Shown one piece after another: positions 1 to 56,784 of a DNA stretch of 56,784 nucleotides. The notes beneath the pieces were generated by a model that saw nothing but the letters and a program-made list of their open reading frames with translations, had not been told where the DNA came from and did no database searches. Source of the stretch: Candidatus Zapsychrus exili (GTDB taxonomy: Bacteria > Omnitrophota > Gorgyraeia > Zapsychrales > Zapsychraceae); NCBI GenBank assembly GCA_030765585.1, contig JAVCCJ010000020.1, positions 1 to 56,784 of the forward strand, in the 5' to 3' direction. Position 1 is the first letter of the stretch. Each line of letters opens with the position of its first letter. The translations under genes were made by a program, and so were the position numbers.

Positions 1-1577
<1,577 letters not shown>

Positions 1578-1638
1578 ATAAGAAGTGTTCTGGCTAGAAG
1601 ATTTATATTTTTTTATTTTGTACCAAAAAAATCAAACA

Positions 1639-2727
1639 CTATATTCTCATTGGTAACACTAAATACAGATAGTTTTCTAGGCGCATAACTGCGGGTTTAT
1701 CTGCCCCACCAAACTCTATTCCAATCTGCTGCTCTCCAACAACTTTTAAAAAATCAATTAAAAATTGAGGATTAAATCCCATCACAGCTTCTGGACCATC
1801 ATACTCTATCAAAATTTCTTCCCTTGATTCTCCAACATCAGGTGTTGTTTTAGAAACCACCAACTTATCATTAAAGATCTCAAACTTTATAGCTTGAAAA
1901 TCTGGTGTAGATAATAAATTAGCTCTTCTTATAGAAGAAAGAAGTTCTTTTGTGTTTACTTTAACTATGTTTTTAAATGGTTTTGGTATAACTTGATTAT
2001 AGTTGGGAAATTCTCCTTCAATTATACGTGTTGCAATAAGAACCCCATCAATATCAAATAAAATTTGATTAGCGCTAACAACAAAAGATACACTTCCTTC
2101 TGTTTTTAGGTTTTTTAGTATCTCATGAACTGCTTTTGTTGGAATAATAACAGCTATTTCTTTACCTATAGAGTTGACTATTTTGTTTTCACTTTTAGCT
2201 AATCTTCTGCCATCTGTTGCTACAAGCCGTATCATATCTCCGTTTATTTCAAAAAGAATGCCGTTTAAAACATATCTTGACTCTTCATGCGAAACAGAGA
2301 AACATGTCAAAGACAACATTTCTCTCAACATATCTTGCTCTATCTGAAAAACTTCTTTATCTTTAAACTCTGGAAATTTAGGAAACTCTTCTTTTGGTAA
2401 ACCTATTAGCTTGAATCTACAATTTCTACCTTCTATATCTATGTGGTTGTTTTTCTTGGCATTGATCAATATTTCATCAGGTGGCAATTCTTTAACTATG
2501 TCGTTAAACCTTTTTGCTGGAATAGTTATTGCCCCTTCTTCAAGGGTTTCCACAGGAATTTCACAAGATATACCAATGTCTAGGTCGGTTGCATTTAATT
2601 TTAATATATCCCCCTTCACCTCAAGTAATATATTAGAAAGTATTGGTAATGTTGTTTTTGATGACGCAACGTTTTGAACTGTCTGTATGCCTGCTACGAG
2701 AATATCTTTTTGTATTTTAAATTTCAT
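1639..2727 (-). CDS. dnaN: DNA polymerase III beta sliding clamp
   Basis: This 362-residue protein is the ring-shaped processivity clamp of DNA polymerase III. The start MKFKIQKDILVAGIQTVQNVASSK and the end LYLVLPMRI are characteristic: the C-terminal 'PMR(I/L)' closes domain III in most DnaN proteins. The length is normal (about 366 in E. coli). It is co-directional with dnaA and lies 152 nt downstream of it. That gap holds a DnaA-box-like TGTGGTTAA at 2860-2868 (one mismatch), which may link dnaN expression to DnaA. Confidence 0.97.
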   Translation of the reverse strand: MKFKIQKDILVAGIQTVQNVASSKTTLPILSNILLEVKGDILKLNATDLDIGISCEIPVETLEEGAITIPAKRFNDIVKELPPDEILINAKKNNHIDIEGRNCRFKLIGLPKEEFPKFPEFKDKEVFQIEQDMLREMLSLTCFSVSHEESRYVLNGILFEINGDMIRLVATDGRRLAKSENKIVNSIGKEIAVIIPTKAVHEILKNLKTEGSVSFVVSANQILFDIDGVLIATRIIEGEFPNYNQVIPKPFKNIVKVNTKELLSSIRRANLLSTPDFQAIKFEIFNDKLVVSKTTPDVGESREEILIEYDGPEAVMGFNPQFLIDFLKVVGEQQIGIEFGGADKPAVMRLENYLYLVLPMRI

Positions 2728-2879
2728 TTTATTAACAACCTTCCTTATCTATATAGTTAATTAAACTAGTAATCGTTGTAATAGGAGACCTTAAAACCTT
2801 TGAATAAAGATATAAGTTGTTGATATACAATGCTTTATTCAAAACAAAACCTGTTAATATGTGGTTAATCTAACATGCA

Positions 2880-4220
2880 TTACTGTTGTAATGTTGTGTT
2901 TAACTGGCTTATTGTGTTCTTTAGCCCAACGTCGCTTTCTAAAGCCTGTTCTATTTTTTTACAAGAATGTAAAACTGTTGTATGATCTTTGCCGCCAAAC
3001 GCATTGCCGATTTCAGGTAAAGAAAGGTTGGTCAGCTGTCTTGCAAGATGCATAGCAATCTGCCTTGCTAAAACAATGTTTTTATTTCTTCTTTTTGCTC
3101 TTATGTCAGCCAAAGACATATTAAAATGTTTTACAACTTCTTTTTGTACCATTTCAATTGTGATAATTTTTGCGGTTTCCTTAACCATATCTTTAAGGGT
3201 TGCTTTTGCCACATCAAGTGTTAGCGGCTTTTCTTCTAATAAAGCATATGCTGCAACGCGAATCAATGCTCCCTCTAACTCCCTTATGTTTGTTTTTATT
3301 TGTTCGGCTATAAAATAAATTATATCTTCTGGCATTTTAGTGGGTTCGTTCTCCATCTTTTTCTTTAAAATAGCTACTCTTGTCTCGAAGTCTGGCGGCT
3401 GAACATCTGCAATTAATCCCCATGCAAAGCGCGAACTTAAACGCTCTTCCAAATTAGCTATTTCTTTCGGAGGTCTATCTGATGTTAATATAATTTGTTT
3501 TCTATTGTCGTGCAGATTATTAAATGTATGAAAAAACTCCTCCTGTGTTGATTCTTTTCCGGCAATGAATTGTATATCGTCGATTAATAATACATCAATA
3601 TCTCTATATTTTTTTCTAAACTGTTGTGTTGATCGATGGCGAATAGCGTCGATTAACTCGTTTGTGAATTTTTCTGATGACATGTAGCAATGTTTGAGTT
3701 CCGGATGAAGCTCTCTAATTTTATGAGTTATTGCTTGAATTAAATGGGTTTTGCCTAAACCAACATTGCCATATAAAAGCAAAGGATTATATGCTTTTGC
3801 TGGAGATTCTGCAACAGCTAGGCTTGCAGCACAAGCAAATCTGTTAGACGAGCCTATGACAAAGTTTCCAAAAGTAAAGCGAGAATTTAAGCTGTTTGGG
3901 GATTTGCCAGTACCACTTTTTGTAAAGTCTTGTTCAAATTTTAATAGACGAGTTTTTGTTTCTTTTGGGAGGATGTTTGTGTTTACTAAAAATTCAACTT
4001 GGACGGGAAATTCTGCAAGTTTGCTCATTATCTCCACGATGAGGTCTTGATAATGCTCTATTATCCAGTTTTTAAAAAAATCATCTGGAGCATAAATAGC
4101 GAGCATATTATCTCTTGATTCTTTAACTTGTACGGTGGCAAACCAAGTTTCATAAGACGTTTGTCCAACCTTTTGTTGTATTTCTGTTTGGGCTTTTTGC
4201 CAGATGTCTGTAAGATTCAT
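2880..4220 (-). CDS. dnaA: chromosomal replication initiator DnaA
   Basis: DnaA binds oriC and melts it. At 446 residues the length is typical. Domain I (about 1-85) begins MNLTDIWQKAQTEIQQKVGQTSYETWF. A short linker (about 86-110) leads to the AAA+ domain with Walker A GNVGLGKTH and Walker B VLLIDDIQF. The C-terminal DNA-binding domain carries the DnaA signature around LPEIGNAFGGKDHTTVLHSC. The gene reads away from the AT-rich gap at 4221-4820, the classic dnaA-oriC arrangement. A weak Shine-Dalgarno (AAGGA) lies upstream of the ATG. Confidence 0.98.
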   Translation of the reverse strand: MNLTDIWQKAQTEIQQKVGQTSYETWFATVQVKESRDNMLAIYAPDDFFKNWIIEHYQDLIVEIMSKLAEFPVQVEFLVNTNILPKETKTRLLKFEQDFTKSGTGKSPNSLNSRFTFGNFVIGSSNRFACAASLAVAESPAKAYNPLLLYGNVGLGKTHLIQAITHKIRELHPELKHCYMSSEKFTNELIDAIRHRSTQQFRKKYRDIDVLLIDDIQFIAGKESTQEEFFHTFNNLHDNRKQIILTSDRPPKEIANLEERLSSRFAWGLIADVQPPDFETRVAILKKKMENEPTKMPEDIIYFIAEQIKTNIRELEGALIRVAAYALLEEKPLTLDVAKATLKDMVKETAKIITIEMVQKEVVKHFNMSLADIRAKRRNKNIVLARQIAMHLARQLTNLSLPEIGNAFGGKDHTTVLHSCKKIEQALESDVGLKNTISQLNTTLQQ

Positions 4221-4331
4221 ATTGATTAAGCTGTATTTCCTTATAGTATTGCCAATTGACTAGGATAACTCTAAGCTTGTAAATAGTTGAAAATAAAACA
4301 GTTAGAACATTTAAAATAACATATTAACAAG

Positions 4332-4340
4332 TTTTCCACA
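4332..4340 (+). promoter_or_regulatory. DnaA box
   Basis: TTTTCCACA differs from the consensus TTATCCACA at one position. It lies 112 bp upstream of the dnaA start codon inside the putative origin, so it may also serve dnaA autoregulation. Confidence 0.6.
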
Positions 4341-4783
4341 ATGGCCATATGTTTTGTTGATCGATCTTGTTTATATAATGTACTTCTTGTAGGTTATTAT
4401 TTACAAACAATAAAATATTAATAAAAACAAAGAACAAAAAGATTTATTTTTATAATAGACATTCTTGCCGAGAAGACATTGTTTTAAAATTTAAATATTT
4501 TATTATAATAATATGCAATAAGATTTTTGCGCTACAAAAGTCTGTTGTGTAAAAAGTTTGATTATTATAACAAAGAATCTTTTTAATTCAAATCAAATTT
4601 TAAAAGAGCTGTAAACCCAACGGATTGTTTAGCTTTTGTTTATAAAATATTTGTTTGATATTAATTCAATATTGTTTGTTGCGTAGGCCTTCCCCTATTT
4701 TTATTATTCTTTCGACGATAAATTAAGAATACGCATAGTTTTTAAAAGGATGTAAGATTTAATTTCTAAACAGCCAAAATAAC

Positions 4784-4811
4784 TTGACTAACAAAAGTCG
4801 TATGCTATAAT
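4784..4811 (+). promoter_or_regulatory. sigma-70-type promoter of rpmH
   Basis: TTGACT (4784-4789), a 16 nt spacer, then TGC-TATAAT (4806-4811) form a strong extended -10 promoter. The -10 box ends only 9 nt before the rpmH ATG, so the predicted mRNA has almost no 5' leader. Confidence 0.7.
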
Positions 4812-4820
4812 TGACAAATT

Positions 4821-4958
4821 ATGAAAAAGAATTTAAAGACACCAACTAACATTAAAGGCAAAAGAGTTCATGGTTTTCGTAAAAGAATGGAAACTTCAAG
4901 TGGACAAGATGTCTTAAAAAGAAGGCGTGCCAAAGGCCGCGCAAAGCTTACTAAATAA
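4821..4958 (+). CDS. rpmH: 50S ribosomal protein L34
   Basis: This 45-residue protein is too short for the ORF track. It begins [21 protein letters not shown] and ends [12 protein letters not shown], the universal L34 pattern (…HGFR.RM.T..G..VL.RRR.KGR..L). It is highly basic. It is the first rightward gene after the origin, as in most bacteria. rnpA normally overlaps or follows L34, but here only 127 nt separate it from yidC and no RNase P protein ORF fits. No Shine-Dalgarno is visible; see the promoter entry. Confidence 0.97.
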
Positions 4959-5085
4959 TATTAGTATCTATATGACCCGGATTTTGTGCTATTAAAGTTC
5001 GGGTTCAATTAATTTAAGGCCTAAACACCTTTTTGTTTTAAGATATTAAGTATTTGTTGACAAGCGAAGCGTTGACTATATTGTT

Positions 5086-6699
5086 ATGGAAAAGAGATTA
5101 TTTTTAGCAATTATTTTGTCTGTTGCAATTTTGTATGTTTGGTCTGCAATGAACCCCAGACAGCAAGTAATTCAACCTCAAACCAATGTATCACAAGTTG
5201 TTGGTGTGCAAGAGGATATAGCTCTTGCTCCCTCCCCTTTTGTTAATTCACAAGAACCAGTTAAAGTACAGTCTAGTATTGCTCCTGTCGTTGAGAAAAT
5301 ATATATACTTGAAGCTAGTAAGCTTTTGGTAGAATTTTCTAATATTGGAGGCAAGCCTACAAAAGTGTTGATAAAAGATTATGACACAACTTTACCTATT
5401 AAGGATATCAATGGTTTGTCTGGGTATGAAAATGTTGAGTTTGCCGTAAGAGCCTCATCTGGCAATAAGATAGAATATGAATATAAGGACGATTTGATAG
5501 AGGTAATTAAATCGTATGAAATATTTGAAGATGAATATACTGTTAGGGCTAATGTTACTATAGAAAAACTTTCGGATATGTCCAATCTGAACGATATTGC
5601 AATCAATGCCTTTTCTTTGGATATGTCCAATCTGACCAGCAAGAAGCAAGACATCTCATCGTCTAGAGATAAATCTTTGTTTGAGTACATTGTTACTACT
5701 GACCAAGGTATATTTAGGAAGGCAAAAGCTTTTAAGTTCTCTGAAAAAGACAACAAGCAAGAGCAAGTGCAGGTTAATTGGTTTGGCTTTAGAAATAGAT
5801 ATTTTTGCGCGCTATTTCATCCTGAATATGTATCTTCTGGATATACTATAGAGAGCAAAGGTGACAAGACGTTACAATTGAGCCTATCATCTACTGGCGA
5901 TAACAGACAAAGAGTAGAGTTGGCTTCAACAATATATATTGGCCCTGAGAAATTGGATATATTAAAAGAATATGGCTTGGGCTTTGAGAAGATTAGAAGA
6001 TATTATAAGTTAGGACTTTTTGACTCTATTGCAAAGGTTATTAATACTGTTATAGCATTGTTGCATAAAATTGTTCCAAATTGGGGAATTTGTATCATAT
6101 TAGTTAGTTTTATTATATATTTTTCAATGTATCCGCTTACTATTAGAAGTTTGTCTTCTATGAAGAAAATGCAAGCTCTACAGCCAAAAATAAATGCTTT
6201 AAAGGAAAAACATAAGAATAGTCCTCAAAAAATGAATAAAGAAACAATGGAATTATATAAAGAGTATAAAATAAATCCATTGGGAGGATGCTTGCCAATG
6301 TTATTGCAAATGCCAGTTTTCATTGGTCTATATCAAGTTTTATGGAGATCAGTGTCTTTTAAGGGGGCGCATTTTCTATGGATTAAAGATTTATCACAAC
6401 CGGACAGATTGTTTATTTTGCCGTATAGTTTGCCTATTATTGGTAACGAAATCAATATCTTACCTTTATTAATGATGGTTGTTATGTTTTTTCAGCAGAA
6501 ATTTTCAACAAAGAATATGGCAACTACAGATCCAAGCCAGGCAGCACAGCAAAAAATGATGGCAACAATATTTCCTATATTTTTAGGTTTTATATTTTAT
6601 AAGTTTGCAAGTGGATTGGCGCTTTATTTTACCATGTTTTATTTGCTTTCTACATATACCCAGTGGAAGATGTCCAAAGATACAAAGGTTATTGCTTAA
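5086..6699 (+). CDS. yidC: membrane protein insertase YidC/Oxa1
   Basis: This 537-residue inner-membrane insertase and foldase assists SecYEG and acts alone on small membrane proteins. The N-terminal segment (RLFLAIILSVAILYVW) is the first membrane anchor. A large periplasmic beta-domain (about 45-320) follows. The conserved Oxa1 core starts near VPNWGICIILVSFIIYF, with later hydrophobic segments around MLLQMPVFIGLYQVLW and MMATIFPIFLGFIFY. Its length matches Gram-negative YidC, which implies a diderm envelope. The start is firm because the N-terminus is typical, though no ribosome-binding site is evident. A TTGTTG-N17-TATATT pair ends 3 nt before the ATG, which is odd. A Jag-N gene follows after 1 nt. 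Confidence 0.96.
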   Translation: MEKRLFLAIILSVAILYVWSAMNPRQQVIQPQTNVSQVVGVQEDIALAPSPFVNSQEPVKVQSSIAPVVEKIYILEASKLLVEFSNIGGKPTKVLIKDYDTTLPIKDINGLSGYENVEFAVRASSGNKIEYEYKDDLIEVIKSYEIFEDEYTVRANVTIEKLSDMSNLNDIAINAFSLDMSNLTSKKQDISSSRDKSLFEYIVTTDQGIFRKAKAFKFSEKDNKQEQVQVNWFGFRNRYFCALFHPEYVSSGYTIESKGDKTLQLSLSSTGDNRQRVELASTIYIGPEKLDILKEYGLGFEKIRRYYKLGLFDSIAKVINTVIALLHKIVPNWGICIILVSFIIYFSMYPLTIRSLSSMKKMQALQPKINALKEKHKNSPQKMNKETMELYKEYKINPLGGCLPMLLQMPVFIGLYQVLWRSVSFKGAHFLWIKDLSQPDRLFILPYSLPIIGNEINILPLLMMVVMFFQQKFSTKNMATTDPSQAAQQKMMATIFPIFLGFIFYKFASGLALYFTMFYLLSTYTQWKMSKDTKVIA

Positions 6700-6700
6700 T

Positions 6701-6907
6701 ATGGCAGATCAAATGAAAAAAAGTATAGAAGTTGAAGGTAGTACTGTAGAAGAGGCTATTGGAAAGGCTCTTGGCATTCTTAATGTTTCTCGTGAAGATA
6801 TTGTTGTGAAGATAGTATGCGAAGAACAAAAGGGTTTATTTGGCATGGAAGGCGCAAAGCTAGCGAAGATTAAAGTTGCTTTAAAAGAAAATGACAAGAA
6901 TACTTGA
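6701..6907 (+). CDS. Jag-N domain-only protein
   Basis: This 68-residue protein starts at the ATG at 6701, 1 nt after the yidC stop; the track's longer start at 6605 lies inside yidC. The body, KKSIEVEGSTVEEAIGKALGILNVSREDIVVKIVCEEQKGLFGMEGAKLAKIKV, is a clear Jag_N domain, the N-terminal module of Jag/KhpB/SpoIIIJ-associated proteins. The KH and R3H RNA-binding domains that normally follow are absent, because the frame stops right after the module. Location beside yidC is canonical for jag. It is either a genuine minimal form or a truncated gene. Family is confident; function is unknown. Confidence 0.88.
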   Translation: MADQMKKSIEVEGSTVEEAIGKALGILNVSREDIVVKIVCEEQKGLFGMEGAKLAKIKVALKENDKNT

Positions 6908-6953
6908 TTTTTGTCTATATTGCTAGTATAAAGATAGTAGGTTAAATATTGCA

Positions 6954-6969
6954 TGTTTCACGTGAAACA
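6954..6969. promoter_or_regulatory. parS: parS centromere site 1
   Basis: TGTTTCACGTGAAACA is a perfect match to the 16 bp parS palindrome bound by ParB/Spo0J. The symmetry extends one base each side. It lies just upstream of parA. Confidence 0.97.
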
Positions 6970-6988
6970 TGTTTGATAAGTCTATTAG

Positions 6989-7004
6989 CGTTTCACGTGA
7001 AACG
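6989..7004. promoter_or_regulatory. parS: parS centromere site 2
   Basis: CGTTTCACGTGAAACG is a second parS palindrome with a one-base symmetrical variation at each outer end. It extends to an 18 bp perfect palindrome at 6988-7005. Centre-to-centre distance from site 1 is 35 bp. It lies 26 bp before the parA start, so ParB binding could also control parAB. Confidence 0.95.
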
Positions 7005-7030
7005 CATCCCTCAACTCATATTTATATAAT

Positions 7031-7846
7031 ATGTCTAAAATCATTTCAATTTGTAATCAAAAAGGTGGAACAGGCAAAACCACAACAACGGTTAACTTAG
7101 CTGCTGCTTTAGCAGAGCTAGGCAAGAAAGTACTGATTGTTGATACAGACCCTCAGGGCAACGCTACAAGTGGAGTGGGGGTTAACAAGAGCGAGCTAGA
7201 CAAGACAATATATGATGTCTTGCTCAATAAGACAAGCGCCGAAGAAGCTTTGATTCGCAATGTTTGTCCCAACTTAGATATTATCCCATGTAACATTAAT
7301 TTAACAGGAGCAGAGATTGAGCTTGTTGGAGCTATTTCTAGAGAGACGCGCCTTAAGAAAGCCTTAGAAGTTATTCAGGCTAATTATGATTATATCTTCA
7401 TAGATTCTCCGCCATCCTTAGGACTGCTAACATTAAATGCTCTTGTAGCAAGTCGTTCGATTATAGTTCCTATACAATGTGAGTTTTATGCTTTAGAGGG
7501 AGTATCACAGCTTTTAAATACTTTTCATTTGGTTAGGGAGGGACTTAATCAAGAGTTACAGATAGAGGGCATTTTGATGACGATGGCTGATTTTAGAACA
7601 AATCTCACCACAGAAGTTATTAATGAGATTAAGAATTATTTTAAAGATAAAGTTTATAATGCGATCATTCCTAGAAATATTCGTTTAAGTGAAGCGCCTA
7701 GTCATGGTAAGCCAATTATGGATTATGATAGTAACTCTATTGGTGCTCAGAAATATAGAGAGCTTGCCCGAGAGGTTGCTGGGATAGCAAATGATGATGC
7801 TAAGCCGTTGCAGTCCAACGATTTAGAGAAATCAGCCCAAGAATAA
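7031..7846 (+). CDS. parA: chromosome partitioning ATPase ParA/Soj
   Basis: This 271-residue deviant Walker-type ATPase, with ParB-parS, segregates the origin. The start MSKIISICNQKGGTGKTTTTVNLA carries the deviant Walker A KGGTGKTT. DTDPQGNATSG (A') and YIFIDSPPSLGLLTLNAL (Walker B region) follow. There is no N-terminal HTH, so it is the chromosomal Soj type. A TATAAT abuts the ATG, leaving no room for a normal leader from that box. The C-terminus has a short acidic tail. It is followed by parB after a palindromic spacer. Confidence 0.97.
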   Translation: MSKIISICNQKGGTGKTTTTVNLAAALAELGKKVLIVDTDPQGNATSGVGVNKSELDKTIYDVLLNKTSAEEALIRNVCPNLDIIPCNINLTGAEIELVGAISRETRLKKALEVIQANYDYIFIDSPPSLGLLTLNALVASRSIIVPIQCEFYALEGVSQLLNTFHLVREGLNQELQIEGILMTMADFRTNLTTEVINEIKNYFKDKVYNAIIPRNIRLSEAPSHGKPIMDYDSNSIGAQKYRELAREVAGIANDDAKPLQSNDLEKSAQE

Positions 7847-7870
7847 TAAGTCAATGATTAATAAAATATT

Positions 7871-7897
7871 ATTAATGTTCAATTAATGAACATTAAT
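7871..7897. repeat. perfect inverted repeat between parA and parB
   Basis: ATTAATGTTC and GAACATTAAT form a perfect 10 bp inverted repeat with a 7 nt loop. No T-tract follows, so it does not look like a terminator. It overlaps the upstream in-frame ATG of parB (7896), which argues that translation starts at 7911. It could be an operator or an mRNA stability hairpin. Confidence 0.6.
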
Positions 7898-7910
7898 GGA
7901 GAAATATAAA

Positions 7911-8756
7911 ATGGACAAAAAAGCATTAGGCAAAGGACTTTCAGCTTTAATTCCTCAAAAAAAAGAAGTTGAGCATGATGGAGATATTTTATATATCGCA
8001 ACACGTCGCATAGAAGATAGTAATTTTCAGCCGAGAACAGATTACAATGATGACAAGTTAAATTCTCTTAAAGAGTCAATAAAAGAAAAAGGGATTTTAC
8101 AGCCTATACTTGTTCGTAGGCAAAATGATGGCTTTGAGGTTATTGCAGGAGAAAGACGTTTAAAAGCTGCTAGAGCGTTAAGCCTAGAGGAAATACCGGC
8201 AATTGTTCGCGATGTGACAGACAAAGAAGCTTTAGTTATTGCATTAATTGAAAACATTCAAAGAGAAGAGTTAAACCCAATTGAAGAAGCTGAGAGTTAT
8301 AAAAGATTAATTGATGAATTTCAGTATACACAAGAACAAATAGCAGTGTCTGTCGGAAAAGATAGATCAACTGTAAGCAATCTTCTTAGGCTTTTAAATC
8401 TTTCTGAAGAAATAAAAAAGGCAGTCGTACAAGGCTTGTTATCTGCTGGTCATGCTCGAACATTGTTAAGCATAGAATCGGATGAAGAAAGAGTTCTTAT
8501 TTATAATATAGCGGTAAAGAAAGAAATGTCTGTTCGAGAACTCGAGAACTTAATTAAGTCCAAAGCGCAAAGTGGGGCAAGGCGTGAAAGACAAGAAAAA
8601 ACAAAAGCGCAAGATATTCTTGCCGTAGAAGAAAGCCTTCAAAAATTACTTGGTACAAAAGTGCGTATTACGCCAAGTAAAAAAAGAGGTAAAATAGTTA
8701 TTGATTATTATTCTACAGAAGATTTAGATCGCATTGTCCGATCAATGATACAATGA
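7911..8756 (+). CDS. parB: chromosome partitioning protein ParB/Spo0J
   Basis: ParB is the CTP-dependent clamp that loads at parS. I prefer the ATG at 7911 (MDKKALGKGLSALIPQ, the canonical ParB start), with GGAG 8-9 nt upstream, over the track's 7896. The protein has 281 residues. Visible parts are the ParA-activating N-terminal peptide (LGKGLSALI), the nucleotide-binding region with GERRLKAAR, the box around ALIENIQREELNPIEEA, the HTH (YTQEQIAVSVGKDRSTVSNLLRL), and a C-terminal dimerisation region. Two parS sites lie 0.9 kb upstream. Its stop overlaps the ndk start. Confidence 0.97.
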   Translation: MDKKALGKGLSALIPQKKEVEHDGDILYIATRRIEDSNFQPRTDYNDDKLNSLKESIKEKGILQPILVRRQNDGFEVIAGERRLKAARALSLEEIPAIVRDVTDKEALVIALIENIQREELNPIEEAESYKRLIDEFQYTQEQIAVSVGKDRSTVSNLLRLLNLSEEIKKAVVQGLLSAGHARTLLSIESDEERVLIYNIAVKKEMSVRELENLIKSKAQSGARRERQEKTKAQDILAVEESLQKLLGTKVRITPSKKRGKIVIDYYSTEDLDRIVRSMIQ

Positions 8757-9235
8757 AGCAACCAACCCTCGTTATTATTAAGCCCGACGCCATAAGAAAA
8801 CAATTAGCAGGAAAAGTTTTTTCTAAATTCTCTGTTGATTCTTTGGAAATTCTTGCCATTCGCATAGTCAAAACAACACAAAAATTAGTAGAAGAACATT
8901 ATAGGCATTTGAAGGATGCTCCATATTTTAAAAAATCTGTTTCGTCTTTACTAGGTACAACAAGGAAAGAGCGTAGTTTAATCGCAATGATTTTGTATGG
9001 AGAAGACTCTATAAAAAAATGTAGAGAAATTGCAGGAGCAACCAATCCTGAGGAGGCTAAACCCACTACGATAAGAGGTGCATACGGAAGAATAACTACG
9101 AATAATGTTTATGAAAATGTTGTGCATGTATCGTCGTCGGTAAAAGAATCTGAGAGAGAAATAAAATTGTGGTTTGGTGACGATAAAATAGTTTCTCAAT
9201 TGTATTCAAACAAACAAAAGATAAACAAAACATAA
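8753..9235 (+). CDS. ndk: nucleoside diphosphate kinase
   Basis: This 160-residue enzyme balances NTP pools through a phospho-histidine intermediate. The N-terminal strand LVIIKPDAIRK and the active-site segment ENVVHVSSS identify it; His125 is the expected phospho-acceptor. The usual motif is NxxHgSDS, so the residues after the His are unusual (VSSS), and RGAYG replaces RGDFG. With about 20 extra residues (typical 135-145), this is a divergent NDK. It overlaps the parB stop by 4 nt (ATGA), so it is translationally coupled. Confidence 0.88.
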   Translation: MKQPTLVIIKPDAIRKQLAGKVFSKFSVDSLEILAIRIVKTTQKLVEEHYRHLKDAPYFKKSVSSLLGTTRKERSLIAMILYGEDSIKKCREIAGATNPEEAKPTTIRGAYGRITTNNVYENVVHVSSSVKESEREIKLWFGDDKIVSQLYSNKQKINKT

Positions 9236-9252
9236 TAATGGGGACACACAAT

Positions 9253-10074
9253 ATGATAAAAGGAATGACAGGCTACGGAAGTAGTGAAGCATCGGCAGGT
9301 AAAACAAAAGTAACAGTTGAAATAAAAAGTGTTAATCATCGTTATCTCGACATAAGTTATTATTTGCCCATAGGGTGGAGTTCTGCTGAAAGCAAAATAA
9401 AACAACTTTTGCAAAAAGACATTAAAAGAGGTCGAATAACAGTTTCTATAAGGATTATGCAAAAGCTCGCACACACTATTACGCTCAATAAAGAGGTAGT
9501 AAAACAACATTTAAAACATGCAAATTCGTTAAGTAGAGAATTTAAACTAAAGAACGATTTGTCTTTAACAGATATTATTAAGTTGCCCGGAGTGCTGGAA
9601 TCAAAGGAAGTTTTAATTTCCGAAGCTTCTCTATGGCCCGCTATATCTCAAAGCCTTAAAAAGTCTCTGTCTAGCTTAGTTACAATGAGAAAAAGAGAAG
9701 GAATAAGTTTGTCTGTTGACGTAGCGGATAAGTTAAAAAGAATGACAGCACAAGCAAAAAAGATAAAAGATAGAGCTACATCTGTTTTAAAAAGTCAAAA
9801 GAAGAAATTGACAATAGACGAGTTTAAGTCTTTTCAAAAAAGTTCTGACATAAATGAAGAGTTGTCACGCCTTGGTCATTATATAAGTGAGATGAAACTT
9901 TTGATTAAAAGTAAGATTGCCGTCGGAAAGAAGATAGATTTTGTTGCTCAAGAAATGCAAAGGGAAACAAATACAATAGGTTCAAAATTGCAGGATAAGG
10001 TTGTATCAAGCGCAGTTATTGCCTTAAAAAGCAAAATTGAAAAGATTAGAGAACAAGCTCAAAACATTGAATAA
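9253..10074 (+). CDS. yicC: YicC family protein
   Basis: This protein of about 273 residues matches the YicC/YloC family: MIKGMTGYGSSEA at the start, VEIKSVNHRYLDISYYLP, and KIDFVAQEMQRETNTIGSK near the end are signature segments. YicC proteins have been described as endoribonucleases. The start at 9253 is preferred over 9238 because family members begin at or just before 'MTGYG', and GGGG lies upstream. The yicC-gmk-rpoZ order is widespread in bacteria, and gmk follows after 3 nt. Confidence 0.93.
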   Translation: MIKGMTGYGSSEASAGKTKVTVEIKSVNHRYLDISYYLPIGWSSAESKIKQLLQKDIKRGRITVSIRIMQKLAHTITLNKEVVKQHLKHANSLSREFKLKNDLSLTDIIKLPGVLESKEVLISEASLWPAISQSLKKSLSSLVTMRKREGISLSVDVADKLKRMTAQAKKIKDRATSVLKSQKKKLTIDEFKSFQKSSDINEELSRLGHYISEMKLLIKSKIAVGKKIDFVAQEMQRETNTIGSKLQDKVVSSAVIALKSKIEKIREQAQNIE

Positions 10075-10077
10075 CTT

Positions 10078-10656
10078 ATGAAAAATAATACTCACGTTTT
10101 TGTTCTTTCTGGTCCTTCTGGGTCAGGAAAAACCACTCTTTATCAGAAGCTTTTTAAAAGTGGAAAATTAAGAAATAAGTTGGCCAAGTCTATCTCTGTT
10201 ACCACTAGAGCTAAGCGCAAGGGAGAGGTTGATGGTCGTGATTATATTTTTGTAAGCAAAAAAATGTTTGAATATAAAAAGCGCACAGAACATTTTGTTG
10301 AGTGGCAAAAAGTGTTTGATTATTACTATGGCACGCCAAAGAAAAATGTTAGAGATATTTTAAAGACAGGTAAAAGCGTATTATTGTGTATTGATGTAAA
10401 AGGAGCAAAGGTTGTATTTAAGAAACTTAAGTCTGCAGTTAGCATTTTTGTTAGGCCACCATCAGCTAAAGAATTGCAGAAAAGATTGCAAAAAAGGGCA
10501 ACAGATAAAAAGAAGGTTATTGATTTGCGCTTAAAAATTGCAAAACAAGAGATGAAAGAAGCGAGCAATTATCAGCATATTATTGTAAATGATAATTTTG
10601 CAAAGTGTTACAGTAAGCTTGAGGGTATCATTTTAGATAGTCTTAATAATAAATAG
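10078..10656 (+). CDS. gmk: guanylate kinase
   Basis: This 192-residue kinase converts GMP to GDP with ATP. The P-loop LSGPSGSGKTTLYQKL lies near residues 10-25. The GMP-binding region follows: SISVTTRAKRKGEVDGRDYIF, then KRTEHFVEWQKVFDYYYGTPK. Normally this last segment reads 'FLEWAEVHGNYYGT', so it is recognisable but with F-DYY substitutions. Length is close to E. coli Gmk (207). It sits between yicC and rpoZ, the standard arrangement. Confidence 0.95.
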   Translation: MKNNTHVFVLSGPSGSGKTTLYQKLFKSGKLRNKLAKSISVTTRAKRKGEVDGRDYIFVSKKMFEYKKRTEHFVEWQKVFDYYYGTPKKNVRDILKTGKSVLLCIDVKGAKVVFKKLKSAVSIFVRPPSAKELQKRLQKRATDKKKVIDLRLKIAKQEMKEASNYQHIIVNDNFAKCYSKLEGIILDSLNNK

Positions 10657-10692
10657 TATTATAACTTTAATATTAGGCTATAAATAAGTCTT

Positions 10693-10721
10693 TTGACAAA
10701 CTCGGCTACTTGTGATATATA
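10693..10721 (+). promoter_or_regulatory. promoter of rpoZ-coaC
   Basis: TTGACA (10693-10698), a 17 nt spacer and TATATA (10716-10721) form a good sigma-70-type promoter 45 bp upstream of the rpoZ ATG. Confidence 0.6.
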
Positions 10722-10766
10722 TTATCCCTATTATATTTAGAATAAGTATTAAAGGAGCTAGATTTT

Positions 10767-11012
10767 ATGGAATATCAATCGTTAGAGAATATATTACCTA
10801 AGGCAGGCGGAAGTACCTACAGGCTTGTTCGTTTGGCATCAGCAAGGGCTTTAGAATTATCAGAAGGTAGAAAAAGCCTTGTTGAAACAACACCAACAGA
10901 AGCATTAACTACCATTGCTTTAAGAGAGATTTGTGAGGGTAAGGTCGTCGAAAAAAGCTCACTTGATGCTTTGGCAACACAAGAACCAGAAGAAAGTAAA
11001 CCAGAAGAATAA
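10767..11012 (+). CDS. rpoZ: RNA polymerase omega subunit
   Basis: This 81-residue protein has the omega features: YRLVRLASARALELSEGRKSLVE, followed by TPTEALTTIALREICEGKV. Omega binds the beta' C-terminus and helps RNA polymerase assemble. It has a strong Shine-Dalgarno (AAGGAG) 10 nt before the ATG, its own promoter, and the usual place after gmk. A coaC-like gene follows after 4 nt. Confidence 0.92.
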   Translation: MEYQSLENILPKAGGSTYRLVRLASARALELSEGRKSLVETTPTEALTTIALREICEGKVVEKSSLDALATQEPEESKPEE

Positions 11013-11016
11013 TATC

Positions 11017-11562
11017 GTGGAAAAACCAAAACGAATTGTTTTAGGAGTGACCGGCAGCATTGCTGCATATAAGTCAGCAGAGATTATTAGAAGGTTAACG
11101 AAAAAGGGGTTTAAGGTTTCGGCTGTCATGACAAAGGAGGCCGAACATTTTATAACCCCTTTGACTTTATCTCGGTTATCTGGTGATAAGGTTTATCGTG
11201 ACATGTTTGATGGTCAAGGGGATTCGTGGGATATAGGACATATAAGCCTGGCAGACGCAGCGGATGTTCTTTTGATTGCTCCTGCAACAGCTAATATTAT
11301 CTCGAAAATAGCATGTGGTATAGCAGACGATTTATTAACATGTATTGCAATGGCTACGAAAGCAAAAATTTTGATTGCTCCTGCTATGAACGAGAATATG
11401 TATAAAAATAAGATTGTTGTAGAAAATTGTGAGAAATTAAAGAAACATGGAGTTATATTTATTGGACCAATTGAAGGTAAATTGGCGTGCGGAAAGACAG
11501 CGATTGGGCATATTGCGGATGAAGACGAAATAGTAGAAGAAGTTATTCGCTCTTTAAAATAA
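11017..11562 (+). CDS. coaC: phosphopantothenoylcysteine decarboxylase-type flavoprotein (CoaC, not fused to CoaB)
   Basis: This 181-residue HFCD-family flavoprotein decarboxylates phosphopantothenoylcysteine in CoA synthesis. I choose the GTG at 11017; the track's start at 10933 lies inside rpoZ. Features are IVLGVTGSIAAYKSAEIIRRL at the N-terminus, the catalytic His in DIGHISLADAAD, the APAMNENM substrate motif, and the ACGKTAIG clamp. Most bacteria fuse this domain to the synthetase CoaB, but here the frame ends after the flavoprotein domain and tRNAs follow. CoaB must be elsewhere or absent. Confidence 0.85.
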   Translation: MEKPKRIVLGVTGSIAAYKSAEIIRRLTKKGFKVSAVMTKEAEHFITPLTLSRLSGDKVYRDMFDGQGDSWDIGHISLADAADVLLIAPATANIISKIACGIADDLLTCIAMATKAKILIAPAMNENMYKNKIVVENCEKLKKHGVIFIGPIEGKLACGKTAIGHIADEDEIVEEVIRSLK

Positions 11563-11565
11563 GAA

Positions 11566-11636
11566 TTTTGTGGCGTGGTAGTCCCGACAAGTCGGGACTA
11601 GCAAGAGGTCATAGAAAAATTTTTGTGGCGTGGTAG
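11566..11636 (+). repeat. 16 bp direct repeat flanking a perfect hairpin, upstream of and into tRNA-Cys
   Basis: TTTTGTGGCGTGGTAG occurs at 11566-11581 and again at 11621-11636, where it forms the first 10 bases of tRNA-Cys. Between the copies lies TAGTCCCGAC-AA-GTCGGGACTA (11579-11600), a perfect 10 bp hairpin. This looks like a partial duplication of the tRNA 5' end around a small palindrome. Confidence 0.7.
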
Positions 11637-11700
11637 CCAAGTGGTTAGGCAGAGGTCTGCAAAACCTTGTACACCGGTTCGAGTCCGGTCCGCGCCTCCA
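11627..11700 (+). tRNA. tRNA-Cys (GCA)
   Basis: The acceptor GGCGTGG pairs with CCGCGCC. The anticodon loop CTGCAAA gives GCA, the discriminator is U73 as expected for Cys, and CCA is encoded. The T arm reads CCGGTTCGAGTCCGG. Cys and Val each read one codon box; the cluster is Cys-Leu-Val. Confidence 0.97.
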
Positions 11701-11710
11701 ACAGTAATTT

Positions 11711-11793
11711 GGGCAAGTGGTGGAATGGCATACACGTTGGACTTAAAATCCAATGGCCGTAAGGTCGTGTGGGTTCGACTCCCACCTTGCCCA
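11711..11793 (+). tRNA. tRNA-Leu (UAA)
   Basis: The acceptor GGGCAAG pairs with CTTGCCC. The anticodon stem TTGGA/TCCAA encloses CTTAAAA, giving anticodon UAA. A variable arm (TGGCCGTAAGGTCGT region) marks it as a class II tRNA, as Leu requires. The discriminator is A, and CCA is not encoded, unlike the preceding tRNA-Cys. Confidence 0.97.
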
Positions 11794-11799
11794 TTTTTT

Positions 11800-11873
11800 G
11801 GGCTCATAGCTCAGTTGGTTAGAGTACTTGCATGACATGCAAGGTGTCCGAGGTTCGAGTCCTCGTGGGCCCA
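11800..11873 (+). tRNA. tRNA-Val (GAC)
   Basis: The acceptor GGGCTCA pairs with TGGGCCC. The anticodon stem CTTGC/GCAAG holds the loop ATGACAT with anticodon GAC. The discriminator is A, and CCA is not encoded. It starts 6 nt after tRNA-Leu, so the three tRNAs are probably one transcript. Confidence 0.96.
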
Positions 11874-11891
11874 TTTAACGAAAGGTTAATA

Positions 11892-12395
11892 ATGAAAACT
11901 TTTATTGTAGTTTTAACTATTGTTGTAAGTAGTATGTTTACTAGCGTAGCTTTTTCACAAGACGGACAAAAAGGATTAGCTGAACAATTGTTGGTTTTAA
12001 TGAAAGTAGATCAACAAACAACTGATATGATGGAACAGATGAAAGGCATACAACAAAAGCAATTGCAAGCTCAAAAAGAACAGTATATGAAGACGCTGAC
12101 TCAAGAACAGTTTCAACAAATGAGCGATTCTGTAGATGCTGTAATGGATATGGTGGCTCAAGACCTTTCGTGGGAAACTACAAAAGATCAATACATTGAT
12201 GTTTACGCAAAACACTATACAGTTGACGATTTAAAGGCGTTGATAGATTTTTATGGTTCTGATATTGGCGCAAAGCATTTAAAAGCAACACAAGCTATGT
12301 TACCAGAATTAATACAAATAGGGTATGGCGTAGCTCAAAAGAATCAAGCTAAATATCAAAAAGCAATGGCAGGCGCTATGCAAGGTATTCAGTAG
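11892..12395 (+). CDS. secreted DUF2059 protein
   Basis: This 167-residue protein starts at the ATG at 11892; the track's 11832 start runs through tRNA-Val. An N-terminal signal peptide (MKTFIVVLTIVVSSMFTSVAFS, cleavage likely after AFS) implies export. The C-terminal half, YTVDDLKALIDFYGSDIGAKHLKATQAMLPE, matches DUF2059, a helical domain of unknown function. The middle is rich in Gln and Met. It is followed by thrS after 1 nt. Molecular role unknown. Confidence 0.85.
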   Translation: MKTFIVVLTIVVSSMFTSVAFSQDGQKGLAEQLLVLMKVDQQTTDMMEQMKGIQQKQLQAQKEQYMKTLTQEQFQQMSDSVDAVMDMVAQDLSWETTKDQYIDVYAKHYTVDDLKALIDFYGSDIGAKHLKATQAMLPELIQIGYGVAQKNQAKYQKAMAGAMQGIQ

Positions 12396-12396
12396 A

Positions 12397-14121
12397 ATGA
12401 ATAAAGAATTAGAAACGTTAAGACACAGTTGTTCTCATGTGATGGCGCAGGCCGTAGCAGAGCTTTGGCCTGAAGTTAAGATTGCAATAGGTCCTGCGAT
12501 TGAAAACGGTTTTTATTATGATTTTTATAAAGACGAGTCTTTTGCAGACGAAGATTTAAAGAAAATTGAGAAGGGCATGTGGAAGATAATAAACAAAAAT
12601 CTTCCTATTGTTCAAAGTTTTATGTCGAAAAAAGAGGCTATTAAGCTTTTTTCTAGTCAAGGTCAGAAGTATAAAGTTGAATTGATAGAAGCTCTAGAAG
12701 ACGATAAGATTTCTATTTATAAAACAGGTGATAGTTTTCTTGATTTATGTAAGGGCCCACACATAGAAAGCACTAAAGAGATAAAGGCATTTAAACTTTT
12801 ATCTGTTGCTGGTTCTTATTGGAGAGGCGATGAAACAAAGGATGCTCTTCAGAGAATTTATGGCACATGTTTCTTTGACAAGAAGGAATTAGAAGCGTAT
12901 TTGACTTTATTAGAAGAGGCAAAAAAAAGAGATCATCGAAAGCTAGGAACACAGCTTGATCTTTTTAGTTTTTATCATGAGACAGCTGGCGCAGGATTAG
13001 TTTTTTATCATCCGAATGGTGCTATTTTAAGAAAACTCATAGAAGATTATATTTACGCGCAGAATATTCAAAAAGGATATGAGCCTGTTGTAACTCCACA
13101 TATTTTAAAAGGCAAGTTGTGGGAACAGAGCGGACATACGGATTATTATAAAGATAATATGTATTTCTTTGATGTTGACGACGATAAATATGCCGTTAAG
13201 CCTATGAATTGTCCGGGACACATGCTTATTTATAAGGCGAAGTTACGTTCATACAGAGAGCTTCCTATTAGAATGTTTGAGTTAGGTACAGTTTACAGAA
13301 AAGAAAAAGCAGGTGTTTTACATGGTCTTTTAAGAGTTCGTGGTTTTACACAAGATGATGCGCATATTTTCTGTAGTGAAGAGCAAGTAAAAACAGAGGT
13401 TATTTCTGTTATTAATTTTATGTTTGATGTAATGAAAGATTTTGGATTTAAGGATTTAGAGATTGAATTAAGCACAAGGCCAGAAAAGTTCATAGGTAAA
13501 ATTGAAGATTGGGATCTTGCAACAGAAGCGTTAAAAGGAGCATTAAAAGATAAAGACCTTGCTTACGAAATTAATGAAGGTGATGGAGCGTTTTATGGTC
13601 CTAAGATAGATATTAAATTAAAAGATGCATTAGGACGATCTTGGCAATGTGCGACGGTGCAATGTGATTTTTCTTTGCCAGAGCGTTTTGACTTATCTTA
13701 TATAGATGCCGAAGGAAAAGAAAAAAAGCCGATTATGATACATCGTGCTATTTTAGGTAGTATAGAAAGATTTTTTGGAACACTGGTTGAACATTATGCA
13801 GGGGCGTTTCCATTATGGCTTGCTCCAACACAAGTTGATATTGTTCCAATTAAAGATGTCCATTGTGATTATGCTTTTAAATTAAAAGAGGATTTACAAA
13901 AACAGGGCTTAAGAGTTATAATTGATGAAAGAAATGAAAGTTTAAATAAAAGAATTAGAGAAGGAACAGTACAAAAAATACCTTATCTGCTTATAATAGG
14001 AGATAAAGAAGTTGATACAACGACAGTTGCCGCTAGACGTTATGGTACGGGCGAGCAAAGTGTTCTTTCTTTTGATGAGTTTATAGCAAAGATTAAGAAA
14101 GAAATAAATAGTAAACAATAA
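12397..14121 (+). CDS. thrS: threonyl-tRNA synthetase lacking the TGS domain
   Basis: This 574-residue enzyme charges tRNA-Thr. It starts directly with the editing domain (LRHSCSHVMAQAV, the HxxxH site), so the N-terminal TGS domain of about 60 residues seen in E. coli ThrS (642 residues) is missing. No alternative upstream start exists because the DUF2059 gene ends 1 nt before. The catalytic core is intact: MNCPGHM, RVRGFTQDDAHIF and IMIHRAILGS supply the zinc ligands Cys, His and His. The C-terminal anticodon-binding domain (APTQVDIVPI…) is present. An infC start with a strong ribosome-binding site follows, the conserved thrS-infC-rpmI-rplT order. Confidence 0.96.
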   Translation: MNKELETLRHSCSHVMAQAVAELWPEVKIAIGPAIENGFYYDFYKDESFADEDLKKIEKGMWKIINKNLPIVQSFMSKKEAIKLFSSQGQKYKVELIEALEDDKISIYKTGDSFLDLCKGPHIESTKEIKAFKLLSVAGSYWRGDETKDALQRIYGTCFFDKKELEAYLTLLEEAKKRDHRKLGTQLDLFSFYHETAGAGLVFYHPNGAILRKLIEDYIYAQNIQKGYEPVVTPHILKGKLWEQSGHTDYYKDNMYFFDVDDDKYAVKPMNCPGHMLIYKAKLRSYRELPIRMFELGTVYRKEKAGVLHGLLRVRGFTQDDAHIFCSEEQVKTEVISVINFMFDVMKDFGFKDLEIELSTRPEKFIGKIEDWDLATEALKGALKDKDLAYEINEGDGAFYGPKIDIKLKDALGRSWQCATVQCDFSLPERFDLSYIDAEGKEKKPIMIHRAILGSIERFFGTLVEHYAGAFPLWLAPTQVDIVPIKDVHCDYAFKLKEDLQKQGLRVIIDERNESLNKRIREGTVQKIPYLLIIGDKEVDTTTVAARRYGTGEQSVLSFDEFIAKIKKEINSKQ

Positions 14122-14123
14122 TT

Positions 14124-14129
14124 AGGAGG
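14124..14129 (+). promoter_or_regulatory. Shine-Dalgarno setting the infC AUU start
   Basis: AGGAGG lies 7 nt before the ATT at 14137 and 4 nt before the ATT at 14134. No ATG or GTG lies at a suitable distance, so it fixes a non-canonical start. Confidence 0.75.
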
Positions 14130-14136
14130 TGTCATT

Positions 14137-14667
14137 ATTCAAAAATTTGTTAGAGTCAATGATAGAATCAGAGTTCCAGAAGTTAGAGTTATCGGTGCAG
14201 AGGGAGAACAGTTAGGCGTTGTAATGATAAGAAGGGCTTTAGATTTAGCAGAAGAAACGGATCTAGATCTTGTAGAGATTGCGCCAACAGCAAAACCACC
14301 AGTTTGTCGCATAATGGATTTTAGTAAATATAAATATGATCAAGAGAAAAAAGAGCGTCGTATAAAAAAGAACCAACACGTTACTCATTTAAAACAGATA
14401 AGGTTAAAGCCACATATTGGAGATGGTGATTATAATATAAAATTAAAGCAAGCTATAGGATTTCTGGAGAAGAAAGACAAAGTAAAAGTTAATATGTTCT
14501 TTCGTGGACGCGAAATGATGCATAGGGAAATAGGATTAGAGATTTTAAAAAGGGCTATAGTTGATCTTGCTCCGTATGGTCAACCAGAAAAACCACCTTC
14601 AATGGAAGGTAGAGTAATGTATGTGTTTTTCAGTCCAGTATCAAGTAAAGAAAATGAGAAGAAGTAA
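14137..14667 (+). CDS. infC: translation initiation factor IF-3 (AUU start)
   Basis: IF-3 prevents premature subunit joining and proofreads start codons. The track begins at an internal ATG (14224), but the frame extends upstream as QKFVRVNDRIRVPEVRVIGAEGEQLGVV, which is the conserved IF-3 N-terminus. The only start with a good ribosome-binding site is ATT at 14137 (or the adjacent 14134). E. coli infC also starts with AUU and uses it for autoregulation. From 14137 the protein is 176 residues, the normal length. Domains: IF3-N (about 1-70), a Lys-rich linker, and IF3-C with KQIRLKPHIGDGDYNIKLKQA. Confidence 0.93.
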   Translation: MQKFVRVNDRIRVPEVRVIGAEGEQLGVVMIRRALDLAEETDLDLVEIAPTAKPPVCRIMDFSKYKYDQEKKERRIKKNQHVTHLKQIRLKPHIGDGDYNIKLKQAIGFLEKKDKVKVNMFFRGREMMHREIGLEILKRAIVDLAPYGQPEKPPSMEGRVMYVFFSPVSSKENEKK

Positions 14668-14691
14668 TATTAATTATAGAAAGGGAGTAAA

Positions 14692-14889
14692 ATGCCGAAA
14701 TTAAAAACGAATCGGTCAGCTGCGAAACGTTTTAAGATAACAAAGTCAGGAAAACTTAAAAAACGTAGTGCTGGTCGACAACACATTTTAGGTAAGAAGA
14801 GCAGTAAAACAAAAAGAAAATTGCGTCAAAGCAGTTATGTTTCAGATGCTGATGCAAAGAAAATAAGGAGGCTGTTGCCGTATGGTTAG
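14692..14889 (+). CDS. rpmI: 50S ribosomal protein L35
   Basis: This 65-residue basic protein starts [24 protein letters not shown], the L35 signature, and ends IRRLLPYG. It has a strong ribosome-binding site (AAAGGGAG). Its last 8 nt overlap the rplT start, and the AAGGAGG of rplT lies inside its coding region. Confidence 0.96.
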
Positions 14890-15280
14890 AATTAAGACAA
14901 ACGTTGCATCAAAGCGACGCAAAAAAAGAGTGCTAAAAGCTACTAAAGGTCAATTTGGCCAAAGAAGTAGAGATATTACTCAAGCGAAGCGTTCTCTTAT
15001 TAAAGGTCTTGTTTATCAATTTAGAGATCGTAGAGTAAAGAAACGTGAATTTAAAAGTCTTTGGATTATTAGAATTAATGCGGCCTGTCAAGAAGAAGGC
15101 ATTATGTATAGTCGTTTTGTTAAAGGCTTAAAAGATGCTAATATTATTATTGATCGTAAGGTCCTATCTGAGTTAGCTATAAGTGATCCAGCTGTGTTTA
15201 AAAAGCTTGTAGAAATTGCACAAGAGAAACTTGCAAATACTGCAGCGACAACTAAGAAGACTATTAAAAAGAGTGAATAA
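14882..15280 (+). CDS. rplT: 50S ribosomal protein L20
   Basis: This 132-residue protein binds 23S rRNA early in assembly. The N-terminus [29 protein letters not shown] and the middle [33 protein letters not shown] are typical. The C-terminus is somewhat longer than usual (about 118), with an Ala/Thr/Lys tail. It overlaps rpmI. In other bacteria L20 represses this operon. I see no long infC leader here, so such control would have to act within the short gaps. Confidence 0.96.
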
Positions 15281-15308
15281 TAAAATTAACAAATTTGTAT
15301 AAAAAGTA

Positions 15309-15334
15309 TTTGGGCCCTCGATGATGGGCCCAAA
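15309..15334 (+). terminator. hairpin terminator after rplT
   Basis: TTTGGGCCC and GGGCCCAAA form a perfect 9 bp stem around an 8 nt loop. It is followed by GTTTTA, a weak T-tract. It lies between rplT and trkA and probably ends the thrS-rplT unit. Confidence 0.65.
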
Positions 15335-15351
15335 GTTTTATAGGGGTTGTT

Positions 15352-16713
15352 ATGAAAATTATTATTGTTGGAGCCGGTAGAATAGGTATCAATTTAGCGC
15401 GTTCTTTATCAGAAGAAAATCATGAAATTTATTTGATAGAAAAGGATCAAGAAGTTGCATTAAAGGCGACAGAGAAGCTTGATATTAAAGTCATTTGCGG
15501 TAACGGATCTGATCCAGAATCACTAAAACAAGCAGGTGTTGATCAAGCAGATTTGGTTATTGCTGTAACTATTTCAGATGAAGTCAATATGATCGTTTGT
15601 TCTTTGGCTTCATTCTTTGGATCTAAAAGACAAATAGCGCGAGTAAGAGACGGAGCTTTAAGCGGTACAATAAAATCATCAGAGTATCAACATTTTCATA
15701 TAGATGAGATTATTAATCCTGAACAATTAGCGGCTTTATCAATAGTAAGGGCTGTTGATGCACCAGGCTCTTGCGAAGTAGGCGATTTTGCAGACGGAAA
15801 AATCTTATTAAGAGCGTTTGAGGTGCCAGAAGGCTCTCATTTATGTGATGCAAAAATAGGAGAATTTAGTGATGAAGATTTTCCTTGGCCATTTTTAGTT
15901 GTAACGATTGTACGTGACGGAACAGTTCTTATTCCAAAAGGAGACACTCTTATAGCAGCATTAGATCGTATTTACGTTCTTCTTCCCGCCCAGTCTTTAG
16001 GAGAATTTTTAACTTTTGTAGACCCATCAATAAAAAAACCAAATAAAATTGTTATATATGGAGCAACTAATGCTGGAGAGTATGTTGCTGAAAGCTTATC
16101 TGATCATGTTCGCGATCTTATTCTTGTAGAAGAAAACAAAGCAAAAGCAGAAATTATTGCTCAGCATTTGCCGTCAGTGCGTGTTATCAACGGTTCTGCT
16201 TCAGAAAAAGATATTTTACAAGAATGTGGTATAGAAGCAGTAGATATATTTATTGGAACAGCTAATAGCGATCATTCAAATCTCATAAGCGCTGTATTGG
16301 CAAAAAAGATGGGTGCAAAGAATACAATTATTGTGACACAAAGACCAGATTATACGTCAATCGTTGATGCGCTTGATATCGATGCGGTTATTAATCCTCA
16401 TTTATTAGCTGTTGAGCAGATTCTAAGGCTTGTTAGAGGAAAAGGAGTGAGCGCAGTTACTAAGCTCTTAGAGTGCAAGGCAGAAGTTCTTGAGTTTATT
16501 CCAGAAGAAGGCTCACCTGTCACTAAAGCGCTAATCAAGGATATTAATTTTCCTAAAAGCGCAATTGTTGGAGCCATTTCTAGAGAGGATGATGTCATTC
16601 TTGCAAAAGGAGATACTCAAATCAACGCTGGTGAGAAGGTTATTGTGTTCTGCGAAGAAGGCTCAGTTAAAAAGCTCCAATCTTTGTTTACTCTCAAAGG
16701 TATATTAAAATAA
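15352..16713 (+). CDS. trkA: Trk potassium uptake regulator TrkA
   Basis: This 453-residue cytoplasmic gating subunit has two tandem RCK (TrkA-N plus TrkA-C) halves. The first Rossmann fold shows IIIVGAGRIGINLARSL with an acidic residue closing strand 2 (IYLIEKD). The second (IVIYGATNAGEYVAESL, near residue 230) has a degenerate glycine motif, usual for the second RCK. TrkA-C domains follow each half. It binds NAD(H)/ATP and controls the TrkH channel encoded 16 nt downstream. Confidence 0.95.
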   Translation: MKIIIVGAGRIGINLARSLSEENHEIYLIEKDQEVALKATEKLDIKVICGNGSDPESLKQAGVDQADLVIAVTISDEVNMIVCSLASFFGSKRQIARVRDGALSGTIKSSEYQHFHIDEIINPEQLAALSIVRAVDAPGSCEVGDFADGKILLRAFEVPEGSHLCDAKIGEFSDEDFPWPFLVVTIVRDGTVLIPKGDTLIAALDRIYVLLPAQSLGEFLTFVDPSIKKPNKIVIYGATNAGEYVAESLSDHVRDLILVEENKAKAEIIAQHLPSVRVINGSASEKDILQECGIEAVDIFIGTANSDHSNLISAVLAKKMGAKNTIIVTQRPDYTSIVDALDIDAVINPHLLAVEQILRLVRGKGVSAVTKLLECKAEVLEFIPEEGSPVTKALIKDINFPKSAIVGAISREDDVILAKGDTQINAGEKVIVFCEEGSVKKLQSLFTLKGILK

Positions 16714-16729
16714 TAAGGAAAATAAGTTT

Positions 16730-18184
16730 ATGCATAAGAGATTTGTTATTAATATTGTCTCGCGTATTTTGCTAATTATATGTTTTTTTATGATTGCGCC
16801 ATTATCATGGGCGCTTCATGATAATATTCATAGTCAAGAAGTCAAAGTTTTTGCATGGACTATTCTTTTTGGAGTTATTTTGTCAGGTTTATTTTTGTGG
16901 GTTTTTAGGATTCAAAAAGATCAGTATGAAAAAATAAATGCAAAAGATGGTCTTGCAATAGTTGGTTTATCTTGGATTCTTTTATCTGCGTTTGGAGCAT
17001 TGCCTTTTTTCTTAAGCGGATCTGTAGCAAGCTATTCGGATGCATTTTTTGAAACAGTAAGTGGCTTTACTACGACAGGGGCAACGGTTATATCAAATGT
17101 TGAAATATTGCCTCGAGGAATTTTATTTTGGCGCAGCTTAACTCATTGGTTAGGTGGCATGGGAATTATTGTTTTGTTTTTAGCGCTTCTTCCTGCTTTG
17201 GGTATAAGCGGATTTCAGCTTTTTAGAGCAGAGTCTCCCGGCATTGCTGTTGAAAGAATAGACCCTAGAATTAAAGAGACAGCCAAGAGCCTTTGGATTG
17301 TTTATGTTTTATTGTCTGTGCTCGAAACAATTCTTCTGATGTTTGGGGGTATGCCACTTTTTGATTCTTTATGTCATACTTTTGGAACTATGGCAACAGG
17401 CGGTTTCTCGACTAAGAATGCTAGTATAGGAGCATACGGAGCTTATACGCAATGGATTGTTATTATTTTTATGTTCTTGGCCGGAACAAATTTTATATTA
17501 CATTACCAAGCTCTAAGAGGTAAGTTTAAGGCGTTTGTAAAGAACGAGGAATTTCGTTATTATTTATTTTTAATCATTATTTCTGTGTCTATTTTTACTA
17601 TTGTTTTGGCAAAAGGAAACATTTCTGCAAATCCATTACGTGATGCAGCTTTTCAGGTAACAGCAATCCTTACCACCACAGGATATGCAACAGCCGATTT
17701 TGATCTTTGGCCACATTTCTTAAGATTTGCTTTAATTGTTTTGATGTTTATAGGAGGTTGTGGAGGATCAACTGGTGGTGGAATGAAAATAGTTAGATTC
17801 TTTTTGTCCATTAAGATAGCCGTAAGATCTATAATACAGACAATTTTCCCTAATGCAGTTTTGCCGCTTAAGTTTAATTCTTCTGCATGTTCAGAAAAAC
17901 TAGCCGTAACTGTTGCGTCATATTTTATTATTTTTATTTCCTTGTTTTTTGCAGGAACAATATTTTTAACAATTTCAGAAAACTGTGATATTGTTAGTGC
18001 CTTTTCGGCATCTATTGCAGCGTTGAGCAATATTGGTCCTGGTTTAGCTAAGGTAGGGGCAACGCAGAATTATGCGTGGATTTCTGTTCCAGGGAAATGG
18101 ATGTTGGCGTTTTTAATGTTAGCAGGAAGACTCGAACTTTATTCAATGCTCATTCTTTTCTTGCCATCAACTTGGAAAAAATAA
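16730..18184 (+). CDS. trkH: Trk potassium transporter, membrane subunit TrkH
   Basis: This 484-residue polytopic membrane protein is the K+ pore partner of TrkA. Four selectivity-filter P-loops can be found: around FTTTGATVIS, TMATGGFST, LTTTGYATAD and LSNIGPGLA. The GRLELY motif near the C-terminus is a TrkH hallmark. Length matches E. coli TrkH (483). It forms an operon with trkA and is followed by a palindromic repeat. Confidence 0.96.
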   Translation: MHKRFVINIVSRILLIICFFMIAPLSWALHDNIHSQEVKVFAWTILFGVILSGLFLWVFRIQKDQYEKINAKDGLAIVGLSWILLSAFGALPFFLSGSVASYSDAFFETVSGFTTTGATVISNVEILPRGILFWRSLTHWLGGMGIIVLFLALLPALGISGFQLFRAESPGIAVERIDPRIKETAKSLWIVYVLLSVLETILLMFGGMPLFDSLCHTFGTMATGGFSTKNASIGAYGAYTQWIVIIFMFLAGTNFILHYQALRGKFKAFVKNEEFRYYLFLIIISVSIFTIVLAKGNISANPLRDAAFQVTAILTTTGYATADFDLWPHFLRFALIVLMFIGGCGGSTGGGMKIVRFFLSIKIAVRSIIQTIFPNAVLPLKFNSSACSEKLAVTVASYFIIFISLFFAGTIFLTISENCDIVSAFSASIAALSNIGPGLAKVGATQNYAWISVPGKWMLAFLMLAGRLELYSMLILFLPSTWKK

Positions 18185-18229
18185 GTGGTGCCAGGTACCC
18201 GTAGGTTTCTTTTAGGTCCCTGGCACCAC
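18185..18229. repeat. long hairpin GTGGTGCCAGG…CCTGGCACCAC after trkH
   Basis: GTGGTGCCAGGTACC and GGTCCCTGGCACCAC form a 15 bp stem with one mismatch and a 15 nt loop. There is no T-tract. It resembles the REP-like 'GGTGCC…GGCACC' palindromes scattered in many environmental genomes, and it may also act as a transcript end for trkAH. Confidence 0.7.
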
Positions 18230-18257
18230 AATTTGACTTTTAACATCGTAATTTTGG

Positions 18258-18266
18258 TGGTATAAT
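18258..18266 (+). promoter_or_regulatory. extended -10 promoter of pheS
   Basis: TGG-TATAAT ends at 18266. No good -35 lies at 17 nt (TTGACT at 18233 is 22 nt away), so it relies on the TGn extension. It lies 34 nt before the pheS ATG. Confidence 0.5.
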
Positions 18267-18300
18267 GCGACCAAATAATTAAAATCTTGATATATTTATT

Positions 18301-19311
18301 ATGAATTGGAATTTTGACGAAATAATACAACAAATTGGCCAAGAGCAGCAATTAATTGCTAGCTTGTCTGAGCTTGAATCCTTTAGGATTAAATATCTTG
18401 GGAAGAAGGGTTTAATTGTAGATATTTATGCGTCTTTGTCTAGTGCATCTAATGAAGACAAGCCTGTTATTGGAAAAAATGTTAATATTTTAAAAAATAA
18501 ACTTGCTGGTTTTATAGATGGCAAGAAAAAAGAATTAGTTGATCAGAAGAAGAAAGATAGTGTAAGCGAGATAGATATAACAATTCCAGGGGTTGCTCCT
18601 TCTGTAGGGCACAAACATCTTTTGACCCAGACAATCGATGAGATTTGCGAGCTTTTTAAGAATTTAGGCTTTGTTATACAAGAAGGCCCAGAGATAGAAA
18701 CAGAATTTAACAACTTTGATGCTTTAAATATTCCAAGTAATCATCCTTCCAGAGACGGCTTTGATACATTTTACGTCGACAAGAAAGACCCAGATAATAA
18801 AAAAGGCAATCTTCTTTTAAGAAGCCAAACATCTCCTGTGCAAATTCGTGTTATGCAAAAATATAAACCGCCACTTGCAGTTATTGTGCCAGGTAAGGTT
18901 TATAGGCCAGATGCTTTAGATGCAAGCCATTCATTTATGTTTCATCAAATAGAAGGATTGTTGGTAGATAAGAACGTTAAGTTTTCAGACTTAAAAGGTT
19001 TGCTTGAGGCTTTTTGCAAAAGATTATTTGGCAAGAATATAAAAATGAGATTTAGGCCTCATTTCTTTCCGTTTACCGAACCATCAGCTGAAGTGGATAT
19101 TTCATGGGAGTCAGGAAAAAAAGACTGGCTTGAAATTATGGGATGTGGAATGGTACATCCAAATGTTTTTAAAGCAGTAGGGTATAAAGAAGGTCAATAT
19201 ACTGGGCTTGCATTTGGTCTAGGTGTCGAGAGAATAGCTATGCTTAAATATGGCATAAAAGATATTCGCACCTTTGTGGAAAATGATAATAGATTTTTAA
19301 AACAATTTTAA
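18301..19311 (+). CDS. pheS: phenylalanyl-tRNA synthetase alpha subunit
   Basis: This 336-residue catalytic subunit belongs to the alpha2-beta2 PheRS. The N-terminal coiled coil (about 1-85) contacts tRNA. Class II motifs follow: SFMFHQIEGLLVDKNV (motif 2 region), MRFRPHFFPFTEPSAEVDI, MGCGMVHPNVFKAVG and GLAFGLGVERIAMLKYG (motif 3). Length is normal (E. coli 327). The partner pheT lies 195 nt downstream across a spacer full of hairpins, which is unusual because pheS and pheT are usually tightly linked. Confidence 0.97.
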   Translation: MNWNFDEIIQQIGQEQQLIASLSELESFRIKYLGKKGLIVDIYASLSSASNEDKPVIGKNVNILKNKLAGFIDGKKKELVDQKKKDSVSEIDITIPGVAPSVGHKHLLTQTIDEICELFKNLGFVIQEGPEIETEFNNFDALNIPSNHPSRDGFDTFYVDKKDPDNKKGNLLLRSQTSPVQIRVMQKYKPPLAVIVPGKVYRPDALDASHSFMFHQIEGLLVDKNVKFSDLKGLLEAFCKRLFGKNIKMRFRPHFFPFTEPSAEVDISWESGKKDWLEIMGCGMVHPNVFKAVGYKEGQYTGLAFGLGVERIAMLKYGIKDIRTFVENDNRFLKQF

Positions 19312-19315
19312 ATTA

Positions 19316-19494
19316 GGACATAGTTTATGGAATGCATCGTAAGATGCATAAACATAAGCTATAAGTCCGAATTTATTCCGATTTTGCAAAACAAATGTCG
19401 GAATAAGTAAATAGGAGTATTCCGACAAAACGTTTAGGCGTTTGTCGGGATAAATTCACTCTAACACTTACTCGCACTGCATGCTCGTAAGTGT
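19316..19494. repeat. four consecutive hairpins in the pheS-pheT spacer
   Basis: Successive inverted repeats fill the spacer. At 19316-19368, GGAC…GTCC encloses TGCATC-GTAA-GATGCA. At 19373-19406 is TTATTCCGA…TCGGAATAA. At 19419-19451 is ATTCCGACAAAACG…CGTTTGTCGGGAT. At 19464-19494 is ACACTTAC…GTAAGTGT. The last one ends beside AAGGA, the likely pheT ribosome-binding site. No terminator T-tract is seen. They look like inserted short palindromic repeats, possibly with a regulatory effect on pheT. Confidence 0.7.
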
Positions 19495-19506
19495 AAGGAT
19501 TCATTT

Positions 19507-21534
19507 ATGAAAATAAGTTTAAACTGGTTAAAAGATTATATTAAGCTCGACATAAAGAAAGATGAGCTTAGTTGCAAGCTTACTATGGCAGGGCTTGAAG
19601 TAGAAGCTGTTACTTCCGTTGGCGCCGATACTGTTTTTGAGCTTGAAATAACTCCTAATCGTCCCGATTGTTTAAATATGCTAGGAATGTCGCGCGAAGT
19701 TTCTGCAATATTAAACAAACCAAGAAAGACGCCAACAATATCTTCTCGCAAAAAGATTAAAGATAAATGTGATATTACAATTGATAAGGACTGCGGTTGT
19801 GCTCGTTATATTGGAACGTTAATTGAAAATGTTAAAGTTGGCAAAACGCCTGATTGGATTAAAAAAAGAATAGAAGCTTTAGGTTTGCGCTCTATTAATA
19901 ATGTTGTTGATATTACTAATTTCACTTTAATGGAAATGGGCCAACCTCTGCATGCATTTGATTATGATAAATTAATTGGTGGAAAAATTATTGTTCGTCG
20001 CGCGAAAAAAGGAGAAAAGATTGTAACGATTGATGAAGAAGAGCGAGAGTTAGATCCTTCAATTTTGGTTATTGCTGATGACAAACGTCCTGTTGCAATA
20101 GCAGGGGTTATGGGAGGCAAGGAAACCGAGGTAACAAGCAGAACTAAAAATATACTTCTTGAAAGCGCGTATTTTGATCCTATTCTTATCCGTCGAGCAT
20201 CACGTAAGTTAGGACTAACGAGTGATTCATCATATAGATTTGAAAGAGGTGTTTTTTTTGATGCCGTAGAAACAGGATCAACGAGAGCAATAGATTTAAT
20301 ACTTGAATCTTTAGGTGGCGTGATCACAAAAACAACAGATTTAATTGCTTATAAATTATCAAAGAAGCCTAATAATGTCACGTTATCTCTAGAAGCAATT
20401 AATTCTTTTTTAGGATCTGCACTTACATTGAAAAATTGTACAAGCGTTCTTAATAATTTAGGTTTTATTGTAAGTACATCGGGTCGTGATAAGATAAAAA
20501 CAACAGCGCCGTTATTTAGAGAAGATATAAAGCAAGTTGTAGATGTGATTGAGGAAATAGCGCGTATTGTTGGATTTGGTAATATTCCATCAAGCCTACC
20601 ATTTATAAAAGCATCAAACATTCTACCTGATGAAAGTAGAATAAAAAGAGAACGTTTAAGAGATGTTCTTATATCTTCAGGATTAAATGAAATTGTTACA
20701 TATTCTTTAATAAGTAAAAAGAATTTAGAACAGTTTAATCAAAGCGTTGATTTTCTTAGTATAATTAATCCTTTAACGCAAGATCAAGAGGTGATGCGCC
20801 CAACAATGTTGCCAAGTATGTTGTCAGTTGCATCCGGCAACATTAACAAAAAACAAAAAGATATTAAGCTTTTTGAAATAGGCAAAACTTATGGTAAAGA
20901 TAAAGAGAAAGAAGTTCTAAGTATTATTATGTCAGGTCAGGTTTTAGAGGACTGGAGACAACTTTCTAAAAAAGATTGTGATTATTATGATATCAAAGGA
21001 TGTTTAGAACAGGCAATTAAAAGAGTGGGGGTAAGAGAGCTTAAGTTTTGTAACTCTCAACACCAGTTTTTAGAAGCAGGAGTGCAAGCATCTGTTATGT
21101 TTAAAGACAAAGCAATAGGATGCGTAGGGCAAGTATCCGACGAGGTATTAAAGCGATGGGGTATTAAGCAGGGCAATGTATTTTTTGCCGAAGTAATATT
21201 AGATAAAATTCTTGAAATACAAAATAAAAAGAAATCATATAAAACAATTACCGAATATCCAAGCATTGTTTATGATATTAGTTTAGCTGTTGATAAAAAA
21301 ATAAGATTTTCTCAAATAAAGGAAATAGCTTTTGAGCTAGGAACAGACATTTTATTTGATGTTCAGTTTAAGGAAGAATATTTAGGCGATAAAATTGCAA
21401 ACAATATGCGTGGAGTTATTTTTTCACTAACATATCAGTCCCCCACCAAAACCTTAACAGAACAAGAAGTAAGCCTCGTGCACAATAAAATCAATCAAGA
21501 GTTAATTAATAGATTGTCTGCCATAAAAAGATAA
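19507..21534 (+). CDS. pheT: phenylalanyl-tRNA synthetase beta subunit without the OB tRNA-binding domain
   Basis: This 675-residue beta subunit is about 120 residues shorter than E. coli PheT (795). The N-terminus MKISLNWLKDYI…GLEVEAV runs straight into VFELEITPNRPDCLNMLGMSREVSA, so the roughly 105-residue OB-fold tRNA-binding domain normally inserted there is missing. The B3/B4 editing region, the B5 domain and the C-terminal ferredoxin-fold anticodon domain (ITEYPSIVYDISLAV…) are present. The 6S RNA promoter follows within about 7 nt of the stop. Confidence 0.96.
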   Translation: MKISLNWLKDYIKLDIKKDELSCKLTMAGLEVEAVTSVGADTVFELEITPNRPDCLNMLGMSREVSAILNKPRKTPTISSRKKIKDKCDITIDKDCGCARYIGTLIENVKVGKTPDWIKKRIEALGLRSINNVVDITNFTLMEMGQPLHAFDYDKLIGGKIIVRRAKKGEKIVTIDEEERELDPSILVIADDKRPVAIAGVMGGKETEVTSRTKNILLESAYFDPILIRRASRKLGLTSDSSYRFERGVFFDAVETGSTRAIDLILESLGGVITKTTDLIAYKLSKKPNNVTLSLEAINSFLGSALTLKNCTSVLNNLGFIVSTSGRDKIKTTAPLFREDIKQVVDVIEEIARIVGFGNIPSSLPFIKASNILPDESRIKRERLRDVLISSGLNEIVTYSLISKKNLEQFNQSVDFLSIINPLTQDQEVMRPTMLPSMLSVASGNINKKQKDIKLFEIGKTYGKDKEKEVLSIIMSGQVLEDWRQLSKKDCDYYDIKGCLEQAIKRVGVRELKFCNSQHQFLEAGVQASVMFKDKAIGCVGQVSDEVLKRWGIKQGNVFFAEVILDKILEIQNKKKSYKTITEYPSIVYDISLAVDKKIRFSQIKEIAFELGTDILFDVQFKEEYLGDKIANNMRGVIFSLTYQSPTKTLTEQEVSLVHNKINQELINRLSAIKR

Positions 21535-21537
21535 TTG

Positions 21538-21546
21538 TGATATAAT
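21538..21546 (+). promoter_or_regulatory. extended -10 promoter of 6S RNA
   Basis: TGA-TATAAT (21538-21546) lies 7 nt before the predicted 6S 5' end. A TTGTCT 21 nt upstream is too distant to be a standard -35. This is the extended -10 style seen repeatedly in this genome. Confidence 0.6.
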
Positions 21547-21552
21547 GCAAAT

Positions 21553-21705
21553 ATCCCTGCGGTGTGCGTCAGAGAGACAATAAAAAGAACTATAACTTTA
21601 AAAGGGAAGCTAAACTTCTTCTATATCTGTGGATATAGAAGAGAGGTACCCACTTGGTATCAGGTTCACCTTTTATTTATCTCAACGGCATTTGCGGGGA
21701 TTATT
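21553..21705 (+). ncRNA. ssrS: 6S RNA
   Basis: 6S RNA mimics an open promoter and sequesters sigma-70 RNA polymerase. The 5' end ATCCCTGCGGTGTGCGT pairs with the 3' segment ACGGCATTTGCGGGGAT (ATCCCTGC/GCGGGGAT closing stem). This is the conserved 6S closing helix with the usual 'UGCGGUGU…ACGGCA' sequence. Internal hairpins such as TCTATATC-TGTG-GATATAGA fit the apical arm. The total of about 153 nt is slightly short. It sits directly upstream of rarA with 5-formyl-THF cyclo-ligase next, a neighbourhood known for 6S genes. Ends are approximate. Confidence 0.85.
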
Positions 21706-21722
21706 TTAACCCTTCCAATCAT

Positions 21723-23060
21723 ATGAAAAGTAAAAATATAGTCAATATTCTTTCAGATAATCTTTTTGATAAGCTCGATCAAGAGTCTTTACAAAAAGAC
21801 TCTCCTTTAAGTGCGCGTATGCGTCCTCAGAATTTATCAGAGTATGTAGGTCAACAGCATATTTTAGCTGAAGGTAAATTATTGCCTAGAGCAATTAAAG
21901 CAGATTGTTTAAGTTCAATTATTCTTTACGGTCCTCCTGGAACAGGTAAGACTTCGCTAGCACATTGCATTAAGCAGGAAACGGAATCTTATTTTGAAAG
22001 AATAAATGCTGTGTCTGCAAATGTAGATGATTTAAGAAAGATTATTGCAGGGGCTCAAAATAGAAGACTTACAGCTAAACGCAAAACAGTTCTTTTTATC
22101 GACGAGATTCATAGGTTTAATAAGGCCCAACAAGATGTTTTAATGCCAGATTTAGAGGACGGCAATCTTATACTAATAGGAGCTACTGTTTTTAATCCAT
22201 TCTTCTCTTTGATAAGTCCATTAATATCAAGATCAATGGTTTTTGAATTAAAGCCTTTAGATAAAAAAGATATCGTAGAGATTCTTACAAAAGCATTAGG
22301 TTCAAAAAAAAGAGGCTTAGGTGAATTTAATATAAAAGCAGATAAAAATGCTATTGAGTTTTTGGCAGAGGTATCTAACGGTGATGCTAGAAAGGTATTG
22401 AACGCCCTTGAAATAGGATGTTTGACAGCGCCGAAAGATAAAAATGGACATCTACATTTTACATTAGAGGTAGCAGAAGAATCTATTCAAAAGAAACAAG
22501 TAGTTTATGATAAAGATGGCGATGAGCACTATGATACTGCGTCAGCTTTTATAAAATCTATGAGAGGTTCTGACCCAGATGCTGCTATTTATTGGATGGC
22601 AAAAATGATATACGCGGGCGAAGACCCAAGATTTATAGCAAGACGTATATGTATTTGTGCTGCAGAAGATGTTGGCAATGCTGATCCACAAGCCTTGATA
22701 CTTGCAAATGCTGCTTTGCAGGTTTCAGAATTCATAGGTTTGCCTGAGGCAAGAATACCTCTTGCGCAAGCTGCTATTTATGTTGCAACAGCTCCGAAGT
22801 CCAATGCATCTTATATGGCAATAGATAATGCTTTAAGTGATGTTAAGAATAAAAAGACACAGGCAGTACCAAATCATTTAAAAGATGCTCATTATAAGGG
22901 GGCTAAAAAACTAGATCATGGTAAAGATTATAAATATGCTCATGATTATGAGAACCATTATGTAAAACAAGAGTATATGCCAGAGCAAACGCAATATTAT
23001 AAACCAACAGATATGGGACAAGAGAAGGAAATAAAGCAAAGATTGTCAAAGAATCAATAA
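21723..23060 (+). CDS. rarA: replication-associated recombination ATPase RarA/MgsA
   Basis: This 445-residue AAA+ clamp-loader-like protein acts at stalled forks. I use the ATG at 21723, because the track's TTG at 21654 lies inside the 6S RNA. Motifs: LSEYVGQQHILAEGKLL, Walker A GPPGTGKTSLAH, Walker B VLFIDEIHRFNKAQQD, sensor IGATVFNPFFSLISPLISR. The C-terminal tetramerisation region has FIKSMRGSDPDAAIYWMAKM and IARRICICAAEDVGNADP. It may be co-transcribed with 6S RNA by read-through, since no terminator is visible between them. Confidence 0.96.
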   Translation: MKSKNIVNILSDNLFDKLDQESLQKDSPLSARMRPQNLSEYVGQQHILAEGKLLPRAIKADCLSSIILYGPPGTGKTSLAHCIKQETESYFERINAVSANVDDLRKIIAGAQNRRLTAKRKTVLFIDEIHRFNKAQQDVLMPDLEDGNLILIGATVFNPFFSLISPLISRSMVFELKPLDKKDIVEILTKALGSKKRGLGEFNIKADKNAIEFLAEVSNGDARKVLNALEIGCLTAPKDKNGHLHFTLEVAEESIQKKQVVYDKDGDEHYDTASAFIKSMRGSDPDAAIYWMAKMIYAGEDPRFIARRICICAAEDVGNADPQALILANAALQVSEFIGLPEARIPLAQAAIYVATAPKSNASYMAIDNALSDVKNKKTQAVPNHLKDAHYKGAKKLDHGKDYKYAHDYENHYVKQEYMPEQTQYYKPTDMGQEKEIKQRLSKNQ

Positions 23061-23126
23061 ACATATTAGTATTTATCTTGTTAGTATTAAACAACTTATG
23101 AACAGAAGGTGTCCTGCAATTTAAAG

Positions 23127-23155
23127 TTGTACATATTTCTGAATCGTGGTAAAAT
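23127..23155 (+). promoter_or_regulatory. promoter of 5-FCL gene
   Basis: TTGTAC (23127-23132), a 17 nt spacer and TGG-TAAAAT (-10 at 23150-23155) lie 39 nt before the GTG start. A small CTCTC…GAGAG hairpin (23161-23175) sits in the leader. Confidence 0.6.
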
Positions 23156-23193
23156 ATATGCTCTCTTAAAGGAGAGAATAATTTAGGTTTAAA

Positions 23194-23757
23194 GTGGAAA
23201 AACAAACAAAAGAAGTTTTAAGAAATAAGATATTAACGCTTTTAAGAAATCAGAAGGAGGAAGATCGATCAGTCAAAAGCTTATGCATTTTAAATAAGCT
23301 TTTTAAGATACCGGAATTTAAGAATGCAAACACAGTTTTGTTTTATGCATCTTTTGATGGGGAAGTCGATACTTTTGAAATGATTAAACAAGCTAAACAA
23401 TTAGGTAAAAAAATAGGATTACCGAGAATTAATAAAAACGATAAGGAAATAACTCCTATATTGGTAGAATATTTGGAAAAAGACCTTGAAGCTGGTCCAT
23501 ACGGAATTAAACAACCTATAGATAATGGAACAAATAGATTAGATTTAAATGATATTGATCTTGTTTGCGTTCCAGGGGTTGCTTTTGATAAAAAGAATAA
23601 TCGTTTAGGAAGAGGTGGCGGATATTATGATCGCTTTCTTTCTAGACTATCTTCACGTATTCCTACCATCGGTTTAGCGTTTGATCTTCAAATTGTAGAC
23701 GAAATCCCTCTCCAAAAGAGTCACGATATTCCAGTGTCTCAAGTAATTTTAAACTAG
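23194..23757 (+). CDS. 5-formyltetrahydrofolate cyclo-ligase
   Basis: This 187-residue enzyme converts 5-formyl-THF to 5,10-methenyl-THF with ATP (YgfA/Fau/MTHFS family). It starts with GTG. Motifs: FYASFDGEVDTFEMI, LEAGPYGIKQP and the strongly conserved LGRGGGYYDRFL ATP-binding loop. It lies downstream of 6S RNA-rarA. In E. coli the orthologue is directly downstream of 6S RNA, so the linkage is conserved. Confidence 0.95.
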   Translation: MEKQTKEVLRNKILTLLRNQKEEDRSVKSLCILNKLFKIPEFKNANTVLFYASFDGEVDTFEMIKQAKQLGKKIGLPRINKNDKEITPILVEYLEKDLEAGPYGIKQPIDNGTNRLDLNDIDLVCVPGVAFDKKNNRLGRGGGYYDRFLSRLSSRIPTIGLAFDLQIVDEIPLQKSHDIPVSQVILN

Positions 23758-23782
23758 TATTTAGTACAAATACAACCCTAGT

Positions 23783-23814
23783 CATAAACAGCAAGAGTTT
23801 TGTTTCTGTTTATG
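23783..23814 (+). promoter_or_regulatory. hairpin in the rny leader
   Basis: CATAAACAG and CTGTTTATG form a perfect 9 bp inverted repeat with a 14 nt loop, 23 nt before the rny ATG. It lacks a T-tract. It could be a weak terminator or a leader structure affecting rny. Confidence 0.4.
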
Positions 23815-23836
23815 TATATATAGAGAGGAGTTCACT

Positions 23837-25414
23837 ATGTTAGATGCGCACAACGTATATATGCAGAGCTTAATTTTATCTACTTCTGCAATTTTTCTTT
23901 TTTTAGCAGGTTATTTGGTCAGATGGTTTTTTGCAGACAAAAAGTCAAAAGATGCTGATGTTAAAGCTAAAAAATTAATTGAATTAGCACAAAAAGAAGC
24001 AGGTACGTTACGTAAAGAAGTAGAGCTACAAGGCAAAGATTATGCAATTAAAGTACGCGAAGATTTTGAGAGAGAAACAAAGGAACGACAAGAGAAAATC
24101 GCGGCAATTGAAAAAAGAGCAATACAAAAAGAAGAGAACATAGATAAAAGAGTAGATCTTTTAGAGAAAAAAGAAAGAGACATTAGTAATAGATTGGGTT
24201 CTTTACAACAAAACGAAGCAAAGGTACAACAGGAATCGCAAGAGTTACAACGTTTGATTTCAGAAGAAAAACATCAATTGCAAAAGATCTCATCTATGAC
24301 AGAAGAAGATGCAAAGAGATTGCTTTTATCAAAAATAGATGAAGATTTGATTCATGAGAAAGCAACTGAGATTAGAAAAAATGAAGAAGAGATAAAAGAA
24401 ACATCAGAAAAACGTGCTCAGCAAATAGTATCTTCAGCAATACAAAGATGTGCTTCAGAACATACTTCAAGTTCAACAGTTACCGTTGTTGTTCTTCCAA
24501 ATGATGAAATGAAGGGACGCATTATTGGTCGTGAAGGGCGAAACATTAGAGCCTTAGAAGCAGCAGCTGGAGTTGATATTATTATTGATGATACCCCAGA
24601 AGCGGTTACTATCTCAGGTTTTGATATATATAGAAGAGAAATAGCAAAGTTGGCATTAGAGAACCTTATATCTGATGGCAGAATACATCCAGGACGTATT
24701 GAAGAAGTTGTTGAAAAAGCTAAAAGAGAGTTGGATGGAGTGATAAGAGAAGAAGGTGAGAAGACTGCTTATAATTTGGGTATTCACAGTATGCACCCAG
24801 AGCTTTTAAAACTTATCGGTAAATTAAAATATAGAACAAGTTATGGTCAGAATGGATTGCAGCATTCAAAAGAGGTTGCAATGTTAGCTAGCTCTATGGC
24901 AGCACAATTAGGCTTAGATACTAAGCTAGCTGTACGCGCTGGATTGTTACATGATATTGGAAAAGTTGTTAGTCAAGATGTTGAAGAAGGAACGCATGCT
25001 GTTGTAGGTGGTAATTTGGCTCAGAAATATGGCGAAAAAGAAGTTGTTGTAAATGCAATAGCATCACATCACGAAGAAGTTGAAACAACATCTGCATATG
25101 GAGTTTTAGTTTGTGCTGCCGATGCTATTAGTGCTGCACGTCCAGGAGCTCGAGCAGAGACATTAGAAACATATATTAAGCGTCTTGAGAATTTAGAAAA
25201 AATAGCTAATTCATTTAAAGGCATTAATAAATCATATGCTTTGCAAGCAGGTCGTGAGATACGAATACTTGTTGATCCTGATAAAATAAATGATGATGAG
25301 GCCATTGTTATGGCAAGGGATATTAGACAGAAGATTGAAGAGGAGATGGAATATCCGGGACAGATAAAGGTTATTGTCTTAAGAGAAAAAAGAGCAGTTG
25401 AAATAGCAAAATAA
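23837..25414 (+). CDS. rny: ribonuclease Y
   Basis: This 525-residue membrane-anchored endoribonuclease initiates mRNA decay. One N-terminal membrane segment ([21 protein letters not shown]) is followed by a long charged coiled coil (about 35-205). A KH domain ([26 protein letters not shown]) and an HD domain with LLHDIGK come next. Length matches B. subtilis RNase Y (520). It has a strong ribosome-binding site (GAGAGGAG). The neighbour ymdB is its usual partner, as in Firmicutes and many other phyla. Confidence 0.98.
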
Positions 25415-25533
25415 AAAATCCTTTAATGGCACATCTGCTCGGCTGCTGGGCCGCAGTCTTTCAGATGTAAATTCGCACAGGCTAACTTGACGTTCGCCTC
25501 GCAAACTCGGCTCCGTAAGTTAGGTGCTCATTT
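25415..25533. repeat. two hairpins between rny and ymdB
   Basis: ACATCTG…CAGATGT encloses a GC-rich inner stem. CTAACTT…AAGTTAG encloses GCCTCGCAAACTCGGC. The second hairpin and the bases up to the ATG (CGTAAGTTAGG…CATTTATG) resemble the end of the pheS-pheT spacer (CGTAAGTGTAAGG…CATTTATG). TAAATTC also precedes both. This suggests a shared repeat family placed just before start codons. Confidence 0.55.
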
Positions 25534-26352
25534 ATGAATATATTGTGTATTGGAGATATTGTAGGTAAGCCAGGTAGATTGGCTGTAGAAAAACTGCTAG
25601 ACGGCATAAAGCAAGAGTTTAACATTGATTTTGTTATAGCTAATGCTGAAAATGTTGCTGGCGGCGCTGGCTTAACACCACGCATCGCAAGACATCTTTT
25701 GAGTCTTGGATGTGATTGTCTAACCTTAGGCGATCATGTTTGGGATCAAAAAGAAGTGGAAGACCATTTAGATGAAACAGATACTGTTATTAGACCTGCA
25801 AACTTTCCAGAGGGAGTGCCTGGAAAAGGCTTCTGTATTAAAGAAACATCAAAGGGAATTAAAGTTGGCATAATAAATCTTCTAGGCAGGGTGTTTATTC
25901 GTTATAATTCTGAGTGTCCTTTTAAAGCTCTAGAAAGAATTGTTTCTGAAATAAAGAAAGAAACATCGAATATCATAGTTGATTTTCATGCAGAAGCTAC
26001 AAGCGAAAAAGTTGCTATGGGACATTTTAGCGATGGACGCATTTCTGCTATTTTTGGAACGCACACTCACGTACAGACAGCTGATGAGACAGTTTTGTCT
26101 GGTGGTACAGCATATATAACAGATGTAGGTATGACAGGTCCGCACGATTCAGTTATTGGCCAACAAAAAGAAAATATTATTAAAAGATTTTTGACTAGCA
26201 TGCCTGTTAGGTTTTCTGTTGCTAGAGACGACATAAGATTAAATGGAGTTGTCGTTGATATAGACGAGACTACAGGTTTTGCTCGAAGCATTGTGCGTAT
26301 TCAAAGAAAAACAGGCAATATGACCAACGAAGAGTCTGTAGAAGAAAAATAA
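25534..26352 (+). CDS. ymdB: YmdB-type metallophosphoesterase
   Basis: This 272-residue member of the YmdB/TIGR00282 family hydrolyses 2',3'-cyclic nucleotides and phosphodiesters with a dinuclear metal site. Ligand motifs: ILCIGDIVGKPGR, IANAENVAGG, LGDHVWDQ, DFHAEATSEKVAMG and FGTHTHVQTAD. It is adjacent to rny, a conserved pairing that links it to RNA turnover. Length is typical (264 in B. subtilis). There is no separate promoter except possibly within the repeat-filled gap. Confidence 0.95.
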   Translation: MNILCIGDIVGKPGRLAVEKLLDGIKQEFNIDFVIANAENVAGGAGLTPRIARHLLSLGCDCLTLGDHVWDQKEVEDHLDETDTVIRPANFPEGVPGKGFCIKETSKGIKVGIINLLGRVFIRYNSECPFKALERIVSEIKKETSNIIVDFHAEATSEKVAMGHFSDGRISAIFGTHTHVQTADETVLSGGTAYITDVGMTGPHDSVIGQQKENIIKRFLTSMPVRFSVARDDIRLNGVVVDIDETTGFARSIVRIQRKTGNMTNEESVEEK

Positions 26353-26380
26353 TTCTCAATTTATTTTGTTCATACATCTG

Positions 26381-26389
26381 TGGTATAAT
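26381..26389 (+). promoter_or_regulatory. extended -10 promoter of the PilZ gene
   Basis: TGG-TATAAT at 26381-26389 with no good -35 at standard spacing. It lies 45 nt before the ATG and is followed by an AAGGAG ribosome-binding site. Confidence 0.5.
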
Positions 26390-26434
26390 CCTATTAAAGT
26401 TTATAGATAAATACAAATATTTAAGGAGATTAAA

Positions 26435-26830
26435 ATGGTTAATTGGGATGGTTTAAACAGAAGAAGATTCCCCAGGGTTCGCTACCCTTGTTTAATTGTT
26501 ATTCGCTCAGAAGAACAAGACAATAATGTAATACTTACACATACAGAAAATATAGGTGTTGGCGGAGTATGCATCGTTTTGAAAGAGCCTCTTAAAATGT
26601 TTTCAAATATTACTATTGAATTGGATTTGTTGGATATGGAAAGCCACATTAAATGCGAAGGCAAGATTATGTGGTGTGTTCAAAGAAGCGGTTCGGCAGA
26701 TAAAAAACCTCTATTTTATGATATGGGAATTGAATATGTTGGGTTAGATGAAAAAGAATTGAAAAGATTAGATAGTATTGTTGTAAGGCTTGTTAAGCAA
26801 AACAGAGAAGTGCCATATAACGAAAAATAA
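26435..26830 (+). CDS. PilZ domain protein
   Basis: This 131-residue single-domain protein begins with an Arg-rich segment (NRRRFPRVRYP), matching the RxxxR half of the c-di-GMP-binding motif. The second half appears as ENIGVGGVCIVL, a variant of (D/N)xSxxG in which the Ser is Gly. IEYVGLDEKELKRLDSIV closes the barrel/helix. PilZ proteins bind c-di-GMP and control motility, polysaccharide or secretion. With one motif position altered, c-di-GMP binding is uncertain. The neighbours give no target. Confidence 0.85.
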   Translation: MVNWDGLNRRRFPRVRYPCLIVIRSEEQDNNVILTHTENIGVGGVCIVLKEPLKMFSNITIELDLLDMESHIKCEGKIMWCVQRSGSADKKPLFYDMGIEYVGLDEKELKRLDSIVVRLVKQNREVPYNEK

Positions 26831-26871
26831 AATGTAGTTTAATGTAACAATTAGATAGGTTTTATAAAAGT

Positions 26872-28203
26872 ATGATTAAGGCAAGATTTGCTCCCTCTCC
26901 GACAGGGTATCTACATATCGGCGGTGCTCGCACCGCCCTTTTTAATTTCATGTATGTAAAGGCTCAAAAAGGAACGTTTGTCTTGCGTATTGAAGATACC
27001 GATCAGGTGCGTTCAAAAAAAGAATACGAAGAAGAGATTTTAGCTAGTATGAAATGGTTAGGAATGGACTTTGATGAAATTTTTTATCAAAGCAAACGTT
27101 TTGACCTTTATCAGGGATATGCACAGAAGCTAGTTGATCAAGGTAAAGCTTATAAACAAGACAATGCGATTCTTTTTAAGATGGAGTCTTGCGAACTTAA
27201 GCTTTATGATTTAATTCGTGGAGAAATTAATTTTGATACATCGAATTTTACAGCACGCAACGAAGACGGATCTACCGTTGTTGATGCAGCAGGCAGTCCT
27301 GTACTAAAAGACGAAGTTTTGATAAAGAATGATGGTTCACCTGCCTATAGCTTTGCTTGTGTTATTGACGATGCTACTATGGAAATTACGCATGTTATTC
27401 GAGGAGAAGACCATATATCAAATACTCCTAAACAGATGATGATGTATGAAGCACTAGGTTTTAAGCCGCCTAAATTTGCACATCTTCCTCTTATTATGGG
27501 AGAAGATGGTGGAAGGCTTTCAAAGCGAACAGGCGCAGTTGCTGTAAGTGATTATAAAGCCCAAGGGTTTTTGCCAGAAGCCTTGGTTAATTATTTGTTG
27601 CTTTTAGGTTGGTCGCCAGGAAACAATCAAGAGATAATAAGTTTAGATTCTGCTATATCCAAATTTTCGATAAAAAAGATAAACAAGGCTGCAGCTGTTT
27701 TTTCAATGGATAAACTTAGATGGGTCAATGCTCAATATACAAAGACAATGGATGCCCAGAAGCTGGTTGATTTTCTTGTTCCTTTTTTAAAAGAAAAAGA
27801 ATATATAAATGATACGTTTGATCAAAGCAAATTAGTTAAGGTAGTTAATTTATATAAGGGAAGATTTGCAGATATTAATGAATTTTTAGAAAGAACAGAT
27901 TTTATTTTTATTGAGGATATTGTTATTGATGAAGAAATGCGCGCAAAACACTTATTGGATAATCAAAAGAGCGCATTTAAGCTTTTAAGTGACAGATTAA
28001 GTATACTTGATAATTTTGATACTTTATCGGCAGAGAAGACTTTTAGGGAGGTTGTTAGCGAACTAAGTTTAGAGGCGTCAGGCCTTGTACATCCCGTACG
28101 AGTTGCTTTAACAGGCAAAGATATTGGTCCAGGACTTTTTGAAACCATGGATATTTTAGGTAAAGACAAAACAGTAAAAAGACTATTGAAAGTATTTAAA
28201 TAA
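26872..28203 (+). CDS. gltX: glutamyl-tRNA synthetase (short form)
   Basis: This 443-residue class I synthetase has RFAPSPTGYLHIGGARTALFNF (HIGH signature) and GGRLSKRTGA (KMSKS signature), with VLRIEDTDQVRS and GEDHISNTPKQ between. It is shorter than usual (about 470-490). Between QGKAYKQDNAI and the FKM strand, the segment that normally carries a Cys-rich zinc loop and 'GEPPRYDG.CR' is missing. glnS lies 187 nt downstream, so Gln-tRNA is charged directly and GltX is probably discriminating. Confidence 0.95.
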   Translation: MIKARFAPSPTGYLHIGGARTALFNFMYVKAQKGTFVLRIEDTDQVRSKKEYEEEILASMKWLGMDFDEIFYQSKRFDLYQGYAQKLVDQGKAYKQDNAILFKMESCELKLYDLIRGEINFDTSNFTARNEDGSTVVDAAGSPVLKDEVLIKNDGSPAYSFACVIDDATMEITHVIRGEDHISNTPKQMMMYEALGFKPPKFAHLPLIMGEDGGRLSKRTGAVAVSDYKAQGFLPEALVNYLLLLGWSPGNNQEIISLDSAISKFSIKKINKAAAVFSMDKLRWVNAQYTKTMDAQKLVDFLVPFLKEKEYINDTFDQSKLVKVVNLYKGRFADINEFLERTDFIFIEDIVIDEEMRAKHLLDNQKSAFKLLSDRLSILDNFDTLSAEKTFREVVSELSLEASGLVHPVRVALTGKDIGPGLFETMDILGKDKTVKRLLKVFK

Positions 28204-28226
28204 CTTATCTTCGGAGGGAATGCATT

Positions 28227-28367
28227 ATGGATTTAAAATCTTTTTTTATTTTAGCTGCATGTATTTTTATTCTATCAGGATGTGCAACAAGTAAAAATCC
28301 TGGGAGGAAAACCGCCTTACAACATGTAGAAGCTTTTGATACTTGGACAAAAGAAGTTTTGTGGTAA
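28227..28367 (+). CDS. 46-residue lipoprotein
   Basis: This gene is too short for the ORF track. It starts at an ATG with a GGAGGG ribosome-binding site 9 nt upstream. The product has a lipoprotein signal peptide (MDLKSFFILAACIFILSGC) with lipobox LSGC and Cys19 as the lipidation site. A mature tail of only 28 residues follows, with QHVEAFDTWTKEVLW at the end. It sits between gltX and glnS. No family is recognised; a small envelope lipoprotein is the safe description. Confidence 0.75.
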   Translation: MDLKSFFILAACIFILSGCATSKNPGRKTALQHVEAFDTWTKEVLW

Positions 28368-28390
28368 TCTTAAGTTTTCAATATTAAATT

Positions 28391-30085
28391 ATGGATAATA
28401 AAGACACAAATAATAAAAATTCTTTAGATTTTATTCGCGCTAGAGTTAAGGAAGATGTGAGCGCAAGTAAGAATGATAAAAGAGTTATAACTCGTTTTCC
28501 ACCGGAACCCAATGGATATCTGCATATAGGTCATGCCAAGGCTATTTGTCTAAATTTTGGAATAGCAAAGGAAAATGACGCTGTATGTCATCTACGCTTT
28601 GATGACACAAACCCAACAAAAGAAGAACAAGAGTATGTAGATTCGATAATAGAAGATGTTAAGTGGTTAGGGTTTGATTGGGGTAACCATTTATATTATG
28701 CGTCAGATTATTTTGATAGATTCTATGAATTTGCTTTGCAACTTATAGAGCAGGGTAAAGCTTATATTGATGATTTAAATGCAGAGCAAATACGTGAACA
28801 TAGAGGTACCTTAACAGATCCAGGTAAGGACAGTCCTTGTCGAAATCGTCCTGTACACGAAAATTTAGATTTATTTCATCAAATGAGAGCGGGTGAGTTT
28901 AACGAAGGTGATTGTGTGCTCCGCGCGAAGATTAATATGAGTTCTCCTAATTTAAATATGAGAGATCCTATTATTTATCGCATATTAAAAGCAGATCATC
29001 ATAGGACAAAGGACAATTGGTGTATTTATCCTATGTATGATTTTGCACATAGTATTTCTGATTCGATAGAGGGGATAACTCATTCAATTTGTACTTTAGA
29101 ATTTGAAAACCATAGACCATTGTATGAATGGTTTTTAGAAGAGTTGAATATTTTTCGTTCTAAACAAATTGAGTTTGCTCGTCTTAATTTAAGCTATACG
29201 ATCTTAAGTAAGCGTAAGTTATTACAATTAGTTGAAGAAAAGCATGTTTCTGGTTGGGATGATCCAAGGATGCCAACGATATCTGGTTTAAGGCGTAGAG
29301 GATATTCTTCGGCAAGTATTAGAGAGTTTTGTTCTCGCATTGGAGTTGCTAAGTTTGATAGCCTAGTTGATAAGGCACTTTTAGAGTATTGCCTAAGAGA
29401 AGATTTAAATAAAAAAGCAGAAAGAAGAATGGCAGTTCTTAAGCCTTTGAAAGTTGTTATTACTAATTATCCTCAAGATAAAAGTGAGGAACTTGATGCA
29501 ATCAATAATCCTGAAGACGAAACGGCAGGATCGCGTACAGTCTTATTTTCAAAAGAGATTTATATAGAGCAAGATGATTTTTTAGAGGATGCTCCAAAGA
29601 AATTCTTTAGACTATCTGTTGGTAGAGAAGTGAGACTACGTTATGCATATTTTGTTACATGTCAGGAAGTTATTAAAGACCCTACAACAGGTGAAATAAT
29701 AGAAATTCGTTGTACTTATGATCCTGAAACTAAGGGAGGAAATTCTCCCGACGGCAGAAAAGTAAAAGGAACAATTCATTGGGTATCGGCAGAGTATGCA
29801 ATAGGGGCAAAGGTAAGATTGTATGATAATCTATTTTTAAAAGAGGATCCAAATAAAATAGATGAGGGTAAGGATTTTAAAGAAAATTTAAATCTGAATT
29901 CTATAGAGGTGTTAGAGAAATGTTTTCTAGAGCCGAGCTTAAAAGATGCTAAGGCCGGAGAGCATTATCAATTTGAACGTTTGGGTTATTTTTGTGTTGA
30001 TTCTAAAGACTCAACACAAGATGCGCCTGTTTTTAATAGAACATCTACCTTAAGAGATGCTTGGGTAAAAATCCAAAAGAAATAA
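28391..30085 (+). CDS. glnS: glutaminyl-tRNA synthetase
   Basis: This 564-residue class Ic synthetase shows [22 protein letters not shown] (the [12 protein letters not shown] form specific to GlnRS) and the KMSKS equivalent [23 protein letters not shown] and the two C-terminal anticodon-binding beta-barrels are present. Length matches E. coli GlnS (554). GlnRS is patchy in bacteria and was acquired from eukaryotes, so its presence next to gltX points to horizontal history. If the genome lacks GatCAB, Gln-tRNA relies on this enzyme. Confidence 0.97.
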
Positions 30086-30103
30086 ATACAAGGAGATAGT
30101 ATT

Positions 30104-30253
30104 ATGTGCGAAGAAAACAAAGAAGGTAAAAAGAAAAGCAGTTTGATTGCAAAATTTTTTAAGAAGATTGCTGATAAGATAGACAACAAGCTAAAAGAAC
30201 CGCCAAAATCAGGTGGTTGTTGTTGTGGTGATGGAGAAGATAAAATATGCTAA
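30104..30253 (+). CDS. 49-residue cysteine-rich protein
   Basis: Absent from the ORF track because of size. It starts at an ATG with AAGGAGA 8-9 nt upstream. The sequence is very basic in the middle (SSLIAKFFKKIADKIDNKLK, an amphipathic helix), then ends PPKSGGCCCGDGEDKIC. The CCC triplet plus a C-terminal Cys suggests thiol coordination of a soft metal. Its stop overlaps the start of the permease gene by 7 nt, so the two are translationally coupled. No family is recognised. A metallochaperone or accessory subunit for the permease is inference. Confidence 0.75.
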   Translation: MCEENKEGKKKSSLIAKFFKKIADKIDNKLKEPPKSGGCCCGDGEDKIC

Positions 30254-31203
30254 CAGGTTTTGTTGATTGGTTTATTTATGGCATTCTAGGCTTTGATATT
30301 GAATCACAATTAGGAGGGACTATACATTTTTTTATTTATGACTCTCTTAAGATAGGCTTATTGCTTTTCTTTATGATAGCGGTAATAGGCTTTTTGAGAA
30401 GTTATTTGTCAGAAGCTAGAATTAAGAGGTGGATGACAAACGCTGGAATAGTTAAATATTTTTATGCAGCTTTATTTGGAGCTTTTACTCCTTTTTGTTC
30501 ATGTTCGTCGATTCCTATTTTCTTAAGTTTTTTAAAAACAGGTATTCCTATGGGGGTAATGTTTTCTTTTCTTATAACATCTCCTTTGCTTAATGAATAT
30601 TTGGCTGTTTTGATGTTTGGATTTTTTGGTTGGAAAATAGCAGTTGCTTATATTTTTAGCGGAATGTTTATCGGAATTATATCTGGAGTTGTGTTGGGTA
30701 AGATGGGTTTAGAAAAACATTTAATTCAAGACATTGTTGGCGTACAAACAGATATAAATACAAGAGAATATAAAAATTTGCAATCGCGCGTTAAATTTGG
30801 CATTGATGAAGCTTTTTCTATAATTAAGAAAATATGGGCTTGGATTCTTATAAGCATTGCAATAGGGGCGATTATACACAATTATGTTCCGCAAGAAATA
30901 ATTCATGGAATTATTGCAAAGACAGGATGGTTTGCTGTTCCTGTAGCTGTTATTTTAGGAGTTCCGATGTATGGAAGTTGTGCTGCTATTGTTCCGATTG
31001 CGTTTGTACTGTTTCAAAAGGGAGTTCCGATTGGAACAGCGCTAGCTTTTATGATGGCCGTTGCTGCTTTAAGTTTGCCTGAGGCAATTATTTTAAGACG
31101 AGCGATGAAGCTAAAGCTTATTGGTTTGTTTTTTGGCATCACAACTCTTTCAATTATTTTCATAGGATATGTTTTTAATTTTTTACAAACATTGTTAATG
31201 TAA
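30247..31203 (+). CDS. permease, UPF0718/ArsP_1 (SO_0444-like) family
   Basis: This 318-residue membrane protein has about eight hydrophobic segments. The key motif FTPFCSCSSIPIFLSFLKTGIP, with CxC in the first half, and GVPMYGSCAAIVPIAF in the second half define COG0701 permeases. Characterised members export methylated arsenicals (ArsP) or are linked to Cu/Zn efflux. It is coupled to the upstream Cys-rich protein gene. The substrate cannot be read from the sequence; a soft metal or metalloid is likely. Confidence 0.88.
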   Translation: MLTGFVDWFIYGILGFDIESQLGGTIHFFIYDSLKIGLLLFFMIAVIGFLRSYLSEARIKRWMTNAGIVKYFYAALFGAFTPFCSCSSIPIFLSFLKTGIPMGVMFSFLITSPLLNEYLAVLMFGFFGWKIAVAYIFSGMFIGIISGVVLGKMGLEKHLIQDIVGVQTDINTREYKNLQSRVKFGIDEAFSIIKKIWAWILISIAIGAIIHNYVPQEIIHGIIAKTGWFAVPVAVILGVPMYGSCAAIVPIAFVLFQKGVPIGTALAFMMAVAALSLPEAIILRRAMKLKLIGLFFGITTLSIIFIGYVFNFLQTLLM

Positions 31204-31213
31204 AGATAACATT

Positions 31214-31573
31214 ATGAACGTTGCTGTAATAGGAGCATCAAACAAACCTGAGAGATATTCCTATAAAGCTTTAATGCTCTTGCAAGAAAATAATCACACC
31301 GTTTTTCCTATTCATAAAAAGTTAGAACTGATAGAAGGGATCAAAGTATTCTCTAGCATTACTGATGTTAACTCTGCGATAGATACTATAACGATGTATG
31401 TTGGACCTGCTATTTCTAGCGAAATTCAAGATGATATTTTATCTTGTAACCCCAGTAGAATTATCTTTAACCCTGGATCAGAAAACCCACAATTAGAGCA
31501 AGCAGCAAGAGATCATGGCGTTGAAGTTGTTTGTGCTTGCACACTTGTTATGCTTAAAATAGGACAATTTTAG
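31214..31573 (+). CDS. small CoA-binding domain protein (YccU-like)
   Basis: This 119-residue Rossmann-fold protein begins MNVAVIGASNKPERYSYKALMLLQENNHTVFPIHKK, matching the CoA-binding domain of COG1832 proteins. FNPGSENPQLEQAARDHGVEVVCACTLVML is the conserved C-terminal part. It is a one-domain homologue of the N-terminal domain of the ADP-forming acetyl-CoA synthetase encoded at 53.8 kb. Its function is not established. It ends at the base before the next gene. Confidence 0.88.
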   Translation: MNVAVIGASNKPERYSYKALMLLQENNHTVFPIHKKLELIEGIKVFSSITDVNSAIDTITMYVGPAISSEIQDDILSCNPSRIIFNPGSENPQLEQAARDHGVEVVCACTLVMLKIGQF

Positions 31574-32389
31574 ATGTATAAAACTTTATTTATTGTATTA
31601 GCTATTGTTTTTGTTGTGTTTATTTTTAATTTTCCATCTTTAGATAGATCTCGTCTGATGCGCGTTCATTTTATTAATGTAGGATATGGAAGTTCTGTTT
31701 TTATTGAGCTTCCCAATGGTCAAAATTTGCTTGTAGATGCAGGTCCTAAAGGTCAAGCGCAACATTTAATAGAATATATAAAATCCTTAAATATAGGAAA
31801 AATAAATAAAGCAGTGTTAACGCATCCTCATAAAGATCATTTTGGAGGATTCGATGAGATATTTAAACATTTTATAGTAGAAGAGTTTTATTTTAATGGA
31901 GATGAACGCAATCCTCACGAAGGCTATTTTGATGTTATGGCTCAGATCAAAGAAGATGTTGAGCCTAAGGTTTTAAGCAGAGGAGATAGATTAGAGCTTT
32001 TTAGCGGCATAATAATAGAGGTGTTACATCCTAAAAGTTTAACGGGTACGGCTAATGAGGAAGTTATTGTTCTATGGATTGAATATGGGACACAAAGTTT
32101 TCTTTTAACGTCTGATTTACCAGAACAAGAGCAGGGAGAGCTAGTTGATTTATTTCTTAAGTTAGAGAGGGCAAATTTTGTTCAAGTACCACATCATGGC
32201 GGCGCAATTAATGATAAGTTCGCAAGTAGACTTTCTGGTAAAACTTTTATTTTATCTGTTGGAGAAAATGAATATCAAAATCCATCTGTTGAACAGCTTA
32301 ACAAATTAAAAGGTAAGATTGTAAGAACAGACAAAGAAGGTGATGTTGTCATAGAATCCGACGGACGAAAGGCGAAAATTATAAAATGA
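31574..32389 (+). CDS. ComEC-type metallo-beta-lactamase fold hydrolase
   Basis: This 271-residue protein has one N-terminal membrane anchor (TLFIVLAIVFVVFIFNF), so the catalytic domain is probably outside the cytoplasm. VHFINVGYGSSVFIELPNGQNLLVDAG and the metal motif THPHKDHFGG match the metallo-beta-lactamase domain of ComEC. Later ligands appear in LTSDLP and QVPHHGG. The usual 'DVGQGD' is NVGYGS here. ComEC domains degrade one DNA strand during uptake; stand-alone versions are of unknown role. It overlaps the VanZ gene by 4 nt. Confidence 0.85.
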   Translation: MYKTLFIVLAIVFVVFIFNFPSLDRSRLMRVHFINVGYGSSVFIELPNGQNLLVDAGPKGQAQHLIEYIKSLNIGKINKAVLTHPHKDHFGGFDEIFKHFIVEEFYFNGDERNPHEGYFDVMAQIKEDVEPKVLSRGDRLELFSGIIIEVLHPKSLTGTANEEVIVLWIEYGTQSFLLTSDLPEQEQGELVDLFLKLERANFVQVPHHGGAINDKFASRLSGKTFILSVGENEYQNPSVEQLNKLKGKIVRTDKEGDVVIESDGRKAKIIK

Positions 32390-32922
32390 AGGAGAGACTA
32401 AAACGGTGGGGATCTGTATTTGCGTGGACCACGCTTATTTATTCTACTCTTTATATAGTTAGGCCAATTTGTTCTTTTTTAAAGGAAAATATTCCTTTTA
32501 GTATAGTTGCCAATTTTTTGCTTGTAGCCTTATTCTCTGCAATTATTTTTTTGTTTTTAAGAAAAGTAAAAGTAAGAATGATATCAACCTATGTCTTGCT
32601 TTTATTGATTCTTTCTATGTATTTGTTTGGTTTTATGAGTATTAAAATAACAGAAGAAAAAATACATTTTATTGAGTACGGTATTTTAGTTTTTTTGGTT
32701 TATTGGGCAAGCATAGTTGATTTTAAGGATCCACATTCTTATATAATTGCTTTTTTTGTGGCGTTTTTTGTTGGGTGGGCAGATGAAGGTATACAATATT
32801 TATTACCTAATAGATATTACGACATAAGAGATGTTGTCTTTAATGGCGTGGGAAGCGCGTTGGGACTTTGTCTAATTTTTATAATGAGACGCGAAATTAT
32901 ACAAAAAACCCCCTCTATCTAA
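32386..32922 (+). CDS. VanZ-like membrane protein
   Basis: This 178-residue protein has four or five hydrophobic segments. KIHFIEYGILVFLVYWA and VGWADEGIQYLLPNRYYDIRDVVFNGVGSALGL match the VanZ family core (HfxeY…DExxQ…R..d..Dv..N..G). VanZ relates to teicoplanin resistance in enterococci, but most homologues are uncharacterised. Its stop codon lies inside the following terminator hairpin, and its start overlaps the upstream hydrolase (ATGA). Confidence 0.85.
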   Translation: MKERLKRWGSVFAWTTLIYSTLYIVRPICSFLKENIPFSIVANFLLVALFSAIIFLFLRKVKVRMISTYVLLLLILSMYLFGFMSIKITEEKIHFIEYGILVFLVYWASIVDFKDPHSYIIAFFVAFFVGWADEGIQYLLPNRYYDIRDVVFNGVGSALGLCLIFIMRREIIQKTPSI

Positions 32923-32937
32923 TTAAAGATAGAGGGG
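32910..32937. terminator. bidirectional terminator between VanZ and ferredoxin genes
   Basis: CCCCTCTATCT and AGATAGAGGGG form a perfect 11 bp stem with a 6 nt loop. On the minus strand it is followed by GTTTTTTG, a proper T-tract for the ferredoxin transcript. On the plus strand it ends the VanZ operon with a weaker tail. Confidence 0.85.
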
Positions 32938-32957
32938 AAAATTGTTTTAAGGCTTAT

Positions 32958-33125
32958 TTAAGCTTTGATTGCATCAGATGGACAGACTGAAACGCAAGCG
33001 CCACAATCAGTACATTTTTCAGCATCAATAGTATAAATAGGATCGCCTTCACTTATTGCTTCAACAGGGCATTCTGGAATACATGAACCACATGCGATGC
33101 AATCTTCGTTAATTGTATGAGCCAT
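32958..33125 (-). CDS. 2[4Fe-4S] ferredoxin
   Basis: This 55-residue protein is below the ORF cutoff. Read from the reverse strand it starts MAHTINEDCIACGSCIPECPVEAI and ends CTDCGACVSVCPSDAIKA. Two CxxCxxCxxxCP motifs bind two [4Fe-4S] clusters, as in clostridial-type ferredoxins. The ribosome-binding site is ideal (AAGGAGG). It is the only minus-strand gene right of the origin in this window and probably serves low-potential electron transfer in fermentative metabolism. Confidence 0.96.
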   Translation of the reverse strand: MAHTINEDCIACGSCIPECPVEAISEGDPIYTIDAEKCTDCGACVSVCPSDAIKA

Positions 33126-33253
33126 TAATTACCTCCTTGCTCTATGTTAGGTGTAACATCAACTTGTATTCTTTATTTTTTAGCATAATTATATTTTAAT
33201 TGCAAATAATAACATGTATTTTCTATTTTTTATGTATAATATAAAAATCTAAG

Positions 33254-34081
33254 ATGAAGACAAAACAATACTTTTACTTATATTTATTAATAGCTGCATC
33301 TTTTGTTATGGTATCTTGTGTCAGATTTGAAACAAGGCCGCATGGCTATGTACTGCCTAAAGAAGAAGCGTATTATGAGGAACAAGAGCTAATAATAGAG
33401 TCTGAAGTAGTCCGGTTAGCTGCATCAGAAACAGTTTCTTTTAAAACAGGAAGCAATCTTTCGCATCAAGTAGCGCCAGGAGAGACTGTTTGGCGTTTGG
33501 CAAAAATATATAATGTCAAAGCACAAGATATTATAAGTGCAAATTCACTTAAAAGTGCAACTGATATAAAAATGGGACAACGTCTTATAATTCCAAATGC
33601 ATCATCTCCGAAGGAAATTATACCTCTTTTTCCATCAAAGAAGTGGCAATATATTATCATTCATCATAGCGCAACAGATGAAGGTAATTCTTTGCATTTT
33701 AATAAAGCTCATACTTTAAGGGGTTGGGATAGGGGAGTTGGTTATGATTTTGTTATTGATAATGGTACAAGCGGGAAAAGAGAAGGTCAAATAGAAACAA
33801 CTCCCCGTTGGATTAAGCAGCAAGATGGAGCGCATTGTAAAGCATCAGATATGAATAAAAAGGCAATTGGGATATGTTTAGTAGGTAATTTTAGTGAAGA
33901 TAGAGTGTCAATGAGGCAAATGGAGTCTTTGGTTTTGTTGGTTCGTGTCTTGCAGGATTATTATAAAATTCCAATATCTAAAATATTGGGTCATGGAAAA
34001 GTTCCTGATGCTATAACAGAATGCCCTGGAACAAAGTTTCCTTGGAATGCTTTTATACAAAAACTTAAATCTGCGCAGTAA
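33254..34081 (+). CDS. LysM lipoprotein with N-acetylmuramoyl-L-alanine amidase domain
   Basis: This 275-residue protein has a signal peptide ending in the lipobox MVSC (Cys about residue 22). A LysM domain at about 75-118 (HQVAPGETVWRLAKIYNVK…MGQRLIIPN) binds peptidoglycan. An Amidase_2/PGRP domain occupies about 130-270. Its zinc ligands are likely in YIIIHHSATDEGN and in ILGHGKVPDAITECPG. It would cleave the amide between MurNAc and L-Ala in wall turnover, at the inner face of the outer membrane. There is no clear operon partner. Confidence 0.9.
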   Translation: MKTKQYFYLYLLIAASFVMVSCVRFETRPHGYVLPKEEAYYEEQELIIESEVVRLAASETVSFKTGSNLSHQVAPGETVWRLAKIYNVKAQDIISANSLKSATDIKMGQRLIIPNASSPKEIIPLFPSKKWQYIIIHHSATDEGNSLHFNKAHTLRGWDRGVGYDFVIDNGTSGKREGQIETTPRWIKQQDGAHCKASDMNKKAIGICLVGNFSEDRVSMRQMESLVLLVRVLQDYYKIPISKILGHGKVPDAITECPGTKFPWNAFIQKLKSAQ

Positions 34082-34324
34082 CATTTTCCTATAAATGTTT
34101 TATTGACATAAAGCATAAATTCTTTTAATCTATTACCGTATTTTGGGCCTCAAAATATCTTACCAAACCCGTTGTATCTTATATTATGAGTAATTTCTTT
34201 TCGCATAAAAAAACGCGCAATATGTCTTTGCTACAAGGAATCTTGTTCTTTTTAAGGTTGCTGTGTGGCAGTAAAGCTTATCATTTAATAAAAATTAAAT
34301 TTATTAATATTAAAAGGGAGAGTT

Positions 34325-35842
34325 ATGTCAAAAAAGCAAGGCTTTGATAACGAAAAGTATTTAAAAGAACAAACCGAAGCGATTTTAAAACGGGTTGAGA
34401 GATTTGATAATAAGCTCTATTTAGAGTTTGGCGGGAAATTACTTTTTGATTATCATGCTGCTCGCGTCCTTCCTGGATTTGATCCAAATGTTAAAATGAG
34501 ACTTTTAAAACAGTTAAGCAGTAGTGCTGATATTATTTTGTGTATCTATGCAGGAGACATTGAAAGAAAAAAAGTAAGAGCTGATTTTGGTATAACTTAT
34601 GATGTTGATGCATTGAAACTAATTGATGACCTTAAAGGGTGGGATATTGATGTTTGCGCTGTTGTTATAACGCGCTTTGAAGGTCAACCCGCAGCCACTA
34701 TCTTTAAAAATAAATTAGAACGTCGCAAAATAAAAGTATATACCCATCCGTTTACAGAAGGGTATCCAACGGATGTGGATCTGATTGTTAGTGATAAAGG
34801 GTACGGAGCAAACGCTTATATTGAAACAAAAAATCGTTTGGTTATTGTAACTGGTCCTGGACCAGGAAGTGGAAAACTTGCGACGTGCATGTCACAGCTC
34901 TATCATGAACATAAACATGGAGTAAACGCAGGTTATGCAAAGTTTGAAACATTTCCAATATGGAATTTACCTTTGAAACATCCTGTTAACATTGCATATG
35001 AATGTGCAACAGCTGATATCAAAGATTTTAATTTAATTGACTCGTTTCATTTAGAGGCATATGGCAAGACAACAGTTAATTACAATAGAGACGTTGAAAT
35101 ATTTCCAGTTTTAAAAAGAATATTAGGAAAGATTATGGGAGAAGATATATACAACTCTCCTACTGATATGGGAGTTAATTGCGCTGGGTCTGGAATTGTC
35201 GACGATGAAGTTTGTCGTGAAGCATCGCAACAAGAGGCGATAAGGAGATATTTTAGATATAAATATGAATATATAATGGGCCTAGTTGATCAAGAATCAG
35301 TGCAAAGAGCTGATTTGTTGATGGAAGAAATGGGGGTTCGTGTCGAAGACAGAAAAGTTGTTGAAGCTGCAAGGGCTGCAGCCGCAGATGCAGAGAAAAA
35401 AGGCGGAGGTAATGAGGGAGTTTATTGCGGAGCGGCGATTGAGCTGCATAGCGGAGAAATTGTAACAGGTAAAAATTCGCCTTTGATGCATGCCGCATCA
35501 AGTCTGATTATAAATGTTTTAAAGAAAATGGCAGAGATACCAGATAGAATACCATTATTATCAGAAAATATTATAAAATCTATATCAAATCTTAAGAATA
35601 ATATTTTAGATGCTAAGACAATAAGTTTAGATTTAGATGAGACTTTGATAAGCTTAAGCATTAGTGCTGCTACAAATCCTGCAGCACAGCTAGCTATAGA
35701 AAAGTTAAGTGAATTGCAAGGTTGTGAAGTGCATATAACGCATATTCCAACAGCTGGAGATGAAGCGGGATTAAGAAGATTAGGCGTGAATTTGACTAGT
35801 GATCCTAATTTCTCATCAAAAAGTTTTTGTAAGGCTACATAA
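34325..35842 (+). CDS. DUF1846 protein
   Basis: This 505-residue protein is full length for DUF1846 (about 495). The start GFDNEKYLKEQTEAILKRVERFDNKLYLEFGGKL, the Rossmann-like ITRFEGQPAATIFKNKLE, VTGPGPGSGKLATCMSQLYHEHKHG (a P-loop-like glycine turn) and the SPTDMGVNCAG segment are conserved family features. Structures exist for Gram-positive homologues but the reaction is unknown. A TTGACA box (34103-34108) with a weak TTTAAT lies far upstream. carB follows after 51 nt. Confidence 0.9.
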   Translation: MSKKQGFDNEKYLKEQTEAILKRVERFDNKLYLEFGGKLLFDYHAARVLPGFDPNVKMRLLKQLSSSADIILCIYAGDIERKKVRADFGITYDVDALKLIDDLKGWDIDVCAVVITRFEGQPAATIFKNKLERRKIKVYTHPFTEGYPTDVDLIVSDKGYGANAYIETKNRLVIVTGPGPGSGKLATCMSQLYHEHKHGVNAGYAKFETFPIWNLPLKHPVNIAYECATADIKDFNLIDSFHLEAYGKTTVNYNRDVEIFPVLKRILGKIMGEDIYNSPTDMGVNCAGSGIVDDEVCREASQQEAIRRYFRYKYEYIMGLVDQESVQRADLLMEEMGVRVEDRKVVEAARAAAADAEKKGGGNEGVYCGAAIELHSGEIVTGKNSPLMHAASSLIINVLKKMAEIPDRIPLLSENIIKSISNLKNNILDAKTISLDLDETLISLSISAATNPAAQLAIEKLSELQGCEVHITHIPTAGDEAGLRRLGVNLTSDPNFSSKSFCKAT

Positions 35843-35893
35843 AGTTTAGGGTAGATAATTTTACGTTTAATTAATTAACAAGAAGAGGTAAAG

Positions 35894-38800
35894 ATGGTAC
35901 GAAGAAAAGACATTAAGAAAGTTCTTATTATTGGTTCTGGTCCTATTATTATAGGGCAAGCTTGTGAATTTGATTATTCAGGAACGCAAGCATGTAAGGC
36001 ATTAAAAGAAGAGGGCTTTGAGGTTGTGTTGGTTAATTCGAATCCAGCTACTATTATGACTGATCCAACGACGGCTGATAAAACATATATTGAACCGCTT
36101 ACTGCAGAAAGTATTGAAGCGATTATTGAAAAAGAACGTCCAGATGGTTTGTTACCTAATTTAGGTGGGCAAACAGGACTTAATTTATCAGCTACTTTAC
36201 ATAAAACTGGAGTGTTGAAAAAATACGGAATTGAAATGATTGGTGTTAAGGCCGATGTTATTGAGCGTGGTGAAGATAGAATTTCATTTAAAGAGACTAT
36301 GGATAAAATTGGGATTGAGATGGCAAAATCTGAGCCGTCTCATTCTGTAGAAGAGGCCGAAGGTATTGCAGAGAAGCTAGGTTATCCGGTCGTGTTGCGT
36401 CCAGCATATACGATGGGAGGAACAGGCGGAGGAATAGCTTATAATGTTGAAGAATTACGTACGATAGTTACTAGAGGATTAGCTGTTAGTCTTGTTGGTC
36501 AGGTTTTGGTTGAAGAATCTGTTTATGGATGGGAAGAACTTGAGCTTGAAGTTGTAAGAGATGATAAAAATAATAAAATCACGGTTTGTTTTATTGAAAA
36601 TATTGATGCAATGGGTGTTCACACTGGAGATAGCTTCTGCTCAGCTCCAATGTTGACCGTACCACAAGAATTGCAAGATCGTATGCAAGACGCCTCGTAT
36701 AAAATAGTTGATGCTATAGGAGTGATCGGTGGTACCAACGTTCAGTTTGCGCATGATCCAGAATCTGATCGCTTGATTGTTATAGAAATTAATCCAAGAA
36801 CCTCGCGTTCGTCTGCGCTTGCATCAAAGGCAACAGGATTTCCTATTGCTCGTATTTCTACAAAACTAGCAGCAGGATTAAATATGGACGAAATTCCATA
36901 TTGGAGAGATGGGACGCTTGATAAATATGTTCCAAGCGGAGAATATGTTGTTATTAAATTTGCTCGTTGGGCATTTGAAAAATTTGCTCAAGCAAAAGAT
37001 ATACTTGGAACTCAGATGAAGGCAGTTGGAGAAGTTATGAGCATTGCAAAAACTTTTCAAGAGTCTTTTCAAAAAGCAATTCGTTCGCTTGAAATTAAAC
37101 AGTATGGATTGGGTTATGCAAAGAATTACAATGAACTTTCATTAGATGAAATAAAGAAGAAGTTGGCATATCCGTCGAGCCAGAGAGTATTTTTAATGTA
37201 TGAAGCTTTAAGAAAAGGAATGGACGTGCAAGAACTCCATAAGCTTACATACATAGGAGTTTATTTTATTAATGCAATGAAAGAATTGGTTGATTATGAG
37301 GAAGAAATAACAAAGGTAAAATTTAAAGACTTGTCAGTTGATAAATTAAAGAAAGCAAAGCAGCTAGGGTTTGCAGATAAATATCTGGCTAAAGTGTTTG
37401 GTGTGGATGAAAAGCAGGTAAGAGACACAAGAATAAAGGCTGGCATTATTGCAAAATATGAGCCTGTTCCTGTTAGTGGCGTCAATGATGCAGCATACTA
37501 TTACTCAACATATGCTGATGTTGAAGACCAAGTTACTGTTTCAAAAAATAAAAAGATTATGATTTTAGGTGGCGGGCCAAATAGAATAGGTCAAGGTATT
37601 GAGTTTGATTATACTTGCGTGCATGCCGCATTCACTTTAAGAGATGCAGGGTATGAATCTATTATGGTTAATTGTAATCCTGAGACTGTTTCAACAGATT
37701 ATGATACATCTAATAAACTTTATTTTGAACCTTTAACTGTTGAGGATGTATTAAGCATTTATGAAAAAGAAAAACCAGAAGGCGTTATTGTTCAGTTTGG
37801 CGGACAGACTCCTTTAAATATTGCACAAGAATTAAAAGATAACGGAGTTCCTATTTTAGGAACAACACCAGAAAGTATTGATTTCGCAGAGGATCGCGAA
37901 CGTTTTAGAGAAAAAATGATAACACTTGGAATTCCTCAGCCAGAAAGTGATACAGCAAGGTCTTTAGATCAAGCTTTAAAGATTGCTGATAAAATTGGAT
38001 ATCCTTTGATGGTTCGTCCTTCTTATGTGTTAGGTGGACGAGGAATGGAAGTTATTTATGAAGAAGAATCTTTAAGAAAATATGCAACAGAGGCAATTAA
38101 TGTAAGCCCTGAGCACCCTATGCTTATTGATAGATTCTTAGAGCAGGCAACAGAAGCAGAAGTTGATGCTATTTCTGATGGAGAAGATTCTTTTGTAGCA
38201 TCTATTATGGAACATATTGAGCTTGCTGGTGTTCATAGTGGAGATTCAGCATGCTCTATTCCAAGTAGAACCATTAAAAAAGAACATATAGAAACAATAA
38301 AAGATTATACAAAGAAAATAGCAAAAGAATTAAAAGTAATTGGTTTGATTAATATTCAATTTGCTATTTGCGATGATAAAGTTTATATCTTGGAAGCCAA
38401 TCCTCGTGCGTCAAGAACGGTTCCTATTGTTTCAAAGATAGCAGGCATATCTTTGGCAAGAATGGCAACAGAAATTATGTTAGGAAAGAAAGTAAAGGAT
38501 CTTCCAAAGTTTGATGTTGATAATATTCCTTACGTAGGGGTTAAAGAGTCAGTGTTTCCATTTAATATGTTTCCTGAGGTTGATCCAATATTAGGACCTG
38601 AGATGAGAGCAACAGGTGAGGTTATGGGAATAGCAGATACTTTTGGTATGGCATTTTATAAAGCCCAAGAATCAGCAGGATATAAATTGCCTTCTGAAGG
38701 CAATGTTTTAATTACAATAGCAAAGCGAGATAGAAAAGTTCTTCTTCCTATTGCAAAAAAGATAGAAGCCTTAGGTTTTACTATTCTTGCAACAGAAGGA

Positions 38801-39103
38801 ACAAGTAAGTTTTTAGATGAAAATGGTGTCAAGAGTACCGTTGCTAAGAAATTGCATGAAGGTCGTCCTAACATAGCAGATGCAATCAAAAATAATGAGC
38901 TAGCTCTTATACTCAACACACCAATTGGAAAAGACAGTCAACATGATGATAGCTACATAAGAATGATGGCAATACAAAAGAAGATTCCTTATGTTACATC
39001 TATTGCCGCAGCAGAAGCAACAGTTGCTGGAATAGAGGCAATGAAGACTGGAGATAAATCTCCTAAATCATTGCAAGAGTATCATGCATTATTGAATAAA
39101 TAA
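35894..39103 (+). CDS. carB: carbamoyl-phosphate synthase large subunit
   Basis: This 1069-residue enzyme makes carbamoyl phosphate from bicarbonate, ammonia and two ATP. It has two homologous ATP-grasp halves: KKVLIIGSGPIIIGQACEFDYSGTQACKAL at the start and KKIMILGGGPNRIGQGIEFDYTCVHAAF near residue 555. The C-terminal MGS-like allosteric domain follows (VLITIAKRDRKVLLPIA). Its glutaminase partner carA is not in this window. The next gene encodes a PurF-like protein. Carbamoyl phosphate also feeds HypF, encoded 9 kb downstream. Confidence 0.98.
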   Translation: MVRRKDIKKVLIIGSGPIIIGQACEFDYSGTQACKALKEEGFEVVLVNSNPATIMTDPTTADKTYIEPLTAESIEAIIEKERPDGLLPNLGGQTGLNLSATLHKTGVLKKYGIEMIGVKADVIERGEDRISFKETMDKIGIEMAKSEPSHSVEEAEGIAEKLGYPVVLRPAYTMGGTGGGIAYNVEELRTIVTRGLAVSLVGQVLVEESVYGWEELELEVVRDDKNNKITVCFIENIDAMGVHTGDSFCSAPMLTVPQELQDRMQDASYKIVDAIGVIGGTNVQFAHDPESDRLIVIEINPRTSRSSALASKATGFPIARISTKLAAGLNMDEIPYWRDGTLDKYVPSGEYVVIKFARWAFEKFAQAKDILGTQMKAVGEVMSIAKTFQESFQKAIRSLEIKQYGLGYAKNYNELSLDEIKKKLAYPSSQRVFLMYEALRKGMDVQELHKLTYIGVYFINAMKELVDYEEEITKVKFKDLSVDKLKKAKQLGFADKYLAKVFGVDEKQVRDTRIKAGIIAKYEPVPVSGVNDAAYYYSTYADVEDQVTVSKNKKIMILGGGPNRIGQGIEFDYTCVHAAFTLRDAGYESIMVNCNPETVSTDYDTSNKLYFEPLTVEDVLSIYEKEKPEGVIVQFGGQTPLNIAQELKDNGVPILGTTPESIDFAEDRERFREKMITLGIPQPESDTARSLDQALKIADKIGYPLMVRPSYVLGGRGMEVIYEEESLRKYATEAINVSPEHPMLIDRFLEQATEAEVDAISDGEDSFVASIMEHIELAGVHSGDSACSIPSRTIKKEHIETIKDYTKKIAKELKVIGLINIQFAICDDKVYILEANPRASRTVPIVSKIAGISLARMATEIMLGKKVKDLPKFDVDNIPYVGVKESVFPFNMFPEVDPILGPEMRATGEVMGIADTFGMAFYKAQESAGYKLPSEGNVLITIAKRDRKVLLPIAKKIEALGFTILATEGTSKFLDENGVKSTVAKKLHEGRPNIADAIKNNELALILNTPIGKDSQHDDSYIRMMAIQKKIPYVTSIAAAEATVAGIEAMKTGDKSPKSLQEYHALLNK

Positions 39104-39129
39104 ATTAAATATAGAAGGAGAAAAAGATA

Positions 39130-40581
39130 ATGAGTGGAATTTTCGGAGCAATATCTAAAGACGATTGTGCAAAGACTTTATTTTATGGAATAGATTATCA
39201 TTCACATCTTGGAACAGAATATGGTGGAATAGCTGTTTTAGATAAAGAATTTAAACGTCAAATTCATAGTATAAGCCAAAGCCAATTTAAATCTAAGTTC
39301 TATGAAGATCATAAGCGTATGGTAGGTCCTAAAGGAATTGGTGCTATTAGCGATTTTGATGAACAGCCAATATACCTGAATTCTAAGTTTGGACCATTTT
39401 GTATAGTAACAGCTGGTCTTATTGAGAATAAAGCAGATCTTGAAGCCTTGCTTTTCAGCAAAGGTATTTCTTTTAGTGAAGTAAGTCAGAATGGTGAGCT
39501 TAACACAACTGAGCTTGTTGCAAAGCTAATAAGCTTAGGTGATAATCTTATACACGGAATTGAGCTTATGTTCGACGCTATTGAAGGGTCATGTTCGCTT
39601 CTTCTTCTTAATAAAGATGGTATTTATGCTGCTCGCGATAGACTTGGATATACTCCTTTGACCATAGGAAAAAAAGAGAATGATTGGATAGTTGCATCAG
39701 AAACAAATTCTTTTGCTAATCTTGGTTTTTCAATAGAACAATATTTAAAACCAGGAGAGGTAGTACTTTTAAATGAAAAGGGATTGTTATCTCAGAGAAA
39801 AGGCACAGAAGAGAGCCAGATTTGTTCCTTCCTCTGGATATATACTGGTTTTCCTGCATCAAATTATGAAGGTATCAATACTGAAACTGTTCGCGAACGT
39901 TGCGGACGTGCATTAGCAAAACAAGACAAAGATATTGAGGCAGATGTTGTTGCTGGCGTGCCAGATTCTGGAACAGCACATGCAATAGGTTATGCTATGG
40001 AATCAGGTAAGCCATATAGAAGGCCTTTAGTTAAATATACTCCAGGATATGGAAGAAGTTATACTCCTCCATCTCAAGAGACGAGAGATCTTATTGCTAC
40101 GATGAAACTTATTGCTATCGACGAGATCATAAAAGATAATAAGGTTATTATTTGTGAGGATTCAATTGTAAGAGGAACACAATTGAAGAATTTTACAGTT
40201 AATAAGCTTTGGAACGCAGGGGCAAAAGAAATTCATGTTAGACCTGCTTGTCCACCTTTAATGTTTCCTTGTAAGTTCTGTTTGTCTACTAGAAGTATTG
40301 ATGAATTAGCGGCCCGAAAAGCCATTCGCGATATTGAGGGCAAGGACATAGAAGATGTTTCAGAATATCTTGATACTACTTCAGAAAAATATAAAAAGAT
40401 GGTCGATTGGATTAGAAAAGATATTGAGGTGACTACCTTAAGATATTTAAGAATAGAAGACATGATTGAAGCAATTGGTCTTCCTAAGGAAAAGATTTGT
40501 CTATATTGTTGGAACGGAAAATGTCCAGGCTCTGAATGTTCGTCTAAAAAAGACCTTGCAAAAGAAGGTGCTGTTAAATAA
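39130..40581 (+). CDS. PurF-like amidophosphoribosyltransferase homologue with Cys-to-Ser at the nucleophile
   Basis: This 483-residue homologue of glutamine PRPP amidotransferase has an N-terminal glutaminase-like fold (1-about 230) and a phosphoribosyltransferase domain with VIICEDSIVRGTQL (PRPP loop; normally 'DDSIVRGTT'). PurF uses an N-terminal Cys (MCGIFG); here the start reads MSGIFGAISKDD, so the nucleophile is Ser2. The start is firm (AAGGAG upstream). Fe-S cluster cysteines like those of B. subtilis PurF appear conserved (QICSFLW, PLMFPCKFC, CLYCWNGKCPGSEC). Glutaminase activity is probably lost. It may use free ammonia or have another role. It lies between carB and Ni-uptake genes. 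Confidence 0.85.
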   Translation: MSGIFGAISKDDCAKTLFYGIDYHSHLGTEYGGIAVLDKEFKRQIHSISQSQFKSKFYEDHKRMVGPKGIGAISDFDEQPIYLNSKFGPFCIVTAGLIENKADLEALLFSKGISFSEVSQNGELNTTELVAKLISLGDNLIHGIELMFDAIEGSCSLLLLNKDGIYAARDRLGYTPLTIGKKENDWIVASETNSFANLGFSIEQYLKPGEVVLLNEKGLLSQRKGTEESQICSFLWIYTGFPASNYEGINTETVRERCGRALAKQDKDIEADVVAGVPDSGTAHAIGYAMESGKPYRRPLVKYTPGYGRSYTPPSQETRDLIATMKLIAIDEIIKDNKVIICEDSIVRGTQLKNFTVNKLWNAGAKEIHVRPACPPLMFPCKFCLSTRSIDELAARKAIRDIEGKDIEDVSEYLDTTSEKYKKMVDWIRKDIEVTTLRYLRIEDMIEAIGLPKEKICLYCWNGKCPGSECSSKKDLAKEGAVK

Positions 40582-40615
40582 AATAGGATATTATTTTTAC
40601 AGAAAGGGGAAGTAA

Positions 40616-41329
40616 GTGTCACAGGAATTAATAGTTTTATTAATTACAGCTGCATCAATAGGGTTTTTTCATACATTATTTGGTCCAGATCACTATGTCC
40701 CTTTTATTGTTATGTCAAAGGCTAAAAAATGGTCTTATTGGAAGACCTTTGGCATAACATTTTTATGTGGGCTAGGGCATGTTGGAAGCTCTATTGTTTT
40801 AGGAATTATAGGTGTATTGTTTGGAGTAGCTCTTCAACGTTTAGAATTTTTTGAGTCAGTAAGAGGAGGCTGGGCAGCTTGGGCTTTAATAGCTTTTGGT
40901 CTTGTTTATACAATTTATGGCATAAAGCAAGCTATTAAAAATAAACCGCACACACATCTGCATTTTCATCAAGATGGTGAGCCTCATGAGCATCAACATA
41001 CTCATAATGGCGGACATGTTCATGTTCATGAAGCTAATGAAAAGTTTAATTATGTTCCATGGGCGTTATTTGTTGTTTTTGTTTTGGGTCCATGCGAACC
41101 GCTTATACCAATTCTAATGTATCCAGCTCTAAAGAGTAGCTTTTCCGCAATGATTCTCGTCGCTGGAGTTTTTAGTTTAGCTACAATATCTACCATGTTA
41201 GGCATGGTATTGTTATGCTCATTTGGCATAAGTTTCTTGCCTATTAAGAGAATTGAAAAATATTCCCATGCCTTAGCTGGTCTTTCAATACTTGCTTGCG
41301 GCTGTGCTATACAATTCTTGGGATTATAG
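40616..41329 (+). CDS. nickel/cobalt permease-like protein (UreH/HupE type)
   Basis: This 237-residue membrane protein starts with GTG after GAAAGGGG. The first segment contains HTLFGPDHYVPF, an HX4DH motif like that of NiCoT nickel transporters. A cytoplasmic loop near residues 118-142 is extremely His-rich (THLHFHQDGEPHEHQHTHNGG), fit for metal binding. About six membrane segments are seen. hypA follows after 8 nt, so nickel supply for hydrogenase maturation is the natural role. The exact family (UreH-like or TauE-like) is less certain. Confidence 0.82.
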   Translation: MSQELIVLLITAASIGFFHTLFGPDHYVPFIVMSKAKKWSYWKTFGITFLCGLGHVGSSIVLGIIGVLFGVALQRLEFFESVRGGWAAWALIAFGLVYTIYGIKQAIKNKPHTHLHFHQDGEPHEHQHTHNGGHVHVHEANEKFNYVPWALFVVFVLGPCEPLIPILMYPALKSSFSAMILVAGVFSLATISTMLGMVLLCSFGISFLPIKRIEKYSHALAGLSILACGCAIQFLGL

Positions 41330-41337
41330 AGGTATTT

Positions 41338-41688
41338 ATGCATGAAATGTCAATAGCAGCTGAGATTTTAGATCAGGTTATAGAACAAGCTAAAGTGAAT
41401 AATTTGGTACGAGTGTCTGAAGTAACGCTTGAGGTAGGATTCTTAAAACAAGTTGTGCCAGAGTTGATGATAATAGCTTTTGAGTCTATAACTACGGATA
41501 CAATAGTGGAGAGGGCAAGGCTCAAGATAGTTGAGGTACCATCAATCGCAAAATGTAATGAGTGTTCTTACAGCTTTGAACCTAAAATAAATAATTTTTT
41601 ATGTCCTAAATGTGAACGTGCAGATGTCAATGTAATTTCCGGCAATGATATAATTTTAAAAGCTATATTTGGAGAGGTTAAAGAATAA
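41338..41688 (+). CDS. hypA: hydrogenase nickel-insertion zinc protein HypA
   Basis: This 116-residue protein delivers Ni(II) to the hydrogenase large subunit with HypB. Start: MHEMSIAAEILDQV at 41338, not the track's 41296. His2 is the Ni ligand. The zinc motif is two CxxC pairs: KCNECS and LCPKCER. Length is typical (113-118). It is followed by hypB after 2 nt. Confidence 0.96.
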   Translation: MHEMSIAAEILDQVIEQAKVNNLVRVSEVTLEVGFLKQVVPELMIIAFESITTDTIVERARLKIVEVPSIAKCNECSYSFEPKINNFLCPKCERADVNVISGNDIILKAIFGEVKE

Positions 41689-41690
41689 TA

Positions 41691-42380
41691 ATGGCAAATA
41701 TCAGCGTAGTAACAAAAAAACGAATACTTGATACTAATGATCAAGAAGCGGCAAAGACAAGAGAGGCTTTTAAGGAAGCTGGGCTTTTTGCTGTTAATCT
41801 TATAAGTTCGCCTGGATCTGGAAAAACAACTCTTTTAGAGAAAACTATAGAAAAGTTAAATCCAGAGCAAAATTCTGCTGTTATAGTAGGGGATCTTGAA
41901 ACTAGTAGAGATGCCGAAAGGGTTGCTCCTTTTGCGAAAGAAGTTGTTCAGATAAATACTGGTTTAAGTTGCCATCTTTATGCAAATCAAATACAGGAAA
42001 GCCTAAAAGGCCTTAATTTAAGCGAAATTGACTTCTGTTTTATTGAAAATGTAGGAAACATGGTTTGTCCTGGCGAGTTTGATCTTGGCGAGAATGCAAA
42101 AATAATACTTTTAAGCACTCCAGAAGGCGATGATAAGGTCGCGAAATATCCTACTATTTTTAGAGCAGCCGATTTGGTGCTTTTGACCAAATGTGACCTT
42201 TTAAAAGTCCTTGATTTTAATATGGATAGAGTAAAAGAAGATATTTATAAACTTAATTCGAATGTTAAGATAATAGAGCTTTCTTCATTATCTGGCCAAG
42301 GCATGGAGGAGTGGTTAAGCTGGCTAAAAGACAATCGTACCTCTTTTATTGGCGCAAAAGCCAAATTTGTCACAGAATAG
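41691..42380 (+). CDS. hypB: hydrogenase maturation GTPase HypB
   Basis: This 229-residue SIMIBI GTPase works with HypA in nickel insertion. P-loop: SSPGSGKTTLLEKT. Switch and metal site: NTGLSCHLYANQIQ contains the conserved Cys-His of the G-domain metal site. FIENVGNMVCPGEFDLGE and LTKCDLL complete the fold. The N-terminal CxxCGC motif and His-rich stretch of some homologues are absent, so nickel storage falls to other proteins, such as the His-loop permease upstream. Confidence 0.96.
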   Translation: MANISVVTKKRILDTNDQEAAKTREAFKEAGLFAVNLISSPGSGKTTLLEKTIEKLNPEQNSAVIVGDLETSRDAERVAPFAKEVVQINTGLSCHLYANQIQESLKGLNLSEIDFCFIENVGNMVCPGEFDLGENAKIILLSTPEGDDKVAKYPTIFRAADLVLLTKCDLLKVLDFNMDRVKEDIYKLNSNVKIIELSSLSGQGMEEWLSWLKDNRTSFIGAKAKFVTE

Positions 42381-42393
42381 TTGTATTTATATA

Positions 42394-42422
42394 TTGACAT
42401 CATTTGGCGTTGGTTCTATAAT
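42394..42422 (+). promoter_or_regulatory. consensus promoter of the CBS-hox operon
   Basis: TTGACA (42394-42399), exactly 17 nt, TATAAT (42417-42422). This is a perfect sigma-70 consensus, the strongest promoter seen in the window. It lies 53 nt before the CBS gene, which opens the hoxFUYHW genes. Confidence 0.85.
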
Positions 42423-42475
42423 CCATTCTTTAACAAATATAATATTATATCATCTTTCAAGAGGAGAAAAATGCT

Positions 42476-42922
42476 ATGACAACAGTTAAGCGGCTTTTAG
42501 AGAAAAAAGGAAATAATATTTATAAGGTATCTCCCGATACTACTGTTTTTGATGCGTTAAGTCTTATGGCAGAAGAAGATGTTGGAGTTTTGTTGGTTAC
42601 TGAAAACGAAGCACTTGTTGGTATCTTTTCAGAAAGAGACTACGCTCGCAAACTCGCCCTAGAAGGTAAAGATTCCAAAGAAACCAAAATTTCAGAGCTT
42701 ATGAGTACAGATGTTTTGTGTATTAGTTTAGACAAAACAATGCAGGAATGTATGGCTCTTATGTCAAACAAACATATTCGTCATTTGCCTGTTATAGATG
42801 AAGAGAAGGTAATTGGTTTAATTTCTATGCGTGACGTTGTTACAGAGGTTATTTCTGAACAAGAATTTGAAATAAACGAATTAGGTAAGTATATATCAGG
42901 TAGAATTTATAGCGCACAATAA
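42476..42922 (+). CDS. two-CBS-domain protein
   Basis: This 148-residue cytoplasmic protein is made of two CBS motifs (about 10-65 and 75-135): VFDALSLMAEEDVGVLLVTE…VGIFSERDYARKLAL, then MQECMALMSNKHIRHLPVIDEEKVIGLISMRDVV. CBS pairs bind adenine nucleotides and sense energy state. The gene opens the hydrogenase operon, 21 nt before hoxF, under a consensus promoter. It may tune hydrogenase activity or expression to AMP/ATP or NAD(H). That link is inference. Confidence 0.92.
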   Translation: MTTVKRLLEKKGNNIYKVSPDTTVFDALSLMAEEDVGVLLVTENEALVGIFSERDYARKLALEGKDSKETKISELMSTDVLCISLDKTMQECMALMSNKHIRHLPVIDEEKVIGLISMRDVVTEVISEQEFEINELGKYISGRIYSAQ

Positions 42923-42943
42923 TTAAAAGAAAAAAGGTAATAT

Positions 42944-44755
42944 ATGAACGATAAAATTATTAGTCAAGTTTGCAGTACTTACAATAATAATAAAACCAGA
43001 ATGATGGACATCGTAACCACGCTAAACAAACAATTAGGTGGCATTGATGATGAATCAATAGATTTAATAGCAAAAGCAACAGGATCCCCAAGAGTTTTGG
43101 TTGAAAGTACAATTTCATTTTACTCATTTTTATCAAAAGACAAAAAAGGTGATGTAGTTGTCCGACTTTGTAATGATGTTGTTGATAATATGCAAGGGGC
43201 TAAAGAGATCAAAGAAGTATTTGAGCAAGAGTTAGGTATCAAATGCGGAGAAACAACAGAAGACGGAAAAGTTACTTTAGAAGAGACTCCTTGTATTGGA
43301 ATGTGTGATCAAGCACCTGCAGCCTTGATAAACGAAACAGTAGTAACTAGCCTAACTAAAGATAAAGCAAAACAAGTTGCACAAGACTTAAAAGGTGGAG
43401 CTGCTGCAGAGACTTTAGTAAAAGATCTCGGCGACGGTAACAATGCGAATGACTTAGTTAAGTCAATGGTAAATAATAACGTTAAGAAAAAAGGTGAGGT
43501 TATTTTTGCTGATAGAGAAGATAATGTTGGTTTAAAAGCTGCGATTGAGAAGACTCCAGAAAGTATTATTGAAGACTTAAAGATATCAAAACTTCGTGGT
43601 CGTGGAGGAGCAGGTTTTCCAACAGGACTTAAATGGGCGTTTACAAGATCGGCAGATGGAGACAATAAAACAGTTATTTGTAATGCTGATGAGGGGGAAC
43701 CGGGAACATTTAAAGATAGAGTTATTTTAACTGAAGAATGTAATCTTCTTTTTGAAGGAATGACAATCGGCGGATATGTTATTGGTGCAGAAACTGGAAT
43801 TATTTATCTTAGAGGTGAATACGCATATTTGAAAGTATTCTTAGAAGATGCTTTAGACAAAAGAAGAGAAGCAAATCTTTTAGGTAAAAATATATTAGGA
43901 AAAGACGGTTTTAATTTTGATATTCGTATCCAGCTTGGCGCAGGAGCTTATATTTGTGGAGAAGAGTCTTCTCTTATAAGTTCATGTGAAGGGTTAAGAG
44001 GCGATCCAAAAACAAGACCACCTTTCCCAGCACAAAAAGGATATTTGCAAACACCAACAGCTGTTAACAATGTTGAGACATTTTGTTCTGTAGCTCGCAT
44101 TTTAGAAAAAGGCGGAGTTTGGTTTGCTGAAATTGGAACAGAAGCAAGTCCAGGAACAAAGCTTTTGAGTATCTCAGGTGATTGTGATAATCCTGGTGTT
44201 TATGAGTTTGAGTTTGGTGTAACAATAAATGATATGTTGTCCGAATCAGGCGCAAAAGATACAAAGGCAGTTTTGGTTGGTGGACCTTCTGGTCAAATAA
44301 TAGGCAAAGACGATTTTGATAAAGCAATTTGTTACGACGATTTAGCTACAGGTGGTGCAATTGTTGTGTTTAATTCAACAAGAGATATTTTAAAAATCGC
44401 TTTAGAATATATGGAATTCTTTGTTGAAGAAAGTTGTGGTTATTGTACCCCTTGTCGTGCAGGTAATGTTCTACTTCGCAATTGTTTAGAGAATATTGTA
44501 GAAGGTAAAGGGCAAACTACTGATCTTAAATATTTAGAAGAATTAGGAGAAAGTGTTCAATTTTCTAGTCGTTGTGGTTTAGGTCAAACGTCACCAAATC
44601 CAATCCTCTCTACTTTAAAAAACTTTAAAGCAGATTATGAAGCTCTTGTTAAAGAAGATGACGGGTTTAATCCCGCATTTGATATAAATAAAGCACTAAG
44701 CGTCGCTGAAGATATTCAAGGAAGAAAATCAGTGATCTTTAACGAAAACCACTAA
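42944..44755 (+). CDS. hoxF: NAD-reducing hydrogenase diaphorase subunit HoxF
   Basis: This 603-residue protein fuses a NuoE-like N-terminal domain to a NuoF-like core. In the NuoE part, Cys76, Cys117 and Cys121 are present, but the position of the fourth [2Fe-2S] ligand (81) is Asp. The core has GRGGAGFPTGLKW (219-231; NADH/FMN site), CNADEGEPGTFKDR, and the [4Fe-4S] motif ESCGYCTPCR (Cys498, 501, 504) plus CGLGQ. It exchanges electrons with NAD(H). Length matches HoxF of Cupriavidus (about 600). HoxE is not separate. Confidence 0.94.
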   Translation: MNDKIISQVCSTYNNNKTRMMDIVTTLNKQLGGIDDESIDLIAKATGSPRVLVESTISFYSFLSKDKKGDVVVRLCNDVVDNMQGAKEIKEVFEQELGIKCGETTEDGKVTLEETPCIGMCDQAPAALINETVVTSLTKDKAKQVAQDLKGGAAAETLVKDLGDGNNANDLVKSMVNNNVKKKGEVIFADREDNVGLKAAIEKTPESIIEDLKISKLRGRGGAGFPTGLKWAFTRSADGDNKTVICNADEGEPGTFKDRVILTEECNLLFEGMTIGGYVIGAETGIIYLRGEYAYLKVFLEDALDKRREANLLGKNILGKDGFNFDIRIQLGAGAYICGEESSLISSCEGLRGDPKTRPPFPAQKGYLQTPTAVNNVETFCSVARILEKGGVWFAEIGTEASPGTKLLSISGDCDNPGVYEFEFGVTINDMLSESGAKDTKAVLVGGPSGQIIGKDDFDKAICYDDLATGGAIVVFNSTRDILKIALEYMEFFVEESCGYCTPCRAGNVLLRNCLENIVEGKGQTTDLKYLEELGESVQFSSRCGLGQTSPNPILSTLKNFKADYEALVKEDDGFNPAFDINKALSVAEDIQGRKSVIFNENH

Positions 44756-44773
44756 TAAAAGAAGAACAATATC

Positions 44774-45478
44774 ATGTCAGAAAAAACAATAAAGTTTAAA
44801 ATTGACGGAAAAGAAATCCAAGGCAAAGTAGGCCAGACTATTTTAGAGGCCGCAGAAGAAGCTGGAATTTATATTCCTAGGCTTTGTCATTTAAAAGGAA
44901 TTACTCCTCACGGCAGTTGTCGCGTTTGTACGGTCAAAGTCAACGGTCGTCCACAGACAGCTTGCACTCAACCTGTTGTAGAAGGAATTGAAGTAGAGAA
45001 TGACACAGAAGAGATTACTGAACACAGAAAGAACATTATTGACATGTTGTTTGTTGAGGGAAATCATTTCTGTATGTTTTGCCAGAAGAGTGGTAATTGC
45101 GAACTTCAAGCACTTGCTTACAGATTTGGAATTCTAGCTCCTAAATATCCTTACCAATTTCCAAAACGAGAACTAGACGCAACTCACCCAGATATTTTTA
45201 TTGATAAAAATTGTTGTATTTTGTGTGGCAGATGCGTTCAAACATCTAAAGATATTGACGGTAAGAATGTATTTGAGTTTGTTGGTAGAGGGCCAGAGAA
45301 ACAATTAGCGGTTAATTCAAAAGCAAACTTGGCTGGCACTGACATTTCTGTGACCGATAAGGCAGCAGAGGCTTGTCCGGTTGGCGCAATTATAAAGAAA
45401 CAGGAAGGCTACGCTGTTCCTGTAGGCAAACGCCTTTACGACATAAAGCCAATTGGCTCTGAAATAGAAAATAAATAA
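44774..45478 (+). CDS. hoxU: hydrogenase diaphorase Fe-S subunit HoxU
   Basis: This 234-residue homologue of the NuoG N-terminus wires electrons from HoxF to HoxY. The [2Fe-2S] set: LCHLKGITPHGSCRVCTVKVNGRPQTAC. The His-Cys [4Fe-4S] motif: GNHFCMFCQKSGNCELQ. Further [4Fe-4S] ligands: CCILCGRCVQ and EACPVGAI. All are in the standard order. It lies 18 nt after hoxF. Group 3d hydrogenases have exactly this subunit. Confidence 0.95.
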   Translation: MSEKTIKFKIDGKEIQGKVGQTILEAAEEAGIYIPRLCHLKGITPHGSCRVCTVKVNGRPQTACTQPVVEGIEVENDTEEITEHRKNIIDMLFVEGNHFCMFCQKSGNCELQALAYRFGILAPKYPYQFPKRELDATHPDIFIDKNCCILCGRCVQTSKDIDGKNVFEFVGRGPEKQLAVNSKANLAGTDISVTDKAAEACPVGAIIKKQEGYAVPVGKRLYDIKPIGSEIENK

Positions 45479-45510
45479 AATAGAAAACAGTAAAGAGAAT
45501 AGAGATAACC

Positions 45511-46056
45511 ATGACTAAACCAAAAATAGCAACAACATCACTCGCAGGTTGTTTTGGATGCCACATGTCAATTTTAGATATTGACGAGCGTATTTTACAG
45601 CTTGTTGAATTAGTAGATTTTGACAAATCTCCGGTCGATGATATTAAAAAGTTTACAGGTAGATGTTTAGTAGGGATTATTGAAGGCGGCTGTTGTAATG
45701 AAGATAATGTGCACGTTTTAAAATATTTCAGAGAAAATTGTGACGTGCTTATTGCTCTTGGCGATTGCGCTATAAACGGATGTATTCCTTCAATGAGAAA
45801 TGAAATTCCTTTAAAAGAGTGTTTTGATGAAGCTTATAAAGACGGTCCTACGGTTTATAATCCAGAAGGAATTATTCCTAATGATCCTGAAATCCCACTT
45901 GTATTAGATAGAGTTTATCCTTGTAGCGAAGTGGTTAAAATTGATTATCATCTTCCTGGTTGTCCGCCAAACGCAGACATAATCTGGGAAGCTTTAGTTG
46001 CATTATTAAATAATAAACCATTAGACTTGCCGTATGAATTAGTGAAATACGATTAG
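45511..46056 (+). CDS. hoxY: NiFe-hydrogenase small subunit HoxY
   Basis: This 181-residue short small subunit lacks a Tat signal, so it is cytoplasmic. It carries the proximal [4Fe-4S] cluster: LAGCFGCHMSILDID (Cys14, Cys17), a middle Cys region (GDCAINGC) and YHLPGCPPNAD near the C-terminus. Some additional Cys (GGCCNED) are present. It pairs with HoxH encoded 16 nt downstream. Confidence 0.95.
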   Translation: MTKPKIATTSLAGCFGCHMSILDIDERILQLVELVDFDKSPVDDIKKFTGRCLVGIIEGGCCNEDNVHVLKYFRENCDVLIALGDCAINGCIPSMRNEIPLKECFDEAYKDGPTVYNPEGIIPNDPEIPLVLDRVYPCSEVVKIDYHLPGCPPNADIIWEALVALLNNKPLDLPYELVKYD

Positions 46057-46072
46057 TACTTAAGGAGATATC

Positions 46073-47512
46073 GTGAGTAATGAGAATTTAAAAAGAGTAG
46101 TTATAGAGCCAGTAACGAGAGTTGAAGGCCACGGAAAAGTATCTTTGTTGCTTGATAAAGATAATCAAGTAAAACAAGCGAGACTTCACATTGTTGAGTT
46201 CCGTGGATTTGAAAGATTTATTCAAGGTCGCCCTTATTGGGAAGCACCTGTTATAGTTCAAAGACTTTGCGGAATTTGTCCTGTTAGCCATCACTTGGCG
46301 GCTGCAAAGGCAATGGATGTTATCGTCGGAGCTGACAAACTTACTCCAACAGCTGAAAAAATGCGTCGCTTAATGCATTACGGACAAACATTTCAGTCTC
46401 ATGTACTTCATTTTTTTCATTTATGCTCACCAGATTTGCTTTTCGGTTTTGATGCAGACCCTGCGATAAGAAATGTTATTGGAATTATTAAAAAATATCC
46501 TGAACTTGCTAAGCAAGGCGTTTTGATGCGTAAATATGGTCAAGAGATTATCAAAGCAACAGCAGGTAAAAAGATACATGGTACGGGCGCTATTCCAGGC
46601 GGCGTAAATAAAAATCTTTCAATTGAAGAAAGAGATGTATTTTTAAAAGACATTGAGCAAATGGTAGAGTGGGCTAAGGGCGCACTTAAAATTGCAAAAG
46701 ATTACACAGTTGAAAATCTTGATAGCATTGCAAGTTTTGGATCTTTTGACTCAAGCCATTTAAGTATTGTAAGAGAAGACGGAGCATTAGATCTTTATAA
46801 TGGCGGTCTTCGCGCAATAACTAAAGACGGAGAAAAGATTTTTGATCATTTTAATAATCAAAAATATCACGAGCAAATAGCAGAAGAAGTTAAATCTTGG
46901 TCATATATGAAGTTCCCATTTATTAAATCTATTGGACCAGAAAACGGTTGGTACAGAGTAGGTCCTCTTGCAAGAATTAATGCCTGCGACTTTATTGATA
47001 CTCCATTAGCTGAAGCAGAACGTGCTGAATTTATGGCAATAACGGAGGGCAAGCCAAACAATATCACAATGGCATATCATTGGACAAGAATGATAGAAAC
47101 ATTGCATTCAATAGAGAAAATAAGAGATCTTCTTAATGATGAAGATCTTCAAGGAACTGATTTAGTAGTGAAAGGTAAAAGACGCGAAGAAGGCGTTGGT
47201 ATCATAGAAGCTCCTCGTGGAACACTTTTCCATCATTACAAAGTTGACGAAAAAGATCAGATTACAATGTGTAATTTAATTGTTTCAACGACCAGCAATA
47301 ACATTCCAATGAATACAGCGGTCGAGCGTGTTGCTCAAGAATATATAAGCGGTAAGCCAGAGATTACAGAAGGCTTGCTTAATCGCATTGAAGTTGCTAT
47401 TCGTGCATATGATCCATGTTTATCGTGTGCTACACATGCTATGGGACAAATGCCTTTGATCGTAAGCATGTTTGATTATGAAGGTAAATTGATCGATAAA
47501 AAAGCTAAATGA
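46073..47512 (+). CDS. hoxH: NiFe-hydrogenase large subunit HoxH
   Basis: This 479-residue subunit bears the NiFe(CN)2CO active site. Start GTG at 46073 with AAGGAGA upstream. The L1 motif QRLCGICPVSHH gives Cys66 and Cys69. The L2 motif AYDPCLSCATH gives Cys449 and Cys452, both Cys codons, so no selenocysteine. Cleavage after His455 would remove a 24-residue tail. Sequence and operon place it in group 3d (bidirectional NAD-linked). Its TGA stop overlaps the start of the protease gene hoxW (ATGA). Confidence 0.97.
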   Translation: MSNENLKRVVIEPVTRVEGHGKVSLLLDKDNQVKQARLHIVEFRGFERFIQGRPYWEAPVIVQRLCGICPVSHHLAAAKAMDVIVGADKLTPTAEKMRRLMHYGQTFQSHVLHFFHLCSPDLLFGFDADPAIRNVIGIIKKYPELAKQGVLMRKYGQEIIKATAGKKIHGTGAIPGGVNKNLSIEERDVFLKDIEQMVEWAKGALKIAKDYTVENLDSIASFGSFDSSHLSIVREDGALDLYNGGLRAITKDGEKIFDHFNNQKYHEQIAEEVKSWSYMKFPFIKSIGPENGWYRVGPLARINACDFIDTPLAEAERAEFMAITEGKPNNITMAYHWTRMIETLHSIEKIRDLLNDEDLQGTDLVVKGKRREEGVGIIEAPRGTLFHHYKVDEKDQITMCNLIVSTTSNNIPMNTAVERVAQEYISGKPEITEGLLNRIEVAIRAYDPCLSCATHAMGQMPLIVSMFDYEGKLIDKKAK

Positions 47513-47982
47513 CCTCCTCACCGAAAAAAGTTCTTCTTATAGGATTTGGTAATCCTGGAAGATTAGATGATGGTTTAGGACCTGCGCTAGCAGAAGCTAT
47601 AGAAAATTTAAATCTTCTAGGAGTTACCGTAGATTCAGATTACCAACTTACTGTAGAAGACGCATCCCAAATTTCAGAACATAATGTAGTGATTTTCGCT
47701 GATGCCTCGACGAATTGCGATGAGCCTTATATCTTTAGAGAAATCAAGCCAAAGACAGATATCAGCTTTAGTTCACACAGTATAAGCCCTGAGAATGTTT
47801 TAGGTTTATCAGAAGAGCTTTTTGCAGCTAAGACACAAGGTTTTGTGCTCGAGATAAGAGGTTATGATTTTAACGAATTCGGTCAAAAATTATCAAGCAA
47901 GGCGCAAGACAATCTAATTGACGCAGTCGAGTTTGTTAAGGCGAAGCTTGTCGAACTAACAAAAGAAAATGATAAATCTTAA
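47509..47982 (+). CDS. hoxW: hydrogenase maturation endopeptidase HoxW
   Basis: This 157-residue HybD-family protease trims the HoxH C-terminus after Ni insertion. LLIGFGNPGRLDDGLGPALAEAIE holds the first metal ligand (Asp/Glu after GNP.R.DDG). VIFADAS holds the Asp, and SFSSHSISPENVL the His. It overlaps hoxH by 4 nt, which fits one protease dedicated to this large subunit. Confidence 0.93.
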   Translation: MTSSPKKVLLIGFGNPGRLDDGLGPALAEAIENLNLLGVTVDSDYQLTVEDASQISEHNVVIFADASTNCDEPYIFREIKPKTDISFSSHSISPENVLGLSEELFAAKTQGFVLEIRGYDFNEFGQKLSSKAQDNLIDAVEFVKAKLVELTKENDKS

Positions 47983-48117
47983 ATGACAAAATCCAAATAA
48001 AATCTAAATGACAAAATCTAAATAGTTTTTGCATTGGGCATTTGACATTAATTTGTTATTTGCCATTTTTAATTTGATATTCTGCTTTAATTCAATTAAT
48101 TAAGCAGTTTCCTTTCC
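47983..48117. repeat. AATGACAAAATC-type repeat and hairpin before hypF
   Basis: AAATGACAAAATC occurs twice (about 47982 and 48006), followed by a GCATTGGGCATTTGACATTAATTTG-like segment and its partial inverse. This matches a repeat style common in uncultured bacterial genomes. CTGCTTTAATT…AATTAAGCAG (about 48082-48107) forms a hairpin just before hypF. No gene is seen. Confidence 0.55.
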
Positions 48118-50454
48118 ATGATAGATATACATCCAAACAACTTTAAACGTATTAGCCTCCAAATTGAGGGACAAGTACAGGGCGTGGGCTTTCGTCCATT
48201 TATTTATAACTTAGCGAAAGAGCTTAAGCTGCACGGTTGGGTTTTAAATTCGTCAGCAGGTATTGTAATAGAAGCCGAAGGGATGTTGCATAAAATAGAA
48301 GAGTTTTTGATTAGAATAAAACAAGACAAGCCAGTTAATTCAAAAATACATAGTTTTAAATATGTTTATCTTGATGTTGCCGGATACAAAGATTTTAAAA
48401 TAGATACATCTAATAGCTCAGAGGCAAAAACAACAATAATTTTACCAGACATCGCAACTTGCCCTGAATGCCAAGAAGAGTTTTTTAATCCAGACAATCG
48501 TCGCTATCTTTATCCGTTCACTAATTGTACACACTGCGGTCCACGTTATTCTATAATTGAGGTGCTTCCCTATGATAGGTCAAACACGTCGATGAAAATT
48601 TTTAAGATGTGTCAGGAGTGCGAGCAAGAATATGACGATCCTACAAACCGACGCTTCCATGCTCAGCCAAATGCTTGTAATAAATGTGGACCACAAATAG
48701 TACTCTGGAATAAAAAAGGAGAAGTCTTAAGTTCTAAAGCCCAAGCAATTAATGATACCGTTTCAGCTATTAATGAAGGCAAGATTGTCGCTGTTAAAGG
48801 TTTAGGTGGATTTCATTTGGTTGTTGGTGCAGAAAATATAGACGCAATCTTTCTTTTAAGAGAACGAAAGAACAGAGAAGAGAAACCATTTGCATTGATG
48901 TATCCAAACATAGATTTGATAAAACAAGATTGTTTTGTTTCTAGAAAAGAAGAAGAACTTTTGCTTTCTGTCGAGGCAACAATAGTTATTTTAAAGAAAA
49001 AAGATAATGCCGCATCTAAAGAAGTAGTTGCTCCAAACAATCCTTATTTAGGCATAATGTTGCCGTATACTCCGCTACATCATATTTTACTTAAAAGTTT
49101 AAACAAACCGATTGTTGCGACAAGCGCTAATCTTGCAGATGAGCCAATTTGTATTGATGAACATGAAGCTTTAGCTCGATTAGAAAATATAGCTGATTTA
49201 TTTTTAGTTCATAACAGAACAATCGTTCATCACGCAGATGATTCGATTGTGCGTGTTGTCGCCGCTCGCCCACTTGTTTTAAGACGTGCTCGCGGGTACG
49301 CTCCTTTAGGAATTCACTTAAAGACTAAAGTAGATACAGTGCTCGCCGTAGGTCCACATTTAAAAAATACAGTAGCATTAGCAGTTTCAGATAACGTTTT
49401 TATAAGCCAGCATTTAGGCGATCTTGAAACAAAGCAGTCGCTTGATGTTTTTAAGAAAACGATAAATGATTTAACAACACTTTATGAAGCGACCCCAACA
49501 AAGATAGCGCATGACGCACACCCTGAGTATTTATCAACTAAGGAGGCGCTAAAGGATGATTGGTCTGATAAGATTCTTGCCTTCGCAGGAATGACAGTAA
49601 AAAAAGTAGCTGTTCAGCATCATCATGCGCACATTGTCTCTTGTATGTCAGAAAATCACGTCGACGATACTGTGCTTGGTATTTCTTTTGACGGCACAGG
49701 TTTTGGCCCAGATGAAACTATTTGGGGAGGAGAGTTTTTGATATCGACTTTAAGCGACTTTAAGCGCGTAGGTCATATTAAAACTTTTGTTTTACCTGGT
49801 GGCGAGACTGCAATTAAAGAACCAAGGCGTTCTGCCTTAGGATTGCTTTATTCTATTTTTGAAAAAGACGCTTTTGATTTGACCAATACTAAAACTTTAC
49901 AGGCTTTTAGCAAAGAAGAGTTAGATAATATTAAAATAGCTTTCGAAAAAAAAATAAATTCGCCTGTTACATCAAGTGCGGGACGTTTGTTTGATGCGGT
50001 TGCATCAATAGTTGGTTTAAGGCAAGTTATTCGTTATGAAGGTCAGGCTGCAATGGAGTTGGAATACGTTTTAAATGAAACTGAAATAGGGCAATATGAC
50101 TTTTCAATTATAAAAGAAAACGATACTTTTGTTATAGATTTTGATCAAATGATTAAAGGAATTATAGAGGACGTAGACGCAAAAGTAGGCGTTGACATTA
50201 TCTCTATCAAGTTTCATAATACGCTAATTAATTCTGCTGTCGAGGTAGCGAAGTCCGTCCCTGACTGGGGGCTGTCTCAAAAGACAAAGAAGGTTGTTTT
50301 AAGCGGCGGCTGTTTTCAGAATAAATATTTAACAGAGAATTTAATTGATAAGTTGCAATCAGAAGGTTTCCAAGTTTATTGGCATCAAAGTGTTCCACCA
50401 AATGATGGCGGAATTTCACTTGGTCAAGCCATCGTTGCTGCGCAACGTAAGTAA
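48118..50454 (+). CDS. hypF: carbamoyltransferase HypF
   Basis: This 778-residue enzyme transfers the carbamoyl group of carbamoyl phosphate to HypE, the first step of cyanide ligand synthesis. Domains in order: acylphosphatase (IEGQVQGVGFRPFIYNLAKEL), two zinc-finger-like Cys4 sets (CPECQEEF…CTHCGP; CQECEQEY…CNKCGP), a YrdC-like domain (KGLGGFHLVVGAEN), and a Kae1-like carbamoyltransferase with HHHAHIVSCMSEN and ISFDGTGFGPDETIWGGEF. Full length. carB upstream may supply its substrate. Confidence 0.97.
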   Translation: MIDIHPNNFKRISLQIEGQVQGVGFRPFIYNLAKELKLHGWVLNSSAGIVIEAEGMLHKIEEFLIRIKQDKPVNSKIHSFKYVYLDVAGYKDFKIDTSNSSEAKTTIILPDIATCPECQEEFFNPDNRRYLYPFTNCTHCGPRYSIIEVLPYDRSNTSMKIFKMCQECEQEYDDPTNRRFHAQPNACNKCGPQIVLWNKKGEVLSSKAQAINDTVSAINEGKIVAVKGLGGFHLVVGAENIDAIFLLRERKNREEKPFALMYPNIDLIKQDCFVSRKEEELLLSVEATIVILKKKDNAASKEVVAPNNPYLGIMLPYTPLHHILLKSLNKPIVATSANLADEPICIDEHEALARLENIADLFLVHNRTIVHHADDSIVRVVAARPLVLRRARGYAPLGIHLKTKVDTVLAVGPHLKNTVALAVSDNVFISQHLGDLETKQSLDVFKKTINDLTTLYEATPTKIAHDAHPEYLSTKEALKDDWSDKILAFAGMTVKKVAVQHHHAHIVSCMSENHVDDTVLGISFDGTGFGPDETIWGGEFLISTLSDFKRVGHIKTFVLPGGETAIKEPRRSALGLLYSIFEKDAFDLTNTKTLQAFSKEELDNIKIAFEKKINSPVTSSAGRLFDAVASIVGLRQVIRYEGQAAMELEYVLNETEIGQYDFSIIKENDTFVIDFDQMIKGIIEDVDAKVGVDIISIKFHNTLINSAVEVAKSVPDWGLSQKTKKVVLSGGCFQNKYLTENLIDKLQSEGFQVYWHQSVPPNDGGISLGQAIVAAQRK

Positions 50455-50475
50455 AAAGGCAAAAGGTAAACTTTT

Positions 50476-50545
50476 GTCATTGCGAGCATAAGCGAAGCAA
50501 TCTCTTAAATAGATTGCCGCGTCGCCTACGGCTCCTCGCAATGAC
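50476..50545. repeat. full-length GTCATTGCGAG palindromic element
   Basis: Terminal inverted repeats GTCATTGCGAG and CTCGCAATGAC bound 70 bp, with an inner palindrome GCAATCT…AGATTGC. An AAAAGGTAAA microsatellite flanks it. Half copies occur at 51941-51969, 53416-53449 and, inverted, at 56513-56548. This is a widely distributed non-coding palindromic (MITE-like) repeat. Confidence 0.85.
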
Positions 50546-50581
50546 AGCTTAATTTTTACCTTTAAAACGGAGTTTTAAATT

Positions 50582-50839
50582 ATGTGTTTAGCAGTTCCAG
50601 GAAAAACAATTAGTATAGATAAAACATCTACAGATGAGCATATGGGCTCTATTGAATTTGGAGTCGCTGTTAAAGAGATATCATTGTCTTTAGTTCCAGA
50701 GGCAAAAATAGGCGATTATGTGCTTGTTCACGCTGGCTTTGCTATCAGCATTGTCGACGAGGATGAGGCTTTACAAATATTTGAAGATATAAAAAAGATA
50801 GATGAGCTAGAGGACGATAAACAAATAGAGCTTCCATGA
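50582..50839 (+). CDS. hypC: hydrogenase maturation chaperone HypC
   Basis: This 85-residue beta-barrel chaperone carries the Fe(CN)2CO group from HypD to the large subunit. [13 protein letters not shown] has the essential Cys2. Ends with an acidic helix. It overlaps hypD by 4 nt (ATGA). A repeat separates it from hypF. Confidence 0.96.
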
Positions 50840-51918
50840 AATATTTAGATGAATATAGAGATCCTGTATTGGCTCGTAAAATAGCTGATCAGATAAAGAA
50901 GATTACAACTAAACCTCACGTGATAATGGAAGTTTGTGGTGGACAAACTCATTCAATTGTTCGCTATGGCATTGATCAAATTTTACCAAAAGAAATAGAA
51001 CTTGTTCATGGCCCAGGTTGTCCGGTTTGTGTCACATCTTTAGAGCTAATAGATAAAGCGATAGATATATCACTAAGAGATAATGTAATATTTACTTCCT
51101 TTGGAGATATGTTGCGTGTGCCAGGATCTAAAAAAGACCTGTTTTCTGCCAAGGCAGAGGGAGCTGATGTAAGAATTGTTTATTCTCCGCTTGATGCTTT
51201 AAAAATAGCTAAAGAAAATCCTCAAAGCCAAGTGGTATTTTTTGCTGTTGGTTTTGAAACAACCGCTCCTGCAAATGCAATGGCAGTATTTTTAGCTAAG
51301 AAACAAAATGTAAGCAATTTTTCTATTCTTGCCTCGCATGTTCTGGTTCCGCCTGCAATGGAAGCAATTTTATCGTCTGAAAACAATAGAGTAGAAGGTT
51401 TTTTAGCCGCAGGTCATGTTTGTACGATAATGGGATATCGGCAGTATCACAAAATTGCAGAAAAATATAAAGTGCCGATTGTTGTAACAGGTTTTGAACC
51501 ACTTGATTTATTAGAAGGTATTTATTTGTGTATCAAGCAAATGGAGGAAGGAATCTATAAGGTAGAAAACGAATATGTTCGTTCGGTTAAAGCAGATGGT
51601 AATGTAAAAGCGCAGGAAATTATAAATGATGTATTTGAGGTTTTCACAAGAAAGTGGCGAGGCATAGGTGCGATTGATGATAGCGGGCTTAAGATAAAAA
51701 AAAAATACGAGGCGTTTGATGCTGATATAAAGTTTGGTTTAACTGAATATACTGTCGATGAAAATCTTGAATGTATTAGCGGGCTTATTTTACAAGGGAT
51801 TAAAAAGCCAGCCGAATGTTCGGCATACGGCACAAAATGTACGCCAGAGCATCCGTTAGGTGCGACGATGGTATCATCCGAAGGTGCTTGCGCAGCATAT
51901 TATAGGTATAGAAAGTAG
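50836..51918 (+). CDS. hypD: hydrogenase maturation Fe-S protein HypD
   Basis: This 360-residue scaffold assembles Fe(CN)2CO. Motifs: [18 protein letters not shown] (active Cys), [16 protein letters not shown] (redox Cys pair), [15 protein letters not shown], and the C-terminal [4Fe-4S] ligands in [30 protein letters not shown]. Full length (E. coli 373). Coupled to hypC. Confidence 0.97.
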
Positions 51919-52323
51919 AGAGCAGAAAGTAGAAAGTGATGAGATTGCCGCGTCGCTTCTCGCAATGACGATGTGTTGTTTTGGATGTTAAACGCTGTTG
52001 TAAGGTTTTTGTATTATTTAATAGTTTGGCAAGCAAGTTAGATGTTCCATACGCACCGTTGTTTGAAGTCTCGCTTTAATGCGAGACGAGTTCAGTGCGG
52101 TGTTAAGCCAAAATATTAAATAATTCTTTAAAACCTGAATAGGCAAAGTTTTTTGCCTACTTTTTTTAAAAAAGTAGGTGGTGTGTCCCTGCCCGCAAAG
52201 GGACGTGGTCCCAACGGGACTTTACGTGCCACACAGGGACAATGTGAAGCGTTAATGCTTCAAAGCACAAAGGTAAAGCGCTTGGCGCTTTGAGGTGAAG
52301 CGGTCGCCGTTTCAAATATTATT
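51919..52323. repeat. repeat-filled gap between hypD and hypE (copy A of the fold-back module)
   Basis: This 405 bp gap has no gene. In order it holds a GAAAGTAGAAAGT microsatellite, a half GTCATTGCGAG element (51941-51969), and the 134 bp fold-back element copy A (52003-52136). Next are a GCCTAC…GTAGG hairpin near 52158, and a set of GTCCC/GGGAC hairpins (52187-52240). Three mini-hairpins end it: GAAGCGTTAATGCTTC (52246-52261), AAAGCGCTTGGCGCTTT (52275-52291) and GAAGCGGTCGCCGTTTC (52297-52313). Confidence 0.85.
52003..52136 (+). repeat. fold-back repeat element, copy A
   Basis: 134 bp bounded by AGGTTTT and AAAACCT. Arms ATTATTTAATAGTTTGGC and GCCAAAATATTAAATAAT pair almost fully. The centre has CACCG…CAGTG and the perfect hairpin GTCTCGC-TTTAAT-GCGAGAC. 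It is about 95% identical to copy B. Confidence 0.9.
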
Positions 52324-53373
52324 ATGAATAAAAACTTTAACATAACTTGTCCTATCCCAATTAGCGATTATCCTCGTGTGCTTTTAGCTCATGGTTCAGG
52401 AGGTAAATTGATGCAAAGGCTGATTGATGAGATGTTTATAAAGACATTTGGTTCAAATGACGTGCAGCACGATGCGACAACTTTGTCTGTGGGGTCTGAC
52501 TTCACTAAGATAGCTTTTACTACAGATTCTTATGTGGTTAATCCTTTATTTTTTCCTGGCGGCGACATTGGTTCTTTGGCGGTATATGGTACGGTAAATG
52601 ATTTGGCAGTAAGCGGTGCGCGTGCAAAATATTTGAGCGTTGGGTTTATTTTAGAAGAAGGTTTAGAGATGGAAACCCTTTGGCGCATTGTTCAATCAAT
52701 GAAGGCAGCAGCAGATAAGTGTGATGTCAAAATTGTTACAGGAGATACAAAGGTAGTTGATCGTGGCAAGGGTGATGGAATTTTTATAAACACATCAGGT
52801 ATTGGATTTATAGGACAAGAGACTCAATTAAACGCAAAACAAATTAAGTCAGGCGATGTTGTCATTGTTAATGGTGATATAGGTCGTCATGGAGTTGCTA
52901 TTATGGCGCAAAGAGAAGGTCTGAAATTAGAGAGCGAAATAGAATCTGATGCAGCGCCTGTAGGGAATTTAGTTTTTAAGCTTTTAGACGCTGGTATTAA
53001 AGTGAATTGTATGCGTGATTTAACTCGTGGTGGACTTGCCAGTGCACTAAACGAGCTTGCCGAAAGTGCACAATTAGCAATAGCAATTGACGAAAATAAA
53101 CTTGTTGTACGTGATGATGTTCGCGGTATTTGTGAAATATTAGGGCTTGATCCTACATATGTTGCCTGTGAAGGCAGATTTGTGTGTTTTGTTGATCCTA
53201 AAGATGCTGACATCGCACTTAAAATAATGCAAGCTGACTTTAATGGCAAAAATGCAAGCATTATAGGTGAGGTAAAAACTGATAAAGAGGCTATTGTTAC
53301 GATAAAAAGCTTAATCGGCACCGAACGTATATTAGATATGATAGTAGGGCAACAACTTCCAAGGATTTGTTAG
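52324..53373 (+). CDS. hypE: hydrogenase maturation protein HypE
   Basis: This 349-residue PurM/SelD-fold ATPase dehydrates the thiocarbamate on its C-terminal Cys to thiocyanate. It ends GQQLPRIC, the required C-terminal motif. LLAHGSGGKLMQRLIDEMF and SDFTKIAFTTDSYVVNPLFFPGGDIGSLAVYGTVNDLAVSGA are typical. Full length. It stands between two copies of the fold-back repeat module. Confidence 0.97.
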   Translation: MNKNFNITCPIPISDYPRVLLAHGSGGKLMQRLIDEMFIKTFGSNDVQHDATTLSVGSDFTKIAFTTDSYVVNPLFFPGGDIGSLAVYGTVNDLAVSGARAKYLSVGFILEEGLEMETLWRIVQSMKAAADKCDVKIVTGDTKVVDRGKGDGIFINTSGIGFIGQETQLNAKQIKSGDVVIVNGDIGRHGVAIMAQREGLKLESEIESDAAPVGNLVFKLLDAGIKVNCMRDLTRGGLASALNELAESAQLAIAIDENKLVVRDDVRGICEILGLDPTYVACEGRFVCFVDPKDADIALKIMQADFNGKNASIIGEVKTDKEAIVTIKSLIGTERILDMIVGQQLPRIC

Positions 53374-53490
53374 TCTGCGGAAGGTAAAAGGCAAAAAGTA
53401 AAAGGTAAAAGTGATGAGATTGCCGCGTCGCTTCGCTCCTCGCAATGACAGTGCAGTGTTTTTGTTTTGTTGCTGTTAAACGCCGTTGTA

Positions 53491-53624
53491 AGGTTTTTGT
53501 ATTATTTAATAGTTTGGCAAGCAAGTTAGATGTTCCATACGCACTGCTGTTTAAAGTCTCGCTTTAATGCGAGACGAGTTCAGTGCGGTGTTAAGCCAAA
53601 GTATTAAATAATTCTTTAAAACCT
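53491..53624 (+). repeat. fold-back repeat element, copy B
   Basis: 134 bp bounded by AGGTTTT and AAAACCT with outer arms ATTATTTAATAGTTTGGC/GCCAAAGTATTAAATAAT. Inner stem CACTG/CAGTG and core hairpin GTCTCGC-TTTAAT-GCGAGAC. Same orientation as copy A. Confidence 0.9.
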
Positions 53625-53627
53625 GAG

Positions 53628-53701
53628 TAGGCAAAGTTCTTTGGTCACTTTCTTTCAAGAAAGCGACAAGAAGTTGAAGCGTTAACGCTTCAAAGTACAA
53701 T
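53628..53701 (+). repeat. 74 bp repeat, plus-oriented copy
   Basis: TAGGCAAAGTTCTTTGGTCA… to …CTTCAAAGTACAAT. The exact reverse complement lies at 56281-56354. It contains CTTTCTTTCAAGAAAG and GAAGCGTTAACGCTTC palindromes. A diverged start of it (TAGGCAAAGTTTTTTGCC) follows copy A. Confidence 0.92.
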
Positions 53702-53848
53702 ATGAAACGCTAGGCGTTTCCCCTCTCAATCTTTCTACTGATAGACATTGAAATCATTTTCATTTTTTGCTATAACAAGATAGCACTTCCACCCAAGTTA
53801 ATACTACTAATCTTAATTTTAATTTAATCTTATAAGAAAGCAGATACT

Positions 53849-55930
53849 ATGTCAGAGAATGTCCCCAATACACAAAGAACATTAGAAGGTTTTTTTAATC
53901 CAAACGGAATCGCTGTAATAGGCGCATCATCTAAAAAAGAAAAAATTGGTTATCAAATTTTAAGCAATTTGATCGTCGGTGGATTTGAAGGAGATTTATA
54001 TCCTATCAATCCAAAAGATGATGAAATTATGGGTAAAAAGGCTTATAAATCTGTGCTAGATGTCGAAGGCCCAATAGATCTTGCAGTAATTACAATTCCT
54101 GCGCCATTAGTTTTACCTGCAATGGAAGAATGCGGTAAAAAAGGAGTTAAGAATTTAGCCATAATTACATCTGGTTTTGGGGAAGTCGGAAATAAAGAAG
54201 ATGAGCAAAAGTTAGTAGATATGGCAAAGAAATATAATATGGCATTTTTAGGGCCAAATATTTTAGGTCTTTTATATATGCCTTCAAAAATAAACGCAAG
54301 TTTTGGCCCAGAAGAAAACAAGACAGGCAAGATTGCATTTATCTCACAAAGTGGTGCGTTGGCTATCGCTCTTATGGGTTGGACTAAAATGGAAAAAATT
54401 GGTCTGGCATCCCTTTGCAGTTTAGGTAATAAAGCTGATGTTGACGAAAAAGAGCTTATTGAGTATTTCAATGAAGATGATAATGTAGATGTTATTTTGA
54501 TTTATATGGAAGGACTGACAGACGGTCGTAAATTCCTTCAAACCAAAGTAAAGAAACCCGTAATTGTGCTTAAAGTTGGTCGCTCTTCTCGAGGAGCAAA
54601 GGCAGCTGCATCGCATACAGGCTCATTGTCAGGCTCTGATGGTATTTTTAATGCGGTATTTAAACAATTAGGTATGCTTCGCGCTGATTCATTTACAGAC
54701 GCATTTAGCTGGGCACGCGCTTTTGGACTACCGCTTCCAAAGGGGGACGATGCTATTATTATTACAAATGGTGGTGGTATTGGAGTATCAGCTACCGACG
54801 AATGTGAATTTAAAGATATAAAGCTTCTAGAAGATCCAGAATATTTAGAAGAAAAGTTTAGAAGCACAATGCCTTCTTTTGGTAGTACTAAAAATCCAAT
54901 TGATATTACAGGTGGTGCAGGTGTCGAAGGATATCGTGCCGCTGTAAAAGTTGCGCTTGCTGAAGAAAGAATGCATGCATTGTTTGTTCTCTATTGTGAG
55001 ACAGCGGTAACAGACCCATTGGACATTGCAAAAGCAATTACAGAAGAATATGAGGCAGCAGGTTGTAATAAACCAGTTTTTGCTGCAATGGTTGGTGGAG
55101 AACGCTCAAGGACGGCACTTCATTATTTAAGTGAAAAAAATATACCAGCTTTTGATTCGGTAAATCAGGCAGTTTCTGCACTTAAAATTTTATATAAATG
55201 GAAAAAGATTAAAGCCCAAGAGCGTGAAGTAGCAGAACAAGTTGATGCCCCACAAGAGGCAAAAGATATTATTGAAAAAATAAGAGCAGAGGGTAGAAGC
55301 TTTTTGCTTGAGCATGAAGCACGCAAGGTGTTAGAGATTTGTGGTGTTCCAATGCCAAGTGGTGGTTTTGCAGCAAGCGCTGATGAAGCCGTTGCTCTTG
55401 CAAATGCACAAGATATGTATCCAATTGCAATGAAGGTTGCATCAGTTGACATCATCCATAAGACAGATGTTGGCGGAGTTGTATTAAATATTAAAACAGA
55501 GAAAGAATTACGCGAAAAATATAATGTAATGATTGAACATATTGCAGAAGTTGTACCTGAAGCGAAAGTACTTGGCGTTAATCTAGTTAAGATGACCAAG
55601 GGAATTGAGTGTATTGTTGGTTTAAGTCAAGATCCGCAGTTTGGACCTGTCGTTATGTTTGGTCTTGGCGGTGTTTTGGTTGAAGCATTAAAAGATGTGT
55701 CTTTTCGTGTTGTGCCTTTTGGTCCAATTGAAGCAAAACGTTTGATAGAAGATATAAAAACAAAGAAAATCTTAGATGACTTTAGAGGAATGAAGGCGCA
55801 TAAAGAATCTATCATTCAGACCCTTTGCGCTGTTCAGAAATTAGCCCTGTATGTTAAAGAAATAGATGTTAATCCGTTGATTACAAATGAAGAAGGAAGT
55901 TTTGCGGTTGATGCGCGCATCATTATATGA
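53849..55930 (+). CDS. ADP-forming acetyl-CoA (acyl-CoA) synthetase, fused alpha-beta
   Basis: This 693-residue enzyme makes ATP from acetyl-CoA + ADP + Pi, releasing acetate and CoA. The N-terminal CoA-binding domain (GIAVIGASSKKEKIGYQILSNL) is followed by two ligase-CoA domains with the phospho-His candidate His256 in ASHTGSLSGSDGIF. The C-terminal ATP-grasp domain contains IAMKVASVDIIHKTDVGGVVLNI and KGIECIVGLSQDPQFGPVVMFGLGG. The fused alpha-beta arrangement occurs in many archaea and anaerobic bacteria. It fits acetate-forming fermentation alongside the hydrogenase. Acyl specificity is not readable. Confidence 0.94.
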   Translation: MSENVPNTQRTLEGFFNPNGIAVIGASSKKEKIGYQILSNLIVGGFEGDLYPINPKDDEIMGKKAYKSVLDVEGPIDLAVITIPAPLVLPAMEECGKKGVKNLAIITSGFGEVGNKEDEQKLVDMAKKYNMAFLGPNILGLLYMPSKINASFGPEENKTGKIAFISQSGALAIALMGWTKMEKIGLASLCSLGNKADVDEKELIEYFNEDDNVDVILIYMEGLTDGRKFLQTKVKKPVIVLKVGRSSRGAKAAASHTGSLSGSDGIFNAVFKQLGMLRADSFTDAFSWARAFGLPLPKGDDAIIITNGGGIGVSATDECEFKDIKLLEDPEYLEEKFRSTMPSFGSTKNPIDITGGAGVEGYRAAVKVALAEERMHALFVLYCETAVTDPLDIAKAITEEYEAAGCNKPVFAAMVGGERSRTALHYLSEKNIPAFDSVNQAVSALKILYKWKKIKAQEREVAEQVDAPQEAKDIIEKIRAEGRSFLLEHEARKVLEICGVPMPSGGFAASADEAVALANAQDMYPIAMKVASVDIIHKTDVGGVVLNIKTEKELREKYNVMIEHIAEVVPEAKVLGVNLVKMTKGIECIVGLSQDPQFGPVVMFGLGGVLVEALKDVSFRVVPFGPIEAKRLIEDIKTKKILDDFRGMKAHKESIIQTLCAVQKLALYVKEIDVNPLITNEEGSFAVDARIII

Positions 55931-56091
55931 TGTAAGGTAAAAGGTAAAAGGTAAAAGGCAAAGGGTAGTGAAAGAATAAGTTTTGTCGACGACAAGATAG
56001 TGGTTATTATAAAGAATTTTGTCATTCCTGCGCAGGCAGGAATCCCTTATAAGGCTTATATAAGATGATAATTTGGCATTAAAAAATAAAC

Positions 56092-56120
56092 TTGTAATAT
56101 TTTAGTTTCTTTGGTATTAT
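56092..56120 (+). promoter_or_regulatory. promoter of candidate small RNA
   Basis: TTGTAA (56092-56097), 17 nt, then TGG-TATTAT (-10 at 56115-56120). The TGn extension matches other promoters in this window. Confidence 0.5.
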
Positions 56121-56126
56121 TTGTAT

Positions 56127-56223
56127 GGTTGTTTTGACAAGCAGTTTACGTCCTTCCTCCGTTCCGCTGATCAACAGTGGGATGTTATTATAGAAAGGCC
56201 TCGCTTACGGCGGGGTCTTTTTT
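56127..56223 (+). ncRNA. candidate small RNA with intrinsic terminator
   Basis: About 97 nt between a plausible promoter and a textbook terminator: GGCCTCGC-TTACG-GCGGGGTC followed by six T (56197-56223). No ORF of note lies inside. The middle has a C/U-rich single strand (GTCCTTCCTCCGTTCC) complementary to purine-rich Shine-Dalgarno sequences, followed by CTGATCAACAG. It does not match 6S, tmRNA, SRP or RNase P RNA in my reading. The 5' end is inferred from the promoter. Confidence 0.5.
56197..56223 (+). terminator. intrinsic terminator
   Basis: An 8 bp stem with two G-U type pairs, a 5 nt loop and TTTTTT form a strong rho-independent terminator on the plus strand. Confidence 0.8.
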
Positions 56224-56280
56224 ATTTATCTTTTTTATTTTTCTAGGAATGAAATTGTTTGCTAGAGAATGACTTAGGGG

Positions 56281-56354
56281 ATTGTACTTTGAAGCGTTAA
56301 CGCTTCAACTTCTTGTCGCTTTCTTGAAAGAAAGTGACCAAAGAACTTTGCCTA
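56281..56354 (-). repeat. 74 bp repeat, inverted copy
   Basis: Exact reverse complement of 53628-53701. With that copy it brackets the acs gene as a 2.7 kb inverted pair. Confidence 0.92.
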
Positions 56355-56489
56355 AGAAAATTCTAAAGTAAGATTCATACATCTCGCTTAACGCTGCATT
56401 AAACTCGTCTCGTATTAAAGCGAGACTTCAAACAGTAATGCTGATATGGTATCTGCTTGCTTGATGTACAAATCATACTAAAATTTTCT
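56355..56489 (-). repeat. fold-back repeat element, copy C (diverged arms)
   Basis: 135 bp bounded by AGAAAATT and AATTTTCT. Read on the minus strand, the core TGTTTGAAGTCTCGCTTTAA is conserved with copies A and B. The outer arms (AGAAAATTTTAGTATGATTT…TACATC and GATGTATGAATC…AATTTTCT) are unrelated to those of A/B yet pair with each other. The inner stem is CATTA/TAATG in place of CACTG/CAGTG. Confidence 0.85.
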
Positions 56490-56727
56490 AACGGCCTTAA
56501 AAACAACATATTGTCATTGCGAACGAGTTAAGCGAGTGTGGCAATCTCATTACTTTTTCCTTTTGCCGTTTACCTTTCGCCTTATTTTTTTGGCTGCTTC
56601 AATAAATTTCATTTGCCATTACTAGTATTTGTATTAAAATATAATCTTAATAAGTCTTACCGCAATTCTGCAGTAAATTATGCGCAGCAACAACGCGCTT
56701 CTTATATGGTAATTACTAAAGGAACAT

Positions 56728-56784
56728 ATGAAAAAGCTTCTCTTAATAATTTTCATTTTATTTCTATCTACAACATCTTATGCA
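56728..56784 (+). CDS. secreted protein, only the signal peptide in the window
   Basis: Nineteen codons from an ATG with AAAGGA upstream: MKKLLLIIFILFLSTTSYA. Charged start, hydrophobic core and a Ser-Tyr-Ala end make a standard Sec signal peptide, with cleavage expected at the window edge. The mature protein is outside the window, so nothing can be said of function. Confidence 0.75.
   Translation, partial: MKKLLLIIFILFLSTTSYA

Follow-up and report, generated by a model that had tools for sequence, protein, structure and literature searches.

Gene organisation at the locus

The window, that is the whole stretch of 56,784 nucleotides analysed, belongs to an Omnitrophota MAG of 2.04 Mb (96% complete). 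It carries a PurF homologue, here termed purF-S, as the last gene of an operon of the order DUF1846-carB2-purF-S that lacks carA (Table 1). The DUF1846 protein reaches 762 bits against NF010184 (cut-off 631) and displays both Pfam domains, PF08903 and PF20921. No known RNA or riboswitch is detected at the gathering threshold between positions 30000 and 50000.

Table 1. Features of the purF-S operon in the window
Feature	Position	Strand	Remarks
DUF1846 (UPF0371) protein	34325..35842	+	Co-occurs with purF-S across relatives
carB2, carbamoyl-phosphate synthase large subunit	35894..39103	+	Second copy in the genome, without adjacent carA; ends 27 bp before purF-S
Shine-Dalgarno-like AGAAGGAG ahead of purF-S	39113..39120	+	Read directly
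purF-S, PurF homologue with Ser2	39130..40581	+	483 aa, starts MSGIFGA; retains the PRTase and Fe-S parts but not the glutaminase pocket
Codon 2, AGT (Ser), replacing the catalytic Cys codon	39133..39135	+	Read directly; Ser in 66/67 and Thr in 1/67 relatives
DYHSHLGTE motif, residues 22-30	39193..39219	+	Alignment
Cys232 codon, first Fe-S cysteine of PurF	39823..39825	+	Alignment
PRPP-binding motif CEDSIVRGTQ, residues 342-351	40153..40182	+	Alignment
Cys381 codon, second Fe-S cysteine of PurF	40270..40272	+	Alignment
Cys457 and Cys460 codons (CLYC), last two Fe-S cysteines of PurF	40498..40509	+	Alignment

Downstream of purF-S lie hypA, hypB, an NAD-linked NiFe hydrogenase and hypF. This adjacency is incidental, and a functional linkage to the hydrogenase was rejected: hyp genes are found within ~8 kb in only a few of ~70 loci, so that the link of the Ser2 clade to hyp genes envisaged in the earlier note is not conserved, and a promoter-like site belonging to the hydrogenase operon, a perfect sigma-70 consensus (TTGACA-17-TATAAT, 42394-42422), stands ahead of the CBS/hydrogenase genes. 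Positions 40616-41329 encode a membrane protein with a weak DsbD_2/DmeF match and a His-rich loop, HTHLHFHQDGEPHEHQHTHNGGHVHVHE, predicted as probably a nickel/cobalt transporter for the hydrogenase. A protein resembling it is encoded near purF-S at L161:8587-9255.

The host genome harbors two carB genes and one full carA. The latter is located at C59 of this genome, in the order carA-carB-purF-pyrG, where purF is of the Cys type (start MCGII, 491 bits). The second, canonical purF that the earlier note proposed to look for is thus present, though frameshifted in the assembly, at a T6 run after codon ~17 (L002:1480-1560; C59 about 29190-29275). Since the remaining 435 codons are open, the frameshift may stem from the assembly or from a recent mutation. 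In the assembly as it stands, purF-S is the sole intact PurF-type gene of the MAG. The window CarB2 is 51% identical to the CarB of C59, and 68-80% identical to the CarB2 proteins encoded beside other Ser-type genes.

A PurF fold without the glutamine pocket

The purF-S protein matches the PurF family TIGR01134 over its whole length with 211 bits, against a curated cut-off of 350; its relatives score about 180-221 bits, all below this cut-off. The nearest solved structures are those of Bacillus subtilis PurF (1gph/1ao0). The AF2 model (pLDDT 87) has 1ao0 as its best PDB match (TM 0.81/0.86, E 2e-40), and its superposition on this structure predicts that the PurF fold is kept. GlmS and AsnB match weakly, and with the N-terminal domain only; the synthase domain that follows the Ntn domain in these enzymes is absent from purF-S in profile and structure searches of the protein.

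Relatives were collected from a genome scan (34 loci) and from whole genomes, yielding 67 distinct Ser-clade proteins, with the Cys-type PurF of the same phylum as comparison. Position 2 is Ser in 66 of them and Thr in one (L060), which rules out chance as well as a sequencing or assembly error at codon 2. An artefact derived from an ordinary PurF could be imagined, the sequence being that of a MAG whose Cys-type purF has a homopolymer frameshift; it is refuted, with a probability close to nil, by the recurrence of Ser2 and of a loop deletion across several phyla, in dozens of independent sequences. This loop, the eight-residue HxRYSTTG, bears the Arg that binds the glutamine carboxylate and is deleted in 47/47 Ser and 5/5 Gly sequences of the alignment (see below for the latter). 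The Arg73 loop, Asn101-Gly102 and Asp127 (E. coli numbering) are taken here to form the glutamine pocket of PurF. In the Ser clade, the residues at the Asn101- and Asp127-type positions vary, and Gly (102) is all that is kept of the pocket. Where canonical PurF has YALQHRGE(E), the Ser2 and Gly2 clades display a nearly invariant DYHSHLGT(E).

The PRPP motif DSIVRGT, the Gln that follows it (RGTQ) and the four Fe-S cysteines (C232, C381, C457, C460) are invariant in the Ser clade, as is the GR(S/T) flexible loop in the alignment. A C-terminal insertion of ~25 residues is common to the Ser and Gly clades. Given the missing pocket residues and loop, and the invariance of the PRPP motif and Fe-S cysteines, the Ser clade is predicted to have lost the glutaminase and retained the type I phosphoribosyltransferase. 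Several claims of the earlier note are borne out by these data: a Ser at position 2 of a PurF homologue (MSGIFGA), a retained PRPP loop and Fe-S cysteines, all aligning with those of PurF, and a protein that is not a normal glutaminase. It had recognized the loss of the Cys but missed that of the whole pocket, as seen in the alignment, and the extra C-terminal cysteines it had pointed out (465, 470) are present but conserved only in part, column 465 being Cys in 30/47 sequences.

The Ser clade and its Gly2 sister group

In the tree, Ser-type and Gly-type proteins are joined against all sampled Cys-type PurFs (SH-aLRT 100), though no more than 24 rows, several of them long-branched, represent the Cys side. 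Each type forms one clade (SH-aLRT 87 for Ser, 98 for Gly). The Ser2-versus-Cys2 tree suggested in the earlier note therefore yields a single Ser2 clade, and this clade is linked to carB. Nanoarchaeota/Woesearchaeota MAGs (L059, L060, L067) also carry a purF-S gene, with Thr2 in L060; transfer and binning error are both possible origins.

Gly2 proteins, about 42-47% identical to purF-S (45-47% in a tblastn search of plasmids), are found in Bacteroides, Parabacteroides, Phocaeicola and Peptoclostridium. Annotated as "amidophosphoribosyltransferase" (e.g., WP_025436666.1), they share with purF-S the loop deletion, the DYHSHLGT-type motif, the C-terminal insertion and RGTQ. They differ by Gly at position 2 and by their surroundings, since they lie beside pepT (and gcvT) rather than carB2/DUF1846 or pur genes; pepT is the neighbour in all three annotated records. 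A Gly2 gene (43% identical) was also observed in MT836108, an unverified, unannotated faecal phage scaffold. Carriage by a phage was not retained, as this record is probably bacterial DNA.

The near-absolute Ser/Thr at position 2 suggests that a hydroxyl is under selection there, which would be needless in a dead domain. Ser and Thr act as nucleophiles in other Ntn hydrolases, and the presence of one or the other in 67/67 members would fit a residue that still attacks glutamine, or another amide, as the N-terminal nucleophile. The sister clade, however, shares the rest of the pocket motif with Gly at this very position, so that residue 2 is unlikely to act as a nucleophile in general. Furthermore, the glutamine-specificity residues are all lost, and Cys-to-Ser mutants of PurF and AsnB lose glutamine use according to PMC3261824. 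A nucleophilic Ser2 is thus considered very improbable.

Operon partners: carB2 and DUF1846

Besides the order seen in the window, the partners of purF-S are arranged as carB2-DUF1846-purF-S, DUF1846-purF-S-carB2, carB2-purF-S-DUF1846, or DUF1846-purF-S without carB2. Commonly, though not always, carB2 lacks a nearby carA: a carA-like ORF lies downstream of purF-S in locus L083 (genome G009). Among 55 relatives, DUF1846 is found in 16/18 genomes with purF-S and 0/37 without it (Fisher p 5e-12, kinship being ignored), even where the genes are not adjacent. Both genomes with purF-S and no DUF1846, G010 and G021, are less complete assemblies. In genera g11 and g14, DUF1846 and purF-S are present or absent together, except in G010.

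DUF1846 has been reported as essential in Clostridioides difficile (PMC12548448) and as hemin-binding in pneumococcus (PMC9238395). Its fold was considered as a clue to the chemistry and set aside, the AF2 model being poor (pLDDT 59.5, five sequences) and its good PDB matches belonging to its own family only (3BH1 and 7F00).

This constant company raises the possibility that purF-S phosphoribosylates another amine or nucleophile, together with DUF1846 and CarB2, in some other pathway, and that it joined the pur operons of one branch at a later stage. Such a role would account for the co-occurrence of DUF1846 and for a trio kept in at least four gene orders. It would also suit a clade set apart by its C-terminal insertion, by an altered flexible loop (KYTPGYGR) and by RGTQ instead of RGTT. 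On the other hand, no candidate acceptor is indicated, and DUF1846 is widespread in Firmicutes and Fusobacteria independently of purF-S. Another acceptor is a rather unlikely explanation.

Placement in purine operons

In one Omnitrophota branch (L057, L058, L167, L168, L170-L173), purF-S is embedded in a purB-purL-(LOG)-(purQ)-purF-S-purM-purD-purE arrangement, and a partial pur operon accompanies it in L053 and L061. A TIGR00730 protein (LOG-like, phosphoribohydrolase-type) is encoded between purL and purF-S in L167, L170, L171, L058 and L063, with purQ missing in several. Altogether, purF or other pur genes lie near purF-S in about 14 related loci, and not in the window. The earlier note had deemed the surroundings of purF-S unusual for purine synthesis. 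This is true of the lineage of the window, but not of the family at large, some of whose members reside in pur operons.

A survey of 287 Omnitrophota genomes (completeness of 88% or more) yields 32 with only a weak PurF-type best match, of which 29 are true Ser-type; G257 and G292 possess a second PurF-type match in this survey. Cys-type PurF was thus not found in about 29/287 genomes with purF-S, a count that MAG incompleteness could inflate. In nine genomes (G056 and eight of the survey), purF-S lies in a pur operon and no Cys-type PurF is listed. Mapped on the tree, the presence or absence of a Cys-type PurF changes at least three times in the pur-operon branch and 12 times over 55 rows, part of which may reflect MAG gaps. 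Where purF-S sits in a pur operon and no other PurF is found, phosphoribosylamine is needed, which speaks against a different acceptor in these genomes.

Most genomes with purF-S only (25/29) keep purD and purM. Both were not found in the four others, namely G134 (96% complete, 2 contigs), G140, G288 and G307, so that purine synthesis cannot be the sole use of purF-S there; these four genomes count in favour of the other-acceptor explanation.

Alternatively, purF-S could be a catalytically reduced partner or regulator of Cys-type PurF, within a heteromer or as a nucleotide/PRPP sensor. Such an association would fit the loci in which a Cys-type purF is in tandem with purF-S (L055, L063), one gene away (L039) or divergent (L067), as well as a DYHSHLGT pocket conserved even in the Gly2 clade. 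It is nevertheless improbable, given the purF-S-only genomes, where such a partner is missing, and the wholly conserved PRPP site.

PurQ is the glutaminase of another amidotransferase in the purine pathway. It was not found in 11/26 genomes with purF-S only, against 0/11 comparison genomes (p 0.015, kinship and completeness being ignored). Other neighbours of purF-S are single cases, and suggestive as such: an ammonia-type NadE (L037, L066), a GuaA ATP-PPase without glutaminase domain (L158), a glutamate dehydrogenase (L163), and Glu_synthase-domain proteins of ~530 aa with no other Pfam domain, just upstream of carB2-DUF1846-purF-S (L159:2695-4281, L163:2464-4053). Elsewhere among the loci, a 501-aa protein with two ThyX-type stretches (L092:1890-3395) might represent FAD-dependent thymidylate synthase fused in tandem.

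Proposed function

The earlier note had offered three options, i.e., use of ammonia, another acceptor or a regulatory role. The first fits best because purF-S replaces purF in the pur operons of relatives, and the two others are ranked lower. As judged from the sequences, purF-S would most likely be a PRPP amidotransferase without glutaminase, working on free ammonia, a reading held with moderate confidence. The reaction would be PRPP + NH3 -> 5-phosphoribosylamine + PPi. Phosphoribosylamine would be the product, and ammonia the donor, in the genomes with purF-S in a pur operon. The window copy, grouped with a carbamoyl-phosphate synthase devoid of CarA (CarB2) and with DUF1846, would do the same beside the Cys-type PurF and would probably be the version used where ammonium is plentiful. 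In E. coli PurF, replacement of Cys1 by Ser or Ala abolishes glutamine use and preserves ammonia use, as cited in PMC3261824. Surroundings poor in glutaminases, with carB2 devoid of carA and PurQ often not found, point the same way. Against ammonia use in the window lineage stand its neighbours, DUF1846 and carB2 instead of pur genes, and the existence of a Cys-type purF. The strict Ser/Thr at position 2 and the four genomes without purD and purM also count against this reading.

More tentatively, and with appreciable doubt, a glutaminase-free nitrogen regime might be envisaged in Omnitrophota and some DPANN archaea, in which PurF, CarB, PurL and others would work on ammonia, DUF1846 being a dedicated partner of these PurF and CarB versions.

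Relation to known systems and significance

With PurF (TIGR01134; B. subtilis 1ao0/1gph, E. coli 1ecb), purF-S shares the whole fold, the two domains, the PRPP motif, the four Fe-S cysteines of the B. subtilis type and ~30% identity. It departs from PurF by the lack of the N-terminal Cys, the Arg loop and the pocket Asn/Asp, by its low family score and by the C-terminal insertion. Closer in kind are the PurF' proteins of Crenarchaeota, Cys-less PurF paralogues near pur genes for which an ammonia-dependent role has been proposed as a hypothesis (Brown et al. 2011, PMC3261824). By their published description, they likewise are a second, Cys-less PurF-like protein in genomes with a normal PurF. 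Their position 2, however, is mostly Ala or Val instead of Ser, and, unlike PurF', purF-S occurs in some genomes where no Cys-type PurF was found. The PurF paralogue Mlab_0150 of Methanocorpusculum labreanum resembles purF-S in having Ser for the catalytic Cys; it is described as a product of recent duplication of the species' own purF (PMC3261824) and is thus an independent case. The purF-S clade is a bacterial counterpart of the kind already proposed as PurF' in 2011, and the bacterial clade is new: no report on Gly2 or Ser2 bacterial PurF families was found in the literature searched.

PurF is the textbook glutamine amidotransferase at the entry to purine synthesis. If the proposed function is true, purine synthesis would be naturally driven by ammonia, through a clade that has lost the glutaminase and yet stands in the place of purF, and the PurF' proposal would become testable in bacteria. 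The glutamine dependence implied by "amidophosphoribosyltransferase" annotations may be mistaken in Bacteroides, Clostridia and Omnitrophota. Finally, the tight link with DUF1846 provides a lead on an uncharacterised protein reported as essential in C. difficile.
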